Source: Pomacea canaliculata (Eukaryota > Mollusca > Gastropoda > Architaenioglossa > Ampullariidae). Taken from it: DNA of 64,000 nucleotides. The notes beneath the pieces are model-generated. The model ran no database searches and was not told the DNA's origin. It worked only from the letters and a program-made list of their open reading frames with translations. The stretch's first letter is position 1. Each line of letters opens with the position of its first letter. The position numbers and the translations under genes are program-made. Positions 1 to 64,000 of the stretch are shown one piece after another. The stretch is taken from NCBI RefSeq assembly GCF_003073045.1, contig NC_037600.1, positions 12,524,515 through 12,588,514 of the forward strand, read 5' to 3'.

Positions 1-3000
1 ATCCCCAGAAAACGCATAAATTACCTATTCGCAACGACCAGCGAATGCAAATTTTCTATAGACCTCAGGGTTATGGTTGCCGCTCAATAAGAGCGACAGA
101 AGAACACCCGACAAGTCTTCGTAAAAAACAAACAACAAATGGGTTAATCAAATTCCGCCCTCCTTCGAAGACACACATTCTCTCTCGTGGGTGTGCAAGA
201 GTGTGTAAAAATTGTAAAGCCCGTTGATTGTTACTCGGAAATAGCGCCACATAAAAGTTTTATTATTATAAAAACACCTCGCAGGTGTGCCTTCACTCTT
301 CAGATATCACCTACCCCAGTACCAACCTGACCTGCTTCTCTGAGACACGACATGTTCAGAACTGCTTTATAATATAACGGTTTATTTGTCTATTCTGCAC
401 TGGACATTACTACCCTCAAGAACTAAATTGAATTTCAGTGCAAGTGCAACATGTCTTGTCATCCCGTTAACATGTAAGCACTTTAATGCCAGCCTCGCTC
501 ACGCCACCTGACATCTGACACAATATCCTGCTTTTACGGCGATTGTTCAGTGAATTGTCTGCCCTTCCGGCGGCTTTTATCTCCTCTTTGAAATACCATA
601 TGTATTTTGTTGCGGGGTAGAGGGGGAAGCCTATCCTGTATACTACAATGTCCGTTGTGCGCCAAGCTTCCCCACCCCACCCCACACCTTCCTCCACAAC
701 ACGCACCTGACTTGCACGAACCACCTTTCGACGTCTCTCTACACCTGGTGAACGTCACCCTGTCATCTACCCAAGCATGCACTCTTGCCACTCTCTGAAG
801 ACAGTTTGAAACACGTGTACACACGCGCGTGCGCACGGATAACCCGCTACAGTTATGTGCTACGACAGTTTGTTCAATGTCTCCTCCACAACGCACGTAA
901 CCGTGAAAGGTGTGCACCTTCCTCATGCCAGGCGTGCAAGCGTAGCGTGACGTACTTCAAACGTCACAACATGGTGTCGCCACTAGCGGGTTTAAAAAAG
1001 TCAGTACTAGGGCCTCATGACCCTCCTACCCTCATCCCAGCATGCACTCTGGAAGACTGAAGACTCTAGGAGGCAATGCTGTGTTGCAGAATTTATCTCA
1101 AAATGCCGAGAACGTGAAATAACATGGTGAACCCTCATTCACGCAGTACACACAGGTTCTCATTGTACTTCCAGCCCTCGCAGCCCCTGCACACTTTTAA
1201 AAAAAGGGAATGGGAAGGGGGATACAGAGGGGTGTGAAGGGGAAGTCGTCTGAAAATGTCACTCCACAGCCTTTCGCGAGGCAATTGTCACCATTGCCAC
1301 GACCACCACACACCAGTCGAACTACAACTATTTCAGGCTGCTCTGCCCGATGTTGGGGTGGGATGGGTGTTAGCGAGAGAAAGAGAGAAAAGGAGGGGAA
1401 CCATTGTCATTTATTCTACGCCCTTCTCAAACAAACAAAAAAATTAAATAAAATTAAACACGATGGTACAGCATGGCGCACGGCGGACGTACATTCCCAG
1501 CGTGGTCTCTGTTCTCGTAAATAATTGTAGAGGAGATAGGGAGTGGAATCCCTCCATCCCAATATGGCATTAAGTAGTAGGGGCAATGATTGCCACAAAC
1601 TCCTACCACGGACGTATATACGGATATTAGTTCGTGCTCCTACGCACTGACAACGTGCACATCTCGTGTAATCTCGCAAACTGCGGGATACGTTATATCT
1701 TCACTCACTTTCATGTACTTATGTGCTTATAGCTTCCTGCAAGTTCAGGAGAAACAATCTTAAACTTAACTGATGATAATAATGCGATTTTGCGACATAT
1801 ACGTGTTGTTAAATAAAATAGAGCGCCTCTCTCTTGTGTGTGTGCGTGGGCGCGCAACTCTTGCTGTTATCTTTACGAGACTGCAACACTTGGCCCTCGA
1901 CAGCAGTTTTATTTACATACATGCATGTGCAAGAGTCGGGTATGGGAGCCTCAAGGCACAACTCTTGACAGCACATTGACAACAATCAAATAAACTCGCC
2001 AAACAGGTGATGATAACACAATCTAAACTCGCTTTTTGTATGGTTTGGGAACTAATGAAGGAGTCAGAAATGTCAAAGTGTTTTCCAAACAGTGTCTTGT
2101 ATGTAATACACGGGGAGTCTTATCTATGTATGTGTAACTACATTTTTCTTGAGATACCTCCTCCTCCCTCATTGGGGTAAATGCTGAAACTTGAGGTCAG
2201 AAACCAGTCACACCCACGCCCACTCCGACCTACCGAGTAGGTTTTTAATATCCTTCCTATAAGGCTAAATGGACACCCGTACATTGGGGTAGGGTGGAGT
2301 AGGAGGGGTCAGAAAAGGCCACGTGATTTTTATTAAGAGTGCAGTCCCCTCCAAGCCAGTAAGTGCAGGTGAGTGAGTGGGCAGGTAAGACAAATGAAAA
2401 AAAAATTTGCTTAGAAGGAAAAAAAAAATTAAACGAAAGGAGGGGGCTGTTGGGGTGGAGGGGTAGAGGCTGGCCTCTCTAAGTTTGTTTTTTGATAACG
2501 CGGAACCTTGCTATTGGTCTTTATTGTCAGGACTTCTAAATCGCTTCAATCCTCGACTACACACCTACGCAATCCTCTTTCCCTCTCTTGAAAAATAAAT
2601 TAAACAAAAAAACCACCCAACTGTATACATCGTGCAGCTCCTGTGTCAAAGGGCAGGCCGTATCTCGCCGCTAGCCACACTGTGCCACTTACAAGTGACA
2701 CGACTTCAAAGGACGATCGTTCATAAGGACACGTCAGTGTAAGGATCGCGCAGGGCGGGAGGTGAGCTGTTCCCACGGCTCTTCTGGGAGCTGCGCTGAC
2801 CCGTACGTTAGCAAAGCAAGTGAAGAGAGAAAAGTTCTGTATACACAACCATACACTTGTGTACAGGTGAAACACACTAAACACACCCAGCAGAGCAGAA
2901 AGACAAGAATGCAGAACCTGTTAAACATATTTTTTTGAAGCGGACTTTATAGATGAAGCATTTTTAAGAGACCGTGCACATTGTTCGTAAATAAAGTATA

Positions 3001-5270
3001 TAAGAAGTAAAATTTAATAAAGATAAAATATATTATTTTTCTCTCTTAGTATGTTTCTGAATTTGTTTGTTTGAAACTCCGTATCAATATTATTTCTGCT
3101 AGAACGATAAAATGAAAGTAACCGAGCGACTGTGTGGCCAAACCTCTGACAATATTTAGCACCTTCGTTACCTTGTAAAGACATAGAAAAAAGGACTGGA
3201 AAACAAACAAAGGGCATTACTAATGGACAGACTCATCGAAAACCTTTTCATAAGTCGACAACGCCTAAAATGGCCACAGCAACTACAACAGCTACAGGCT
3301 GGGAGCATGTCTCCCCCGCCACCTTTTGCACAGGTGCATGAATAGCAGCGTGTTTGTCGGCCGGGTGACTCATCTCTGGCTGTTATTTGAAAAAAAAAAA
3401 TGTATCACTCCGCACATTCCTGCTTATTGAGGTGTTGTATTATCAGGTACCCCTGCTGTGGACTTAGCGAGGTCAAAAGTTAAATTTGCGACAGTTTAAA
3501 GGGTTTTGCTTGAGCTCATATCATGTCGCCCTGCGCTTCCCACAGACATCACCTTTTAAAGTCTCCAACGAGAGAGAGCATTGGTTGACGATCGTTTTGT
3601 ATTTAGCAAATACGTACAGAGATATACATAAAAGATAGATACATGGATTTTAAAAAAAAAAAGACCGACTGATAGAATTGCGATCTCGTACACGTTTGAA
3701 GTCAGAGAAAAAAATATTTTTTCTGTGCAGTAGGGACCATCACAGTTTAATCTCATCCATCGCCTGAATCAAAAAAATAAACAATTTCCCGACTTAATGA
3801 ATCTAAAATTAACTGATTCTGTTCAAGGGTAATTTAACGGACATGCGACAGCAAGCACGCGCGCTATCACCATGGCAACGCCAGCACGAGCCTCAGTCAC
3901 GTAAGTATGTGGAGCGATCTCACGTAGCACGAGTCGTGCTACAAACACGCCCTCTGGCAGCGTGCATACAGCAAAGTACAGGGCAAATAATTATTGTTGC
4001 GATGAACTCTTGTCCTGTAACAACGAGCGTCCATTCACGCAGGTCCTTAAGGCTTGCGCCCCTTTGACGATTATCTCCCTTTGCCCCACGAAAGTAAACA
4101 GGTTCGGAGATTTGTCTCTCCTACTTTAAATTTTGTTGAAATTTACCTGAGTAGCAAAGAAAAAAGTCTTTATTAATAACTGATAACAAATATTATCCAG
4201 GCTTTATAAATTTTTTTCTCTTTTTTTTTTTCCTGTATGGAACAATGCAGAATAACGAACCATGAGCCAGCGAAATCTGCTTTTCATGTGGCACAAGAGA
4301 GGAAAATATCCTATTAACGGCTATTGTAGATCCCTGATGTTTTGAAATGTCATCTTGGTATTCATGACACCAATGGTGTATGTTGTATGAACGGTCCTCA
4401 CGTAGTCAGGCAGCAAAGAACAGAAGGACCGGCGATGAACTGAGTTCAAGAAGGTTGAAGTGTGAACAGCAAACAGAGTTTCTTGAATGAGAACTATTAA
4501 AGCTCTTTCATTGCTCGTACTTAAAGACTTACTCGAGTCCAAATCTTTTCAAGTGAGTTGATTTAGGTATTGATACGATTCTAATGGTCAAAATCTCCAC
4601 CCATAGTCCGTTCCGTCCTCTATTGATGTATGTTAATGGACATAGACAAAAGTCAAAGTTGTTTTTGACGATGAATACAACATGAACCTCTCCTTTATTG
4701 ATTGTAATCTTGATGATATTTGAATCTTTTGTATCTCACGATCTTTCGAACTCAAGTGCCCACACAGACATTTTTACATACTTAGGTAAACTAATTATCT
4801 GGTAATCAAGTTTTTTTTAATAAGCTGGCACAGGTAAGTCTTTAACTCCGTAAACTTCCAAACTCTTTGTGGGAAATTAAAGAATGCTTCGCAAACACTT
4901 TAAAGTGTTGAACGACCATCATCAGGACACCTGCAAGTATTTCCAAGGACAGCAAACCTTTTGTGTCCTTTCGCTACAATAGTCTTCTAAAGCTAATTGA
5001 AGGTGTCACATCATGAAAAATGGAAAGTTGATGATCCCCCGTATCCTCAATTATTGGTATGTCTCCTAGTCGCCTTTTTCTTTGCACTAATTTACTGCCA
5101 ACAGAGATTTTAACTATGTACCCGTCTCCCCTCGCTGCCTTACCTCCACAAACTCTCAACCAAGTCATCTAACCACTTCACAGTAGATAACGCACATGGG
5201 AGACGACCGTTACGTCACCGGGGTGTCAAACCGTTTAGCTTGCTCGTCATCGAGTTTAAAAGCTGTTGAC
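1..5270. other. Intergenic, no gene recognised
   Basis: I see no exon with coding-like composition and splice signals here. Short open frames on both strands are low-complexity or contradict each other in overlapping frames. Homopolymer and A-rich runs occur near 2,398-2,440 and 3,390-3,400. No transposon ends or tRNA-like boxes were recognised. Confidence 0.5.
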
Positions 5271-5289
5271 TTACCACTTTGTTTCCCCG

Positions 5290-5400
5290 ATTATAAAAAA
5301 AAAAAAAGAAAAAAAGAAAAAAAAATAGAAGGAAAAGTGAGGAAGTGGGAGGTGTAGGGAATTCTGGGAAGGATGGGGAGAAAGATGGAAGCATGAATCA
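5290..5400. repeat. Purine-rich low-complexity tract
   Basis: The plus strand is nearly all A and G: an A-rich run interrupted by single G residues, followed by GGAAG/GGGAG motifs. It translates to phenylalanine-rich nonsense on the minus strand and is not coding. Confidence 0.7.
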
Positions 5401-5674
5401 TGTGACACAAGAGCGATTACGCCGATGATTACTACGCCGACGACTGAAATGTAACATTCAACTTCCGCTGCAGACGGAACAGCGTTTGCTAAGGGGAGAC
5501 CACTGTCAAACGTCACAGGGGCAAAAGGTCTTCAACGGATTCTTTGGCCGGCGGAAGTGGCTCGTTAACGGCCGTCACCTGAGTTGACCTGGAGGCCGTA
5601 AAGTGGCGAATATTAATGCGCTGAACACACGCTTTACGCAAATTGACTTAGCCTTAGCTACATTTTCTCAGGAT

Positions 5675-6082
5675 TATCTTCCTCTTTTTGTCTCCTTTTC
5701 TCTTTCTTTTAATCTCTCACACACACACTCTCTCTTTCTGCCTCTTAATTCTGCCTCTTATTTTCCTTCCTCCATTCTTCATGTCTTTCTCTTTCTTGTT
5801 TTATGGTTTGTTTTCACATTCTTCATTCCTTACTTGCATTCTTTCTCTCGCTCGTCTGCCTCTGTCTCGTTGTCTCCGTGTATATATATATCTCCTTCTG
5901 TCCTTTAACCATCTTTATCGAGTATATATTTTTTCACTCTTTCTCTAGTTCTCTCACACTTTCTATACGTCTCTATGTTTTCCCTTCTGTTTTTGTTCTT
6001 ATATCCCCCCTCTCTCTCACACACACACACACTCACACACATCTATACAGACTTACACACACGCGCGCACACACACATCTAA
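5675..6082. repeat. Long pyrimidine-rich tract ending in CA microsatellite
   Basis: About 400 bp are dominated by C and T (CTCTTT, TTCCT, TCTCTC), with short CACACA runs near 5,719 and a CA/CG-rich microsatellite from about 6,019 to 6,078. Overlapping open frames in two or three phases are a by-product of the skewed composition, so no gene is called. Confidence 0.75.
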
Positions 6083-6565
6083 CATAAACATCTCCTTGAC
6101 AGGCATGCAGAGCAGCAAGAGACCTCCTACACGTACAGGGATGTACCACCTACAAGTAAAATTCTCTCCGAACTATCTACACCAAGACACCGAGATCACG
6201 TGTGGACTTTGTGACTTCCTTTAACTGAAGTCACGTCTGACTGCAACCTCCATCTTTTCCCGACCTGCCACAAAAGAAGTGTTTGGTGACACTTTACTCC
6301 ACCCCCTCCTCTAGTCACACCAGAATACCGGCCTCCATCTTTACTTTGCCAGGGACTCAAACGTGTGACTTTCATGTCCCCTTTACCACCACTGATGAAA
6401 ATTACGACTTCCACCCTTCCTTCTCCACCAGTGAGATCAAAGGTATTTGTAAACAATGGATGAGGTCAGAAATGTGATCCTCACCTCGTTTATTTATTTA
6501 TTTTTTTTCAATCTTTGCTGACCTCAGTGAGAAAGCGGATACGCAGAGGTCTTGCAGCTCTCATA

Positions 6566-6672
6566 CAAAAAAAAAAAAACAAAAAAAAAAAAACAAACAA
6601 CAAAAAACAAAAAAACACCCCATACAAACAATGACAACAACAACAACAAAAAAAACCAAAACAAAAACAACG
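6566..6672. repeat. A-rich low-complexity tract
   Basis: Runs of A broken by single C residues and CAA units. Some such tracts are retroposon tails, but no SINE or LINE body is visible directly upstream in either orientation, so it is called simple sequence only. Confidence 0.7.
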
Positions 6673-7284
6673 ATCTACTTCCTTCTCCCCACTCAACTCC
6701 CGGAACAAGGATGTGTCAGAAGGAGGAGGGTATGTTTCAAGGCCAGATACCAGGAATAATTGGTTGTTTACCCGAGAACTCCGCGTGTGTGTGGGCAAAG
6801 AGGAGAGCAAGCGAATGATAACCACTTGCCATCCTCGATCCCTAAGATGGCGGACACAACAGGATGTGTGAGTGCAGCGCCCCAAGTGGACAAAATACAC
6901 CTTGGGGCATTGATGTCAGCTACTGAGATCATTAGCAATCAGATTAAACTGCAAACTTTATCTAAGCTCATCTGATCTACTCTAGTGCATTAGACCTGAG
7001 GGGCTTGTACCAGAACACCGTGGAATGAAAGTGACTTGTTTCCAAGAATAAAATGGTGAACTCGAGGAAAATCGTCTTGTTTCCAAAGTTACAAAACGAT
7101 GTTCATACCTTGCAGACACTACTTCGTGTTTCTTTGCCCCAGGGCCCAAATGCCACTACAGCTCCAGGGATAAAACAATATTTTAGAAACAAGATGCTGT
7201 CCTTGAGTTTCCCCATGTTGCCTCAGGGCAAATACTTACCCTAGTTTCATGACTACCGGCCCAGGATAGGGCATATGTCTGATA

Positions 7285-7660
7285 GGGCAGACTGTACCAG
7301 CATCAACGCCATGCTCCCCAAAGCTCAACTAAATTGGGGTCATGTCATCAGGATGGAAGGTCACCGCACCCGACGCCAACTGCTAGACGACAAGCTAGTG
7401 GATGGTAAGAAAAAACAAAGTGCAACTTAAAGGAGAACGTCTAGTAGTACAACATCAAGCTAAACGAACTATAGGAGCCAGTGAGGCAAATTCATTCATC
7501 GTGTGGCCAAAGGCATCCCTTTAAACTTTCAGCTCCGATGAACTTTGAGGTCAACCGGCGGCAGAGACGGATTGCTGCACGAGGGCGACACCATCGAGTA
7601 CATCCAGCAGTCACCACCAGGATGGAGTTCCACATTGGGACAACAAACAAATAAATTCAC
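7285..7660 (+). mobile_element. Decayed LINE fragment (C-terminal end of ORF2)
   Basis: A plus-strand frame reads KAQLNWGHVIRMEGHRTRRQ followed by LLDDKLVDGKKKQ. This matches the recurring pattern KAQLRWxGHVIRM...RxPRxLLYGEL..GKRxQGRPxxRYKD at the C-terminal end of the reverse transcriptase protein of a common metazoan non-LTR retrotransposon. After about 60 codons the frame meets stops and only scattered similarity continues. The 5' end is missing, so this is a dead 5'-truncated copy. The family was recognised from memory of the motif; the clade was not determined. Confidence 0.55.
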
Positions 7661-10600
7661 ACAGATCCTCGTAGTCTTCTGACACGCAGGACACCATCAA
7701 CACCATTCACAGACCTTTAAATACCAGCTGCGCCATGTTGTTATTGACTCTGTAGACAGACTCTCTCTCAGTTGTTATTGATCATCCACACGCCAGCATC
7801 ATTATGTTCTTATGTTACAAACATTACTGATTCTCTACAACAGGCTCTGCGGGCCATTAACCATCCATCTAATCTCGGTGTCCGAGGTCGAAATACAAGC
7901 TCAATCGTTCGATTTTCATTTTTCAGATGCTTTATGGGATACTTTAATTGTTAGACCATCGAGAAGGTCTGCAAGAAACACAGGACTGAATGCGAGCGCC
8001 ACGAAAGCGATACAAGAAACGCAGTAGTTCGCGGAGAACGAGATGACCCAACAACCCTGCTAGGACCTGCTATGATAGCATAGCTAATACGTGAGCGCCA
8101 TCTGGGTGGTCTCGAGAAGACGAGAGCATAAAAGTAGAAAAGTCTCCTTGTCGGTGAGGGGAGGGAAGGGAAAAGAACTTCTCACCGGCGAGAGGGCGCC
8201 TCCAGTTGTTTGCTTTGCTGTCGACGTCAGAAGTGGGGGGAAGGGGAGGACGGGTGGAGGAGAGGGAGGAGCAGTGATGACAGATTGGGAACAAATGAAG
8301 TCCCGCCTGGCGCCGGGCCTGTGCACCGTGTCCAGTGTGTTCGCGAAGTGATATCGGCCATCGTGCACTTCTTTTTTGCGGTGGGTGGAATGGTGCTTGT
8401 ACACTCAAACAACAGGAAGGGAACCGATACGGGTGTGTGTGGGTGTGAGTGGGGTACGGTTGACAAGTTTCCAATCGTTCGAGGACAGCACTTCTCTCTG
8501 TCAAAGAATGATGTCGCCTTGTGTTGTACCCGGGGTGGATATCTACAGGTGGGTGTATTTGTAAATCAGGGTGCGGAGAGAGGGTGGTGTTGGGGAAGAG
8601 AAGAGAGCAAGAGAGTCGGGTGACAATAATAAAAAAGTTTTGGCCAATGAGATGCGCAGTGAGGGTCGAGTCTTGGCCCTGGAATGTGAATTGTCAATGA
8701 GTCCTGGAATGTGCGTAGTCAGCGAAGTTTGGTCCTGGAATGTTCTCAGGTAGTGAGTCAGCAGGCTGTGAGCTATAGCGGCGTGAGTTCAATGTTCAGT
8801 TCAGGCAATATAAAAAATGGATGTAGGTTACTATTCTTCATATATATCTACACACAGCAATGACAACGTCAGCAAACACACCTGTGGACATCAAACACCT
8901 GTAAAATCGTGTAAATTAACCTTCTTTAAACCCCGGAGTAAACAATGAGAAACGATTATTACACCTGTGAACAGTAGATATGTGTCAGTAGGTCATCTTG
9001 AGTAACTGTCATTGTCAGGTCTTATGTAATTATGCTCTCAGGTGTCCAGCCAGTGACACTTCGCTGTTGTCTTCTCTGTCACTGATTGGAACACTCATCC
9101 ACGAGTGTCTTCATGTAGGTCTGTCTTGCCACACTACCTACCCGTAGTTGACTTTTATCCAGGTGATCTATTTTCCTCCCCTTCAACCAACGAGCACATA
9201 CAACCTTATCTCGGGACCCAGCATTTTTTTTTTTTTGATGCCCATTTCTTTTCATCCCTTCGCCAATTTTCTAATCCAAACTTTCTAAGGCGTCACGTAC
9301 CCGTTTAAACAGCAAGATTACCATAGAGAAAATATACAGGGTGTCGAACCTGTCCCCCTTGTCCTTCAATCACACCTCTCACAGAGAGAAGACAGACATA
9401 CGTGGATCTGGGTAATTTCTATAAAGTTTCTTGTTTTACCTTTGCAAAGGCCGCAGCGCGAACAAAGACCTCGCTCTCTGGACAGGACAGTCCGGTTGTT
9501 TCCCCTTGGACAAGACAAAACAGTTGCTTCTCCCGACGTGTAAATACTGTTTGCTTCTAAGATACAACAATCTGTTTACCTCCTCGTTCCTGTCGATAGT
9601 TTTTGTTTGTTTGTCTGAATGTTTGTCCAAGTGCGTGTGGAGACTGGACGACCTCGCGCTTCACCGTCGAGCGAAAGAAGGAAAAGTGTTACTGAAGTCA
9701 CTGCACTTCGTCTGCTGGCCTGTAAATGAAACTCAATGTCGGTTATGCCTATGGGCTAATTAAATTAAAGAGACCAAATTGTCACGACTTTTATGAGCAA
9801 ACATTTTTCGTAAAAATGCTTGTTGGTTCTCTGCCTTGTGTCTGCTCGTGTCGGCCATGTTGACGAACTTCCACGTATCAATAGTGTCCTCTCTTTTTAT
9901 TTTCAGTAATTTTCTTGCGTCCTTCACTTCGCACGTGCCCTGTGTCCATTATGTCTTTGGCTGTCGTCTGCTGCACTGGCCAAGAAGAGAAGCTATTGAA
10001 TGTAGAGACGATTGAATGGGACATTAGAAAAATCAGCAGCCCCAATCTTGTTTTCTGTAACTTTAGTGAACTCGTCAGTGTTTTTTAATCCTCCAAATGG
10101 AGGTTCACACACAAAAATAACAAAGCGAAAGAAACCTAAAAATATAACAAAAAATCCAAGCAAACAAACAAGTAAACAATAAAATATAACACCCAAACGG
10201 CCATAGTACACACACACTTCTATCACTCATATACATACAGACGCCCAAACGCACTTTCCCTCCTTCTCTCTCTCTCACACACCTACGCGTGCGCACGGAA
10301 GCGAAAGTAAAAAGTCAGTCATGCGTGTAACGCGACCATAATATGCCGACTCAGCGCTCCGTCGCGCCTGGAGAAGGAATCAGGATCCAGGTAGTGTCGC
10401 TACCCCGCTGTAAGTTTCGGTACTTTATAAATGGAGAGTCACACAGAAGGGGAGGTCATGCATGAGCACCACGTGATGTTTACTAGATTATCAACCCTCC
10501 TACCGTATAATCCTGTAAGGGTCAAGGCCATCAAGTGGATTACTCCAGGTAGTGAGTGGAGATATGGTTGGATTCCTTAATTAGTTAATCGAGCTTAGCA

Positions 10601-13600
10601 AACATTGAGATTTATTTATTTATCTCAAGACTTCAATGCCACCTACATGTTTTACAATGACGGACAAACGGAATTTGTTTTGGTGAAGTATGAAATTTCA
10701 GGTGCGCGCATGTTTACTAGACCGTTGGTTCGAATAGGTCACGGGAAAGTAATATAACCTCATGTCTGCCTTTCCCCCTCCACCTTTTTTTTTTAAAAAA
10801 AAAATCCCAACTAATTCTTACTTCTTATTAGTTTCTTTTTCTATCTTCGCCATCTGATTCCTTTCCTACTCTGTGTTTGTATCTCGTGCATGGGGCCATA
10901 GGCATGAAGCGAGAGTAAGTCACTTCCTCATAAAAATGATCCCTAGGACGACTTTGCCACCTACGGCCCCAGGTGTAAAACAATGTCTGATGGTATTCGT
11001 CTTCTTAGGAATCCAAAGCATAAAGATGAACATGAGAACCTGCGGCACATTCGGCTATGCAGAGATCATGGAGGGACCATACAAATTTTTTTGATTCCTG
11101 AAGTTACCTTCAGTTTTCAAAATTCTCCCAAAGATAGGGGTATAGGGACTTTGTGCGCACCCTGTACTCCTGACGATGACATTGTGAGACTTAATCTGTT
11201 TTTATTTGTTTTTTGTAGTTTGTAGGCTTCCTTGTACAATTTATTTAACTGGTTTTACAGACTTTTTACAAAACTGGAGAATAATATTACGTTTAAATAG
11301 AAAGAGAGAACGAGAGAGAAAGAGAAAGATGTCAGTATGAGAACAGTGGGTTTAGGGAAAAGAAGCTGTTGTGTGTGTTTTAGAGAGAGAGAGAAGGTGA
11401 TGAGAAGCTGTTGATGAGAAGGAACAATGCAGGAAACATTTGTTGCCTCAGGAAATACTCGTCCATCGACCGTGAAAGCACGAATTAACAACTTGCTAAG
11501 CAGCTGGCGCATCAGATGCGTGAACAGCAATAGTCTACTTGCATACCTGTCACCCAATAAAACTTTTACCACCAGGTATGGTCGGACTTATCACAATAAT
11601 GTTTTATTAATGTCTATACCAGTGTGTGTTGTTTGATGAGAGAGAGAGTCGTGTGTGTCAGTTTATTAAAAAAGCTGTGAAAATCATAAATAATTGAGTG
11701 TATGTGTGAGTGTGTGTGTGTATATATTATTTATCTGTGTGTTTGAGTGCGCGAATGTGTTCAGGTATCCGTGTGTATCGGCCTGCGTGTGTTTAAGTGT
11801 ATGTATGGCTGAATGACTACGAACGTGTGTCTGTGTGTGCATGTTAGCACAGGTTAGCGTGTCTGTATGTGTGAGCGCGCGCATATACATATTTACCTAC
11901 GTGCACATCTGTGCATTCATGCTAGTGATTGCGAGTCTGCGTTCCATCGCACAATTTTCTCCTCCACTCCCCAGCCTTCCCCTCTACACCTCTAGCAACG
12001 GCCTCGTGTCACCTGTGTCACGTGTCCCGACACCTGTGCCCAGTAATTATCACAGTTATTTAGTGCTCCGGCGACGATCGTTTTACTCTCACAGACTCAT
12101 TCATGGCCGAGTGCTGACAGACATTAACTAACGGCTTGCATGTTATCGGTCGTTTCGTCATGGCCCACATCGGACCAGCAGAGTTTGAAGCAAGAAGTCA
12201 GGTGGGTGCAGGCTCAGCGACGTTGCAAACGTCCGATGATGAGCCGTGCGGTACCCGGCGTCACCCGTCTAACCGGTTCGGCTGGATTGAAAATGGAGGT
12301 TTTGTTTGCTGCAAGGAAGAGAAAATCGTCGTTTTCATGCATGTGCAAGAAACTGCGGGGAAGGTGCACGAACAAGAACAGACAGAAGCACTCGGGCAAG
12401 AACACGAATTCTCGTATGACACTAACCGTCCCCTACCTCCACCTCAATCCTAACCCTCTTCCTCCACTACCCACCCACCGCTACCCGTTCTCAGACCGTG
12501 TCACCCTGTTAGGATTCATGTCTGAGTTAACACAGTTTCTGTTTGCTTTTATCAGAAGATCTTCGGCGGTGGGACTTGTTTCTGTGTGAAGGGAAGGCTG
12601 GCGTCTACATTGTCTAGTGAAGCGATGAAAATCAGATTTCCAGAGACTGCGCGTGCATCTGTTTGCCTGTTTGCTGGCTCGAACACACACACACGTACGC
12701 ACACACTTATTCATTTACTCTCTCGCTCATCTACACGCACAGTTCTGATTCAGCCATTAATTGCATGCTTTCATTGCAGTTTACACAGCTGTGTGTATAC
12801 TAACTTCAGTTTTGTTGTGCCTTGTCATAATAAATCCACACTACAGTGTTTAGAATTCAGTCGGGGTGAAGCTATCACATTTCGTCGTTTTAATCTCTCT
12901 CTATTTTTCTTTCCTCAGTTCTTCTCAAACCGTCTAATTTTACTTTAATTCCAACCATCGAAGACGATAGCATTAACATCACAGGAACGACCTGTCAAAA
13001 TTACTCACAGAAACACGTGACCATAATTATACAAGAACTAACCTAATTCGACCTTGTTGTACTTCGTTGTGAAATATTTGTGAGTCCATCTGAACCTGTC
13101 CAGGTGGCAAAGTACACATGTTTTTATTGCTGGCAAAGCTCTTTTGCTGGACGAACAAAGAAACAGGTGGGATGGGAGGGGTATAGGCGGTGGAAGTGGG
13201 GTGGGGAGTGGAGAGAGTGAAAAGATAGTTCTAGAAAGGTCATGCTTCAATTCTTTTCATAGTTTCCCTTTCTGCAGTCACCAATAGGAGTTGGAGGTAT
13301 AACAGTTCTGCGTTGTCAGCAAATAACAATTTTGCTTTGAAGACTGGTTGTAACGAGTCTTGTAGTAAAGTGTGTTGTCACGGTTCAGTTCCGATGTACA
13401 GGAGGGGCGAACTAAGAGGTGTGTGGATCAACGTACGGGGACACAAACGCACCCTCACCGTGGATGCACACACTAATACATATATAACACACACACACCA
13501 CTCACTCACGCACACACAACACTCATTGTCCTCAGCCGTTTCCCTTCATTGATTCTTATGTTTGCTTGTTAGGGCGTCGTGTTGGTATGTATGTATGCGC

Positions 13601-16600
13601 ATTTAGCGCTTGACAATACTTTCACCAGATGTCTCTGCTATTTCGGATGTTTCGCTTATCTGTATGTTCACAGTCTCGCCAACCAGTGTTCCTCTAACCC
13701 CGGTCCCCACTCACCCAGCACCACCACCACTACCACCACCTACACACCCACGACATACAACGGGAGCTTGTCTCCCAGGGTGTCCGCGCACCCAGACACC
13801 AAACCAGGATCACACTACCACTGCACACTGCACTTGCACAGGCGTGTAACCAAGTCTTCCATGCAAAAGCTAGTCTCTAGAGGTGGCCTTAAGAGCAGAA
13901 CCCAAAGGTCAGACCGTTTACTGTGTGTCGTCTGACGAGCTGAAATGAGGACACGTCCCTCTGTACCGCACGTAGTCCGCCAGGGCCAGGGACAACCCTG
14001 GGTGTTGGAAGTAGCTAACAGCTCATAATAAAAACCTTAGCTCGTAGTGATTTGTTATGCAGCTGGGTCATTTCTAACTGGGATGGTAGTGCTAACAAGA
14101 AAAAAGATCCGATTAACCTCCCTGCTCTTTGTAGTAGTTTGAAGTTGTGGAGGCGACGTTGATGTTGCCAGTTGAATTGAGGGAAAATTTATACAATGCA
14201 AAGCAAGAGAGATGGTGTTACCAAGCCAAGGTGAACATAGTACTTCCCACCCACTCACACCCCGGGGTAGATAGCGTGGGTGCTTTGACTGGGTACAGAA
14301 CACTTGCACCCTGCATGAATAAAATCCTCAGGCCTTGGTGCATCATGGTGGCGAGGTCAACATTGCAATGATCTTGAACCTGCTCTCTAGTCGTGTTCTG
14401 ACAGACATTTTGTATATTACCTGTGTGCTTTGCTGACGGATTCAACAAACATCCAAAAACTCAAAGACATGGTCACAGCTTGTACCAAATGCGATCTTCA
14501 CTTCAACTGACATCTGCGATTCCATGACAACACTTCTAAGAAAAGAATCTTGTGTAGTCTGAGTGAATTGTTTCTCTATGAAACTCCTGTTGAGCCTTCT
14601 TAATTAGAGAAGGAGACTATAACTAAATCCTATTATTATTATTACTACATTCACGAGCCTATATCAGAACGGAAAGATAATTAACCGCCTGGAATAATGT
14701 AGATTCCCGAAAATGGATGAGACTGCACGTGCGTTGTTTAGAAGCATTTTTTTAAGTCCCCAGAAACGCATTAATTACATAATTTTTTTTCCAGCTTTCT
14801 TAGTGGCTATAGCCTTCACAACATAAGCGTGTCCATGTACAATTTTGTTTTAAATGTTTTTCGACCTTTTGTTTACCCACATTGACTTCTGTATACTTGA
14901 ATTTCATGCAGCAATTGAGTAATTTAGAGTTTGGAAATGTGATCTTGCTCAGCCCACTCATTCTTTCGCTGAAATTAAAAAAGGAACTATAGACAAATGA
15001 ATAAATAAAACCGCAAAACAACCACCACCACCCACACACGACGTTACAATACACCGTCTGTTTGTCATCTGTAGAAAGTGAGAGTAATGGTGGAAAGGGA
15101 GCGGTAGGTGACAATTCTCAAACGCGGTCAAGTGTTTACAGTCAACGAAGAAATTCTGATGTTGACCTCGTAAGGTCAGTAACGCCGGAAGGCCATGTAT
15201 CTGCGTCAGCCAATGAGTTTATTCTCCCGTGTCTACAGAACTCGACAAAAGATCCGTAAGCGGCGTGTAAATCTGTATAAGACTAGGTCGACTACCACAA
15301 TCACTACTAAACTTATAAATAAATAAATGGAATAGTTGGATCTGTTCTCCTGTTCTGTACACGTATATCTCCAGGAGGTTAATATGTTTCAATTTTATTG
15401 CACACTTAAATCTTTTAAAAAGGTAAAGAAATAAACTAAAAGCGTTGATTTTATCCCCTACTCCTTTTGTCCGCTTTTCGCGTATCGCTGCAGCAAGAGA
15501 AACTTGCAGACGCCATTCAGCGATAAAGCGACGCAACTCTTCTTTTTACATCTTTGCGATATAACGACGGTTATGTCCCTTTATCGCCTTTCTTTTGCTC
15601 TCTCCAAAGACAAAATGTATTATGGTCTCTCTCCCTCCCATCCGCTGCAATTGTTACAACGCCTCTCAGAGTTATATCTTTTATCACCTCTTCTGTGTAA
15701 TATCTTGTGTTTGCTGTCAGACTACAGTGGTGAATATAGAACCTCGAAAATTTAACTGTCGGCAACATTGAAACGGACGTTAAGGGCCGATTTTATGACA
15801 AACATAAAAAAAAAATTCGATAGACTACATTTTTGTAGTATTTGAAACAAGTAGAAATGTTTACTTTTAAGCTCGAAGTAGGCGCATAATTATTTGTTTA
15901 CATCCCCCACCATACAAAACAAGTACCCACCACGTTTTACACAGGTCGTTGGTGTTAAAATAACATTTACTATATATCACGTTTGTTTAAAATATTTGTG
16001 TGGTTTATGTCTCATGCTAAAAGATGAGTGATCATCATCCGTCAGATGAGTCGCTAACTCCATTACCTAGATATGCCACGTTACACATCCATCAAGCAGG
16101 CAAGTTGTCATTTCAGAGTGTGAAACATCCAGCCCTCGCTTTACTCTTACCCTTGTAAGGTGGAACTGAGGAGAAGAAAAGATCACGAAGATAAGGAAGA
16201 ATTTTAGCAACAATGAACATAAATGAAGACCACTGGCGCACACTGGGACTCCAGGCTGTCGTGTCAGTGTACACATCAAGTACTCGATGCAGCCTCTCCT
16301 CGCCTCATTCCAAAGATCTCACACTACACCATTATATTCTGTCGTCTGTCGTATTCTCTACCATATTATTAGTCGGTTCTCGACCAGTCAGCCCCTGGAC
16401 GGTAGCTAGCGTCTATCACTCAGTTAAGTCCTGGATATTGCTTCGTGAACTTCAGGTGATCACTAAACTAGAATAATTAGTGACGATGATACAAAACGAG
16501 CATGAGCAGAAATGTTCTGTCTGTTTAATAGATTAGAAGTCTTGCAATAAAAAAAATTTTAAAACAACCATTTCAACTTCTTTCTGTCAACTGCTACCTG

Positions 16601-18171
16601 TTGGATCATAGAGAGACTCGTATGAGATTATTGTCATTAAGCGTACCTGAGAACTTAAGCAATAGATTATCTATATGTATCAAGTGACAGCATACATACA
16701 AAATGAATTATTCATTACTAATAATATTTTAAACAGAAACGCTAACAAAATTGCATTTTTTTTTAACCAAGAAAACTACACACAACTATATTTTGTAGAT
16801 AACAGGTCCTGTAAAATCTGCTAGTGTATGCACACATACACATCAAAATAACTACAGAGAAGATTTAAAAGACAGGATGTATAAATAGGCTGCAAGGCTG
16901 TTTGAAGTTAGTCCCTATTTACTACTACTAACTACCCAACAACAAAAATATCATTAGTAACCATAATGTTTTTCAATATTGTAGTTAGTAATAAAAATTT
17001 TAAATACCACAGCCATATACATGAAGTAAATGTGAAATGTACATAATACCAGAGAACGCTGTAGTTTTTTGACAGATGTTATTGGTAAAGAGATTATTTT
17101 ACAAATAAAACAGAGAAAAGAGAGGTGCGTGCAACACACACACATAATTAATTATATATATATATCTGAGAGACAGGGAAAGAGGGGTACATTTTAATTA
17201 TCGTGGCTGTAGCTACTCTATTTTGTTAGGTACTTGCAGCTTGTGATGATAATAATGTTATTGTGTTATACACCATTATTTGGTCACTGTAAAATACACC
17301 ATTATTTGGTCATTGTAATAATGCTTTATCTCAAAGGATACCAACAGTAAAATACATCACAGGATTTTGTATGCTTCACAAAATTGTATGTAGATATATT
17401 ATTGTATATTATATAGATATATTATGTAGATATATGATGTAGATACATTTCACCAAACTTGCAATAAAAATGGCTGGCATATACGAAAATATATATGATC
17501 AAAGCGATAGGCACTTGATGAGTAAATATAGTTTAAATATGAGTAAATATAACATTACTGAGATATTTGCACTCTGGGATAAATAGTCTTATCATAATAT
17601 GTACACAGCAAGCAAAGAGAAAACACATTATACAAACACGAATTGTGAGCTTATCATTTCATTAATTAATCTTGATAAGATAAACTTTTTTTGAGGTTTG
17701 GGGGGATGCCGATGTTGTATACGAACATTAGTAAATAGTATAAACATTTTTTTTTTCCACAAATAAGTATACCAATCCAAATAATGCCACATGGCCTTAG
17801 TATACGCTCTGTTTTTACTGATCTCTTTGCAGTCTTACAACACATTCAGACGATTCTCTGTCTTGAGCTAGCATTTCTACTCGCATTTGTTTCATTGGTC
17901 ATACAAGGGTGAAATCGCCATAAAACCTAACAACAGTATAACCTTCTGGTCGGATTCATACATTACAAGTGTCCGAACAAGTGAAAAAGACCTGCAACTT
18001 CTCAACAAGGTTCTATTGAAGATAAAATATATCGACAGAAATTGTTTCCCACAATCACAGATTGCTGCGATTCAAAACCAGCTTGTGAAGAGAGAGAGAA
18101 TAACATATAAGTAAGCATGATACCAGACTGAACAACATCAAAGGCGCAGTAATATCAGAAACCAGGTGGAA
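7661..18171. other. Intergenic, no gene recognised
   Basis: About 10.5 kb without a supportable gene. Open frames of 100-150 codons near 8,070-8,620 and 12,140-12,590 overlap in several phases, lack family similarity and have no convincing splice context. Low-complexity stretches include TG-rich sequence at 11,695-11,890, GAGA-rich sequence at 11,300-11,400 and 11,638-11,650, and a CCA-rich patch near 13,715-13,745. No RNA gene was recognised. Confidence 0.5.
17140..17460. repeat. AT-rich simple repeats and a short direct repeat
   Basis: Contains a TATATA run (17,150-17,164), two near-identical copies of TACACCATTATTTGGTCA (about 17,269 and 17,296), and an imperfect TAGATATAT array from about 17,390 to 17,450. 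No element boundaries are visible. Confidence 0.6.
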
Positions 18172-18240
18172 TTGGTGTTTTACGCCGAGCCATCAACTAA
18201 GGCTACATCAAGGCATCCAGCCCTGTAAACAGTTGTCAAG
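18172..18240 (-). mobile_element. SINE fragment (same family as 62,062-62,239)
   Basis: On the plus strand this reads GGTGTTTTACGCCG, then a CAACTAAGGCTACATCA block and CCAGCCCTGTAAACAG, the reversed 3' half of the SINE seen complete near 62.1 kb. The tRNA-like head is not recognisable, so the copy is partial. It lies in gene-free sequence. Confidence 0.6.
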
Positions 18241-18635
18241 ACCAGGGGAAGATATCGACAGTTTAGTGCTCACTGTTGCAAAGTCAATGAATTGTGATCT
18301 TTAATTACTTTATTGACAGATAATTGTTAATTGTAAAGTGAAGTGAGCCTGGCTTTGGCAGGGGTGCCGTGCTATAAAAGATCACCGGTTATTATTCATC
18401 CCGTCGGCAGGAAAACTGACAAGGGACACCCAAGGCTCACGACTGTGAGATCCACATTTAATGCATTTAAAATGTGGGTGATGTCAGCAGGAGGAGCCTA
18501 CGTGTGGTCGTTGGCGTCAGCTGTAAACAGATCGCTAGTGTTGCTGATGGTCTGTGAAAGTGGTGCTCGCATGTGTGCACTGTGCACTTGTTTGTGCATG
18601 GCGAATACTTACGTACAAACATAACGGGCTCTGAC

Positions 18636-18843
18636 GTAGAAATTACGTCCCCTTACTACTCTATTTTTGCTTTTTAACGCATTTTTGAATTACAAAAGAT
18701 GGCTGCACCCGGACACTACTAGGGCAAAGCAAGAATATGAATATATTTACAAAGTGAGTGTCCGGATGCAGCCAGCTTTGCAATTATAGAAGTAATAATA
18801 AAAAAAAAGCAAAAACAGAGTCGTAAGGGGACATAATTTCTAC
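18636..18843. mobile_element. Foldback MITE with long inverted ends
   Basis: The left end begins GTAGAAATTACGTCCCCTTA and the right end is close to its reverse complement (TAAGGGGACATAATTTCTAC). Inverted similarity extends inward through a TTTTTGCTTTTT block and a GGCTGCA(C/T)CCGGACACT block, so most of the 208 bp could fold into one long hairpin. No open frame is present. A target-site duplication is not clear, so the superfamily is left open. Confidence 0.75.
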
Positions 18844-18849
18844 CTTCCG

Positions 18850-19470
18850 ATCATCTATGTATGCGGTGCATTGTTTCATATAATCTGATGTTTCAGCTTT
18901 TTATTTTCAGGTATCACTAACTTCTGGTTTAGATTCCGACATTCTACCCTCTACCACTAAACACTTCCTGCGATATATCTGCCTCTTCTCAGTTCTTATC
19001 ATTTTTTGACATTTGACATTTTATTTTATGTAGTCAACCCATGAGGGGCATGGAGAAATTTTAACTATACACAATGAACTGTCCATGCATCCAAAGCTGG
19101 AATACACTTACACAGATAAAAGATAAACAAAAGTAAAAACAAAACTGTGTTAAGTAAAAAAAGGAAAAACATAACAATGAGGCTAATAATGGTTAAGATA
19201 TTAAGAACTTTTGTACCGCATTACCGTTAGTTACTTATGCTTTTGCGCTGCTGTTATTTGTTATTTTTCCGATACATTATTTATTTAACAGCCCGGTGAT
19301 GTGGGAAAATCGTTCATTTAGGATAACCACATACCATAAACCTGCGCCTTCAGTGGAACCCCTCTGTTCTATAGTTAAGCTGGTTATTGCAAGAACAAAT
19401 AAAAATATTGTCTAAGATTGTCTGCTCGGTTCTCTATAAGAGAGTTGCGATGAGCTGCAATCTGTCCAGT
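18850..19470. other. 3' flank of the ATP-grasp gene
   Basis: AT-rich sequence downstream of the minus-strand ATP-grasp gene. Possible minus-strand AATAAA signals read as TTTATT on the plus strand near 19,020 and 19,280. No other gene is seen. Confidence 0.4.
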
Positions 19471-19473
19471 TTT

Positions 19474-22400
19474 CTACCAGAATATCACGAAGTCTTGCAG
19501 CATTTCGGTCATGGACTGTTCTGTCTCCAGCCCCAGCCCAGCACACAGTCCAGTGAGCTTAGCACGTGCCGCCTGGACCGTTGGAGCCCGCACGGCCACG
19601 CTGCCCAGAGGCTCCTCCAACACCGACGACTCGTGGACGGAGTCCCATTCGAAGCTGTCGGCCAGCTGCCGGAAGATGACGCTTCCTTTGTCGTGCAGTC
19701 GCTGCAGATGGCTGGGGGTGACGGTGGTTGAGAGGGCTTGCCTGTGTCGGGACGAGTACAGCACCATACCCATCAGCTGCCCCCGGTCGTGGCGGGCCTG
19801 CTGGCTGCAGTAACCCTGCACCAGGCTGTTGGGGGCCACCGCCTGCACACCGCACGCTGCCATCAGCGCCAGATGTAGCAGGTCGACGTCGTAGAGGGCA
19901 CGGATCCACTCCCGAAAATACCGGAGGCCTCCCACATCAACGCGGAGCCCCACCAGGCGGGGGCCGTACGCCGTCATCGTCAGCTGCACGTTAAAGACAC
20001 CGTTGGACAGGCTCAGCTTACTGCAGATTGAGTCAGCTGCCATCAGCAACTGGCGCTCTTGCTCTGCAGCAGGAAACAAAGAAACCTCCCAAAAATGTGG
20101 TCACTGATGTCACCTGTCACTAGTGAACCGACCGAATTCTGCTGTCGATATCACCATCAGTCTCGGGTACATAAGCGAAGCTTTGATTTCTGCTGCAAAC
20201 CTCGGTAGTAATCAGGACTAGATGTGAACGTTTACAAATTTGAGTGAACTTGCTATGCTTGTTATTTATGTACTGGAATGATGGAATGTAAGGAAACAGA
20301 GCTTTATATCATTTGCACAGATAATAAAGGTTGGGTGGGGGTTGGGTTGTCTTACTCAAACCAAGCGTGACAAACAGAATGTGTGAATACTGACAATTAT
20401 GTATAATATTTCTAACAAATACAATGAAGAATGCTATCTAGTCAAGTTTATAGCCATGTGTCTAGACACACATTCTTTCGTAAAACTGTAGAGTGAATTA
20501 CATTTCCGCTATAAATTGATTTTAAAGTTTCATTAATTTTTTTGTTGTTACCTGAATGTGCCGGTTGCTAGAGTTCTGGTTAACAGAGTCAACTGTACCA
20601 ATGGACGACTGGATAGCCAAGCGAGAACTTTCGTTCTGACAGTAGTCGCGGCCCCTTATCACCTGGACCGTTTGAGACTTTTGGAAGGTCATCATACGAA
20701 TAACTTATCGGAATATTTATTCCTTCATTTTTATCGGTAGGACGCCGATAACCAGCCTGCGCTTTGCAGACGACTTCGATCTGAATCCAGGCACAGAGAA
20801 GATCTTACCAACAGACTCCCCGACAGCGCTATTGTCTTCGGAATGGAGACCACCACTAACAAGAACAAAGTCACGGTTAAAACCAACGGCATCGACAAAG
20901 CCCATGATATACAAACCGGAAAAGAGGGAGTTAGAGACGTAGATGAAGTCAGGGGGTAAAAGTTAGCTGTAGAAATAGATAATAACCCGTACATGAACCA
21001 CAACCGCTTTCCCGGTTTCTGGAAGTGTGTTTTGGCGATCCTAGGTCCTGTCAAAGTGAAGATGTGTCAAGCGAAAAACAAACCGGACGAACTTACCCTT
21101 GGACAGCACAGACGGCATGGCGGCCGTGGTCTCGGATAATGAAGGCAGCCGAGGAGGACCTCTGTCGGAGACGAAGGCGGCCATGACCTGGCCCTCAAAT
21201 ATCACGAGGTTCACGTCGTGGTCCGTGCCCTCCAGGCTCCTCGTCAGCACGAAGGCGTGCACAGGGTCCAATCCCATGTCAGAGGGGTCTTTGTCGGAGA
21301 GTAGCGCGTTCTGGGCCTGCTGCATGAAGGTCCTGGCCTCCTGCAGGGTCTTGACGTGCCGCGCGCCTCCGGTCGGTGGGCCGTGCTCCAGCCGCAGAAC
21401 GGCCGGCAGCGGAACCTGCCCACAAAGGTCACGTGACAAACCATGTAATTATTCTATTTTAAGCCTTATGGGGGCCAGATTTACGTGAGGGCAGTGCTCT
21501 TCTCATCTCCCTCGATGCCTCACCTTCCCCAACCCTCTGAGCAACCATTCCTGCCAGCTGGGTCAAGTGGGGGAAGTTGGCTGCGCTGCTCGGGTATCGA
21601 ACCAGCGCCCCTTACAGTTCTGACACCTGCTCCCTAACCACTTCGCTATCCACTTTACCTTACTCTTTGACCGTAACCTTATTAGTACCTGCTCCCCCTC
21701 CGCTCACCCCCTTTTTTCCATCTCTCGCTTTTACCTGTTTGACGGCGTGCACCAGGTCCTCAGGTGACGTCACTCGCACGGTGGGGCTGGCGTAATGGTA
21801 GGTGTTTGGTTGGTGCGGGGGCCAGTACTCCCCCAAGAGGGCCTTCATGACCAGCCCCTTGGTGATCCCCATGGCGGAAGCGTAGGACGGCGCATGCGTT
21901 AAGCCCAGTGCTTCTGCCACCAGGGCGGCGAGTGCCACGCAGTCCTCCCCGCCAGCCAAACATCCGTGAACGCGTTCCACGTCCGCTTTCACGCGGCGAG
22001 CGATGACATCAGCATGCTCGCGGTCGCGCGAGTGGTCGCTCAAGTCATATGACAGGAACCTGTTCACATGCTCGCGGGCGAAGTGATCCATGTTCGAGTC
22101 CACCAGAACTATCTGAAGATGAGGATGTAAAAAAGAAAGCGGTCAAGTAAAGAAAACAAAAAAAAAAACAAACAAAAAAACAAACAAAAAAAAAAAAAAA
22201 ATCTATCCGTCATTAAAGCATAAGATAGGTAAGGGATGAAGATAGAGGGGGATAGTGTAAAAAGAGCGGCCGGGAGTTGGGGAGGGTAGGAATTAGTGTT
22301 TTACAAGCTAGGAGGTATTTAGCAGGCCCTGTAAACATGCAGAGAACATGCCGGAAACGAGATCTGACCTCAGACAGATTATCACTCTACTGGTGAGAAA

Positions 22401-25400
22401 CGCTTAAAGTATCATTCACTCGGTTCTTAAGATAAATAAAGTAGGTTATTGCAAAAACAACAACAAACGCTTGACCTCACCGCATTAAAAAAGTATAGGG
22501 TTCTATTATTCCATTTGTTCGTTTACCTTCACTGCTTTGGGTGGGGTTGGGAGACGATAGGGGATAAGAGGAAAAGAAAAAAGTAGTGTTCAGTACGTTT
22601 TAATTTCTCACCAACCTTGACTTCAACTATCTTGATGGTTGAAGAAAAGGTTGACGGGTTGAGTTCCGTAAAAGTAAAAATTCCGTCAAACTGAATTTAC
22701 CACCAACCTTCACCCCAAAGTCTTGAGCATCTTTCCACAGAGTCCTGTTGGCGAAACCTCCGGTCCCCAACACCAGCACCACTTTGTTTTTCATGAGGAA
22801 GCGTTGAGACCGCGCAATCATCGTCTGCACCAAGGTCCGGGTGGCTTGACCCCTCACCTCTTTGTCTGAGGATTCGTAGAGAGAACTTGCATACAGGCAG
22901 TCGTGGGCGTTCACCTCGATAACCAAGGGCGTTATAACTCCGTTCATGCTGGTCAGTATAAAGTCCATTCCTGACACACACACAACTAAAATAATGAATG
23001 CTTATTTCCATTAGAAGGCAATATCATAGGTTCTCACACTGTGTTGCTAAAATAAACCTTTTGGCAACATTAATGTAGCCTTCCAAAGCTTAGAAAAGTA
23101 GATTGGCTGTTTAAGACTTATTAATTAAAGACCACGTATGCAACTCAGCCCAGATGTGCACTGAGAAGCGGGAAGAAGAGATTTACTTCGAACTTCGATT
23201 AAAACATGATCTCTGTACACTTCTTACGAAAAATCTGTTGATTAGAAAACAAGAAAGGAGCAAAATGTTTTTGAAGACACACACACACACAGGTACACAC
23301 CCTTTTCGAATTTGATGAGAAATAATTATCTAGTTGCAATGTTAGACGCACGGAATGTCAGAACTATGCAGTAAACACCCCGGTGTGTCGCACTTTTACC
23401 AACAGTCGGAGGGCAGACACGCCATCTTCCTCACCGATCATCTCGGTCTGCGCGGCCACCCCTCCCCGCTCCTCGGCGCTTAGCTTCTCCTCCAGTCTGA
23501 TCAGCGTCAGCATCAGTCTCTCCGACGACTGCTTGATGCTGTCCCTCAACTCCTGTCGCTGCAACGGGTCCGTCAGGCCCCAGCGCTGCAGGGTGGTGTC
23601 CAGTGACGTGCCGATCGTCTCCGAGCCGCCGAACGGTGAGCCGCCGTCGGCCACACCTGTGAACACCTGGAACCGCAACACCGGCAACATCAAATCACGA
23701 TCGTGCCTTAAAAAAACAAAAACAGCATCAAAACAGTGAACAGCTGGCTCCATCAAGAAACAAAATGCGGGTGGTGGGTGGAACTAGCTACCTGCGATCT
23801 TCATTGCACGACCGACAATGTTGTAAGTTATTCATTTTGTACTGTTTTCAAGCTACTTTAATTTTCCCCCTCTTAATTAAGTTCATCACCACCTGCTTTG
23901 TTTTTAAGTTATTAAATATTTATGTTAGGCATTTCACAGTGTCCAGGGGCCGATTTATCTTCTTGAAAGAAATTAAAACATAACAGATCTCAGTTTGTGT
24001 AATTTTCTTCCTGCCTTGCCCTTTTGTGAAGGACATACCTAGGTGCCAGGTGTGAGAGCGGCAAGAAGTGCTTTGATGCCCAGACCTACCTGCGTCATGC
24101 GAGCCCCGTTCTGTGGAGTGCGGCACGCGATCGCTCGAATCCTGAAGCTGATGTCCCTGTCTGATAATGAGAGCATGGGAAATGTCTTCAACATTTTATT
24201 TTTGAAAGAGTTGCAATGGTGGAATCACAATAAACACTCACAATTATTCCTGGTAGTAGTCATACTATCACCCAGATTTGGTGTATCTTGTATTGATCTT
24301 TACCCAACTGTTGGATCAAAAAAAAAAAAAAATGTGCACGCCACCAGTCCATTAAATTAATTTTTCAGCATACTTCTTATTGTACGTAATTATGACAGCA
24401 CCTTACTGAACGTTCGTAAAAAAGCAGCAGGCTACGAATTACACAGAAACAAATACTGAAGACAGGACAAATTATTTCCGAAGTATTCTGAATAAATCGT
24501 CAAGCAATCAAAGAATGGTTTAGAAAACTTTTCGCATATCCAGTGTGCGCGTGCCCGTGTGCGTTTGTGTGTGTGTGTGTGTGTGCGTGTCTGTGTGAAC
24601 GCGCGTGTGTGTGTGTGTGTGTGTTTGTGTGTGTGTCAGTGTGTGTGTGCGCGCGTGACAGCAAGCACAAGACGATAGCCAGCGACACACTGGACATCAA
24701 GCTGACCGTGCGGGTTGAAAGCGTGATGGCCGATGTTGGTGGGCGGAGCAGGTTTGAAGACCTTGTGGAAGGAGTCCAGCAGGATGCCATCATTTTGATC
24801 GATGCGGCTCCCTAGCTGCAGGATCCCTTCAACGATAGAATTCACGTCGTGGACGTCGTGGAAAGACACACCTTTACAACAGTTCCAGAGAGGGCCAAAC
24901 GGTTTCACGACCACCTGCAATGGGGGAAAAAGTCAATTCACTTAAATCGTCTCATGCCGTTACGTAGACACTGTGAGCCCCTTACCCTTCATCGCCTTTT
25001 CTGCCACCAGGCTACCAAAGAATTCACCAATATTTTTAAACCTTTAGTTTTGTGTGTACAATTTTACAGAAAATTATTCTGAAATCACCTGCTCTCTAGT
25101 CTTGCGCCGAGGCACGAACTGACCTTGTCATAGGGCTTCATGGCCTCTTGCGCCAAGAAGTTCTCGACGAGCGGTTGGAGCCACTGTGACGTCATTCCAG
25201 TCGCCGGCCGCGTGTGGACGGTAATTTTAGGCATGGCCTCGTACATGTTGTCGTAGACCGCCATGCCGTGCTGCGGCAGCAGGGCCAGCGTCACCGGATG
25301 CTGCACGCCGGACGCCGCGCACATCATGCGAGTCAGCAGCTTGTTGTCCGTGCGGCGGTTGAGCTTGAGCGAACTGGCTACCGGACACTCCAGGTCAAAG

Positions 25401-27781
25401 GTCACCAGCTTCTCGCCCTCGTAGCGCCGGCCGTCCGTGGTGGAGCCGTTGAGGTGGTTGATGACGTAGGTGACGCGGCGCGGCGGGTCGAAGCTGTCCA
25501 AGTAAGTCTGGCCGCCGGCGTCGGCCGTGATGGCCGTGTGCACCAAAAGCGACGACAAGGACGGGTCTTCGGCACTCGGCTTTCGCGACGCCCATGATCC
25601 TGTCATCAACAAGAGAAAGCTGCCTGGGCTTTGGCGATTTCCTGAAAAGGAAGAAACACTACATGAACATAACTATTCAAAGAATTAAAAACGACTATGG
25701 ATTTCGCGGAAAAGCTTATACTTTGACGATGATTCTGGCAATCTTACCTTACCATTTAAACTAGGTAGCCATGGTTACCGATTCTTGAACTCAACTCTCA
25801 CCACATTTAAACTGCAGCACCCTCGTCCAGCTCCAGTGGCTTCAATCGATCACGTGATTTCTATACCTACTGTCGGCACACGTGTTGTTATGAACAGGAG
25901 AGTTGGATGTGTGTATAGTTGGATTGCTGTCTGCCAAGACCAATGCTTAGCCTCTTGCGAAGTTCTCCGCTGTTAGTCTCGGCGAGCCTAAACAAAGAAT
26001 GTGACTAAACCGGAAGCTTTGTAGTATCATGCCTCGTTTTAGTAGCTAACTGGAAAAAAAATGTCTGCCAGCAGTCCAGTAATACAAGTTCGTGATTAAA
26101 GGCAGATCATTGAAGGCTCATAACTCCAAGCCTCAGTCCGCTCTGTCCAACTGTTCAGTTCCGCTCCCTTCTGTTCAACATCCTCGTACCCAGTCTCTCC
26201 GCTCAAAGCTCCTAATCCTTAACTTGTCTGCAACACGTAGATTGTCCTTAATGACGAGCGGCGAAGATACCCGAAAGATTACCCAGGATGCTCCACAATG
26301 GCATAAATAAATGGTCTCGTTGCCTTTCAGAATAACTCCTTTAGGCGGTAGCAGACTACTGAAGGAATTCACGCTCTCCTTTCAATGTACTCAAACATCT
26401 TCTGCGTACGCCGTCTTCGACAGGAGCAGACGACTTCGTATTATCCAAGGAAAAAAATGAAAAAAAAATTGACATAAATAAACACATTCATTGGACAGAA
26501 TCGATCACGTGGCCTATGGATGATAACTCATTTCACAATCTCGCCCAGCATTCCTACTGCGTTGTAGGTCGAGCACACTCGCTCCTCGATATACTAAATT
26601 TGAACCAATAATTATAATAACAATCGTAATGATAATACAGCCCAAAAATCTACGCATGCCGGGTAAGAGTTACCAAACTTTAGCCGAAGACCGTTATCAT
26701 GCAAAAGTTCGTTTGTTGAGATTCGTTTTCTTGTTGTGATGTGAACCTTTTCCCACGTGATCGTTTGCCACGCCCCCTCCCAGACCAGGACAGGAAGCTG
26801 AGGGATGTTTATCTGAAGAACAGCCGATAGAGCAGCGGGTGTGGTTCGATCTGCAGGTTCTTCTAACGAACAGTGCAGGTGTCCTCTTTCTGACGACAGC
26901 TTCGTGGATAAAATTCCGAAAGAATGATCGCAAGGGAGTTGAGACTGAGTGTTTGTTCATTGTTCATTCAGCCTTTGTGACTAAATAAATCTCACTGGTG
27001 TTTACACAGAGCCAGCCGAGCTGAACGTGCTTTACAGCCACACACACACAGGGTGGAATGCCAGTCGCCACGAGGAATGTCAGCATCAGTGAAAGGAAAG
27101 GGAGAGATGGAGGAAGAAGCGGTGTGGGTAGGGAGAAGAAAATGAAGGTAGGGAGAAGAAAAATTACATGGGGATATAAATAACTAAATGATAGTCCCAT
27201 CACTTCTTCTTACTTGACGAAAATGATAGAGATGAAGACGAAGTCAACGAAGTCGACAGTAAAGATGACAGCGATGACAATAAAAAAGACGACAACAAAG
27301 GTGCGATAAATAATACCAAAATAAGTGATTTACCCTCAAAGAACGGCGCCTGGCTCTCTTGCAACTCCGCGAGGTAAACAATCGTGATTTCGTTCCCTGC
27401 CGGACATCTTGGGTCGTCCCTCCTGTCCACCGTGGGCGGCCGACCGGTTTCCCTCAGAACTCTCTGCAGGAGGAAGAACTCTAGCTGCACCGGGCACAAG
27501 GACAGTCCCCGACACACCTTCTGGTCGCCGTTGCCCTCGATGGTGAGGTCGGCCTGCAGCAGCGCGCGGTGGAAGCAGTCGTAGTTGACACCATTCTGGG
27601 ACAGGATGGTGTTGTGGTCGGCGTCGCGGCCCAGGTGACAGTAGATGCAGTAGCAGCGGGCGTCCTGGACCTTCTCACACGTGCTGTGGTCGCATAGCGA
27701 CTTCCACTTCCCTTCGAAAAACCCGCGTTGTGGGTAGCGGTCACAGTCCATCTTTTCCGCTGGGAGACTTTTCTCCGATAC
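19474..27781 (-). CDS. CARNS1-like: Carnosine synthase 1-like tandem ATP-grasp ligase, nine coding exons
   Basis: Coding exons (minus): 27751-27334 (exon to 27781), 25641-25124, 24914-24707, 24160-24090, 23666-23435, 22970-22708, 22112-21735, 21415-21097, 20063-19474. All junctions are GT-AG and phases agree, giving about 998 residues. The C-terminal 600 residues follow vertebrate CARNS1 block by block: RGGVAAQTEMIG, GTDHDVNLVIFEG, AAFVSDRGPPRLP, GVFNV. CARNS1 joins beta-alanine to L-histidine using ATP in the cytosol. The N-terminal unit has VVVKPFGP (Lys about 316) and IEVN (about 499-502). The C-terminal unit, catalytic in vertebrates, reads VLRLEHGPP, NVQL and LVGLRVDVGG where I recall KLE, NVEL and LIEINPRMGG, so its metal ligands appear lost. 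The first 100 residues hold about nine cysteines. Substrate may not be histidine/beta-alanine. The ATG at 27751 is preceded by an acceptor at 27782-27784, implying a 5' leader exon. Family is sure; activity is not. Confidence 0.88.
21480..21660 (-). mobile_element. tRNA-derived SINE in ATP-grasp intron
   Basis: The minus strand shows an RNA polymerase III A-box-like TAGCGAAGTGGTTAGGG (21,632-21,648) and a B box GGTTCGATACC (21,593-21,603) at tRNA-like spacing, followed by unrelated sequence. It lies in the intron between the exons ending at 21735 and starting at 21415. The head could not fold as a working tRNA by eye, so it is called a SINE rather than a tRNA gene. Ends are approximate. Confidence 0.6.
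22291..22410 (-). mobile_element. Degraded SINE copy in ATP-grasp intron
   Basis: Shares, in the same order and orientation, GTGTTTTA, AGCAGGCCCTGTAAACA, the CATGCAGAGA block and ACGAGATCTGACCTCAG with the complete SINE at 62,062-62,239. Several blocks are diverged or missing. It lies in the intron between exons 22970-22708 and 22112-21735. Confidence 0.55.
24541..24656. repeat. TG/CG-rich microsatellite beside an ATP-grasp exon
   Basis: About 115 bp of imperfect (TG)n with CG interruptions. It starts about 50 bp downstream (in the direction of transcription) of the exon that ends at 24707, inside the intron. Read on the transcript it is a CA-rich tract close to a splice donor. Confidence 0.85.
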
Positions 27782-27891
27782 CTGAACAAATAAAAAAGTA
27801 AATAAATAAAAAATAATAATGTTCTCTCCTCAGGGAAGAGAAGGAGGTAGACAAATATGGCGGTTATGTCGGTGTGGTGTGTGCAGTTCAC

Positions 27892-27945
27892 CTCGTACAC
27901 TCCCGGTGAGAAAGGAGATCCGCAAATGCCCCGCGTGAGGTGTAA
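27892..27945 (-). other. Predicted 5' noncoding exon of the ATP-grasp gene
   Basis: On the minus strand a GAG|GTGAAC donor ends at 27892 and lies about 108 bp before the acceptor TTTATTTGTTCAG that opens the ATG-bearing exon at 27781. A TATA-like box 25-30 bp upstream of about 27945 would place transcription start there. Start position is inferred. Confidence 0.4.
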
Positions 27946-27970
27946 CTACAAACTGTGTCACAACACGTCT

Positions 27971-27977
27971 CTTTATA
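27971..27977 (-). promoter_or_regulatory. TATA-like box
   Basis: The minus strand reads TATAAAG at a position suited to a start site near 27,945. It is the best core-promoter candidate for the ATP-grasp gene. CpG-containing sequence continues upstream to about 28,380. Confidence 0.4.
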
Positions 27978-27999
27978 CACTCCAACCACGACAGCTCGA

Positions 28000-30900
28000 G
28001 ATCCGGGAATCAACGAGCGGATACGGCGGGTGGTAATGTGTTCCACGCGATACTCCGGTGCAGCTGCACGCAGCTGCAGTCATGCGCGTGGCGCACTGAA
28101 GTGAACGAACGCCGCTGCCACAAGCAGGCCAACACCAGTCTCTGGCGGTTGAGAATGTGACGGGTCGAGCTGTCTGTCTACTCGTCTACTCACCCCCGAG
28201 CGTGGCACGCACAGGCAAATTCAAAGATGGCTCCCGAAGCTTTCTGCGCATTTAACTTCTCGCTTGGTGTTGATAAAAGCTTCGACAGGGAGTAAAGTCG
28301 GTCAGCACCCAACGTCAGCCCGAAGGTCGCACGCAGGCAGTGACACGGAACGCGTTATAGGCGCCCTCCGCTCGAGCGTGACCCGACGTTCGATAGAAGG
28401 TATAGACACTGCAAGTAAGTCTGTATGGTAGAGCGATTAATTTGGACTTGAGAGAGGCACGAAAAGTTCTCAGATTACCCAACTGTAAGACGATGCTGTA
28501 CTTCCCGACATTTCTCCACCAACGGACGCTCACCACTAGTGACGTTTGATGATTTAAACCGTCTTAGGGGAGTGTGATGGTGTTCAGAATTAGCATGATA
28601 ATAGCTAGTCGTCGGCAAAGTCGTCATAAAATGTTTATTGCCGAGCGCAGAACGTGTGAAGAAATATGATTTGGTGAGATGCAGGTTTTTTTTTTCTTCT
28701 GCGTGTTCTGTCTAAAATATTTGTTGCGACTAGGTGATAATAATGAATGAAATGAGTATGTGTTACTGAGAGAATGAGAGAGAAAGGTAGAATTGGTTGC
28801 ATAAAATAATACTGTAGCACAAGTAAAACAATGTTATTTATCTTCAACAATTAACTACAGTGCAACCCATCTCACTCACACAAAGGAACTGAAAACTCAA
28901 TATAAAAAAAACCCAAAAAACAAACAAACAAACAAACAAAAAAAAAACAACAACAAAACAAAACAAAAAACAAAAAAACGGAGTACACAAATGCAGAACT
29001 CGTGAAACATGGAAAACTTTCATCACACTTACTGTTTCTTGTTTTTCTGTTTCAGGCTGACAGAGAAATGAGAATTAATAAATTTGTTAACAAGGTACTG
29101 AATGTTTCAGCGACTGGTGGCTTGTGTTCTTTGAAGTTTTTGCTGCAAAAGTGGTGCAGGAGGTCGACAGGTTTTTCTTTGTACACGATCTGTCCAGTGA
29201 GGTGGTGAGCATCTTCGAAATGTACAGTGCTTCGGTGGTTCGAACCAGACCTTCCTCTTTGTTGAGTTTGACGGTCAATCTCCCATCAATGTATATCCAC
29301 ATGGAATATATTTATAATAATTGTGAAAGCATAAGGTAAAGGCTCTTAATAATAAAACATTGTTAAATATGTTTGGCAGTATTATTTTTTAAAATTTCCT
29401 CCTCTTACATTTCAGTTTTGTCCAGAGGCCGTCCTGTAAAAAAAATTTGTAATAAATGGTAACGAATTCGCCCTCAGGTTTTACCACAGGCTTTCATTCA
29501 ATGAAGCTCCGTCGCTTCTACAAATTGAGGGATCATCTTGGCAAAAATACCATGTAGTGAACAGTTTTTTTTTTTCTTTCAAATAACCCATCCAGCCAAC
29601 AAATCTCTCCGTCAGAAAGCTAGTGGTATCTCATGATACGGAAATAAAAGAATGTAAGAATGTCAACATCCCTCCGGAGTGGAGGGCGCGTGGGAATGGG
29701 GAAGAAGGAGGCATGGACCGCACGAAAAGTGAGGCTGAAAGCTACGAGTAGATAATTGACGACAGTTGACGAGGGTCCCTGAGTACCGACCCAAGTGCAC
29801 TCACTGTCGTCACGGCTGGTTTGTCACAGCTTCGGGCCGCTCTTACAGGTGTGCTGTTGCGGAAAGCTATTTCATCTAGTCATTCAAAGCAGTTCACGAA
29901 GTGAAAAAAAATTTTGAAAGAAAATGTTCGTGTAATGTTTAAGTGGGTGTACATGTGTTCAACGTAGGGATTTTTTTTTTTTTGTGGCTCACTCCTTCCC
30001 CAGAAGCGTTGGGCGCCCTGTGACCTGTATCCCACTCCTCCATGCACTCGGCACACTAATTGTCTGATTATACGCGGTATCAATTGTACGTTGTAGTTTT
30101 CGATGGAAGAATGCTTCCACGTATAGAACAATTTCACATTCATTTCCATAGCCCCGTGCAAGTCAACTGCATCCTCCACCGCTGGCCCCCAATATCAAAA
30201 TCGAGCATAATTACTATGTCTACTTATACTTATTTCCATAGCCTCAGCCACTTCTGGTATTGTATTGAAGCCTGTCGAATGCGTTGTTGCATATTTGTTG
30301 CTGAGCCAGGATTAAGAATGAAAAAAACTTGATTTTTGTAGGCAATATAAATTGAAAAATACATTCCATTTTGTCCCCCAGAGTTGGCAAAAAAAAAAAA
30401 ATAAATAAAATAAATAAATAAAATAAAATAAATTTCTTTAAAAATTCTCTGCCCCGTTCTAAAACATAATCAATGGTTTATTAAAATGATGAGAAAGACA
30501 TTCAAGAAATAGGCAAAATATGCTCCACATCAACCCAATAATTTTTAAAGGGGACTCTTTAGATGAGATACAATGACAGATGATGACATACATAGTTTTA
30601 TCAAATGTCAAACTCCTGAAATCAAACAATTTTGACACAGTCCTATTTATATTTTAGCAAGCTAACGGAGAGGGGCACATCAAAGGACATCAACAAGATA
30701 GAACCTGCACACAAAGTATGCGAAAAGCTTGGGTTCTCGGTTGTTTATGATGTTTTCAGCTGCTGTATCCCGGCCAAAGCTCGGCCTTCTGCGCATTACA
30801 AACAAACACAAACAACACACATTCATGTGGCTCTCTCTATGTGAAGTTAATGGGAATGCCTAATCCTTCTTATATAATATAATGTTGATGAGGGATCTAC

Positions 30901-33900
30901 ACATGAATACATATATATCAAGGTAGCAACAGGAGCAGATGACACACATGCGTGTCCCTAGTTGTCTGTCTTCACATACAAGATGTTCACTGAAAGTTGA
31001 TGTTGAGAGAAACACAGGCCACAACTGCGCAGCTGCTCCTAATGGATGTACTCCTTCAGCAGCACTAGAAATATTCAAGTTTCAACTGCATAATCGTATA
31101 TAACATATAATCATCAGTGGTGATCATGCTTTGTGTTCAGACCTCCAATGAGTGTGAATTAGTTCGAATTCCGTTCATGCAGAGGACGCTGTTTAAAAAA
31201 ACAACACTTCCCTTTCGTCACTTCCTGTCTTCTTGACAAATCCAGGTGCGATTAAGAGAAAAACAAATTTCTCTCTTCGTCATAACATACCACTGGAATA
31301 TGTTTTGTGATACTTTATGCTCTATTTCCAGCGATTTCCGCTGAGCACTGGGGTTAAAGTTTAACAGCATGAGCGGCTCAAACTGAGATTGGCAGCAAGC
31401 TTCATAGTTTGTGTTCAACACAAGAGAATTGCTCACAGATGCAAGCTTCAAATGGAGGATACTGTGACCTGCCAAGGAATGAAAGTTTCTTGTTGGAGAG
31501 CAGACAAGGAAATAGGAACATACCAGAGGCCTAATGTATTTACCCCATCATTACTTGGAATACTCATGTAAGGTTGTACAGTCAGAGTATACAATCATTA
31601 TCAATTTATTAGTTATCTTGTATGTTTGGAGACAATCTCTCATTAACCAGATGGGTGGTTGTAATGCGTTAAGGGTGTGTTAATGCCTGGTTGTACATCT
31701 CTGCAACCTTTCCATTGTGTCAGATTAATGCTTGAATTTTGGTGGCCATAGGACACTACCGAATTGCTAAGATTTTATATCATTGCAAAAAAAAAAAAAA
31801 AAAAAAAAAAAATTATTTAACCTAGTGTAGTTGTTTATCGGCCCATGACACTAATATTGACACTGGTCATCGAAAATTACTTTAGTTGTAACCATATAAA
31901 ATCCTGTATTCTTGTTGGGACCATTAGAACTCAAGTTTAGCAACCTACCTTTCACAAAGAATGACTGGACTAGTCGTCTTGTACAGGACCGGCTCACTAT
32001 CTCCCAAAATAAGCAAAAGTGGCGAGTCCTGCCAGCTGCCGCGTCTATGTGTTCGCCTCAATGACATGTTGACAAGTTACAACTGACTGATTTGTAGTCC
32101 AAACATGTCATCGATCTGTAGCCCTACCTGAAACCTTACTCGAGGCCCCTCTCATTAACCTGATTTAAGTAGCAGGACTCGCTAGTTATGGAGCGACGGC
32201 AAATCGATGTTCCGATGCTCCGTGACTTCGTATAGTTGTCAAGGCATGTCCAGTTGCTTGATTGGCTGAATCAGAGTATCCCCCATCCCAAAATAAATAA
32301 ATAAATAAATAAATAAAAAAGCTCGACGGCCAGCCCTGCGTACAGGTGTTACATACAGAAAGTGTCCCGAAACCAGATCTGAACCCAGTTCCTCTGCAGT
32401 AGTGACAGTTGAGTGTTTAACCACTCCCAGACCCCGTAAAATACGGTTTTACGTCCCGTCAGGACCTCTTTGTCGTTCATTATAGGAAAAAAAACAGCCG
32501 TGACGGATGGACACTGCTTTATACCTTCATACATACGGTTATGCAAAGATGTACGCTTGTCCTAGAGTTCCCCATGATGCCCCGGAACAACGATCGACTT
32601 ATACAATTTGAGCGGCACTATTGTAATTCTACGGCGGGCGCATCAAGCGAATGTGTGAAGCAATATTTATATTTTTATTATTAGATTCCTGTACCCGGGC
32701 TCACATTCGCATGTGCCTCATTTGGTGTAACTACACATCATTCTAAATGAAAAAGGACAAAGTGTAAACCTCATCGTTCTGCACAGGTGTGTAAAGGTGT
32801 GCCTAAACCACCCTGACGGCAATGCCCTTCATGTACCGGATGGGCTTTTAACGAACACTCCCTCGCACCCACAATAGCCAAAAAAAGGTCCAAAGCCTTC
32901 AATGGTGTGGGCTGGGCCTTATTACCTTCACTCTCCCAAACCAACTCTCCATGTATCGCCACAGCACAATACATGTGTTGTGTGCAACCAAGCAACGCCA
33001 GTCTGCTTCAAATATCTATACGCCTCATAAAGTAGGTAGCGTCACCTCCCTCATGGGTAGGGCTGATTTAGCCTCAATACATGCATACAAAAATAAATGA
33101 ATGGACCTAGATAGGCAAATGGTTATTTTTCCAAAACCTTGCTCGGAAATCTGAACTAGCTGAAGTACACGAGAAAAATACGGGTAGGAGGAATTTTTAA
33201 TGTCGCTGATCGCTGAGGACGTTCCGTGCTGACTGACTGTTAACTTTTTTGTATGAGGGGGAAGAAGTGCATACACATTTCGAAATTACCTATTCAAGTG
33301 CCAAATTTTCTGCTTTAATATATCAAAATAAAAGACTAGTAGATCATGGAGGAAAATAAGAAATATCTGGTGCATTTAATTTAATTTAATATTTTCAAAA
33401 GCTTAGCTAAAATACTGTATGGGCGAGTAAGCGTGGACTTTTCTCAGCGACTGCATACTTATGGGTCTTCTTAAATAATGTCATTTAACCGACATGTGAG
33501 ATGTCACATCAGCAAACATGCACAAAATGCATAGCTGCCCCCTCCACTTTCTTTTTAATGGGTTCAACCAATTAGTTGTGTATGATTTAGAAAAGGTCTG
33601 ATTTAGATTAAGAAAGGAAATGTCAGTCTTTTGTGACACAACAGGTCTCTGGGCAACTCTTGGGTGGCATGGTTCCAGCTCAGGTGTGCAAACTATGTAT
33701 TGGAAAATGGCAGACAGAAAACTAGGTTTAGGCACTGAATGAAAAAAAAAAAATCGCCACCACAAAAAAATACTGTAGAACACCTCGAAAATCATATTTC
33801 CATATTTTCCTACATAAAATATGAAAATTTTCTACTTGGGCGAAGAACAGAGACCCCTTAAAAATCTGAAGAAGGGGTCCCTGGGACCCCAAAGAATTTA

Positions 33901-34230
33901 GCCTTAGCAGAAGCCCTGATGAGCATTTCAAAAATAATTTGCTCATATTGCTTCCATAAATAAACCCACATGCTAACATCCATACAAATATTTAGACATT
34001 AAATACAGGCATACATTACCCCATTACATGGTATGGACAACTAAGAGTGAAGTTAATGATTTTTAAAAAAATGTCTTAAGTTTGGCATGAATGCTAAAAC
34101 TAGTAGATTTAAACTTTTTGTGAAAAGAAAACATAAAAAAGAAAACCCAACCAAACAAAGGATGATCTTTAAATGAAAGCACACAACTGCCTTGATTTAA
34201 ACAGCAAAACAGGAACTTGTTTATACTATA
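28000..34230. other. Intergenic, no gene recognised
   Basis: About 6 kb without a supportable gene. It holds an A-rich tract (28,910-28,980), a poly-A run of about 30 (31,784-31,812), AAAT/AATA repeats (30,400-30,432 and 32,290-32,318) and one SINE fragment. An isolated plus-strand open stretch at 30,657-30,770 is discussed as a weak caspase-like fragment in the findings. Confidence 0.45.
32321..32436 (-). mobile_element. SINE copy (same family as 62,062-62,239)
   Basis: Plus-strand order CCAGCCCTGCGTACAGGTG, then CATACAGAAAGTGTCCCGA, then AACCAGATCTGAACCCAG and GTGTTTAACCACTC parallels the complete SINE read in the same orientation, including the tRNA-like head with its B-box-like part. The 3' end is lost and several substitutions are present. 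Confidence 0.55.
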
Positions 34231-34232
34231 CT

Positions 34233-37200
34233 TTATTTGGTTTTCTTTTTTCGTTTGGGAGGTTTGGTTTGGTATGCTGCTTTGCCTTGTCGCTTGGTTT
34301 CCATTACTTCCAGGTAGTTCTTCTTAGTTTTCCTGCAAAATATAGATTAAATTTAGTGACATCAGTCATATAAAAAAATGATGCAAGTCTTCAGCAAAAA
34401 CCCACCTGGAAAGTCTTTTATTATAAATAATGTGTGGAAAACATGATTCCTGAAAGGATTTAAAAGTACACTCTCTTTAAATAAAATTTACAGAAATGAG
34501 CATTTTATAACAACACTAAAAACAAAAATCAATAACTGAATGTACCAGAAATTCTATCATGAAAAATACTCTGTATTCTGAAAGAGTACTTCTTAAATCT
34601 CTTACTTTCTGAATTCCATGTCTGCCATGAGTTCTTCCACCATTGTAGCCTTTCGTTTCTTCTTGGGGATTCTATGATGGAAATCTTGAGCTCCACTGAC
34701 TATTGTACCAAACTGTATTTTAAAAAAAAAAGAAACTATGAACTGCAATGCTAATTTTCTACTGATTATGGATAACCTTCCAAAATTCATTATAAGTGGA
34801 AAGAGACAGACTGAGAGTATAGACCAGGGGTGCTAACCTATGGCCCGCAGGCCACATCTAGCCCACTCATTATAACTATACACAACAAAATTTCATTTTT
34901 AACATCATGATTCTGGCAAAACCGCCATGTTCTGACCCTGAGATTTAATATCATGTCCTGTATGGCAATAGGGCAAGAAAATGCTGGGCGCCACTGGTGT
35001 AGATAAACATACAGAACGAAGCTGTAGCAAAGATAAAGAGCTACACAGGCTGACGTAAAGCATGGGCAATAAGCAAAAGGGTGCTACCCACACTCAGGTT
35101 TGTTTTAATGCTGAGAATTTTGCCTGCAAAATGTTTTATGCTTAAACGGAGCTTATTTGTCCCCAACGCAAAAGTTTTGCATCATCAAAAATGACATATT
35201 TATATGCCAACACATCATGCTTGTATGCTTTGCTTGTGACAACAATGCTTTACAATGTTTTGAAAAGGAACTTAAAAAGTTTCAAAGTCTCACGCACCTG
35301 GAAAAACTTTGGAGCTTTGATATCTGTGTGTTTGTAATGACGCTGGGTGTCTACTGTGCCCCTCATCTTCAGCACCATCAGGTCTAGCTTCTCTTCATCT
35401 GTTGGTTCCTCCTTTGCGTGCATTCCACCCCAGCCTTTGCTACTCAACTTAGCACGCTCTGACTACAAACAAAATCCAAATGTAAGAAAGCAGAGTTATG
35501 CAAGACAAAATGATCAACAAGTGGTAAGATAGTACTGTATTGGTCCAGACAAACAGGTTCAGCAGTCATACTGCAAGGCAGATCTTGGACCTACATTTAT
35601 TAAATAAACATTGGGATTGATAAAAAAAAAAAGTAACAAGTTTTAAAAGAAAACTAAGGAATATTTTGCAGCTACATTTACACCATTGTTTTTTTTTTTG
35701 CAAAACAAAATTACTCAAACTATAAACATAAACATAAAATAAAAGAAGGTGAAGACAGAAACTGAGAAAAGGATGGATGAACGAGAAAGGCAAAGTCCTA
35801 AGTCTGATATACAAGTGATTTCTAAACTCCACCAGATAATTTATATAAGAAAAACTACCAGTGGCACAAAACTAGAGTTTTACTATTAATAATAGCACAT
35901 ACAAATAAAAATGAAGACAAGCTCAATGTGTGGTAAACAAAAGACAACAAACGAATGGTTAGCCATCTACAAACAGCAAGATAAGTAAACAGATGGCACT
36001 ATGACAAACGTGAACAAAGTGCATGGATGAAAATGGAGAAATGAGCTGGCATTTCTTAAAGAAGTGGGTTTCGAGATTGGACTTGAAATTGGACAGAGCT
36101 AGTTTCATGAGAAAGGGGGAGAGAATTCCAAATGGTGGGGCATAAGTAAAGTCGAAAAGCCTTGGCCAAATTTGAGAATACATGCATCATAGTGCATCTG
36201 ACATTACTTGTTATCTGCTATCAGTGAAAAACAATATTTCAATAGGTCCAAGAACATGGTTTATTAAAATTGTATAAACCTTTGACAGCTTCTTCTTCTG
36301 TCTTGCAGACAGCATGCGAAAATCACTTGTTTCCTTCTGCAGAGCATCGAGCCTTGATGCCTTCAGTGCCTAACAACAGCAGTGAAGTATGATGAATATT
36401 ATCAAGCCAGCACAAGCATAGCATTGCATTCATATTCAGAACTAAGAACACAATTGCAGAACTTAACAGATAAGTTTCCAGAAAAATGGAAATCATTTAT
36501 ATATATATATAATAATTGCTAAACATAGTCTTCACAGATTTACTAAAACAGAAATGAACATTTGCACAAACATTCCTAATGTTGCACTGTGCATGACTTT
36601 CTAGGCCCCCTAACTCCCAACAAAAATGCTGTTTGAAAATTGGAGATTTAACAATATAGAAAAAATATAGTGCTCCCTTATACTCTCTTTTAAATTTTTT
36701 GAAAATACTGACAAGTACTGAAAGCATGTGCCCAAAAGGCAATATTGGTGAGTGGGGAAAAAAAATAATGCTTAAATACTTCCAGACTGCAATGTGGATG
36801 CCTCTGAAATGTACTCCTTTTTGCTACAGTACGATTACCATTGCCAAAGTCCAATGGCAAAAAGAAAACATCGAAGTGTGTACTTTGCAAAAGATAACCA
36901 AGCTAAATATTTATTTATGTGTATGAAGAAAATAATTAAACCAATACAAATTTCCTTTCTTACCAAAATAAATGTTGAAAAGGAACACAGTGAGGTCAAC
37001 TTAGACATGAACACCTATCTATCATATATACTGTAAGTTAACTGAATAGTTTTAATGTCATAAATATAAATCAAAATTAAAAATCTGCTAAAAATCTGAC
37101 AGTTGCACATGAATAAGCAGTACTTATATCTTCTTTTTGGTTTATCCTAAACATTTTCCACCAAGAAGATAATAAAACTGTTCCCTCTCTTGGTTGTTTA

Positions 37201-38649
37201 TTTTGCTCATGAACTGAAGGCCTTAGGTATGGTAACACATTTGTAGAAGCACAAATCAGCACGAATTATAGATTATTTTTGTCATTACTTACATTGACCC
37301 CCTCACCCCCAAAAGTTTGTTTAAAATACCTCTTCAGCTTGATGTTTGTGCATTTCAGCAATGGTAGGTGGATTCCAGCTGTACTTCTCTTTCCTGTCCA
37401 ACATAAATATATTTTTAAAAATTGACTAGGACGGTGCAATTAAAAGCTATCTTGTTTATTGCTGCATGGAGTATTGAGAAAATGATTGAAACTGCACCAC
37501 TAACTAGAATGGGATACACTAAAATACATTTTAAATCTATGGAAAAAATGACTGGTTTTTAAATGTGGTGTAAAAAATTTATATAATAAATTTGCACTTA
37601 AGTTATGTTTCTGCTCATTTCTTGAAAAATAATAACTCTTTACCCTTTGTTGCTATCTTCATATTTCTGTTTTGTTTCAGGTAATTTTGATGCATTTGAG
37701 CTGCATCCTTCACCTTCCCTGTCTTTTTCTTTAGATAAAGCATGTGAATGGTCATCCAAGTCTGATGCATCTGAGCTGCTTCCTTCATCTTCCTTGTCTT
37801 TGTCTTCAGGTAGAGCATGTGGATGGTCATCCAATATTACCTCCTCTTCTATGTCTATCTTTTTCTTTTCTGCTTCTTCTTCCTCTAGCCTGTTAAAAGT
37901 AGTAACTATGTTATATGATTACTACACACAAGAGCTAGAGTGCCAATCCTAAGTGTATATGCATCATTTATATATGAACAGTAGATGTGATAACATTGTG
38001 AAACTTCTCTAAACAAGTGCACAACTTACACCGACTGTTACAAATGAAACTCAAAATGAATAAAAAATTATTGTAGCATAACTAATACCTTTTACAAATA
38101 CATTAATACTATGAAAGTACACAATGTACGTAAAAAAATGATATCAAAATCTTACCTTGCTCTCCAATACACACATTCTCTTACATACAAATAATAAGTA
38201 CAAAATTTGTAAAGCGCATGCTCACACTCCTAAGGAGTTTGCTGCTAGTGCTTAAGAACAAGAGCAAAACATGGACAGCATACGAGGGACAGGAAAACAG
38301 ACAAATACCATATGAACTATAAAAGAATAAACAACTGTACTAAACGAAGAAAAATCTGAAATACAGAAAACACAGAGGAACCTAATAAAAACAAGAGATG
38401 AGATTAACAATCCTGACATTGTGACTAAACAGCCAATAACTCAACATGGTCATAATATTCACAATCTCATTTTAACATGCTCTAACAGCACAGCTGATCA
38501 TAAAACCAAAATTCTGTGACAAACCTTTCAAGCTTTGCTATAATACCATCATTTTTCATTTTATGAAACAGCAGGTTAGCAAGATTCTCCATTCGTTTAT
38601 TCTCAGGGTTAGTTTCATCTTCGTCATCACTTGAAGAAAAGGACTCCAT
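34233..38649 (-). CDS. DNTTIP2: Short DNTTIP2/Fcf2-family rRNA-processing protein, seven exons
   Basis: Exons (minus): 38649-38525, 37889-37644, 37393-37330, 36369-36280, 35462-35298, 34712-34606, 34332-34233. All have GT-AG borders and matching phases, giving 298 residues. The C-terminal half is a clear Fcf2 domain: SSKGWGGMHA, DLMVLKMRGTVD, KAPKFFQFGTIV, RIPKKKRKATMVEELMAD, then a lysine-rich tail. Yeast Fcf2 and human DNTTIP2 (TDIF2) act in the nucleolus in small-subunit pre-rRNA cleavage. At 298 residues this is nearer yeast Fcf2 (about 217) than human DNTTIP2 (about 756), so the long vertebrate N-terminal region is absent. Exon 2 codes an acidic region with two similar units beginning DDHPHALPEDKDKED and DDHSHALSKEKDREG. 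The start at 38649 opens with MESFSSSDDEDE and is the only ATG compatible with the frame. The acceptor of exon 5 could lie 4 bases further in, but phase supports 35462. Confidence 0.9.
34825..34996. mobile_element. hAT-type MITE in DNTTIP2 intron
   Basis: Left end CAGGGGTGCTAACCTATGGC and right end GGGCGCCACTG have the CAGGGG...CACTG form of hAT ends. It is flanked by GTATAGAC and GTGTAGAT, an 8-bp duplication with two differences. At 172 bp without coding capacity it is non-autonomous. It lies in the intron between exons 35462-35298 and 34712-34606. The imperfect duplication suggests an older insertion. Confidence 0.6.
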
Positions 38650-38804
38650 TAAAAAAATTACTTGAAAGAAGTCTCCCTCCTACGCTGTTCGTCTTTTCCA
38701 GCGACAACGTGAGTCTCACGAACAGTAACTCCCGAGAACTTCGGAGTGCCGCTATCAGTAATCTCCCTTGGCGCCCTTTCGTCCCGGTATCAGTTATACA
38801 TGTA
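38650..38804 (-). promoter_or_regulatory. Short 5' flank/probable promoter of DNTTIP2
   Basis: Only 155 bp separate the start codon from the adjacent pogo-like element. No clear TATA box is visible. The core promoter is presumably here or in the element's edge; this is inference from position. Confidence 0.3.
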
Positions 38805-39694
38805 CAGTGGAACCTCGGTTAACGAACTTAATCCGTTCTGGAAAGCTGTTCGTTAACCGAAATGTTCGTTATCCGAAACAATTTTTTTCCATAAGAAATA
38901 AAGGAAATAGATTTAATTGGTTCCCAGCCCCTGTTGACTCGCTATTTGAAAGTTACAGGCTGTATATATATAGGTATTTGTTTTAATGAGAACAGTTATA
39001 ATGCAATATAAATGGAGTTAAATAAACATAAAAACATTAACGAAAGCATTTAAACAGAAAACTTGCCGTTTTGACGGCGTGGTTGGAAGCAGGTGTGGGG
39101 AGGAAGGGGTGGAATTACTGCTTTGAATCCCCTCTCCATGAGCACACGTGACATTATAAAATCGGGGAGACTTCCCTTTTCTGTAGCTTTGAGGTTGAAG
39201 AAAAAAACTTGTCCAGTGTCTGCTTCTTCTGCCTTTTTTTGTAAAACTCTTCGGTAAGACGACATCACATATCCGACAGACGCATGCCACCTTCATACTT
39301 TGAAATCATTTCCTTTTTCAATTCATTTGTTGGCCGCGTCCTTGTCATTACCTCACTACTATTAATTGCTCTTAATCTTCTTTGGAGCCATGATTGAGGA
39401 TTATCTTATTAAAATAAAGCACAACAATCACTAAATAAGAAGGATGCGCACAGGTAAGGAACGACTGATCGTAACTGTCTCGAGCGCGAATGATTACATG
39501 CTGGTCGGTCACGTGTGGTTCACGTGGCTGTTCGTTATCCGAAATTTTGTTCGCTATCGGAGACAAATTTTTAACGAAATTTTTGTTCGTTATCCGAAAT
39601 TTTGTTCGCTATCCGAGACAAATTTTTAGCGAAATTTTTGTTCGTTAACCGAAAAATTCGCTATCCGAGGCGTTCGCTAACCGAGGTTCCACTG
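38805..39694 (-). mobile_element. Non-autonomous pogo/Tigger-like DNA transposon
   Basis: Terminal inverted repeats CAGTGGAACCTCGGTTA and TAACCGAGGTTCCACTG are flanked by TA on both sides, the target duplication of Tc1/mariner-pogo elements. Inside the right end, units of the form TTCGTTATCCGAAATTTTG and TTCGCTATCCGAGACAAATT repeat with GTTAACCG variants, as in Tigger ends. The minus strand from about 39,392 reads MAPKKIKSN, then after stops TRPTNELKKEMISKYEGG, resembling the start of the CENP-B-like DNA-binding domain of Tigger transposases (MAPKK..., T..MKKEII.K.E.G). Stops and missing sequence rule out an active enzyme; no DDE catalytic region is present in 890 bp. It is a deletion derivative of a once-autonomous copy. 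Confidence 0.85.
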
Positions 39695-39939
39695 TATTGT
39701 GATTCACACACACACCTAAAATGAAGGCATCAAAAATTAATAAAGATATCATAAACTATGAATAACCATTCAACCTTATAAATGATCCAAGAGCGAAAAT
39801 AGAGGAAGACAAATGCTGTATATTGTTTTTAATCGTGTGGCTTTTGAACTGAGCGCTAACAATTATAAAGCCATATATATTAATATTATTATTAACCCAT
39901 ATATATTAATTATCTTTTCAGAAAATATGATTCTTCTTC

Positions 39940-39986
39940 GTCTTGTTGTTGTTGTTGTTATTGTTGTTATTGTTGTTGTTGTTGTT
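39940..39986. repeat. TTG trinucleotide repeat
   Basis: Imperfect (TTG)n with TTA interruptions in otherwise AT-rich gene-free sequence. No coding role. Confidence 0.7.
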
Positions 39987-40207
39987 CACCCTTCACGTTT
40001 CAAAGAATCAAATTTTTATTATTAGGCGATTGACCTATTGGATTCGTGAGCTTTCCATGCTAGGGTACGTAACCACGCACACCGTTACTTTGCGAAAAGT
40101 ATTATATAGTATAACAATATAACAGGTCATATATCAAATTAACCTCCCCCCTCCCCCCCACTCCCACACACACAGTGCGAGACCACCAACAATTATCAAA
40201 TTAAAGT

Positions 40208-40290
40208 TTGTCACCACTGCAGTGTCCGACCTGGGATTCAGATCTCGTCTAGGGACACTCTATATGTATGTGACACCTGTCCACAGGCAT
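40208..40290 (+). mobile_element. SINE fragment, plus orientation
   Basis: GACCTGGGATTCAGATCTCG, then TAGGGACACTCTATATGTAT and GACACCTGTCCACAGG correspond in order to the B-box and middle part of the SINE at 62,062-62,239 read on the minus strand. Only the centre is preserved. Confidence 0.5.
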
Positions 40291-40384
40291 CGGGGGTTTT
40301 GTGTAAGAGAGAGAGAGGAGGGGGGAAGAGATAAGATCACATTTCAAGAAATCAAGTGTCTAAAGAACGTGTGTTTTTTTAAAG

Positions 40385-40440
40385 TAAACACACACACACA
40401 CGTACGTGTTTTTTTTAAAGTAAACACACACACACACACA

Positions 40441-40492
<52 letters not shown>

Positions 40493-40502
40493 GCACGCGC
40501 GC
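40385..40502. repeat. CA microsatellite cluster
   Basis: Three (CA)n runs separated by a short unit GTTTTTTTTAAAGTAAACAC that itself occurs twice, so part of the tract is a local duplication. It ends in CG-containing CACGCACGCGCG. Confidence 0.85.
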
Positions 40503-40830
40503 AGGCACGCACAAAGCGAGAGATACTTTTCCACATATGTATATGTAACTTTTAATATTTTTTCATTCAACAAAAATATTTCTGAGACTCAAAATACTTT
40601 TTAAGGACTTAATACTATAAATAATATCTTTATCAATTTCAGTTATTTTAATCATTTTTATATTAAAGCACTAAGACTAGCTAAGTTTGAGTTAACAGCT
40701 CAATGAGCCATATTCTGAACCTTGCTTAAACATAAACGTTTGCAACTTGCTTTTCAAGCAATAGCAGATAGGTAGTGTTTCCTGGCAGACTTATCACTGC
40801 GTAGACAAATACTGGCTTTGCTGAAACCAG

Positions 40831-40910
40831 GATACAGATAGGTAAGGCTAGATACAGATAGGTAAGGCTGGATACAGATAGGTAAGGCTGGATACAGATA
40901 GGTAAGGCTT
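40831..40910. repeat. 20-bp tandem repeat, four copies
   Basis: Four consecutive copies of GATACAGATAGGTAAGGCTG with at most one or two changes. The last copy abuts and partly overlaps the stop codon of the neighbouring minus-strand coiled-coil gene. Confidence 0.9.
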
Positions 40911-41772
40911 ATTTTGTTTGTGGAACACGGCGTCCCGCCAGCGAATATTCTGGTTCACGAGGAACGGTTTGTGTGCTGCCAGACTTGATTTCCGACACGT
41001 TTGATGCCAGAACACTCGCCTGCAGCTGCAGCATTTCCACCTTCTCGCGCAAGGCTGACCGTTGACGCTCACCCGCAGTGACGTCAGAGGTCAAGCTCTG
41101 TAGCCGCGTTCGAAGAGCCTCGTTCTCGTCCTGCAGTTTCATCGTCTTTGTGGACAGTTGCGAGAGCTGTAGCTGCAGCTGTCCTAACGCCAGCTGCTGC
41201 TGCTGATGTGCTGCAGCTGCCTGCGTCATCTGCTGCGAGATGGCCAAGTTGGACTTCGTCTCGATCTCTTGCGCCTTGGCCATGAATTTCCTGCTCGCTC
41301 CTTGGAGCTCCTTGACGGTGGCTTTCAGTTGGGTGTTTTCTGACTCCAGTGCTTTCAAGGCGACGGTCAGGTGAGTCAGTTGGGAGGAACCTGCATCATC
41401 CACACTACGTCGTCTTCTGGCCGATCTTCTTGCCTCCACTAGTTCTCGTTCCATAACCTTTTCCTTCAAAGCGGCATTTAGATTATTCATAATTAGACTG
41501 AAATCATCTTCACCAGCAAAACTCTGGAAAGAATTCTTCTCATCTGTCTCACTTTTGACAAAAAGAGGGAAAGCTGCGGCATTTGACTCCGAATTGCCGG
41601 CAGCTTTTGGGACATCATCATCCCCAGTGTCCATTGTCGTCTCCGTGAAAACGCCGTCGTTACCTAGGCGACTAGACCTCGCTGTCAAGTGTCTTGTACG
41701 ATCGTGGATGATGACGATGGCGCTGCCCATGATCAGCACAAATGTTACAGAAGCCAGAAGTCGGGCTGACAT
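40909..41772 (-). CDS. Secreted coiled-coil protein, C1q-family paralogue without C1q exon
   Basis: A single open exon of 287 codons. The N-terminus MSARLLASVTFVLIMGSAIV looks like a signal peptide. RRRR at about 119-122 is followed by a heptad-rich coiled coil containing QQQQLALGQLQLQLSQLS and TMKLQDENEALRTR, nearly identical to the other cluster members. In those genes this exon ends with a splice donor and joins a C1q exon. Here it ends in PREPEYSLAGRRVPQTK and a stop. No C1q-like frame lies on the same strand between 39,700 and 40,909, and a 20-bp tandem array abuts the stop. An acceptor TTTCCTTTACAAG about 23 bp upstream of the ATG suggests a 5' leader exon. It may be a secreted coiled-coil protein in its own right or a decaying copy; the intact 287-codon frame favours a recent or retained role. 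Confidence 0.7.
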   Translation of the reverse strand: MSARLLASVTFVLIMGSAIVIIHDRTRHLTARSSRLGNDGVFTETTMDTGDDDVPKAAGNSESNAAAFPLFVKSETDEKNSFQSFAGEDDFSLIMNNLNAALKEKVMERELVEARRSARRRRSVDDAGSSQLTHLTVALKALESENTQLKATVKELQGASRKFMAKAQEIETKSNLAISQQMTQAAAAHQQQQLALGQLQLQLSQLSTKTMKLQDENEALRTRLQSLTSDVTAGERQRSALREKVEMLQLQASVLASNVSEIKSGSTQTVPREPEYSLAGRRVPQTK

Positions 41773-42441
41773 TGTTAGAGATGGTTAGGTTTTCTTGTAA
41801 AGGAAATACTGGAACAAGCATATAAACAAAAACGAATGATCATCATTAAAACGTCAACAAAACAACAGCAAAAAACAATAGAGGAACTCAAACAAAAAAT
41901 AGTACTGGAAATAACACAAAAACACAACAAATGTCATGACTGGTCAATAAAAAACGAAAGATATATTGAATGAGAAAAATCCAGAAAGCATGTTGTGTTT
42001 ACCTACCTGCCTGTCTGTATAATCATACATTTTGTTTAGTTATTGTCTGAATTATTATAGAGAGAGAGATGGGGCAGGGGGAAAGCAGAGGGAGGTTATG
42101 AAAAGGTACATAGAGTAAGAGAAAGATGACTGGTTGATTGTTTTGGCAAGAAAGTATTCCATTTCATTTGATTTCACACTGTAAGGAACAAAGAAACCTC
42201 CAACGGCCGAACGTTTGAACAGGTTTCACGTACAGATCGAGAAAGACTGAGAGAAACAGTGACAGGGACAGAGACACAGAGATTGCATGAAAGCATCCCA
42301 TTCAGCATCAATGGAGGGTTGACCATATAAAATTCACGCTATACATCTGTCAAGGGAATGGGGAGAAGTTTCTTTAAAAGTTTCAATTACTACTGGTTAG
42401 TTAATAAAATGCAGAAACATTCAAAAATGAATCCACATTAC

Positions 42442-42705
42442 CTTACTTCCCTGTTCAAGCCCAGTTGGTAGTGCAAAGTGAGATGCATTCGGTAAAATAT
42501 GTCGCCTAGCATGCGGCTGAAACAAGAGCTCCTTGTTCTTCATAATAGCTTCCTTCCTTCGTTTCCGAGAGTTGACGACCTCTGGGAATTGTTTGAAGAG
42601 AACTGTCGTTAACATCTGTGTCGCTGTCATGATTTTGTCGAGTCCTGCCTTTCTCTCAGCTCCTGTTTCAGTAAGGTAGCTCACAACAGACGACGGTTGC
42701 CTCAT
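42442..42705 (-). CDS. Possible first coding exon of an unrecognised gene
   Basis: An 88-codon minus-strand frame opens with ATG (MRQPSSVVSYLTETGAERKA) and ends GLEQGSK at AAG|GTAATG, a fair splice donor in phase 0. Composition is protein-like: balanced, with amphipathic segments such as LDKIMTATQMLTTVLFKQF and a basic SRKRRKEAIMKNKELL. I do not recognise the family and found no obvious next exon before the C1q-family gene at 41,772. It could also be a retroposed fragment. Confidence 0.35.
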
Positions 42706-43721
42706 TGTGATCCTCGTTCTTTTGTTTATCTATTTCAGGCTTTTTGTGTACGCCTTTGGTGCACGTCCTGGGTGTGCATTCTCGTATGTGTAATTTTTAT
42801 CCGTTTTTATTTGATCCGGTTTTGTTTTTTTTCGTGTGTGTGTATTCGTGTTTGGGTATATATATATATTTTTAAATTAAACTTCGTATTTGTATCGTTC
42901 TTTCCGTCTTTGTCTTGGTCTTCGCTAGGGGCTACAGTTTCTGTGCTGAAACACTACTGACTTTTAAATACAGGCTTTTCCTCTGTATTTGCAGGTTTAC
43001 GTACTTTGGCTGCCCAATATTTAGTGAAAATTTTAAGCTGATACAACTCTGAAATCATTTTAAAGTATATTTTCCGTTTCGTCGAGACTATTAAACATTT
43101 TCAAACATTTTTAAACAGGTATTTCAGTCACCGTCTCTAACAAGCCTGTTATCGAGAGACTCAGAGAGAAAGAGAGAGAGAGAGATCAGGTTCAAGATCT
43201 TTTAAGAACATGAAAAATGCAGATTGCTCTACTATAAGGATGGGGTAGATATATTATCAAGCACATCTTAATTATCAATACCACCACCACCCCTCAATAA
43301 ACAACAAACAAAAATTTGCAAATTCTTAGAAATTCTTAAAAAGTAAAAAGATATTTACGATGTATGGGAAGACGGATAGGGGGTGATTGTTGGGGAGCTG
43401 GTTAAAGACTAACAGATCGATTGATTACAGATATCGATAGAAAGAGATGATATAAAAGTAACCTGTAAATTACAGCCTCTAAAACCCATCCGTTAATTAA
43501 TAATTCTGTTACAATTCGCGATCAACAAGCGCTGCGAGCAGTGTACAAGTCATACTAGTACACAAGTCACAACACTGCCATCAGTCAAAACCAACCTGAG
43601 AGAGAGAATGAGAGACGTTTCGATTATTCAGATGCTTTAAGTCTGTATTTACATAAACAAGTAGTGAAACATAAAATTTAACCATGCAGAAACAGAAAAC
43701 AGGTTAATTACAGAACATTAA

Positions 43722-44340
43722 CAAAAAACTGTATTCAGAATATATACAAATGCGATTTGCACCGCTTACAGAATGTTTAAAGAATATTTCATTTTTGAAA
43801 ACTACTTAATAGACCTGCCACCAGCTCTGAGATCAAACTTAATAAAATTTAGACTAAGCTGTCATAAACTCCCTATTCAGCAATTAAGATATAGCGGTAT
43901 ACCCAGATATTTAAGAACATGTCCATTGTGTAATCTAGATGAGGTAGGCGATGAATTTCATTATTTGCTTGTGTGTACCCACCATTTTTTGGTTGCCTCG
44001 CGGAGAACGCTACTTCCGGTGTGTTTTGTATATCATCCGAGCGAATTTGGGTTTCAGCAGCTGATGAGTGTTGGTTCCAGGCGTGTGCTTGTTGATTTGA
44101 GCAAATTTGTTCAAACGGTGTTTTCATTGTTTGGATGATCTGTATGTATTTATACGTGGTGCCATGTGTCTATTTGCATGTGTTTGCTATGTTGTCGTCA
44201 CCTGTAGTGAGTTTGTTGTTGCGATGGAGTTGTCATTGTGTTTTTTGTGATTGTGAGGTTATGGCTAAAAATGCCCCTGGGCTTATAGCCATTAAATAAA
44301 ATGTTCAAAATGTTCAAAAATGTTCAAATGAAAACTGAAC
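43722..44340 (+). mobile_element. 5'-truncated LINE, 3' end with intact C-terminal zinc-finger frame
   Basis: The frame from about 43,773 reads LPPALRSNLIKFRLSCHKLP, then RYLRTCPLCNLDEVGDEFHYLLVC. This C-x2-C...H-x4-C motif after a LRxxLxxFRLxxHxLPI segment is typical of the C-terminus of non-LTR retrotransposon ORF2. It stays open for over 120 codons to a stop at 44,138. About 200 bp of 3' untranslated sequence follow, ending in short ATGTTCAAA repeats near 44,300-44,337, a LINE-like 3' terminus. The uninterrupted frame suggests a fairly young insertion. The clade was not determined. Confidence 0.8.
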
Positions 44341-44805
44341 AGCATGACTCCTTGTTTTAATTTAGGACTTATGACTTCAGCAAAAAGATTTTTATAGAAA
44401 TAATCATAAATGTTTGTCTTTAAGTTCTGTCAAAAAATTAAAAAAGAAAACGAATTCTTCACAGCAAAACCGTAGTCCGTCGCAATAAGTCGTTGCAACG
44501 GAGAAAATAAGAACATGAAGAAAAAGGCCTGTCTCTGAAATCACGATGCTCTGTCCAGTGTTTTCGGGTATTTTTTAATGATAGTTTATCCCATGATATC
44601 TTTACCACTGCTTTATAACATCCACAGAGTCTGGACAACTCTTTACAACCACAGAGACAAAGCGCTTATCCTTAATTTTGTAGTTTTGATCTTTGGATGG
44701 TAAACTTATCATGGCTTCGTGAATACGGCCCCAGGACATATCATTCGATCATGTTTATGAAAGAAGTGAACACTGGCCCACTTATGAAAATGGACGTAAC
44801 AGATC
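44341..44805. other. Intergenic, no feature recognised
   Basis: AT-rich sequence between the LINE 3' end and the duplicated block upstream of the C1q pseudogene. Nothing identifiable. Confidence 0.4.
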
Positions 44806-44809
44806 ATCC

Positions 44810-45275
44810 TCCTTCCTTACAGATATTTGCGAAATAACAAGTTTTTAAAAACCTCACGGTTTTACTTATCACTGTTCCAGAAACATTCAGTTTCATACAT
44901 TTAATAAAATAAATCTTTTTCAGGGAAAGGAGACAAGATGCTCTCTCTCTCTCTCTCTCTCATTTTACGTAAACTGCTGCATTTGTCGAGCTTCACAAGG
45001 GAGAAGGGGGGCAATTTATCCTCCCTCCTCACAGATATTTACGAAACAACAAGTAACAGTTTTAAGAGCCGTTACTATTTATAATCTGAACTGCCGTCAC
45101 GATTTTACTTATCACTTTTCCAGAGACATTCAGCTTTACTAGCAAGATGAAAATAAGCATTTTTCAGGTAAAGAAGAGGAGATATCCTCTCTCATTTTAC
45201 ATCAACTGCTGCACTTGTTGACTGGCCGCTCACTGGAGCTGGTAGAGCTTCCCAAGGGAGACAAGGTGCAACATA
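44810..45275. repeat. Tandem duplication of about 200-230 bp upstream of C1q gene
   Basis: Two diverged copies follow each other. Each has in order CAGATATTT(G/A)CGAAA, GATTTTACTTATCAC or close, CCAGA(A/G)ACATTCAG, a TTTTTCAGG block, CTCATTTTAC, AACTGCTGCA(T/C)TTGT and AGGGAGA. The first copy (44,810-45,005) carries a (CT)n run at 44,941-44,960. Part of the same block recurs near 57,120-57,241, upstream of the intact C1q gene. Confidence 0.7.
45180..45266 (+). promoter_or_regulatory. Candidate 5' noncoding exon/promoter block of C1q pseudogene
   Basis: The segment CACTTGTTGACTGGCC...GAGCTTCCCAAGGGAGACAAG ends at a possible donor (AAG|GTGCAAC). A matching segment with TTGGTGACTGGCC...GCTTCAAAAGGGAAAAATAAG and donor AG|GTATAG lies at a similar distance (about 0.9 kb) upstream of the 58,150 start. 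Conserved position in two paralogues suggests a leader exon. Confidence 0.35.
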
Positions 45276-46776
45276 GGTATGAATATTATTCCTGAACTTT
45301 ATTTGAAATATCATGTATGTATTTAATTAGTAATTCAATATTTCGATGAAACGTGCTTTCATCGGGCATGTTTCCTAACTTAATATAGTAAAAAAAAAAC
45401 TATTTTTTTTATTGTTCTTAAATTAATCCTTTACTATTCCTTTTTCGTCGATGGTTGAGAGTAGTTTGTTCATTTCTACGAATATCACTCCATTAGTTCG
45501 TCTAACACCACCACTAATACATCTTCTTCTTTGCGATCATCGTCTTCATTCTCTGCTTCGTTTATTTTGTTCTCTGTTTCTTTCATGTTCCCTGTCACTG
45601 GATCATTTTGTGTGTGATTTCTCACCTTATTGCCTACATTGCCAGTAACCGTGACTAACGAAAAAACAGATGACACTACGCATATGAATAACTTTGCAAT
45701 GCGGGCCACTTGATGTTTTGTTTGTGAGTTGCAAAAGTGTAGGGACACCCATGACAACTTTCAAAGGTTTGAACGAATACAACACAATAAGTCAAAAATT
45801 TTAAGTAATAATCATAAAAAATGGAAAAAAAGGAATAAAAGCCAAATGGTTAATGAGGTGTGGCTCATCATCGGACATAGCATATTGACAGCTTTTTGTC
45901 TCTAGCCGAAGATGAATTTCTGAAGAAACAAGGGAGCAGTCACAATCATGTGACATTTCCTTCTCTTCCACTCCTTCCTTAATGTTTTAATAGAATACAT
46001 AAGCATTACCTTTGACCCTAAAGATTACTGCCAATACATTGGTTTTTTATGTATGTTTCAGTTTTTCTTTTTCAAAAAAGCAGACCAGAAGGAGCTGAAG
46101 ATGTTAACCATATTTCTGGTTATTTTCATAATTATCTTGGTGAAGTGCGACACTACCGTCGTGACATACGGTCGCACGGAGAGCGTTACACCGAGGTCTA
46201 GTAGGCTAGGTGAGGACAGTGAGGGTTTCGAACCAGGAACATCAGAATCATTTTCTCCATCTGCATCTCAAGGGTCACGATCAAATGTCACAGTCTTTGC
46301 TCGTTTCTGGGAAAATGAGCCAAAGGAAACACGTGTCTCATCAACTTCTGATCAAGCAGCTGATATCAGTTTAACTGAAAGAAGCTCAAGCAGCCTTCAA
46401 GATGAAAAAGAACGACTGCAACTGATGAGAAGACGACGTGATATAAATGAAGCCAGTTCTTTTCAGATGACACGGCTTGCAATCGCCATGGAAACACTCG
46501 AATTAGAGAACAGACAGTTAAAATCCACTGTCAAGGAGCTTCAGAGTGCAACAAAGAACTTTTCAACAAAGGAGCAGGAGTCTAGCTTCGCCGTCTCACG
46601 CAGCACTTCAGCAACAGCAGCTGGCGATAGGACAGTTACAGCTGCAGGTGTCGCAGCTGTCCACGAACACGATGAAACTGCAGGACGAGAACGAGGCTCT
46701 TCGAGCACAGATGCGCTTGCGAATGGAAGACACCGACTCTCGCCACGAGCGGATGCAGTCGATGATGTTGATGATT

Positions 46777-47028
46777 TCAAACCTGACGACAAAATTACAA
46801 GCGGAAAACAGTTCTATTTACTCGCAGCTGTTGAAAGTTTCGGACCTGACCTCAGGGCTACAAGCAGAAAACGACTCCATTTACTTACAGCTGTTGAAAG
46901 TTTCAGACCTGACATCATGGTTACAAGCGGAAAACAACTCAATTTACACACAGCTGTTGAATGTTGGTGATCTGATGGCGGGGCTACAGTCAGACAACAG
47001 CTCCATCTACTCACAGCTGCAGGCTTTG
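46777..47028 (+). repeat. Four 63-bp units coding 21-residue coiled-coil repeats
   Basis: Units start at 46777, 46840, 46903 and 46966. Each codes 21 residues, three heptads, of the pattern SDLTSGLQAENDSIYLQLLKV with substitutions (first SNLTTKLQAENSSIY, last GDLMAGLQSDNSSIY). The array is absent from the 58-kb and 41-kb paralogues, so it expanded in this gene only. Each unit carries an N-x-S/T-like NSSIY or NDSIY site. Confidence 0.9.
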
Positions 47029-47179
47029 TCCGCTGACGTCATCCAGCGGCGGGCGCAGTACGAGGAGCAGCACACGGCCTTGCAAGAAAAAGTCCGGATG
47101 CTTCAAACACAGACGACTAACCTGGACTCCAACCTGTCCAAGCGCAGCTCCACACTCGAAGAACGGCTAACGTCTCACG

Positions 47180-47426
47180 CAGGCTCGTTCTTAGCCCCCG
47201 CGGGGCCCGAGGCAAAGGGCATGTGCGGGGCCCTCACGCCACGATCACACGGTTTTAGTTGGGATCTAAAGTCACTTTTTTCCTCAGGGATATCTCGTCT
47301 TTTATCATTGACAGCACGCTGATACACATTACAATATAAGCCTACGATTAATTTATTTGTAACGTTCCTCAATAGCGCGGGGCCCTAGGCAGATGCCTCG
47401 TCCGCCTGCCCCTAAGCACGGCCCTG
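47180..47426. mobile_element. hAT-type MITE inserted in C1q-family coding exon
   Basis: The 247-bp element starts CAGGCTCGTTCTTAG and ends CTAAGCACGGCCCTG. It is flanked by a perfect 8-bp duplication GTCTCACG (47172-47179 and 47427-47434), diagnostic of hAT elements. Internal blocks GGGGCCC and GAGGCA are mirrored near both ends. Removing the element and one duplication restores similarity with the paralogue at 58,705-58,745. The net insertion of 255 bp is a multiple of three, but the element contains a stop in the reading frame. Confidence 0.88.
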
Positions 47427-47439
47427 GTCTCACGTGACC

Positions 47440-49022
47440 CAACTTCAACAGAAAGACCAGGAACTGGTGCAGATGGTCATAAGACGCAGTACGTAGTTTG
47501 CCATTAATCACTCTTTTTGTCTTAATTAATACTGTTTATCTAATCTAGAAAAGACAAGCTGCGTGCATTTTCGTTTAAAGTGAGTTTACCTGTAGACCGT
47601 ACATTTTCTGTGGCTGGAGATTTACTTACCTGAAAAGGATTGCAAAACTAATGTTGGTGAAATTTAACGAAAATTTCGAGTCAGATATTATGTCACCTAC
47701 TTGATCGCCGCCCATCAGTTTACACCTATCCTTGTCTTGATTTTGTTTTGTTTTGTTTTTCTATACAGCTTCTGTCGATCTGATTGGATTTCATGCAAGG
47801 TTAACCAACGACGTAGATGCTCCGAACCCCAAAACCCTTGTACTCGACAGAGTGGAGTACAATGCAGGGGGAGGCTATGACTCGACAACGGGTATCTTCA
47901 CGGCCCCTGTCACTGGCCTCTATCTCTTTCTGGCCACCATAGGGGCCTCTTCAGGTGATGCCGCCGCAAACGTTCATATTGAAGTTAACGGGCATGCAAG
48001 GACCGGTTGTTTTTCGAAATATTCGACAAATATAGAGCTCTCCACTTGCCACGGGGCAGATAGGGTGGTGAAGGGTCAGCAGGTGAGGATTGTTACAGAA
48101 CGTGATAAACGCCGAATCAGGGGAGGGTGGTGGACGACGTTCACCGTGGTGCTGATACAGAGAGAAGACTGAGCGCACGAAACATCCAACGAGGGCTCAA
48201 AGAACTGTCACGTGGTCAGATTACATAAACAATAAACAATAGTATGGATTTTCAGGTCAGAAAAAGTCCTCAAACGCTTTATTTTCGATTTTGGTGTCTG
48301 TGAATCTGCTCGACCATTTTTGGTCAAAGCAAAGGTTGCTTTACACCTGTCCACTGTCTTTGTTTGTATACAATTTATACATTGCGTTGTACAAATATTT
48401 TGGATGTTTGTGTATGAAAAATGTAACACATCTATAATTTCACCACATATTTGACTTCTGACTGGAGTCAGGTCATATTGCTGTATTACTGTGTATTTTT
48501 ATTGTAGCACTACTAATCTTTGTTTACCTACAGGGCATCTTAAGGCTTTGAAATGTGTAATGAGCAATATAACCATTTATGTCTGTTCACCAAATATAGC
48601 TTTAGTTAATTTTTGTTGTTCCATATAACTATGTTTTTGAGAGTTTTATGACTGTTCAGACCACTTCTCACTAATGGTATCTACAACCAACCTATTGCCC
48701 TTCTTGATCATCTTGTCAGTATTTTTTTTAAATGAATATACTTGTCTCCATTTCTTAACAATTATCTTTTCTGATGAACGGATCTCGTCACACTTTCTGA
48801 TTTACTGACCAGTCAATCTTCCTTTTTTCTGATGTAGAACCATTCTACAGCTTGTTTGGATTTATCTGTCCGTGTACAGGAAGTCGACTCAACTCCTCAT
48901 AAGAAGTGTGTCCATCCTTTTGTTTCATGAATTTTCTCAACTGTTTCAAGATAATTCATATTTATACTTCCTCGGTTCAAGAATAAGCTACAATTTCGCT
49001 GTTTTTTTAATAATAATAATAA

Positions 49023-49078
<56 letters not shown>

Positions 49079-49266
49079 TAATAATTTATTATTACTATTA
49101 TTATTTCAATGCTCATCTTTGAAAACAAGGCATCTTTTAGTGCTGCTAACGTTTATTATAATATTGTCCATCTTTTACCGTATTAGCTTTAAGTTTTGCT
49201 GTAGTACATTCAATGTTCACTATATGACTGCAATGTTAATAAAAGTGCAAGGACATTTTACATTTT
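47440..49266 (+). repeat. Left arm of inverted duplication carrying a C1q gene end
   Basis: From the end of C1q exon 1 through the intron, the C1q exon and about 1.1 kb of 3' flank, this segment matches the reverse complement of 61,345-64,000. Matches include the intron text GTTTACCTGTAGACCGTACA, the 3' UTR block GTGGTCAGATTACATAAA, a shared AAT repeat and the outer block CACTTTTATTAACATTGCAGTC (read inverted). Confidence 0.8.
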
Positions 49267-50400
49267 CGTTTTCGATGATTTAAAAAAAATCTTCTAGCAC
49301 TATAACCTGAGCATTTTGACTATATACATAGACGCCACACTAAGCAACTCATTCAAACTGGCAGAGGATAAAGTAATCAAAGGGACGTAAGACATAAAAA
49401 AAGGTTTTGCTTGTTATCTCCCATTCTTCAGTGTTTGGTTTGTTATCTGATCTGCACTGAAAAATTATTTTTTCAAGATATATATATAATCAAGTCTTTA
49501 AAAGAAAATAGAAGAAATCAATGTTTACTTCCTTACTGAAATTGTTTATTTTAATCAGTCTGTTTTTGTTTTCTCAAGATAACTCCTATGCTACGGAGAC
49601 GGTGCTCGCGATCTTCACTAATGTAACCTACCTGTAGTTTGACATTGTTTCGGTTGTTTTGGGCCCTCGTTTATTTGACCTTTACCAGTCATCAGTTTTA
49701 GGCCTTGAGTTATTTTGCATGTCGCAATTAATTTTATTCAGCCCTTCATGGTGTTTAAAAGTTGTTGAACTAGCCCCAGAACAAGCTTCATGGCTGGCAA
49801 TCTTTGAAGGGTTCCTCTGACTGCCGAGGTCACTGACGTCACGCTTCCGAAGGGTCCCGAAATTTTTCCCTTCACTCAGACGTGTACAAAAATAAATAAA
49901 TAAATAAATAAAAAATAATGAGCCTCCGGGAGCCGATCACACACCGTGACGTAGCTATCGCACGGTCGGTGAGCTGTTAGCCACCCGCAGTGCTCTACCT
50001 GTCGCTCACCTGACGGATTAGTGCCAACACCTCGCTAATTACGATGACGGTGATGACTGCTAACCAGGGTGCTCACTGACTTGTCTTCTCTTTTGTTCTT
50101 TGATGTTTCCCGAGGCGAGGTTGAGGACTGGATGGTCTGGCACCTCCACCTTGACGACGGGCCGTACCTAAGGTGTCCTACGGCCGGTTGACTGGTTTCG
50201 TAATATCACCAGGTGGACCGTCTACATCAGCTAATGGGATTGGTTTGAATTTTTCTAGTTAGAGGGGAGGTGGTCAAGAGTCGCACAAGTTCATAGCAGT
50301 TGTCCACGTTGTCATTAATCAGTTCTCTGGCGACATAGGTAGAGATCAGTCCTGCAGAGGCAAATTGTTTTGATCATTTCAAGTGGTCAGCTTACTTCTG
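48237..50400. other. Intergenic between C1q pseudogene and kinase
   Basis: The first kilobase is 3' flank shared with the 61.3-62.6 kb arm. A (AATA/ATA) microsatellite lies inside it. The rest (49,270-50,400) is AT-rich with an AAATA run at 49,891-49,915. A possible kinase leader exon ends near 50,407 at AAG|GTAAGATT. Confidence 0.4.
49010..49082. repeat. AAT/ATA trinucleotide microsatellite
   Basis: About 20 units of (AAT)n with one interruption. Its place in the C1q 3' flank corresponds to the larger AAT-AAC-GAC array at 61,508-61,622 on the other arm of the inverted duplication. Confidence 0.85.
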
Positions 50401-50909
50401 ATACAAGGTAAGATTATTTCTTCTTCTCATTTCGGTATGGACTTATACAGGGGTGTGTGTGTGAGAGAGAGAGAGAGCACGCATCTGCATGCGGTATCAT
50501 CCACCGTCTGACACATTGAACCTTTCTTTATTTTTTAGGAAGGGGTTTCTCCAACGATGGGAAGATTATTATTTTACATCAGCAAAGAATGTTACACAAA
50601 CATCCTTTCCCTTGTATGGGAATTGTAAGGCAAAATTGCAGATTGATGGTACACCTCGCTCCCTCCCCGTGTACCTCCCGAGACTAGGCAATGAGATGGC
50701 ACCAACGTAGTCACAATTCTGATATAGATTCTTCAGTGCAAAAAAATATATCAAATAATGCGAAAACAGTCGCGACACGTGGTGTTGAGGCGTTGCCACG
50801 TGACTCCACATTGTGATCATCTTCCTTGCTTCTCTTCTTTCCGCCCCACTTGTCTTCTCTACAGATGACCACATTGCTTATCTAGTGTTCTGTGTGTTCT
50901 GCAGTCGAC

Positions 50910-53900
50910 ATGGAAGTAGGAGATAAAGATTTCAAAAACATCGCCGTTATCGGCAAGGGAGGTAAGCGTGTTCTTTGACGATAATATGCAGTGAAGACTA
51001 TTATTATATTCATTTTCATATACATACAATGTACACATTTGATTATAAGAGAGAAGGCATTAAATTCATTTTACTTTTTTCAGTTTTGAGCTTTATAGCA
51101 TCACCATTATCTTCCTCCCAATTATACAGCATCACGAACACTGTAGAACCGCGAGTCTCAAAAAAGGAGATTCAAGCCGAGAAACAACTAATTAACTAAT
51201 TAAATAATATACTGACCAAGCTGTGCAATGTGTCCAGGTTATGGAAAGATAACTCTAGTGCGGAAGATAACCGGAAGTGACAGTGGTCGTCTCTATGCCA
51301 TAAAGCAAGTAAGGAAGACGACCAACTTGAGGACGATGAACCACTTCATCAATGAGCGTCTCGTGCTGGAGCAAGTGCGCTGGAAACCATTTCTCGCAAC
51401 CCTCCACTATGCTTTCGAAAGCGAAAAAGATCTTAACCTCGTGCTAGGTCTGCTGTTTAACCAATCAGTCTTTATTCTCAACTTTTGTAAAGTTCTTTAA
51501 AGGCAGACACGAAGCGACAATTACAGGATTTCCAACATATCTATATTGTGTTCATCGCATTTGATTAGCCCTTGACTGAAACTTCAAAATGCATTAATTA
51601 TGAAATCAGTTAGCCCGATGCCACACTGACCTCCGGCTACTGTGTCGCCATTTGTTTATTGGTTTCCTTGGTGATATCTTCCAGACTGAATCTTCGGTAG
51701 AGAACAACGTTCGCTACATTTGTCAGAACGATTCACCTGTCGTGACCCGAGTTCTGTTTCTTTCAGATTATGTCAACGGAGGTGATATGCATACCCGGAT
51801 GTCGATACACGGGAGACTCACTGAGGGCCAAGTGAGATTTTATATCGGAGAGTTGGTGCTGGCTCTGCAACACCTCCATCAGGTCAGTGTCTTTTTAAAC
51901 GAAAACATTAAAGCAATGATAGGTTTTTAACATTTTTTAGTAATCCCTCCGACTAAAATTTTTTGTTCACTTAAATGTTTTTATCTTTCCTTTGCACATA
52001 TATCAAATGGTGCAGCATAATTAAATAATCGTCATTGGTTTTTTTTTACACAAAAGTCTACTGAACTATATCTGTAAGTCTGCCTATTGTGAAAACAATG
52101 ACAGGATGACATTTTTGTATCCGTCGGTATTCGTCAGTTTGTAAAATGGCGTCTTGGCCTACCTGTGATAAAAGTTGATGACGGGGGAGATATTTATAAA
52201 GATGACCTCCACTGTATTCATTGCATTATGTTGTGTTTTAAGTGAGATTGCTATTTTTTTGTTTTTTTATTTCTGTCTATAGCTCAAAATCGTGCACGGG
52301 GACCTCAAGCCGGAAAATATTCTCCTCGACTCTTTAGGTCACGTGGTACTTACTGACTTCGGGTTAAGCAGGTTCCTGTCTTGCGACAAGGTAATATTTA
52401 TACTCTTCACTTCTGTTCGCTGTTTTGCTATTTTGTATGATTTCAACTGCACACATGTTGTCTCTATCGCCTTGTAAGGTCGCAATAGTAAACAAAAATT
52501 GTTTCCCTTATTAGTCTTTGGCAGACACACGGTAACACGTGTACATATCTCAATAAGGGTTTCATTGTACATGGAGTTGACATGTCTACTGTGCATCGCT
52601 CTTTATTGCTGCTCGTCTATTTTCAGGATGAAAAGTATCGCCCCTGTGGTACAACAGCCTACATGGCACCCGAAATCATTATATACAGCAAAGGGGAAAG
52701 ACCTGGCCATGTAAGAACACATATCTGATTAATGACCTTTAATAGAAAGGACCTAGGGAACGTGCAAGCATTATTCATCTGGTACTTCTTTGTTTTCAAC
52801 TCCAAGATAAGGACTTAAGGCTTGTAGACACAACGGTGATGTTGTACAGGACCAGTGAAGTCTTGTGTAGAGGAGGTGGGACGTTGACAGTACGTGTCTT
52901 TATATTTTAAGTTTTCGTTTTTAAACCACGGTTAAGAAATCAGAGGTTGTAGAGACTTAACTTGTGTAGGACCAGCAACGGTAGAGGAAGATGTGCAAAG
53001 ACAATACGTGACACTACGTGGCAATACGTGACACTACATGGCAATACGTGACAAAGCGTTAGATGTCTACACACCACCTCGGTAGAAGCACCACAGTGTG
53101 GCAAAAAAGAATCAGGATAGAATTCTGGGTAGTCAGTAGAGCTTCTAGAACAATTGGTATAACAGGTGACAACGTGTCATAATTTTAGGTTACGATAGTA
53201 TCTACACAACAGGGGAGGACAACTGGCGTAAGACAGACAAATGAACGTGCAGAATATTGAAAAAGATTCATTATTTGTTTACTTCTAAGATTAAACTAAT
53301 TTTTCTCTTCAGCCGGTGGACTGGTGGGCACTAGGTGTCATCACTTACGAGTTTCTTACCGGACTTTCGCCCTTTGCTTTGCACGGAGCTGAAGACTCCA
53401 CAGCTGTGTCCAGGTCTGTCAATCTCTTGTCGCCTGCTATGAGGCTGTCATGGTGTGCAATGAACCTGGCAACCTGGGGTCAGATACACAGATCGTGGTT
53501 CATAGTCAATTATACTTAATGCGTACAAAGTCAAACTACTTACCGGCTATAAAAATGCAATAAACTGGTTACAGGTTACTAGTAAAATAAAGGTTGTGTG
53601 TGTGTGTGTGAGAGAGAGAGAGACTAAATGGAGATTAAGACAGAGAAATAAAAATGTAGGCGGAGAAATATAGAATAGATAAACAGATAAGTAAGATAGA
53701 AAGTATCAGTAATAATTAAAATAAGATCCATCCTTGCAGGCGCATACTGAAGAACAGTCCACTCTACCCAAGTACCATGTCTCTAAAAGCGAGAGATTTG
53801 GTGAAGGGCCTGCTGAGGACAGACCCCGACAAGCGGTTGGGAACACACGGAGCAGGCGAGTTAAAGAAAACTCTCTTTTTCGATGGACTTCGTTGGAAAG

Positions 53901-54987
53901 ATCTTGAAAAGAAAAAAATTGCGGCCCCCTTCGTCCCGCGCCTAGAGAACGACTTCGATGTCAGTAACTTTGACAAAGAATTTACCAACATGGCGATTGA
54001 GGAAACAGCAGAAGTAGCATCAATGCCTGGTAAATACGACTCAAACAACTTATGCAGTTCAACATATTCAAGCAGTAAATTGTTCGAGGTAAGCTTATCT
54101 TCATCCTAAAATACTGAAAAGTAGATTTTGGTAGCTGCTGACGAATTCCTGGGACCCTAAGTAGCGAGAGTAAGTCGTTTACCGAGAGCAAATGGGGAAT
54201 GAAGGAAAAGATATAATAAAACGGTGTTGAAATCCCGCGGACACATCTTCATGTTTCTTGAGTCCAGGCCATCTTTGCTATCCCTTGCATACTACAGATC
54301 CAGTTGCTTTGTCCTTCTGTTTGCACAGTTGACGAGAAGAGTATTGAAGCAGAGTGTATTATATAACATTATAATTATATAAAATTGCTTGAGTTAAATT
54401 TGTGTACGCAACAAATGCTTAATATGTTTCAGGGTTTTTATTATGTTCCGCCGGCCATGCACGTGGCCGATAGTCCGAATTCCGAACTGCCGGACACAAG
54501 AAGGATTGAACCCACATCCGCAACGGCCAACGTGCCCCGCCGCACCAACTGCACATCGTCCAACACCTGTCACTCAGAGTTGTCCCCCCGCTGTGCAGCG
54601 TCTCCTCCTTGCACGTCGCCCTCCATGACGTCAGAGACACGTGACAAACAGCGCCGTACGATGTACAACTCTTCACGTGGACCGACCGCCAGCCCGAGCT
54701 TTTCAGTCACAAAGGGTTCGAACGGTTTGCGAGGATCCACAGAGGCAACAAGTTCCAGCCCTTCAGGGGTCACAGTGGGCTCTTCTCCTAGAAGCTCTCC
54801 CAGTGAATCACGGCTCATGCCCACCAAGTGCGAACGCGCAAATGAAGTCGACGACGTCGACGACCTGAAAGATTCTCTGAACGTTATGGCGGCGGCCGCC
54901 GTGTCCTGCAAGCGGCGCAGAGAAAAGAAGAAATCAAACCGAAATTTTTTTACTCTGCCACGTGAGGTATTCGGGTGCATCAAATGA
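50910..54987 (+). CDS. MSK/RSK-related AGC protein kinase, single kinase domain
   Basis: Exons: 50910-50961, 51238-51447, 51767-51882, 52283-52390, 52627-52710, 53313-53413, 53740-54088, 54433-54987; all GT-AG with matching phases, 524 residues. It is an AGC kinase close to the N-terminal domain of MSK1/2 (RPS6KA5/4): [17 protein letters not shown]-like [59 protein letters not shown]. Visible sites: glycine loop GKGGYG (15-20), Lys40 (YAIK), alpha-C Glu57, catalytic loop HGDLKPEN (131-138), DFG (151-153), APE (176-178). The HRD arginine is glycine (codon GGG). After the kinase extension, GFYYVPP (341-347) sits where MSK has the GYSFVAP hydrophobic motif. The 180-residue tail is Ser/Thr/Pro-rich, ends with basic [12 protein letters not shown] and contains no second kinase domain, unlike MSK/RSK. 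An acceptor 6 bp before the ATG implies a leader exon, perhaps ending near 50,407. Confidence 0.9.
53004..53060. repeat. Short tandem repeat in kinase intron
   Basis: Nearly three copies of a 20-bp unit CAATACGTGACACTACGTGG in the intron between the exons ending at 52710 and starting at 53313. Confidence 0.8.
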
Positions 54988-55393
54988 TAAACTGTCATTG
55001 ACATGAGTTGATGTCATGGCTGGCTCTTTGCTTCCCTTTTGTTGCTGTTGATGATGATGATAAATTAAGATGTGTTGTACAATTTATTTTGTCTGTTAGT
55101 ACAACGGGAAGGAGATACTCATCCGCGCAACATGAACCACATCTACTTGTGAAACTAGAGTATTCTTCCACCCTGCACAAACCTGGCTGCTGCTTAGGGT
55201 GTAAACATGGAGATGGGAAACACAAAGATGTTCTGTACTTTCTTAAGCGACGATTGATGTTAGGAGAGTGTAAAGGGCTATAGCATTTTTTTATGCTAAT
55301 ATTGCCATTAGATAATTTCTGGAAACACTGACATATCTAATAAGTAATGAGATTACCTGATTTATTATGAAGCTTTATTAAGAAACTGCTTCA

Positions 55394-55399
55394 ATAAAG
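55394..55399 (+). terminator. Candidate polyadenylation signal of the kinase gene
   Basis: AATAAA lies about 410 bp beyond the stop codon, the first clear signal in that direction. Supported by position only. Confidence 0.4.
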
Positions 55400-56285
55400 T
55401 TATCTGGGATATTAAAGATTGGACTCTAGTCTTTATCCCCCCCCCTTTCTCACAGAGCGACAGGTTTCTTGAACAGCATGAATGTGTGACAGTGAAATTC
55501 ATGTATAAATGATTTTCTCCAATAACATATCTTAATACACATTTTGTTATGCTATTTGTTCTTTGTGTTACAGTTTTTATAATAAATGTGAATTTGAATC
55601 AATGAGAGAGGGACATGGAGTACAAATTTAGAACAAAAGTCTTTCTGAAATATATTAATCCAGGTTGTACTGTGTTGTATCTCTAATATAAACGAATGCC
55701 TTTTTCTTATTTTAAACGGTCAAAGAGCTCCTCAGCAGACAAAGCTTTAAATTACAGAAAGAAAAAGGTAAACTATTACTGAGTAAACACATACTCACGT
55801 ATGCTAATGTACAGACATGCGCAGCCTCTCGCCCCCCCCTCCAAAAAAAATAAAAATAAAAATAAAAATACAAGGGGAAATACGCACTCACCCACACGGC
55901 TAGTGCTAAGGCCTGATGGTCATCTGTCCTCCACATAGAAATGGAAGAAACTTTCCCGTAGATATCCGAGGACACCTGACACAGGAAGCCCACACGGCTT
56001 GAGTTAACCGGCGCCTAGACTCCACGCACGGCCTCCAGCCGTCCTTCCAAACACAACCTATCCATGATGCTCAGCGCCTCGGTCAGAACTGCCTCGAGGG
56101 ACGCTGCTCTCTGGGGGTCACGTGATGTAGCAAGAGCGTGACGTCAGGCACGGCTACGGTCAGCGGGAGAAGGCCTTGACCTTTTCCCCGCGAACTGAAC
56201 AAAAATGGCCGTCAACCGTCGTCTGCTGTGAGCTGCTCTACTGAAATAGGAGCATCCCCAGGCGCTGAGAGAAAAGTCGAAATCG
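55400..56285. other. Intergenic, no gene recognised
   Basis: Sequence between the kinase 3' end and the duplicated kinase exon. It contains a short A-rich (AAATA)n run at 55,845-55,870. No exon is recognised. Confidence 0.4.
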
Positions 56286-56289
56286 TGAC

Positions 56290-56475
56290 ACGCGACAATG
56301 AGCGTCACGTGCTTGAGCAAGTGCACGATAAACCATTTCTGGTCACGCTCCACGATGCTTTTGAAAGCAACGAAGATCTCAACATCGTGCTAGGTATGGT
56401 GTTCATCCAATCTTTATTCACAACTTTTGTAAAGTACAGTTCTTTAAACGCTATTTTAAAGACATATTTCGAATG
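56290..56475 (+). pseudogene. Duplicated fragment of kinase exon 2 with its intron
   Basis: Reads ERHVLEQVHDKPFLVTLHDAFES then NEDLNIVLG, matching kinase exon 2 ([32 protein letters not shown]). Similarity continues past the donor into the intron (CCAATC, TTTATTC(T)CA, CAACTTTTGTAAAG), so this is a DNA-level duplication, not a retrocopy. The first part of the exon, with the glycine loop and lysine, is not recognisable upstream, and no further kinase exons follow. It is a partial, presumably nonfunctional copy. Confidence 0.75.
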
Positions 56476-57119
56476 TTGCTGACAAAGAATTTTGGGGTGA
56501 GACAGGTCTGACTTCTTTCCTCTGCGTGTAGCAACTGTTGAATGAGTTAATTAGTTGCTACAACCTTATTTGCATTATCAGAGTGAAAACAATTTCTCTT
56601 TGTTCTGTTTCTCCTACTTCCCGAATACTTGGGTGCCAAGGTCTCATTGTTTTGAAAGCCAAGCACATGTGGCTTCCAGAGTCATGTGACCTCCTTTACA
56701 ATGGCAATTGTCGTAGAAAACAATCGCTCATGAAAAAAGGAAATATTTGAGAATATAAAAAGCTGACAAGGAATATTTCCTCCTGCAAGTTCTCGGTTAT
56801 GGTGGGCATCGAGAAGCTTTGTTTTTTTTAATTAATATTTTAAAAACCAGTAGTCTTCGCTCCTATTACCTGTTGCGCAATTAATTTTAACGCCACGTTT
56901 CCACGAGCAGATTTTTTATAAAGGACTAGTGAGGTGAACTTTGTCTCGAGTGATTGGGCAAAGTTCAGTGCAAGATATCCAGTCAGGGTAAATTTCTGAT
57001 CTGGAAAAAAAGCATCATGCATAGAAAGAGTGATATTGACCCGCACTTGGTGGAATATCATCTTAAAGAGAGCTTTACCTAATTACTGGGAATAAATGTG
57101 CACCCTACTAGTCCTTTAA

Positions 57120-57241
57120 AGATGGAGAGATTTCCTTATCAGACGAATAAAACGCGGACACTTGTTGCGACACAACAGTCTGCATTTGGTGACTGGCCCG
57201 TAAATATATGTGTGGGCGAAGCTTCAAAAGGGAAAAATAAG
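57120..57241 (+). promoter_or_regulatory. Candidate 5' noncoding exon/promoter block of intact C1q gene
   Basis: Resembles the block at 45,180-45,266 (TTGGTGACTGGCC, GCTTCAAAAGGGA, then AAG|GTATAG). It lies 0.9 kb upstream of the 58,150 start codon. The acceptor before that start (GAAAGCATACAG) lacks an ATG upstream, so a leader exon is expected here. Confidence 0.35.
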
Positions 57242-58029
57242 GTATAGTCCACATCAGTTTTTGATTTTTCGATGATCATGTCTTATTATGTGTTAAGTTA
57301 CTTTGTTAATGTCTAGTATTTCCAGAGACTTAGGTCCGTTTCTATACCGATGAATAATGAACAATACAACACGGATATAAAAAGAATTCACTTCAGTAAT
57401 TTGACATTAGTTGCAATAAGAAGCACATAAATAATAAATAAATAAATAAATTTATCGTTAAAAGTGAAACCCAGCTGCAGGACCTAGCCCAACTCTGATA
57501 TGTCAGTACTGTCCCAAAGCTGGAATGTTCTGTCACAGATGTGAGGTCCTGGATGACCAGCGAACTAAAACTAAGGCCTCCTTTTCTATTCCCGGCGTTT
57601 CAACAAGTCTTTCACAGTATCATCCTGCAGCAGACCAAACGCGGACTAATACCATTTCCTTCTCATCGTCTGCCCTTAATACATGTTTTAAGCTTCATGA
57701 TTATATTCAAGACTTTCTTGTTTCAGAAATACTTCTTGCAGTTACTCGATTTTTCGATAAATCCTTTGTTGTCAGTGGTTAAGATATGTTTTCTCTTTTT
57801 TTAGTCTCTGTGTGTGATTTTTGGCAAGAAAAAGAGAAAGTATATTACTTGTAACCTTTCTGTTGTATTTCAAATTGATGGCCTGGCATTGCGAAGTGCG
57901 GAGGGCAAGGGATCCCTCCATTTTTGAACATCTTTATTATGAAGACTGACTAAATAAAATGAGGGCATGAGGTCTCCATATAGTACTTGTAATGGTTGCT
58001 AAGATGTAAATTTATTTATGTATATATAA

Positions 58030-58032
<3 letters not shown>

Positions 58033-58115
<83 letters not shown>
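58033..58115. repeat. Perfect (TG) microsatellite, about 41 units
   Basis: Uninterrupted TG dinucleotides, ending about 35 bp before the ATG of the C1q gene and about 26 bp before its likely 3' splice site. It can be read as an open Cys-Val frame in phase with the gene, but that is a composition effect. Confidence 0.95.
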
Positions 58116-58118
<3 letters not shown>

Positions 58119-58149
58119 TTGTCTCTGTGAAAGCATACAGGATCTAAAG

Positions 58150-60034
58150 ATGTCAGACAGATTGCTGCTTATTTTCATGCTTATGCTGGTCACACGAGGA
58201 GTTATTGTCGTGACACATGGCCACGCAGAGCTCGCTACACCGAGGCATGGAGGGCTAGGAGACAATAGTGACAGTTTCCACAACGACAGTTCGGATCATC
58301 AAGTTGAAATCGCTACTCAAAGATCTTCACCAGCTATTGCATCCTTCGGGAATACTGAGACAGGGGAGAGAAGAAGAAGATACAGTGTAGAAGATTCCAG
58401 TTCCTCTAGTCCGGTTCGGCTTGCTGTCGCCATGAAAGCGCTGGAATTAGAAAACAAACAGTTGAAATTCACTCTCAAGGAACTTCAAGCAACAACAGAG
58501 AAATTTGCAACAAAGTGGCAAGAGTCAAACTTTGCTATTTCTCAGCTTACTGCAGTCAACCAGCAGCAGCAGCTGGCTATAGGACAGCTGCAGCTGCAAG
58601 TGTCGCAGCTTTCCACGAACACGATGAAACTGCAGGACGAAAACGAGGCTCTTCACACACAAGTGCGCTCGTTACAGGAGAAAGCCGACTCTGCTCTTGA
58701 AGAAGGCCTAACCTCTCAAGTGATCCAACTTCAACAGAAAGACCAGGAACTGATGCAGACGATTATAAATCGCAGTAAGTAGTTGACCATTTATCACTCT
58801 GTTGGGTTTTTAAACTTGCTATTTACTTTTATTCTAGAAATGACTCTATTTCCTATCGATTTGTAATCTTAAGGGAACATCCAATCAACTTGAAGCAGTT
58901 TTTGCAGTTTCAGCGTGTAAACAGAAAAAGAGGGTGAAATGGTGGTCTATACATCTCAGAACCTCTATGAAAATGCATTTTTTCAAAGTTTAGTAGACTG
59001 GAGAAGCCAGACGATTCTTTGTTGAAATTTGTACGAGCTTTTCGAGTTCAAGAAGTTTAGTCTGGACACATCCGTTTACATGGCTACAGGAGCAGGGTCC
59101 TTAATTTCCTTAATTTTTCGCCTCGTTTTTCCAAGAGTAGCTCGTGTTAAAATCGTAAAAGAGGAAGTTTTGAGTAGTCTACTTTTTCTCGCAGCAAAGC
59201 GGGAGTTTTGGCATTGTAATTCTTCTCCCAAAAGATAAATAATAAAGAAGAATGCAAAATTTTATTCCATTTATGTTTTTTTTTATTACTACCTTACATT
59301 TATTCAGGACTAGTAGGATGCATTTTTTTAAAATGATTGGGTAAAACACAATGCAAGATACTTTTGTAAAAATTTAGATGAATACCAGTCATTTCAACGT
59401 TCCGTTCTTGAGATACACTCCACAAAACATCACCATTGATAGAAAGATATCAAAATACAAATATTAATGGGAAGGCCTCAGCGGGCTACCAAGCTGGGAT
59501 TGTAATGTTAATAAGGTCTTTTCATGTACAAACGTGACATCACGACTGTGACTTTTCTTTGTGCATGGTGACATCTGCAGCTTGTAGCTCGAGAACAGAA
59601 ATGTGATATAAATTATTCTTGTTTTATTCATAGCTCATGTTGATAAGGTTGGATTCCACGCCAGACTTAGTATTTCCATCGACGCCAAGACGACCGGAAC
59701 TCTCGTGCTGGACAGTGTGGAATTCAACTTTGGGGATGGCTATAACAAGACAACGGGTATCTTCACGGCCCCTGTTGGTGGCGTTTATCTGTTTTTGGTC
59801 AACATTGCTGCCAACTCTGCTGGGGAATCGGTTTGGATAAAGATTGTTTTGGGGCAGAATGAACTCTGCAAAACATATTCGCGGTACTCTACTGAGATAG
59901 AGATGGCGAGTTGCCACGCAGCAACATCACTTATCAAGGGTAACCAAGTGAGGGTAGTTATGGTTGGATCGGCCAGTTATAAAATCCGTGGAGACTTCTG
60001 GACCACGTTCACTGGGGTGTTGATAAAAAGCTGA
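58150..60034 (+). CDS. Secreted coiled-coil C1q-domain protein, two coding exons, intact
   Basis: Exon 1 58150-58774 (donor CGCA|GTAAGT, phase 1) and exon 2 59634-60034 (acceptor TTTTATTCATAG) give 341 residues. MSDRLLLIFMLMLVTRGVIV is a signal peptide. RRRR lies at 74-77, followed by Ser-rich linker and a coiled coil from about 88 to 205 with QQQQLAIGQLQLQVSQLS and DENEALHTQVRSLQEK. The last 130 residues form a C1q domain: VGFHARLSI, GIFTAPVGGVYLFLVNIAA, IKGNQVRVV, FWTTFTGVLI. C1q domains assemble as trimers; the coiled coil replaces the collagen stalk of vertebrate C1q, as in many mollusc C1qDC proteins, which act as lectin-like immune receptors. An AATAAA occurs at about 60,533. The alternative in-frame ATG inside the TG repeat at 58,036 is rejected because it would encode a Cys-Val run and hide the signal peptide. 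Confidence 0.88.
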
Positions 60035-61344
60035 GAACACAAAATAACCATCAAGCAATGAAAGAAATCCATGTTACATGTTCATGCTTTCCTGATCTAA
60101 CAGACGTGGTCTGTCGAGTAAAAGCCTCACTTTGTTACAAGAAACACCATGTATTGTCGAGTGACTATAAGCTTTACACACTCCCCTATAAACTGACCCT
60201 GTCTACCTGTATGTTCTGCTCAACCATCTTCAAGCAAGAGTTGACCATTGAAGGTTTACTGTTCAATGTTTTTGCTTGCTTCAACTAAATATTCGGAGTT
60301 CATATCGTGAACCCTACCTGCCTGCCTGCAAGCAATCTTTTGTCTTAAGACATAATATTTTACAATTAACTTGCTTAGAATGTAATCTTCAGATGACATT
60401 TAAACTTTTTTTGGTATAAAAAGTTCCCGCGTCTGTAACAAATAATTTGCTTGACATGTTTACTTTATTAGACTAATAATCCTTTTTGTACTGTAGTGTT
60501 ACTACTGTTGTAAAGTACATATTTACTATAGTAATAAATCTTGTGGAATTATACATAAACTTGTGCCCACCTTGGAAATCTCCCCATAACAGATGTTAAC
60601 TTCATGGCCAAAAAAATTGTCTTGTCACATTTCGAAAAAAATTGAAATATTAGCATTTCTATGTTTGAGTAAAGGCATTTACTTGCAAAATCTGGTTGTG
60701 TAACAAAAAATAAACATAATTATGTGTAATTGAAGGAGAGAATAATTGAATGAAATTACTGATCAAATGAAAGAAAGAATGAATGAATAATTAAAGAACC
60801 GAAGGAAGGAAAGAAGGAGCGACCAATCGGTGAAACGAAAGAGCAAAGCAGTTTACATGACCTAGTCCTGACCACTTCTAGAAGGTTTGAATCACGGCAA
60901 GAGGTAGACGTCGATAGAAGACCAGATTGTTTGACGAAAGCAAAGACGAATAACTTAACAGTCGCAGGTGGTCATTCATACGCATGTACATTGATATTGT
61001 ATGTTTGTTGTGTTATTTACACGTTCGTTAATCCGTGCGTTGACTGGATGATCAATAATGATGTTGATCCAGAGGTGTTTGCATAAGGTATAAAGTGGTT
61101 TATGATAGGAAAAATAGGGGCTAAGATTAAATTGTGTTATTGTTTGACTGGTGGTCGAATAGTATCAGATTCAGTATCACTCACTCGTGTTCAAGATTTC
61201 TGCTTCCGGGACATGTCTTTATGGCGTGAAAAGGGAAAACACTTTCATGAAAACACTTACCCTTTTCGCGAAAAATATTATAACTTTATTTCCAGGAAGC
61301 TAGTATTTTAAAAGATAGAAAACTATGAAAAAAATCACCAAAAA
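60035..61344. other. 3' flank of C1q gene and intergenic sequence
   Basis: Probable 3' UTR up to about 60,560 (AATAAA at 60,533). Then AT-rich sequence with a GAATGAATGAAT/GAAGGAAG purine-rich patch at 60,770-60,830. No gene is recognised. Confidence 0.4.
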
Positions 61345-61507
61345 TTAAAATGTAAAATTGCACAGCACTTTTATTAACATTGCAGTCGTGAAGTAAACAT
61401 TAGATATACTACAGTAAAAATGAAAGGTGATACAGTAAAGATACTGAAAAGACAGTAATACAATAAAGATAAGCAGTACTAAAATAAAGATGACTTCTCC
61501 AAAAGAA

Positions 61508-61508
61508 G

Positions 61509-61572
<64 letters not shown>

Positions 61573-61589
61573 CAACAACAACAACAACA

Positions 61590-61622
<33 letters not shown>
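61508..61622. repeat. Composite AAT-AAC-GAC trinucleotide array
   Basis: About 20 AAT units pass into about 8 AAC units and then about 11 GAC units without loss of phase. Each step is a single base change in the unit. Confidence 0.95.
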
Positions 61623-62061
61623 TTGATATCAGTTACGCTTTCCTCTCCGGACTGGAAGTGCTTTACAAAACAAACATCATACAATAATAATAACTGAAAG
61701 GAGCAATGTCGTCAAATGTATGAGAAAGTATGAGTTATATCGAAGCAGTCGAGAAAATTCACTTAGCGAAAATTTCAACAAATTGCAGCTATTGAGAAAT
61801 AAGGACAAGAATTCTCATCAAGAAAAACAAACAAAAACATAAAAAAACAAAAACAAAACTAGCCTGGCGAAATATGAAGAACAAAGGTTGGTTATTAAAA
61901 ACGGACCACCACTCGGTTACAATATTACACTCGATAACAAGTATCCGGAACAACAAAATGTATCAGATGACAGAAGACACCCAAGTCGATGTAGATTCAG
62001 TGACAAAAGGGTGAGGTCGAGGCTTTGGTGTTTTATGCCGAACTGAAGACATATTTGGCGA

Positions 62062-62239
62062 GGGGGTGTTTTACGCCGTGTCAGCAACTGAGGCTATATT
62101 ACGGCAAGCAGCCAGCCCTGTAAACAGATGCCACATGCAGAGAAAGAACAGCGTGCCCGAGACGAGAAATGAACTCTGGGCAGCCAACCTTCACTGTATT
62201 GGTGACAGGCGCTAACCGTTGCGCCACCGGGCCGCTCCC
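62062..62239 (-). mobile_element. Complete tRNA-derived SINE with 13-bp target duplication
   Basis: Minus strand begins GGGAGCGGCCCGGTGGCGCA; the A-box-like TGGCGCAACGGTTAGCGCC and B-box-like GAGTTCATTTCTCG are followed by a non-tRNA body and the tail CACGGCGTAAAACACCCC. Perfect 13-bp duplications ACATATTTGGCGA flank it (62049-62061 and 62240-62252), showing LINE-type insertion. The homologous position on the other duplication arm (about 48,595) lacks the element. Further partial copies of the family lie at 18,172, 22,291, 32,321 and 40,208. Confidence 0.85.
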
Positions 62240-62616
62240 ACATATTTGGCGAAAGGACACAACTGTCATTATATTACACATTACTCATTACAAAGCCTAC
62301 AGTAAAGATGAACTGTACTTCAGCAAATATTAGCAGTGCTGCAATAAAGATACACAGTAATACAACAATACGAGTTGCACTGGAGTCAAATGTCAAGATG
62401 CAGACAAGTTACAGATGTGTTACATTTGTCATACACAAATTTGTAAATATGTTTACATGTGCACGTAGTAATCAATTAATTTCAGGAACTTTAGCAAAGA
62501 CAGTCTACAGTGGTCAAGCAAACGTTCGGTCACCAAGATGATGAGTGGATTGGTAGGCACAAACATAAAAAATGAATTGTTTTCTGCCGTTAGTGATGTG
62601 ACAGCCCACACTATAG

Positions 62617-64000
62617 TCACAACAACAAAACACTTTTATGTAATCTGACCACGAGACCCAGTTCTTTGACTCCTCGCTGGTTGTTTGTCCGTTCAGGTTC
62701 TCTCCGGATCAGCACCACGGTGAACGTCGTCCAGTTGCCTCCCCAGATCTGGCGAGTACTTGAACCTTCCTTAACGATCCTTATCCGCTGACCCTTCAAG
62801 ACCCTGTTTGCACCGTGGCAAGTGGCAAGCTCTAAATCGTTTTCTAATCCCGAGTAGCAGCCGGTCAGTGGATTCCCGTTGACTTCAATGTAAATCCTTG
62901 CAGCAGTGCTAGTACCGACGCCACCTATGGTGGCCATGAAAAGATAGAGGCCAGTGACCGGGGCAGTGAAGATACCCGTGGTCGAGTCATAACCTCCCCC
63001 TCCATTGAAATGCACAACGTCGAGTTTAAGGGTTTCGGTGGTCGCACCTGCCACGTTTTGGCTTAACCTTGCATGAAATCCAATCAAATCTTCTGAAGCT
63101 ACAGAAAAAAAGAAAAAAGAAAAAAAAAGAAAAATGAAAAACCAAATTAAGACAAGGACAACATCAAACTGATTGGCGTCGTTCAAGTATGAAACATCTA
63201 CAAAAGACTCTAGAATTTTATTAAATTTCACCAACATTAATTTTGCAATTTTTAGCGTGAAAGGCGTTATGGTGATTAGTAAAAAGCGGTGAGAAATAAT
63301 TCGAAACTAAAGGTAGGGTACTCAGTAGAACCACATGATTTCAAACTGAACTCGCAGTGATGAAAGAGGTGTATCGCCCCTACAGCATCGTGGCCTTGTT
63401 TTAAGTGACGAATACGATGCAGACCCCTTAAAGAAATATTCTTTATCATGTTTATAAAAATTAGTTGTAGGCATTGGATTTAAAGAAATACTAGTCTGGG
63501 TGTCGTGACCATTTCGATGATGATTCTAAACCTTTTTGCTAGTTTTGCTCTTTCAGATAAAAAAAAAAATGTTCGTTAATTTTAAGACATTGATATAATT
63601 TCAAAATTATAAGCGAATAATTCACTTTATTTCGAGGAAAATCCTTGTTTACAGCATCTATAATCTCATGTGTCCACAAGAAAAGGTCAATCAGTGACGT
63701 AATTAGGTCAGTTACCTATTGAGTATACTCTTAGCTTGACTACTGGCTACAGCCTTGACGCAGCGTATCCATGTACAATGATGACGTCACAGCTAAATCG
63801 AGCCACTGTAAAACTGTACCCTGGTTATTAATTGTTAGAAACTTAATCTCCATCCACAGAAAATGTACGGTCTACAGGTAAACTCAATGTCAACAAATCT
63901 GCACACATTTTGTCTTTTCTAGCTTATAATTAGATTAACAGCATTAATTAATTAAGACAAAAAGAGTGATTAATGGCGAACTACGTACTGCGTCTTATGA
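62617..64000 (-). CDS. C1q-domain gene, 3' part (continues beyond window)
   Basis: The C1q exon is 63098-62617 (acceptor TTTTTTCTGTAG, phase matching the paralogues). It codes SEDLIGFHARLSQ, GIFTAPVTGLYLFMATIGG, WTTFTVVLIRRE and then runs about 25 residues past the usual end to LHKSVLLL. At the window edge the upstream exon ends at 63989 with donor CGCA|GTACGT, identical in position to the 47-kb paralogue; only its last 12 bases are inside the window. The intron is 889 bp. The coiled-coil part, the signal peptide and the start lie outside. The domain is intact, so the gene may be functional. The C-terminal extension arises because the paralogue's stop codon position is shifted out of frame here. 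Confidence 0.82.

Follow-up and report, generated by a model that had tools for sequence, protein, structure and literature searches.

The CARNS1-like gene in the window (the whole 64,000-nucleotide stretch of Pomacea canaliculata DNA analysed here) raises the question of which of its two ATP-grasp units could still work as an enzyme. Carnosine synthase (EC 6.3.2.11) couples beta-alanine to histidine at the expense of ATP, and vertebrate work has located this chemistry in the C-terminal (C) unit. In the first-pass annotation of this locus, the C unit was read as a pseudo-ATP-grasp, and activity, if any, was proposed to have moved to or stayed in the N-terminal (N) unit. Our analysis suggests that the gene probably encodes a CARNS1-type tandem ATP-grasp ligase with a complete Mg-ATP site in the N unit only.

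The gene lies on the minus strand at 27751-19474 and, in a spliced model, consists of nine coding exons for 998 amino acids; 8 of 8 introns are GT-AG and the reading frame is open throughout. It was originally placed at 19474..25124, a span that has to be extended: the gene begins at 27751, and the model reaches its 998 residues once exons 27751-27334 and 25641-25124 are added. All the motifs quoted at that time, from N and C units alike, were found on the minus strand. The same genome carries two paralogs, C13, in which both units are intact, and C2, in which the C unit is intact and the N unit degenerate. The window protein is 67% identical to C13, and the nine-exon layout and phases are identical. 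The exons are as follows.

27334..27751, minus strand: coding exon 1, Cys/His-rich N-terminal extension, also in C13
25124..25641, minus strand: coding exon 2, pre-ATP-grasp part of the N unit; linker Lys K240 in DNKLLTR
24707..24914, minus strand: coding exon 3, N-unit strand Lys K316 (VVVKPFGP)
24090..24160, minus strand: coding exon 4, N unit; R390, Arg in 21/21 bacterial rows
23435..23666, minus strand: coding exon 5, N unit
22708..22970, minus strand: coding exon 6, N-unit metal residues D485 and E501-x-N503 (GMDFIL ... VIEVNAHDC)
21735..22112, minus strand: coding exon 7, pre-ATP-grasp part of the C unit; linker Lys K655 retained
21097..21415, minus strand: coding exon 8, C-unit strand Lys to R704, E to D761, D to N765
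19474..20063, minus strand: coding exon 9, C-unit metal residues gone (Q829, G841, R843), next Arg to D845; C-terminal domain and stop

The exon-1 counterpart in C13 matched no Pfam family at E<=0.01. The window was scanned for the pattern of the missing signature and the genome was searched at the protein level (E<=1); neither approach found an alternative C-terminal exon at this locus, and an exon of this kind carrying the lost C-unit motif is thereby ruled out.

By the description in PMC4431377, ATP-grasp proteins have a positively charged linker residue, most often Lys, following the pre-ATP-grasp domain; a positively charged residue on strand 2; an acidic residue, mostly Asp, on the fourth strand of the kinase-like domain; and ExN on the last strand. 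In the C unit of the window protein, linker K655 is present and the strand-2 position, R704 in VLRLEHGPP (bases 21394-21392, minus strand), is still positively charged; by itself, the replacement of the strand Lys by Arg is a conservative change. The acidic strand-4 residue and ExN are both missing. The acidic metal residue Glu has become Q829 in FNVQL (19986-19984, minus strand), ExN reads G841-x-R843, and the Arg that follows it is D845 (LVGLRVDVGG, all three residues within 19950-19936, minus strand). Pfam ATPgrasp_N scored 24.7 bits on this unit, under its cut-off of 27. For ATP-grasp_4 (cut-off 27) no match was reported for the window protein; the C-unit matches in C13 and C2 scored 36.0 and 41.7 bits.

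We defined deeply conserved columns as those kept in C13 and also in 90% or more of the bacterial relatives described below. The window protein changes 13 of 59 such columns in its C half, including all four residues named in the first-pass annotation (K, E, E, N; hypergeometric 0.0016, for residues that had been picked because they were visibly changed). A seven-site set gives a Fisher value of 5e-6, but two of its sites were added after being seen changed, and the four-residue figure is therefore preferred. Outside the motifs, the C half is about 60-64% identical to that of C13, exon by exon, and dN/dS between the two is about 0.12, a rough value at a dS of about 2. Key codons are two to three bases away from those of C13: AAG to CGG (K to R), AAT to CGC (N to R), CGC to GAT (R to D) and GAA to GGG (E to G). 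With the acidic residue, ExN and the following Arg all replaced, the motifs bear out the pseudo-ATP-grasp reading, and the C unit is most likely a maintained pseudo-ATP-grasp. Simple gene decay had been judged unlikely, and the open frame, the intact introns and the multi-base codon changes agree; sequence error or decay is ruled out by the clean nine-exon model and by codons differing at several bases.

Full-length relatives with two units are encoded by Elusimicrobia, and both snail halves align with them. The N half was present by BLAST in 5 of 80 loci (L034, L035, L036, L037 and L041), and only those five were used. A search for the N unit in the phylum of L037 found it in 21 of the 294 genomes drawn, 17 of them new and 4 being sources of the query rows. 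Sixteen of the 24 resulting loci were retained which, with the earlier five, gave 21 aligned rows. Those left out were duplicates (L114-L117, the same genes as L035, L041, L037 and L034, and L135, the same as L132) or represented a single gene with a broken frame (L134, L136 and L137). Some of the 21 rows are close to one another, so they do not count as independent: L035 and L036 share 97% identity, and two further close pairs are L123/L124 and L126/L133. In the N unit, the strand Lys, Gly, Arg, Asp, Glu and Asn are each present in 21/21 rows. In the C unit, the Lys is found in 21/21, the first Glu, the Asn and the Arg in 20/20 rows with a letter, and the second Glu in 19/20, one E to D change being the sole catalytic exception. 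The N unit was found in 0 of 195 genomes from the phylum of Pyxidicoccus, 0 of 398 from the phylum of a Burkholderiales MAG and none of the four genomes that host other C-unit relatives, all searches without an in-group positive control. A first scan of genome contigs and two scans of viral contigs found no relative. In plasmids, tblastn matched the C unit in 182 records and the N unit in 3, at E of about 3, which we take as chance. Among the phyla searched for the N unit, two-site bacterial relatives come from one only, which counts against the preferred reading.

The N unit of the window protein retains the full ATP-grasp signature, as the first-pass annotation had stated. Linker K240 is Lys in C13 and in 20/20 bacterial rows with a letter, and Ile in C2. 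K316 (24905-24903, minus strand) is Lys in C13 and 21/21 bacteria and Arg in C2. D485, in MDFIL (22965-22963, minus strand), is Asp in C13, C2 and 21/21 bacteria. E501 (22917-22915) and N503 (22911-22909), both on the minus strand in PLVIEVNAHDC, form an ExN shared with C13 and 21/21 bacteria and replaced by ExK in C2. Searched against an 80-frame database, the snail N halves matched Elusimicrobia frames at E-values of 3e-32 (C13), 3e-28 (window) and 9e-5 (C2). Pfam, NCBIfam and PDB profiles did not detect the snail N unit as ATP-grasp. Comparison of N with C profiles gave no match with two rows each and, with the deeper set, one weak match (34 columns, E 0.0076, probability 5%). A fold model of a bacterial homolog's N half matches ATP-grasp enzymes (best E 5.8e-8), at a pLDDT of 65.6 and with low TM-scores; a joint model of both units (pLDDT 57.8, pTM 0.37) is too uncertain for use. 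From the bacterial relatives, the motifs and this medium-confidence model, we infer that the snail N unit is an ATP-grasp unit.

Evolutionary rates run parallel to motif losses. Unique residues number 59 in the window C half versus 20 in that of C13 (p 1.3e-5), and 25 versus 16 in the N half (p 0.21). Branch lengths (N/C) are 0.25/0.44 for the window protein, 0.11/0.14 for C13 and 1.42/0.32 for C2. Three of 46 deeply conserved N-half columns are changed in the window protein (Y to F, T to N and S to C); these changes, and an N branch longer than that of C13, count against N-unit activity. Full-length and C-half trees group the window paralog (C11) with C13, leaving C2 outside. Contrary to these, the N-half-only tree places C2 inside the C11 and C13 group, which we read as attraction of its very long N branch.

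Since both units are intact in C13 and in the bacterial relatives, the simplest reading is a two-site ancestor losing one site. The family ancestor most likely had two sites; on this view activity did not move, and one site was lost, so that of the proposal that activity moved to or stayed in the N unit only the second half would hold, with its retained signature. In C2, by its motifs, the N unit has degenerated instead, the layout given for vertebrates in the first-pass annotation. In the ancestral enzyme, each site would form an acyl phosphate and one amide bond. The window gene most likely encodes an amide ligase acting through its N unit, where K240, K316, D485, E501 and N503 would bind Mg-ATP; the unit would phosphorylate a carboxylate and then couple it to an amine, and the C unit may be retained in a folded but non-catalytic form, as a scaffold or regulator. 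Carnosine made through C-unit chemistry is probably not the product of the window protein; C13 and C2 could provide that chemistry. Carnosine accumulation upon cold acclimation is attributed to P. canaliculata (Matsukura et al. 2008, as cited in PMC9121591, PMC13203566 and PMC7160176), and, by a measurement cited in PMC7770485, its content is low. Tentatively, and at somewhat less than even chances, CARNS1-type enzymes may have arisen as two-site ligases whose front site formed a second amide bond, the snail keeping the dual C13, the C-only C2 and the N-only window gene as a dedicated front-site ligase with a product other than carnosine.

It is unlikely that the window protein is a pseudoenzyme throughout, with no working unit, kept to regulate or bind the active paralogs. 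Its C unit is dead by motif and its branch is longer than that of C13 in each half (N 0.25 versus 0.11, C 0.44 versus 0.14); however, its N unit has all four defining ATP-grasp features and changes 3/46 deeply conserved columns, as against 26/46 in the degenerate N unit of C2. Decidedly improbable is a mixed two-site enzyme in which the window protein contributes the N site and the C2 protein contributes the C site. The motif losses are complementary within a single genome and both chains are kept full-length, dead units included, but C13 already carries both sites, and in the full-length tree the losses sit on separate branches and do not divide two sister copies. There is very little probability that the C unit is alive with an altered chemistry and a new residue set: conservation outside its motifs and the low, rough dN/dS would suit this, but a loss of Mg-ATP binding better fits a unit that lacks its acidic metal residue, its ExN and the next Arg. 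A sequence error or young pseudogene, to which the acceleration of the C half might point, is the least probable of all, given nine exons with clean splice sites and no stop or frameshift, multi-base codon changes spread across two exons, and a low dN/dS.

The preferred reading, a ligase acting through its N unit, bears on a half that has been little noticed. To our knowledge, carnosine synthase has been described solely through its C-terminal ATP-grasp domain; here the N unit is traced back to intact, conserved bacterial relatives. Because the sister genes show other site combinations, with dual, C-only and N-only versions in one genome, the function of the front half is now testable. The three versions bear on the role of each half, on whether the product of the dual enzyme differs or is longer, and on whether the vertebrate layout is the derived one.

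In carbamoyl phosphate synthetase, a single chain contains two ATP-grasp units with a separate step for each; it serves as an analogy only, and common ancestry of the unit pair is not claimed. In structure, the bacterial N-unit model best matches RimK, the D-cycloserine synthetase DcsG and tubulin tyrosine ligase, with low overall TM-scores (0.28-0.55 among the matches listed); the snail N-unit sequence is itself without a match. The nearest solved relatives of the C unit are the L-amino acid ligases BacD (PDB 3wnz, E 4e-10) and BL00235 (PDB 3vot, E 6.6e-9), which, unlike the two-unit snail protein, have a single unit, and which are active. The two-unit ligases of Elusimicrobia (the five initial loci and further rows) have the unit order of the snail protein and an N unit with VVVKPSG and ExNDHDS that is homologous to the snail N unit along its length; they differ in that both sites are intact, the snail N-terminal extension is absent and the ligase often lies within a longer frame. 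The vertebrate CARNS1 motifs quoted in the first-pass annotation match those of C13 and C2. According to PMC11591149, TsATPGD of the giant clam is without the ATPgrasp_N domain that its vertebrate homologs have. In CARNS1/ATPGD1, as in the snail paralogs, a C unit of the ATP-grasp_4 type is preceded by ATPgrasp_N; in comparison, the window gene appears to be without the C-unit site and to have the N-unit site.

The carnosine synthase-like (CARNS1-like) gene of the window runs from 27751 to 19474 on the minus strand, and its nine coding exons, separated throughout by GT-AG introns, together encode 998 residues in an open frame. The first-pass annotation had the residue count right, and its span (19474..25124) left the first two coding exons outside. 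The protein is probably a tandem ligase whose front ATP-grasp unit (N half) is intact in its motifs (VVVKPFG, GMDFIL, VIEVNAHD) and whose back unit (C half) has lost its site (VLRLEHG, FNVQL, LVGLRVDVGG). A protein search of the snail genome at E<=1 finds three such loci: the window gene, C13:5776095-5787694 and C2:35254299-35249708. Spliced by the same logic, the two paralogs encode 990 (C13) and 907 (C2) residues; the C2 model may lack a 5' exon. The nine exons and their phases are identical in the window gene and C13.

Each paralog has a different motif state. C13 is intact in both its N half (VVVKPFG, GMDYIL, VIEVNAHD) and its C half (ILKLEYG, FNVEL, LVEINARMGG), and C2 combines a degenerate N half (VQVRLYH, GIDYVL, VLEVKVQG) with an intact C half (VLKMEHG, FNVDM, LIEVNARMGG). 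The Pfam results for the C half agree with these states: ATP-grasp_4 (cut-off 27 bits) scores 36.0 bits on C13 and 41.7 bits on C2, and no match is reported for the window protein. Among 11 aligned C units (three from the snail and eight from bacterial ligases from plasmids), only that of the window protein is missing both the Glu of the ExN motif and the acidic residue that precedes the last hairpin. By motif, the earlier proposal of a degenerate C-terminal unit beside an intact N-terminal one is borne out.

PMC4431377 names four features typical of ATP-grasp enzymes: Lys in the linker and in strand 2, an acidic residue in strand 4 and ExN in strand 5. All four are present in the N half of the window protein. 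Its C half retains the linker Lys and, with Arg, a positive charge at the strand-2 position; the acidic strand-4 residue and ExN are missing. The snail N half is not recognised by Pfam, NCBIfam or PDB profiles. For the N halves of bacterial (Elusimicrobia) relatives, Pfam ATPgrasp_ST gives 28.2 bits for L037 and 25.6 bits for L035, both under the cut-off of 31.4, and none is listed for L034. A structure model of the L035 N half, built from a five-row alignment (pLDDT 65.6, pTM 0.62), matches DcsG (5.8e-8), RimK (1.1e-7), Pby1 and tubulin tyrosine ligase. Among the 50 matches listed, all are ATP-grasp enzymes or tubulin complexes by title, with TM-scores of 0.25 to 0.55; chain F of these complexes is presumably tubulin tyrosine ligase.

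These relatives came from a scan with the C unit and bacterial ligases, which led to Elusimicrobia contigs whose open frames also carry the N half. By BLAST against a small database of 80 bacterial frames, the N halves of C13, the window protein and C2 match L041 (3e-32), L034 (3e-28) and L034 (9e-5), respectively. The N half is present in 21 of 294 Elusimicrobia genomes, four of which supplied the query; it was found in none of 195 genomes of the Pyxidicoccus phylum and none of 398 genomes of the phylum of a Burkholderiales MAG, searches without a positive control inside the phylum. In the aligned bacterial proteins both sites are kept. The strand Lys, Gly, Arg, Asp, Glu and Asn of the N unit are each found in 21/21, its His in 20/21 and the next Asp in 19/21; in the C unit the Lys is found in 21/21, the first Glu, Asn and Arg in all 20 rows with a letter and the second Glu in 19 of these (L131 has Asp). 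The linker Lys is present in 20/20 rows with a letter for the N unit and 21/21 for the C unit. The first-pass annotation had suggested that activity, if any, moved to or stayed in the N unit. Since C13 and the bacterial relatives keep both sites, the simplest reading of the sequences is a two-site ancestor, from which the window gene lost the C site and C2 separately lost the N site. In the tree, the snail clade sits at the end of a very long branch beside L035/L036 (support 0.906), and the gene may occur in both bacteria and animals by transfer or by old descent.

In the long Elusimicrobia frames L034 and L037, several hundred residues upstream of the two-unit ligase resemble, by eye, a multi-pass membrane transporter fused to it in one frame, with no Pfam family listed there at E<=0.01. 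The N half also lies inside very long open frames (L127, 5940 aa; L129, 2423 aa; L130, 2091 aa), which suggests larger fusion enzymes. In L038 and L042 a C-unit-like ligase is joined to what looks by eye like an ATP-grasp of the D-Ala-D-Ala-ligase type, seemingly an alternative route to a two-unit ligase.

Evolutionary rates differ between the halves. With C2 as outgroup, the C half of the window protein has 59 unique residues versus 20 in C13 (p 1.3e-5), and the N half 25 versus 16 (p 0.21). Terminal branch lengths (N/C) mirror the motif losses: the window gene has 0.25/0.44, C13 0.11/0.14 and C2 1.42/0.32. At columns conserved in C13 and in 90% or more of the bacteria, the window protein is changed at 3/46 in the N half and 13/59 in the C half (Fisher 0.03), and C2 at 26/46 and 8/59. 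The full-length tree (0.983) and the C-half tree (0.988) pair the window gene with C13 as sisters; the N-half tree does not. The dN/dS comparison by half called for earlier, made between the window gene and C13, gave about 0.12 for the C half, a rough value at a dS of about 2; in the N half, synonymous sites are saturated. By motif the C half of the window gene looks inactive, yet it seems to have been maintained as protein.

The window gene and C13 share an N-terminal extension of about 145 residues (27334-27751, minus strand, in the window) with the Cys/His pattern CDHSTCEK...CxCIxCH. The protein search of the snail genome gave no C2 counterpart, and the C13 version matches no Pfam family at E<=0.01. 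In the codons compared at 21209-21406 and 19936-19995, and for those codons only, G/C endings are commoner in the window gene than in C13. Elsewhere in the window, four frames probably form a cluster of C1q-like genes:

40909-41784, minus strand, frame of the putative C1q-like cluster
46522-47322, plus strand, frame of the putative C1q-like cluster
58030-58782, plus strand, frame of the putative C1q-like cluster
62617-63306, minus strand, C1q domain (35.8 bits, cut-off 23.7)

Three of the four share the coiled-coil stretch QQQLA..QLQLQ.SQLSTxTMKLQDENEAL.

By analogy with ATP-grasp ligases, the N unit of the window protein would bind Mg-ATP, form an acyl phosphate and hand it to an amine, and the C unit would serve as a scaffold or allosteric part. 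The sequences show the motifs, the homology and the rates; N-unit activity and this division of labour are inferred. Carnosine chemistry we take, from vertebrate CARNS1, to be located in the C unit. Among the titles and abstract beginnings listed from the open-licence literature, none concerned a CARNS1 relative with two sites or a loss confined to one half, and no paper there paired carnosine synthase with Elusimicrobia, a slight hint of novelty. In PMC7770485, 12 aquatic molluscs and crustaceans were tested and the muscle of 11 was without histidine dipeptides, which counts against a general role. Carnosine content in the apple snail is reportedly low (cited in the same paper) and goes up with cold acclimation (cited in PMC9121591, PMC13203566 and PMC7160176), and the giant clam has a carnosine synthase, together with carnosine in its gill (PMC11591149).
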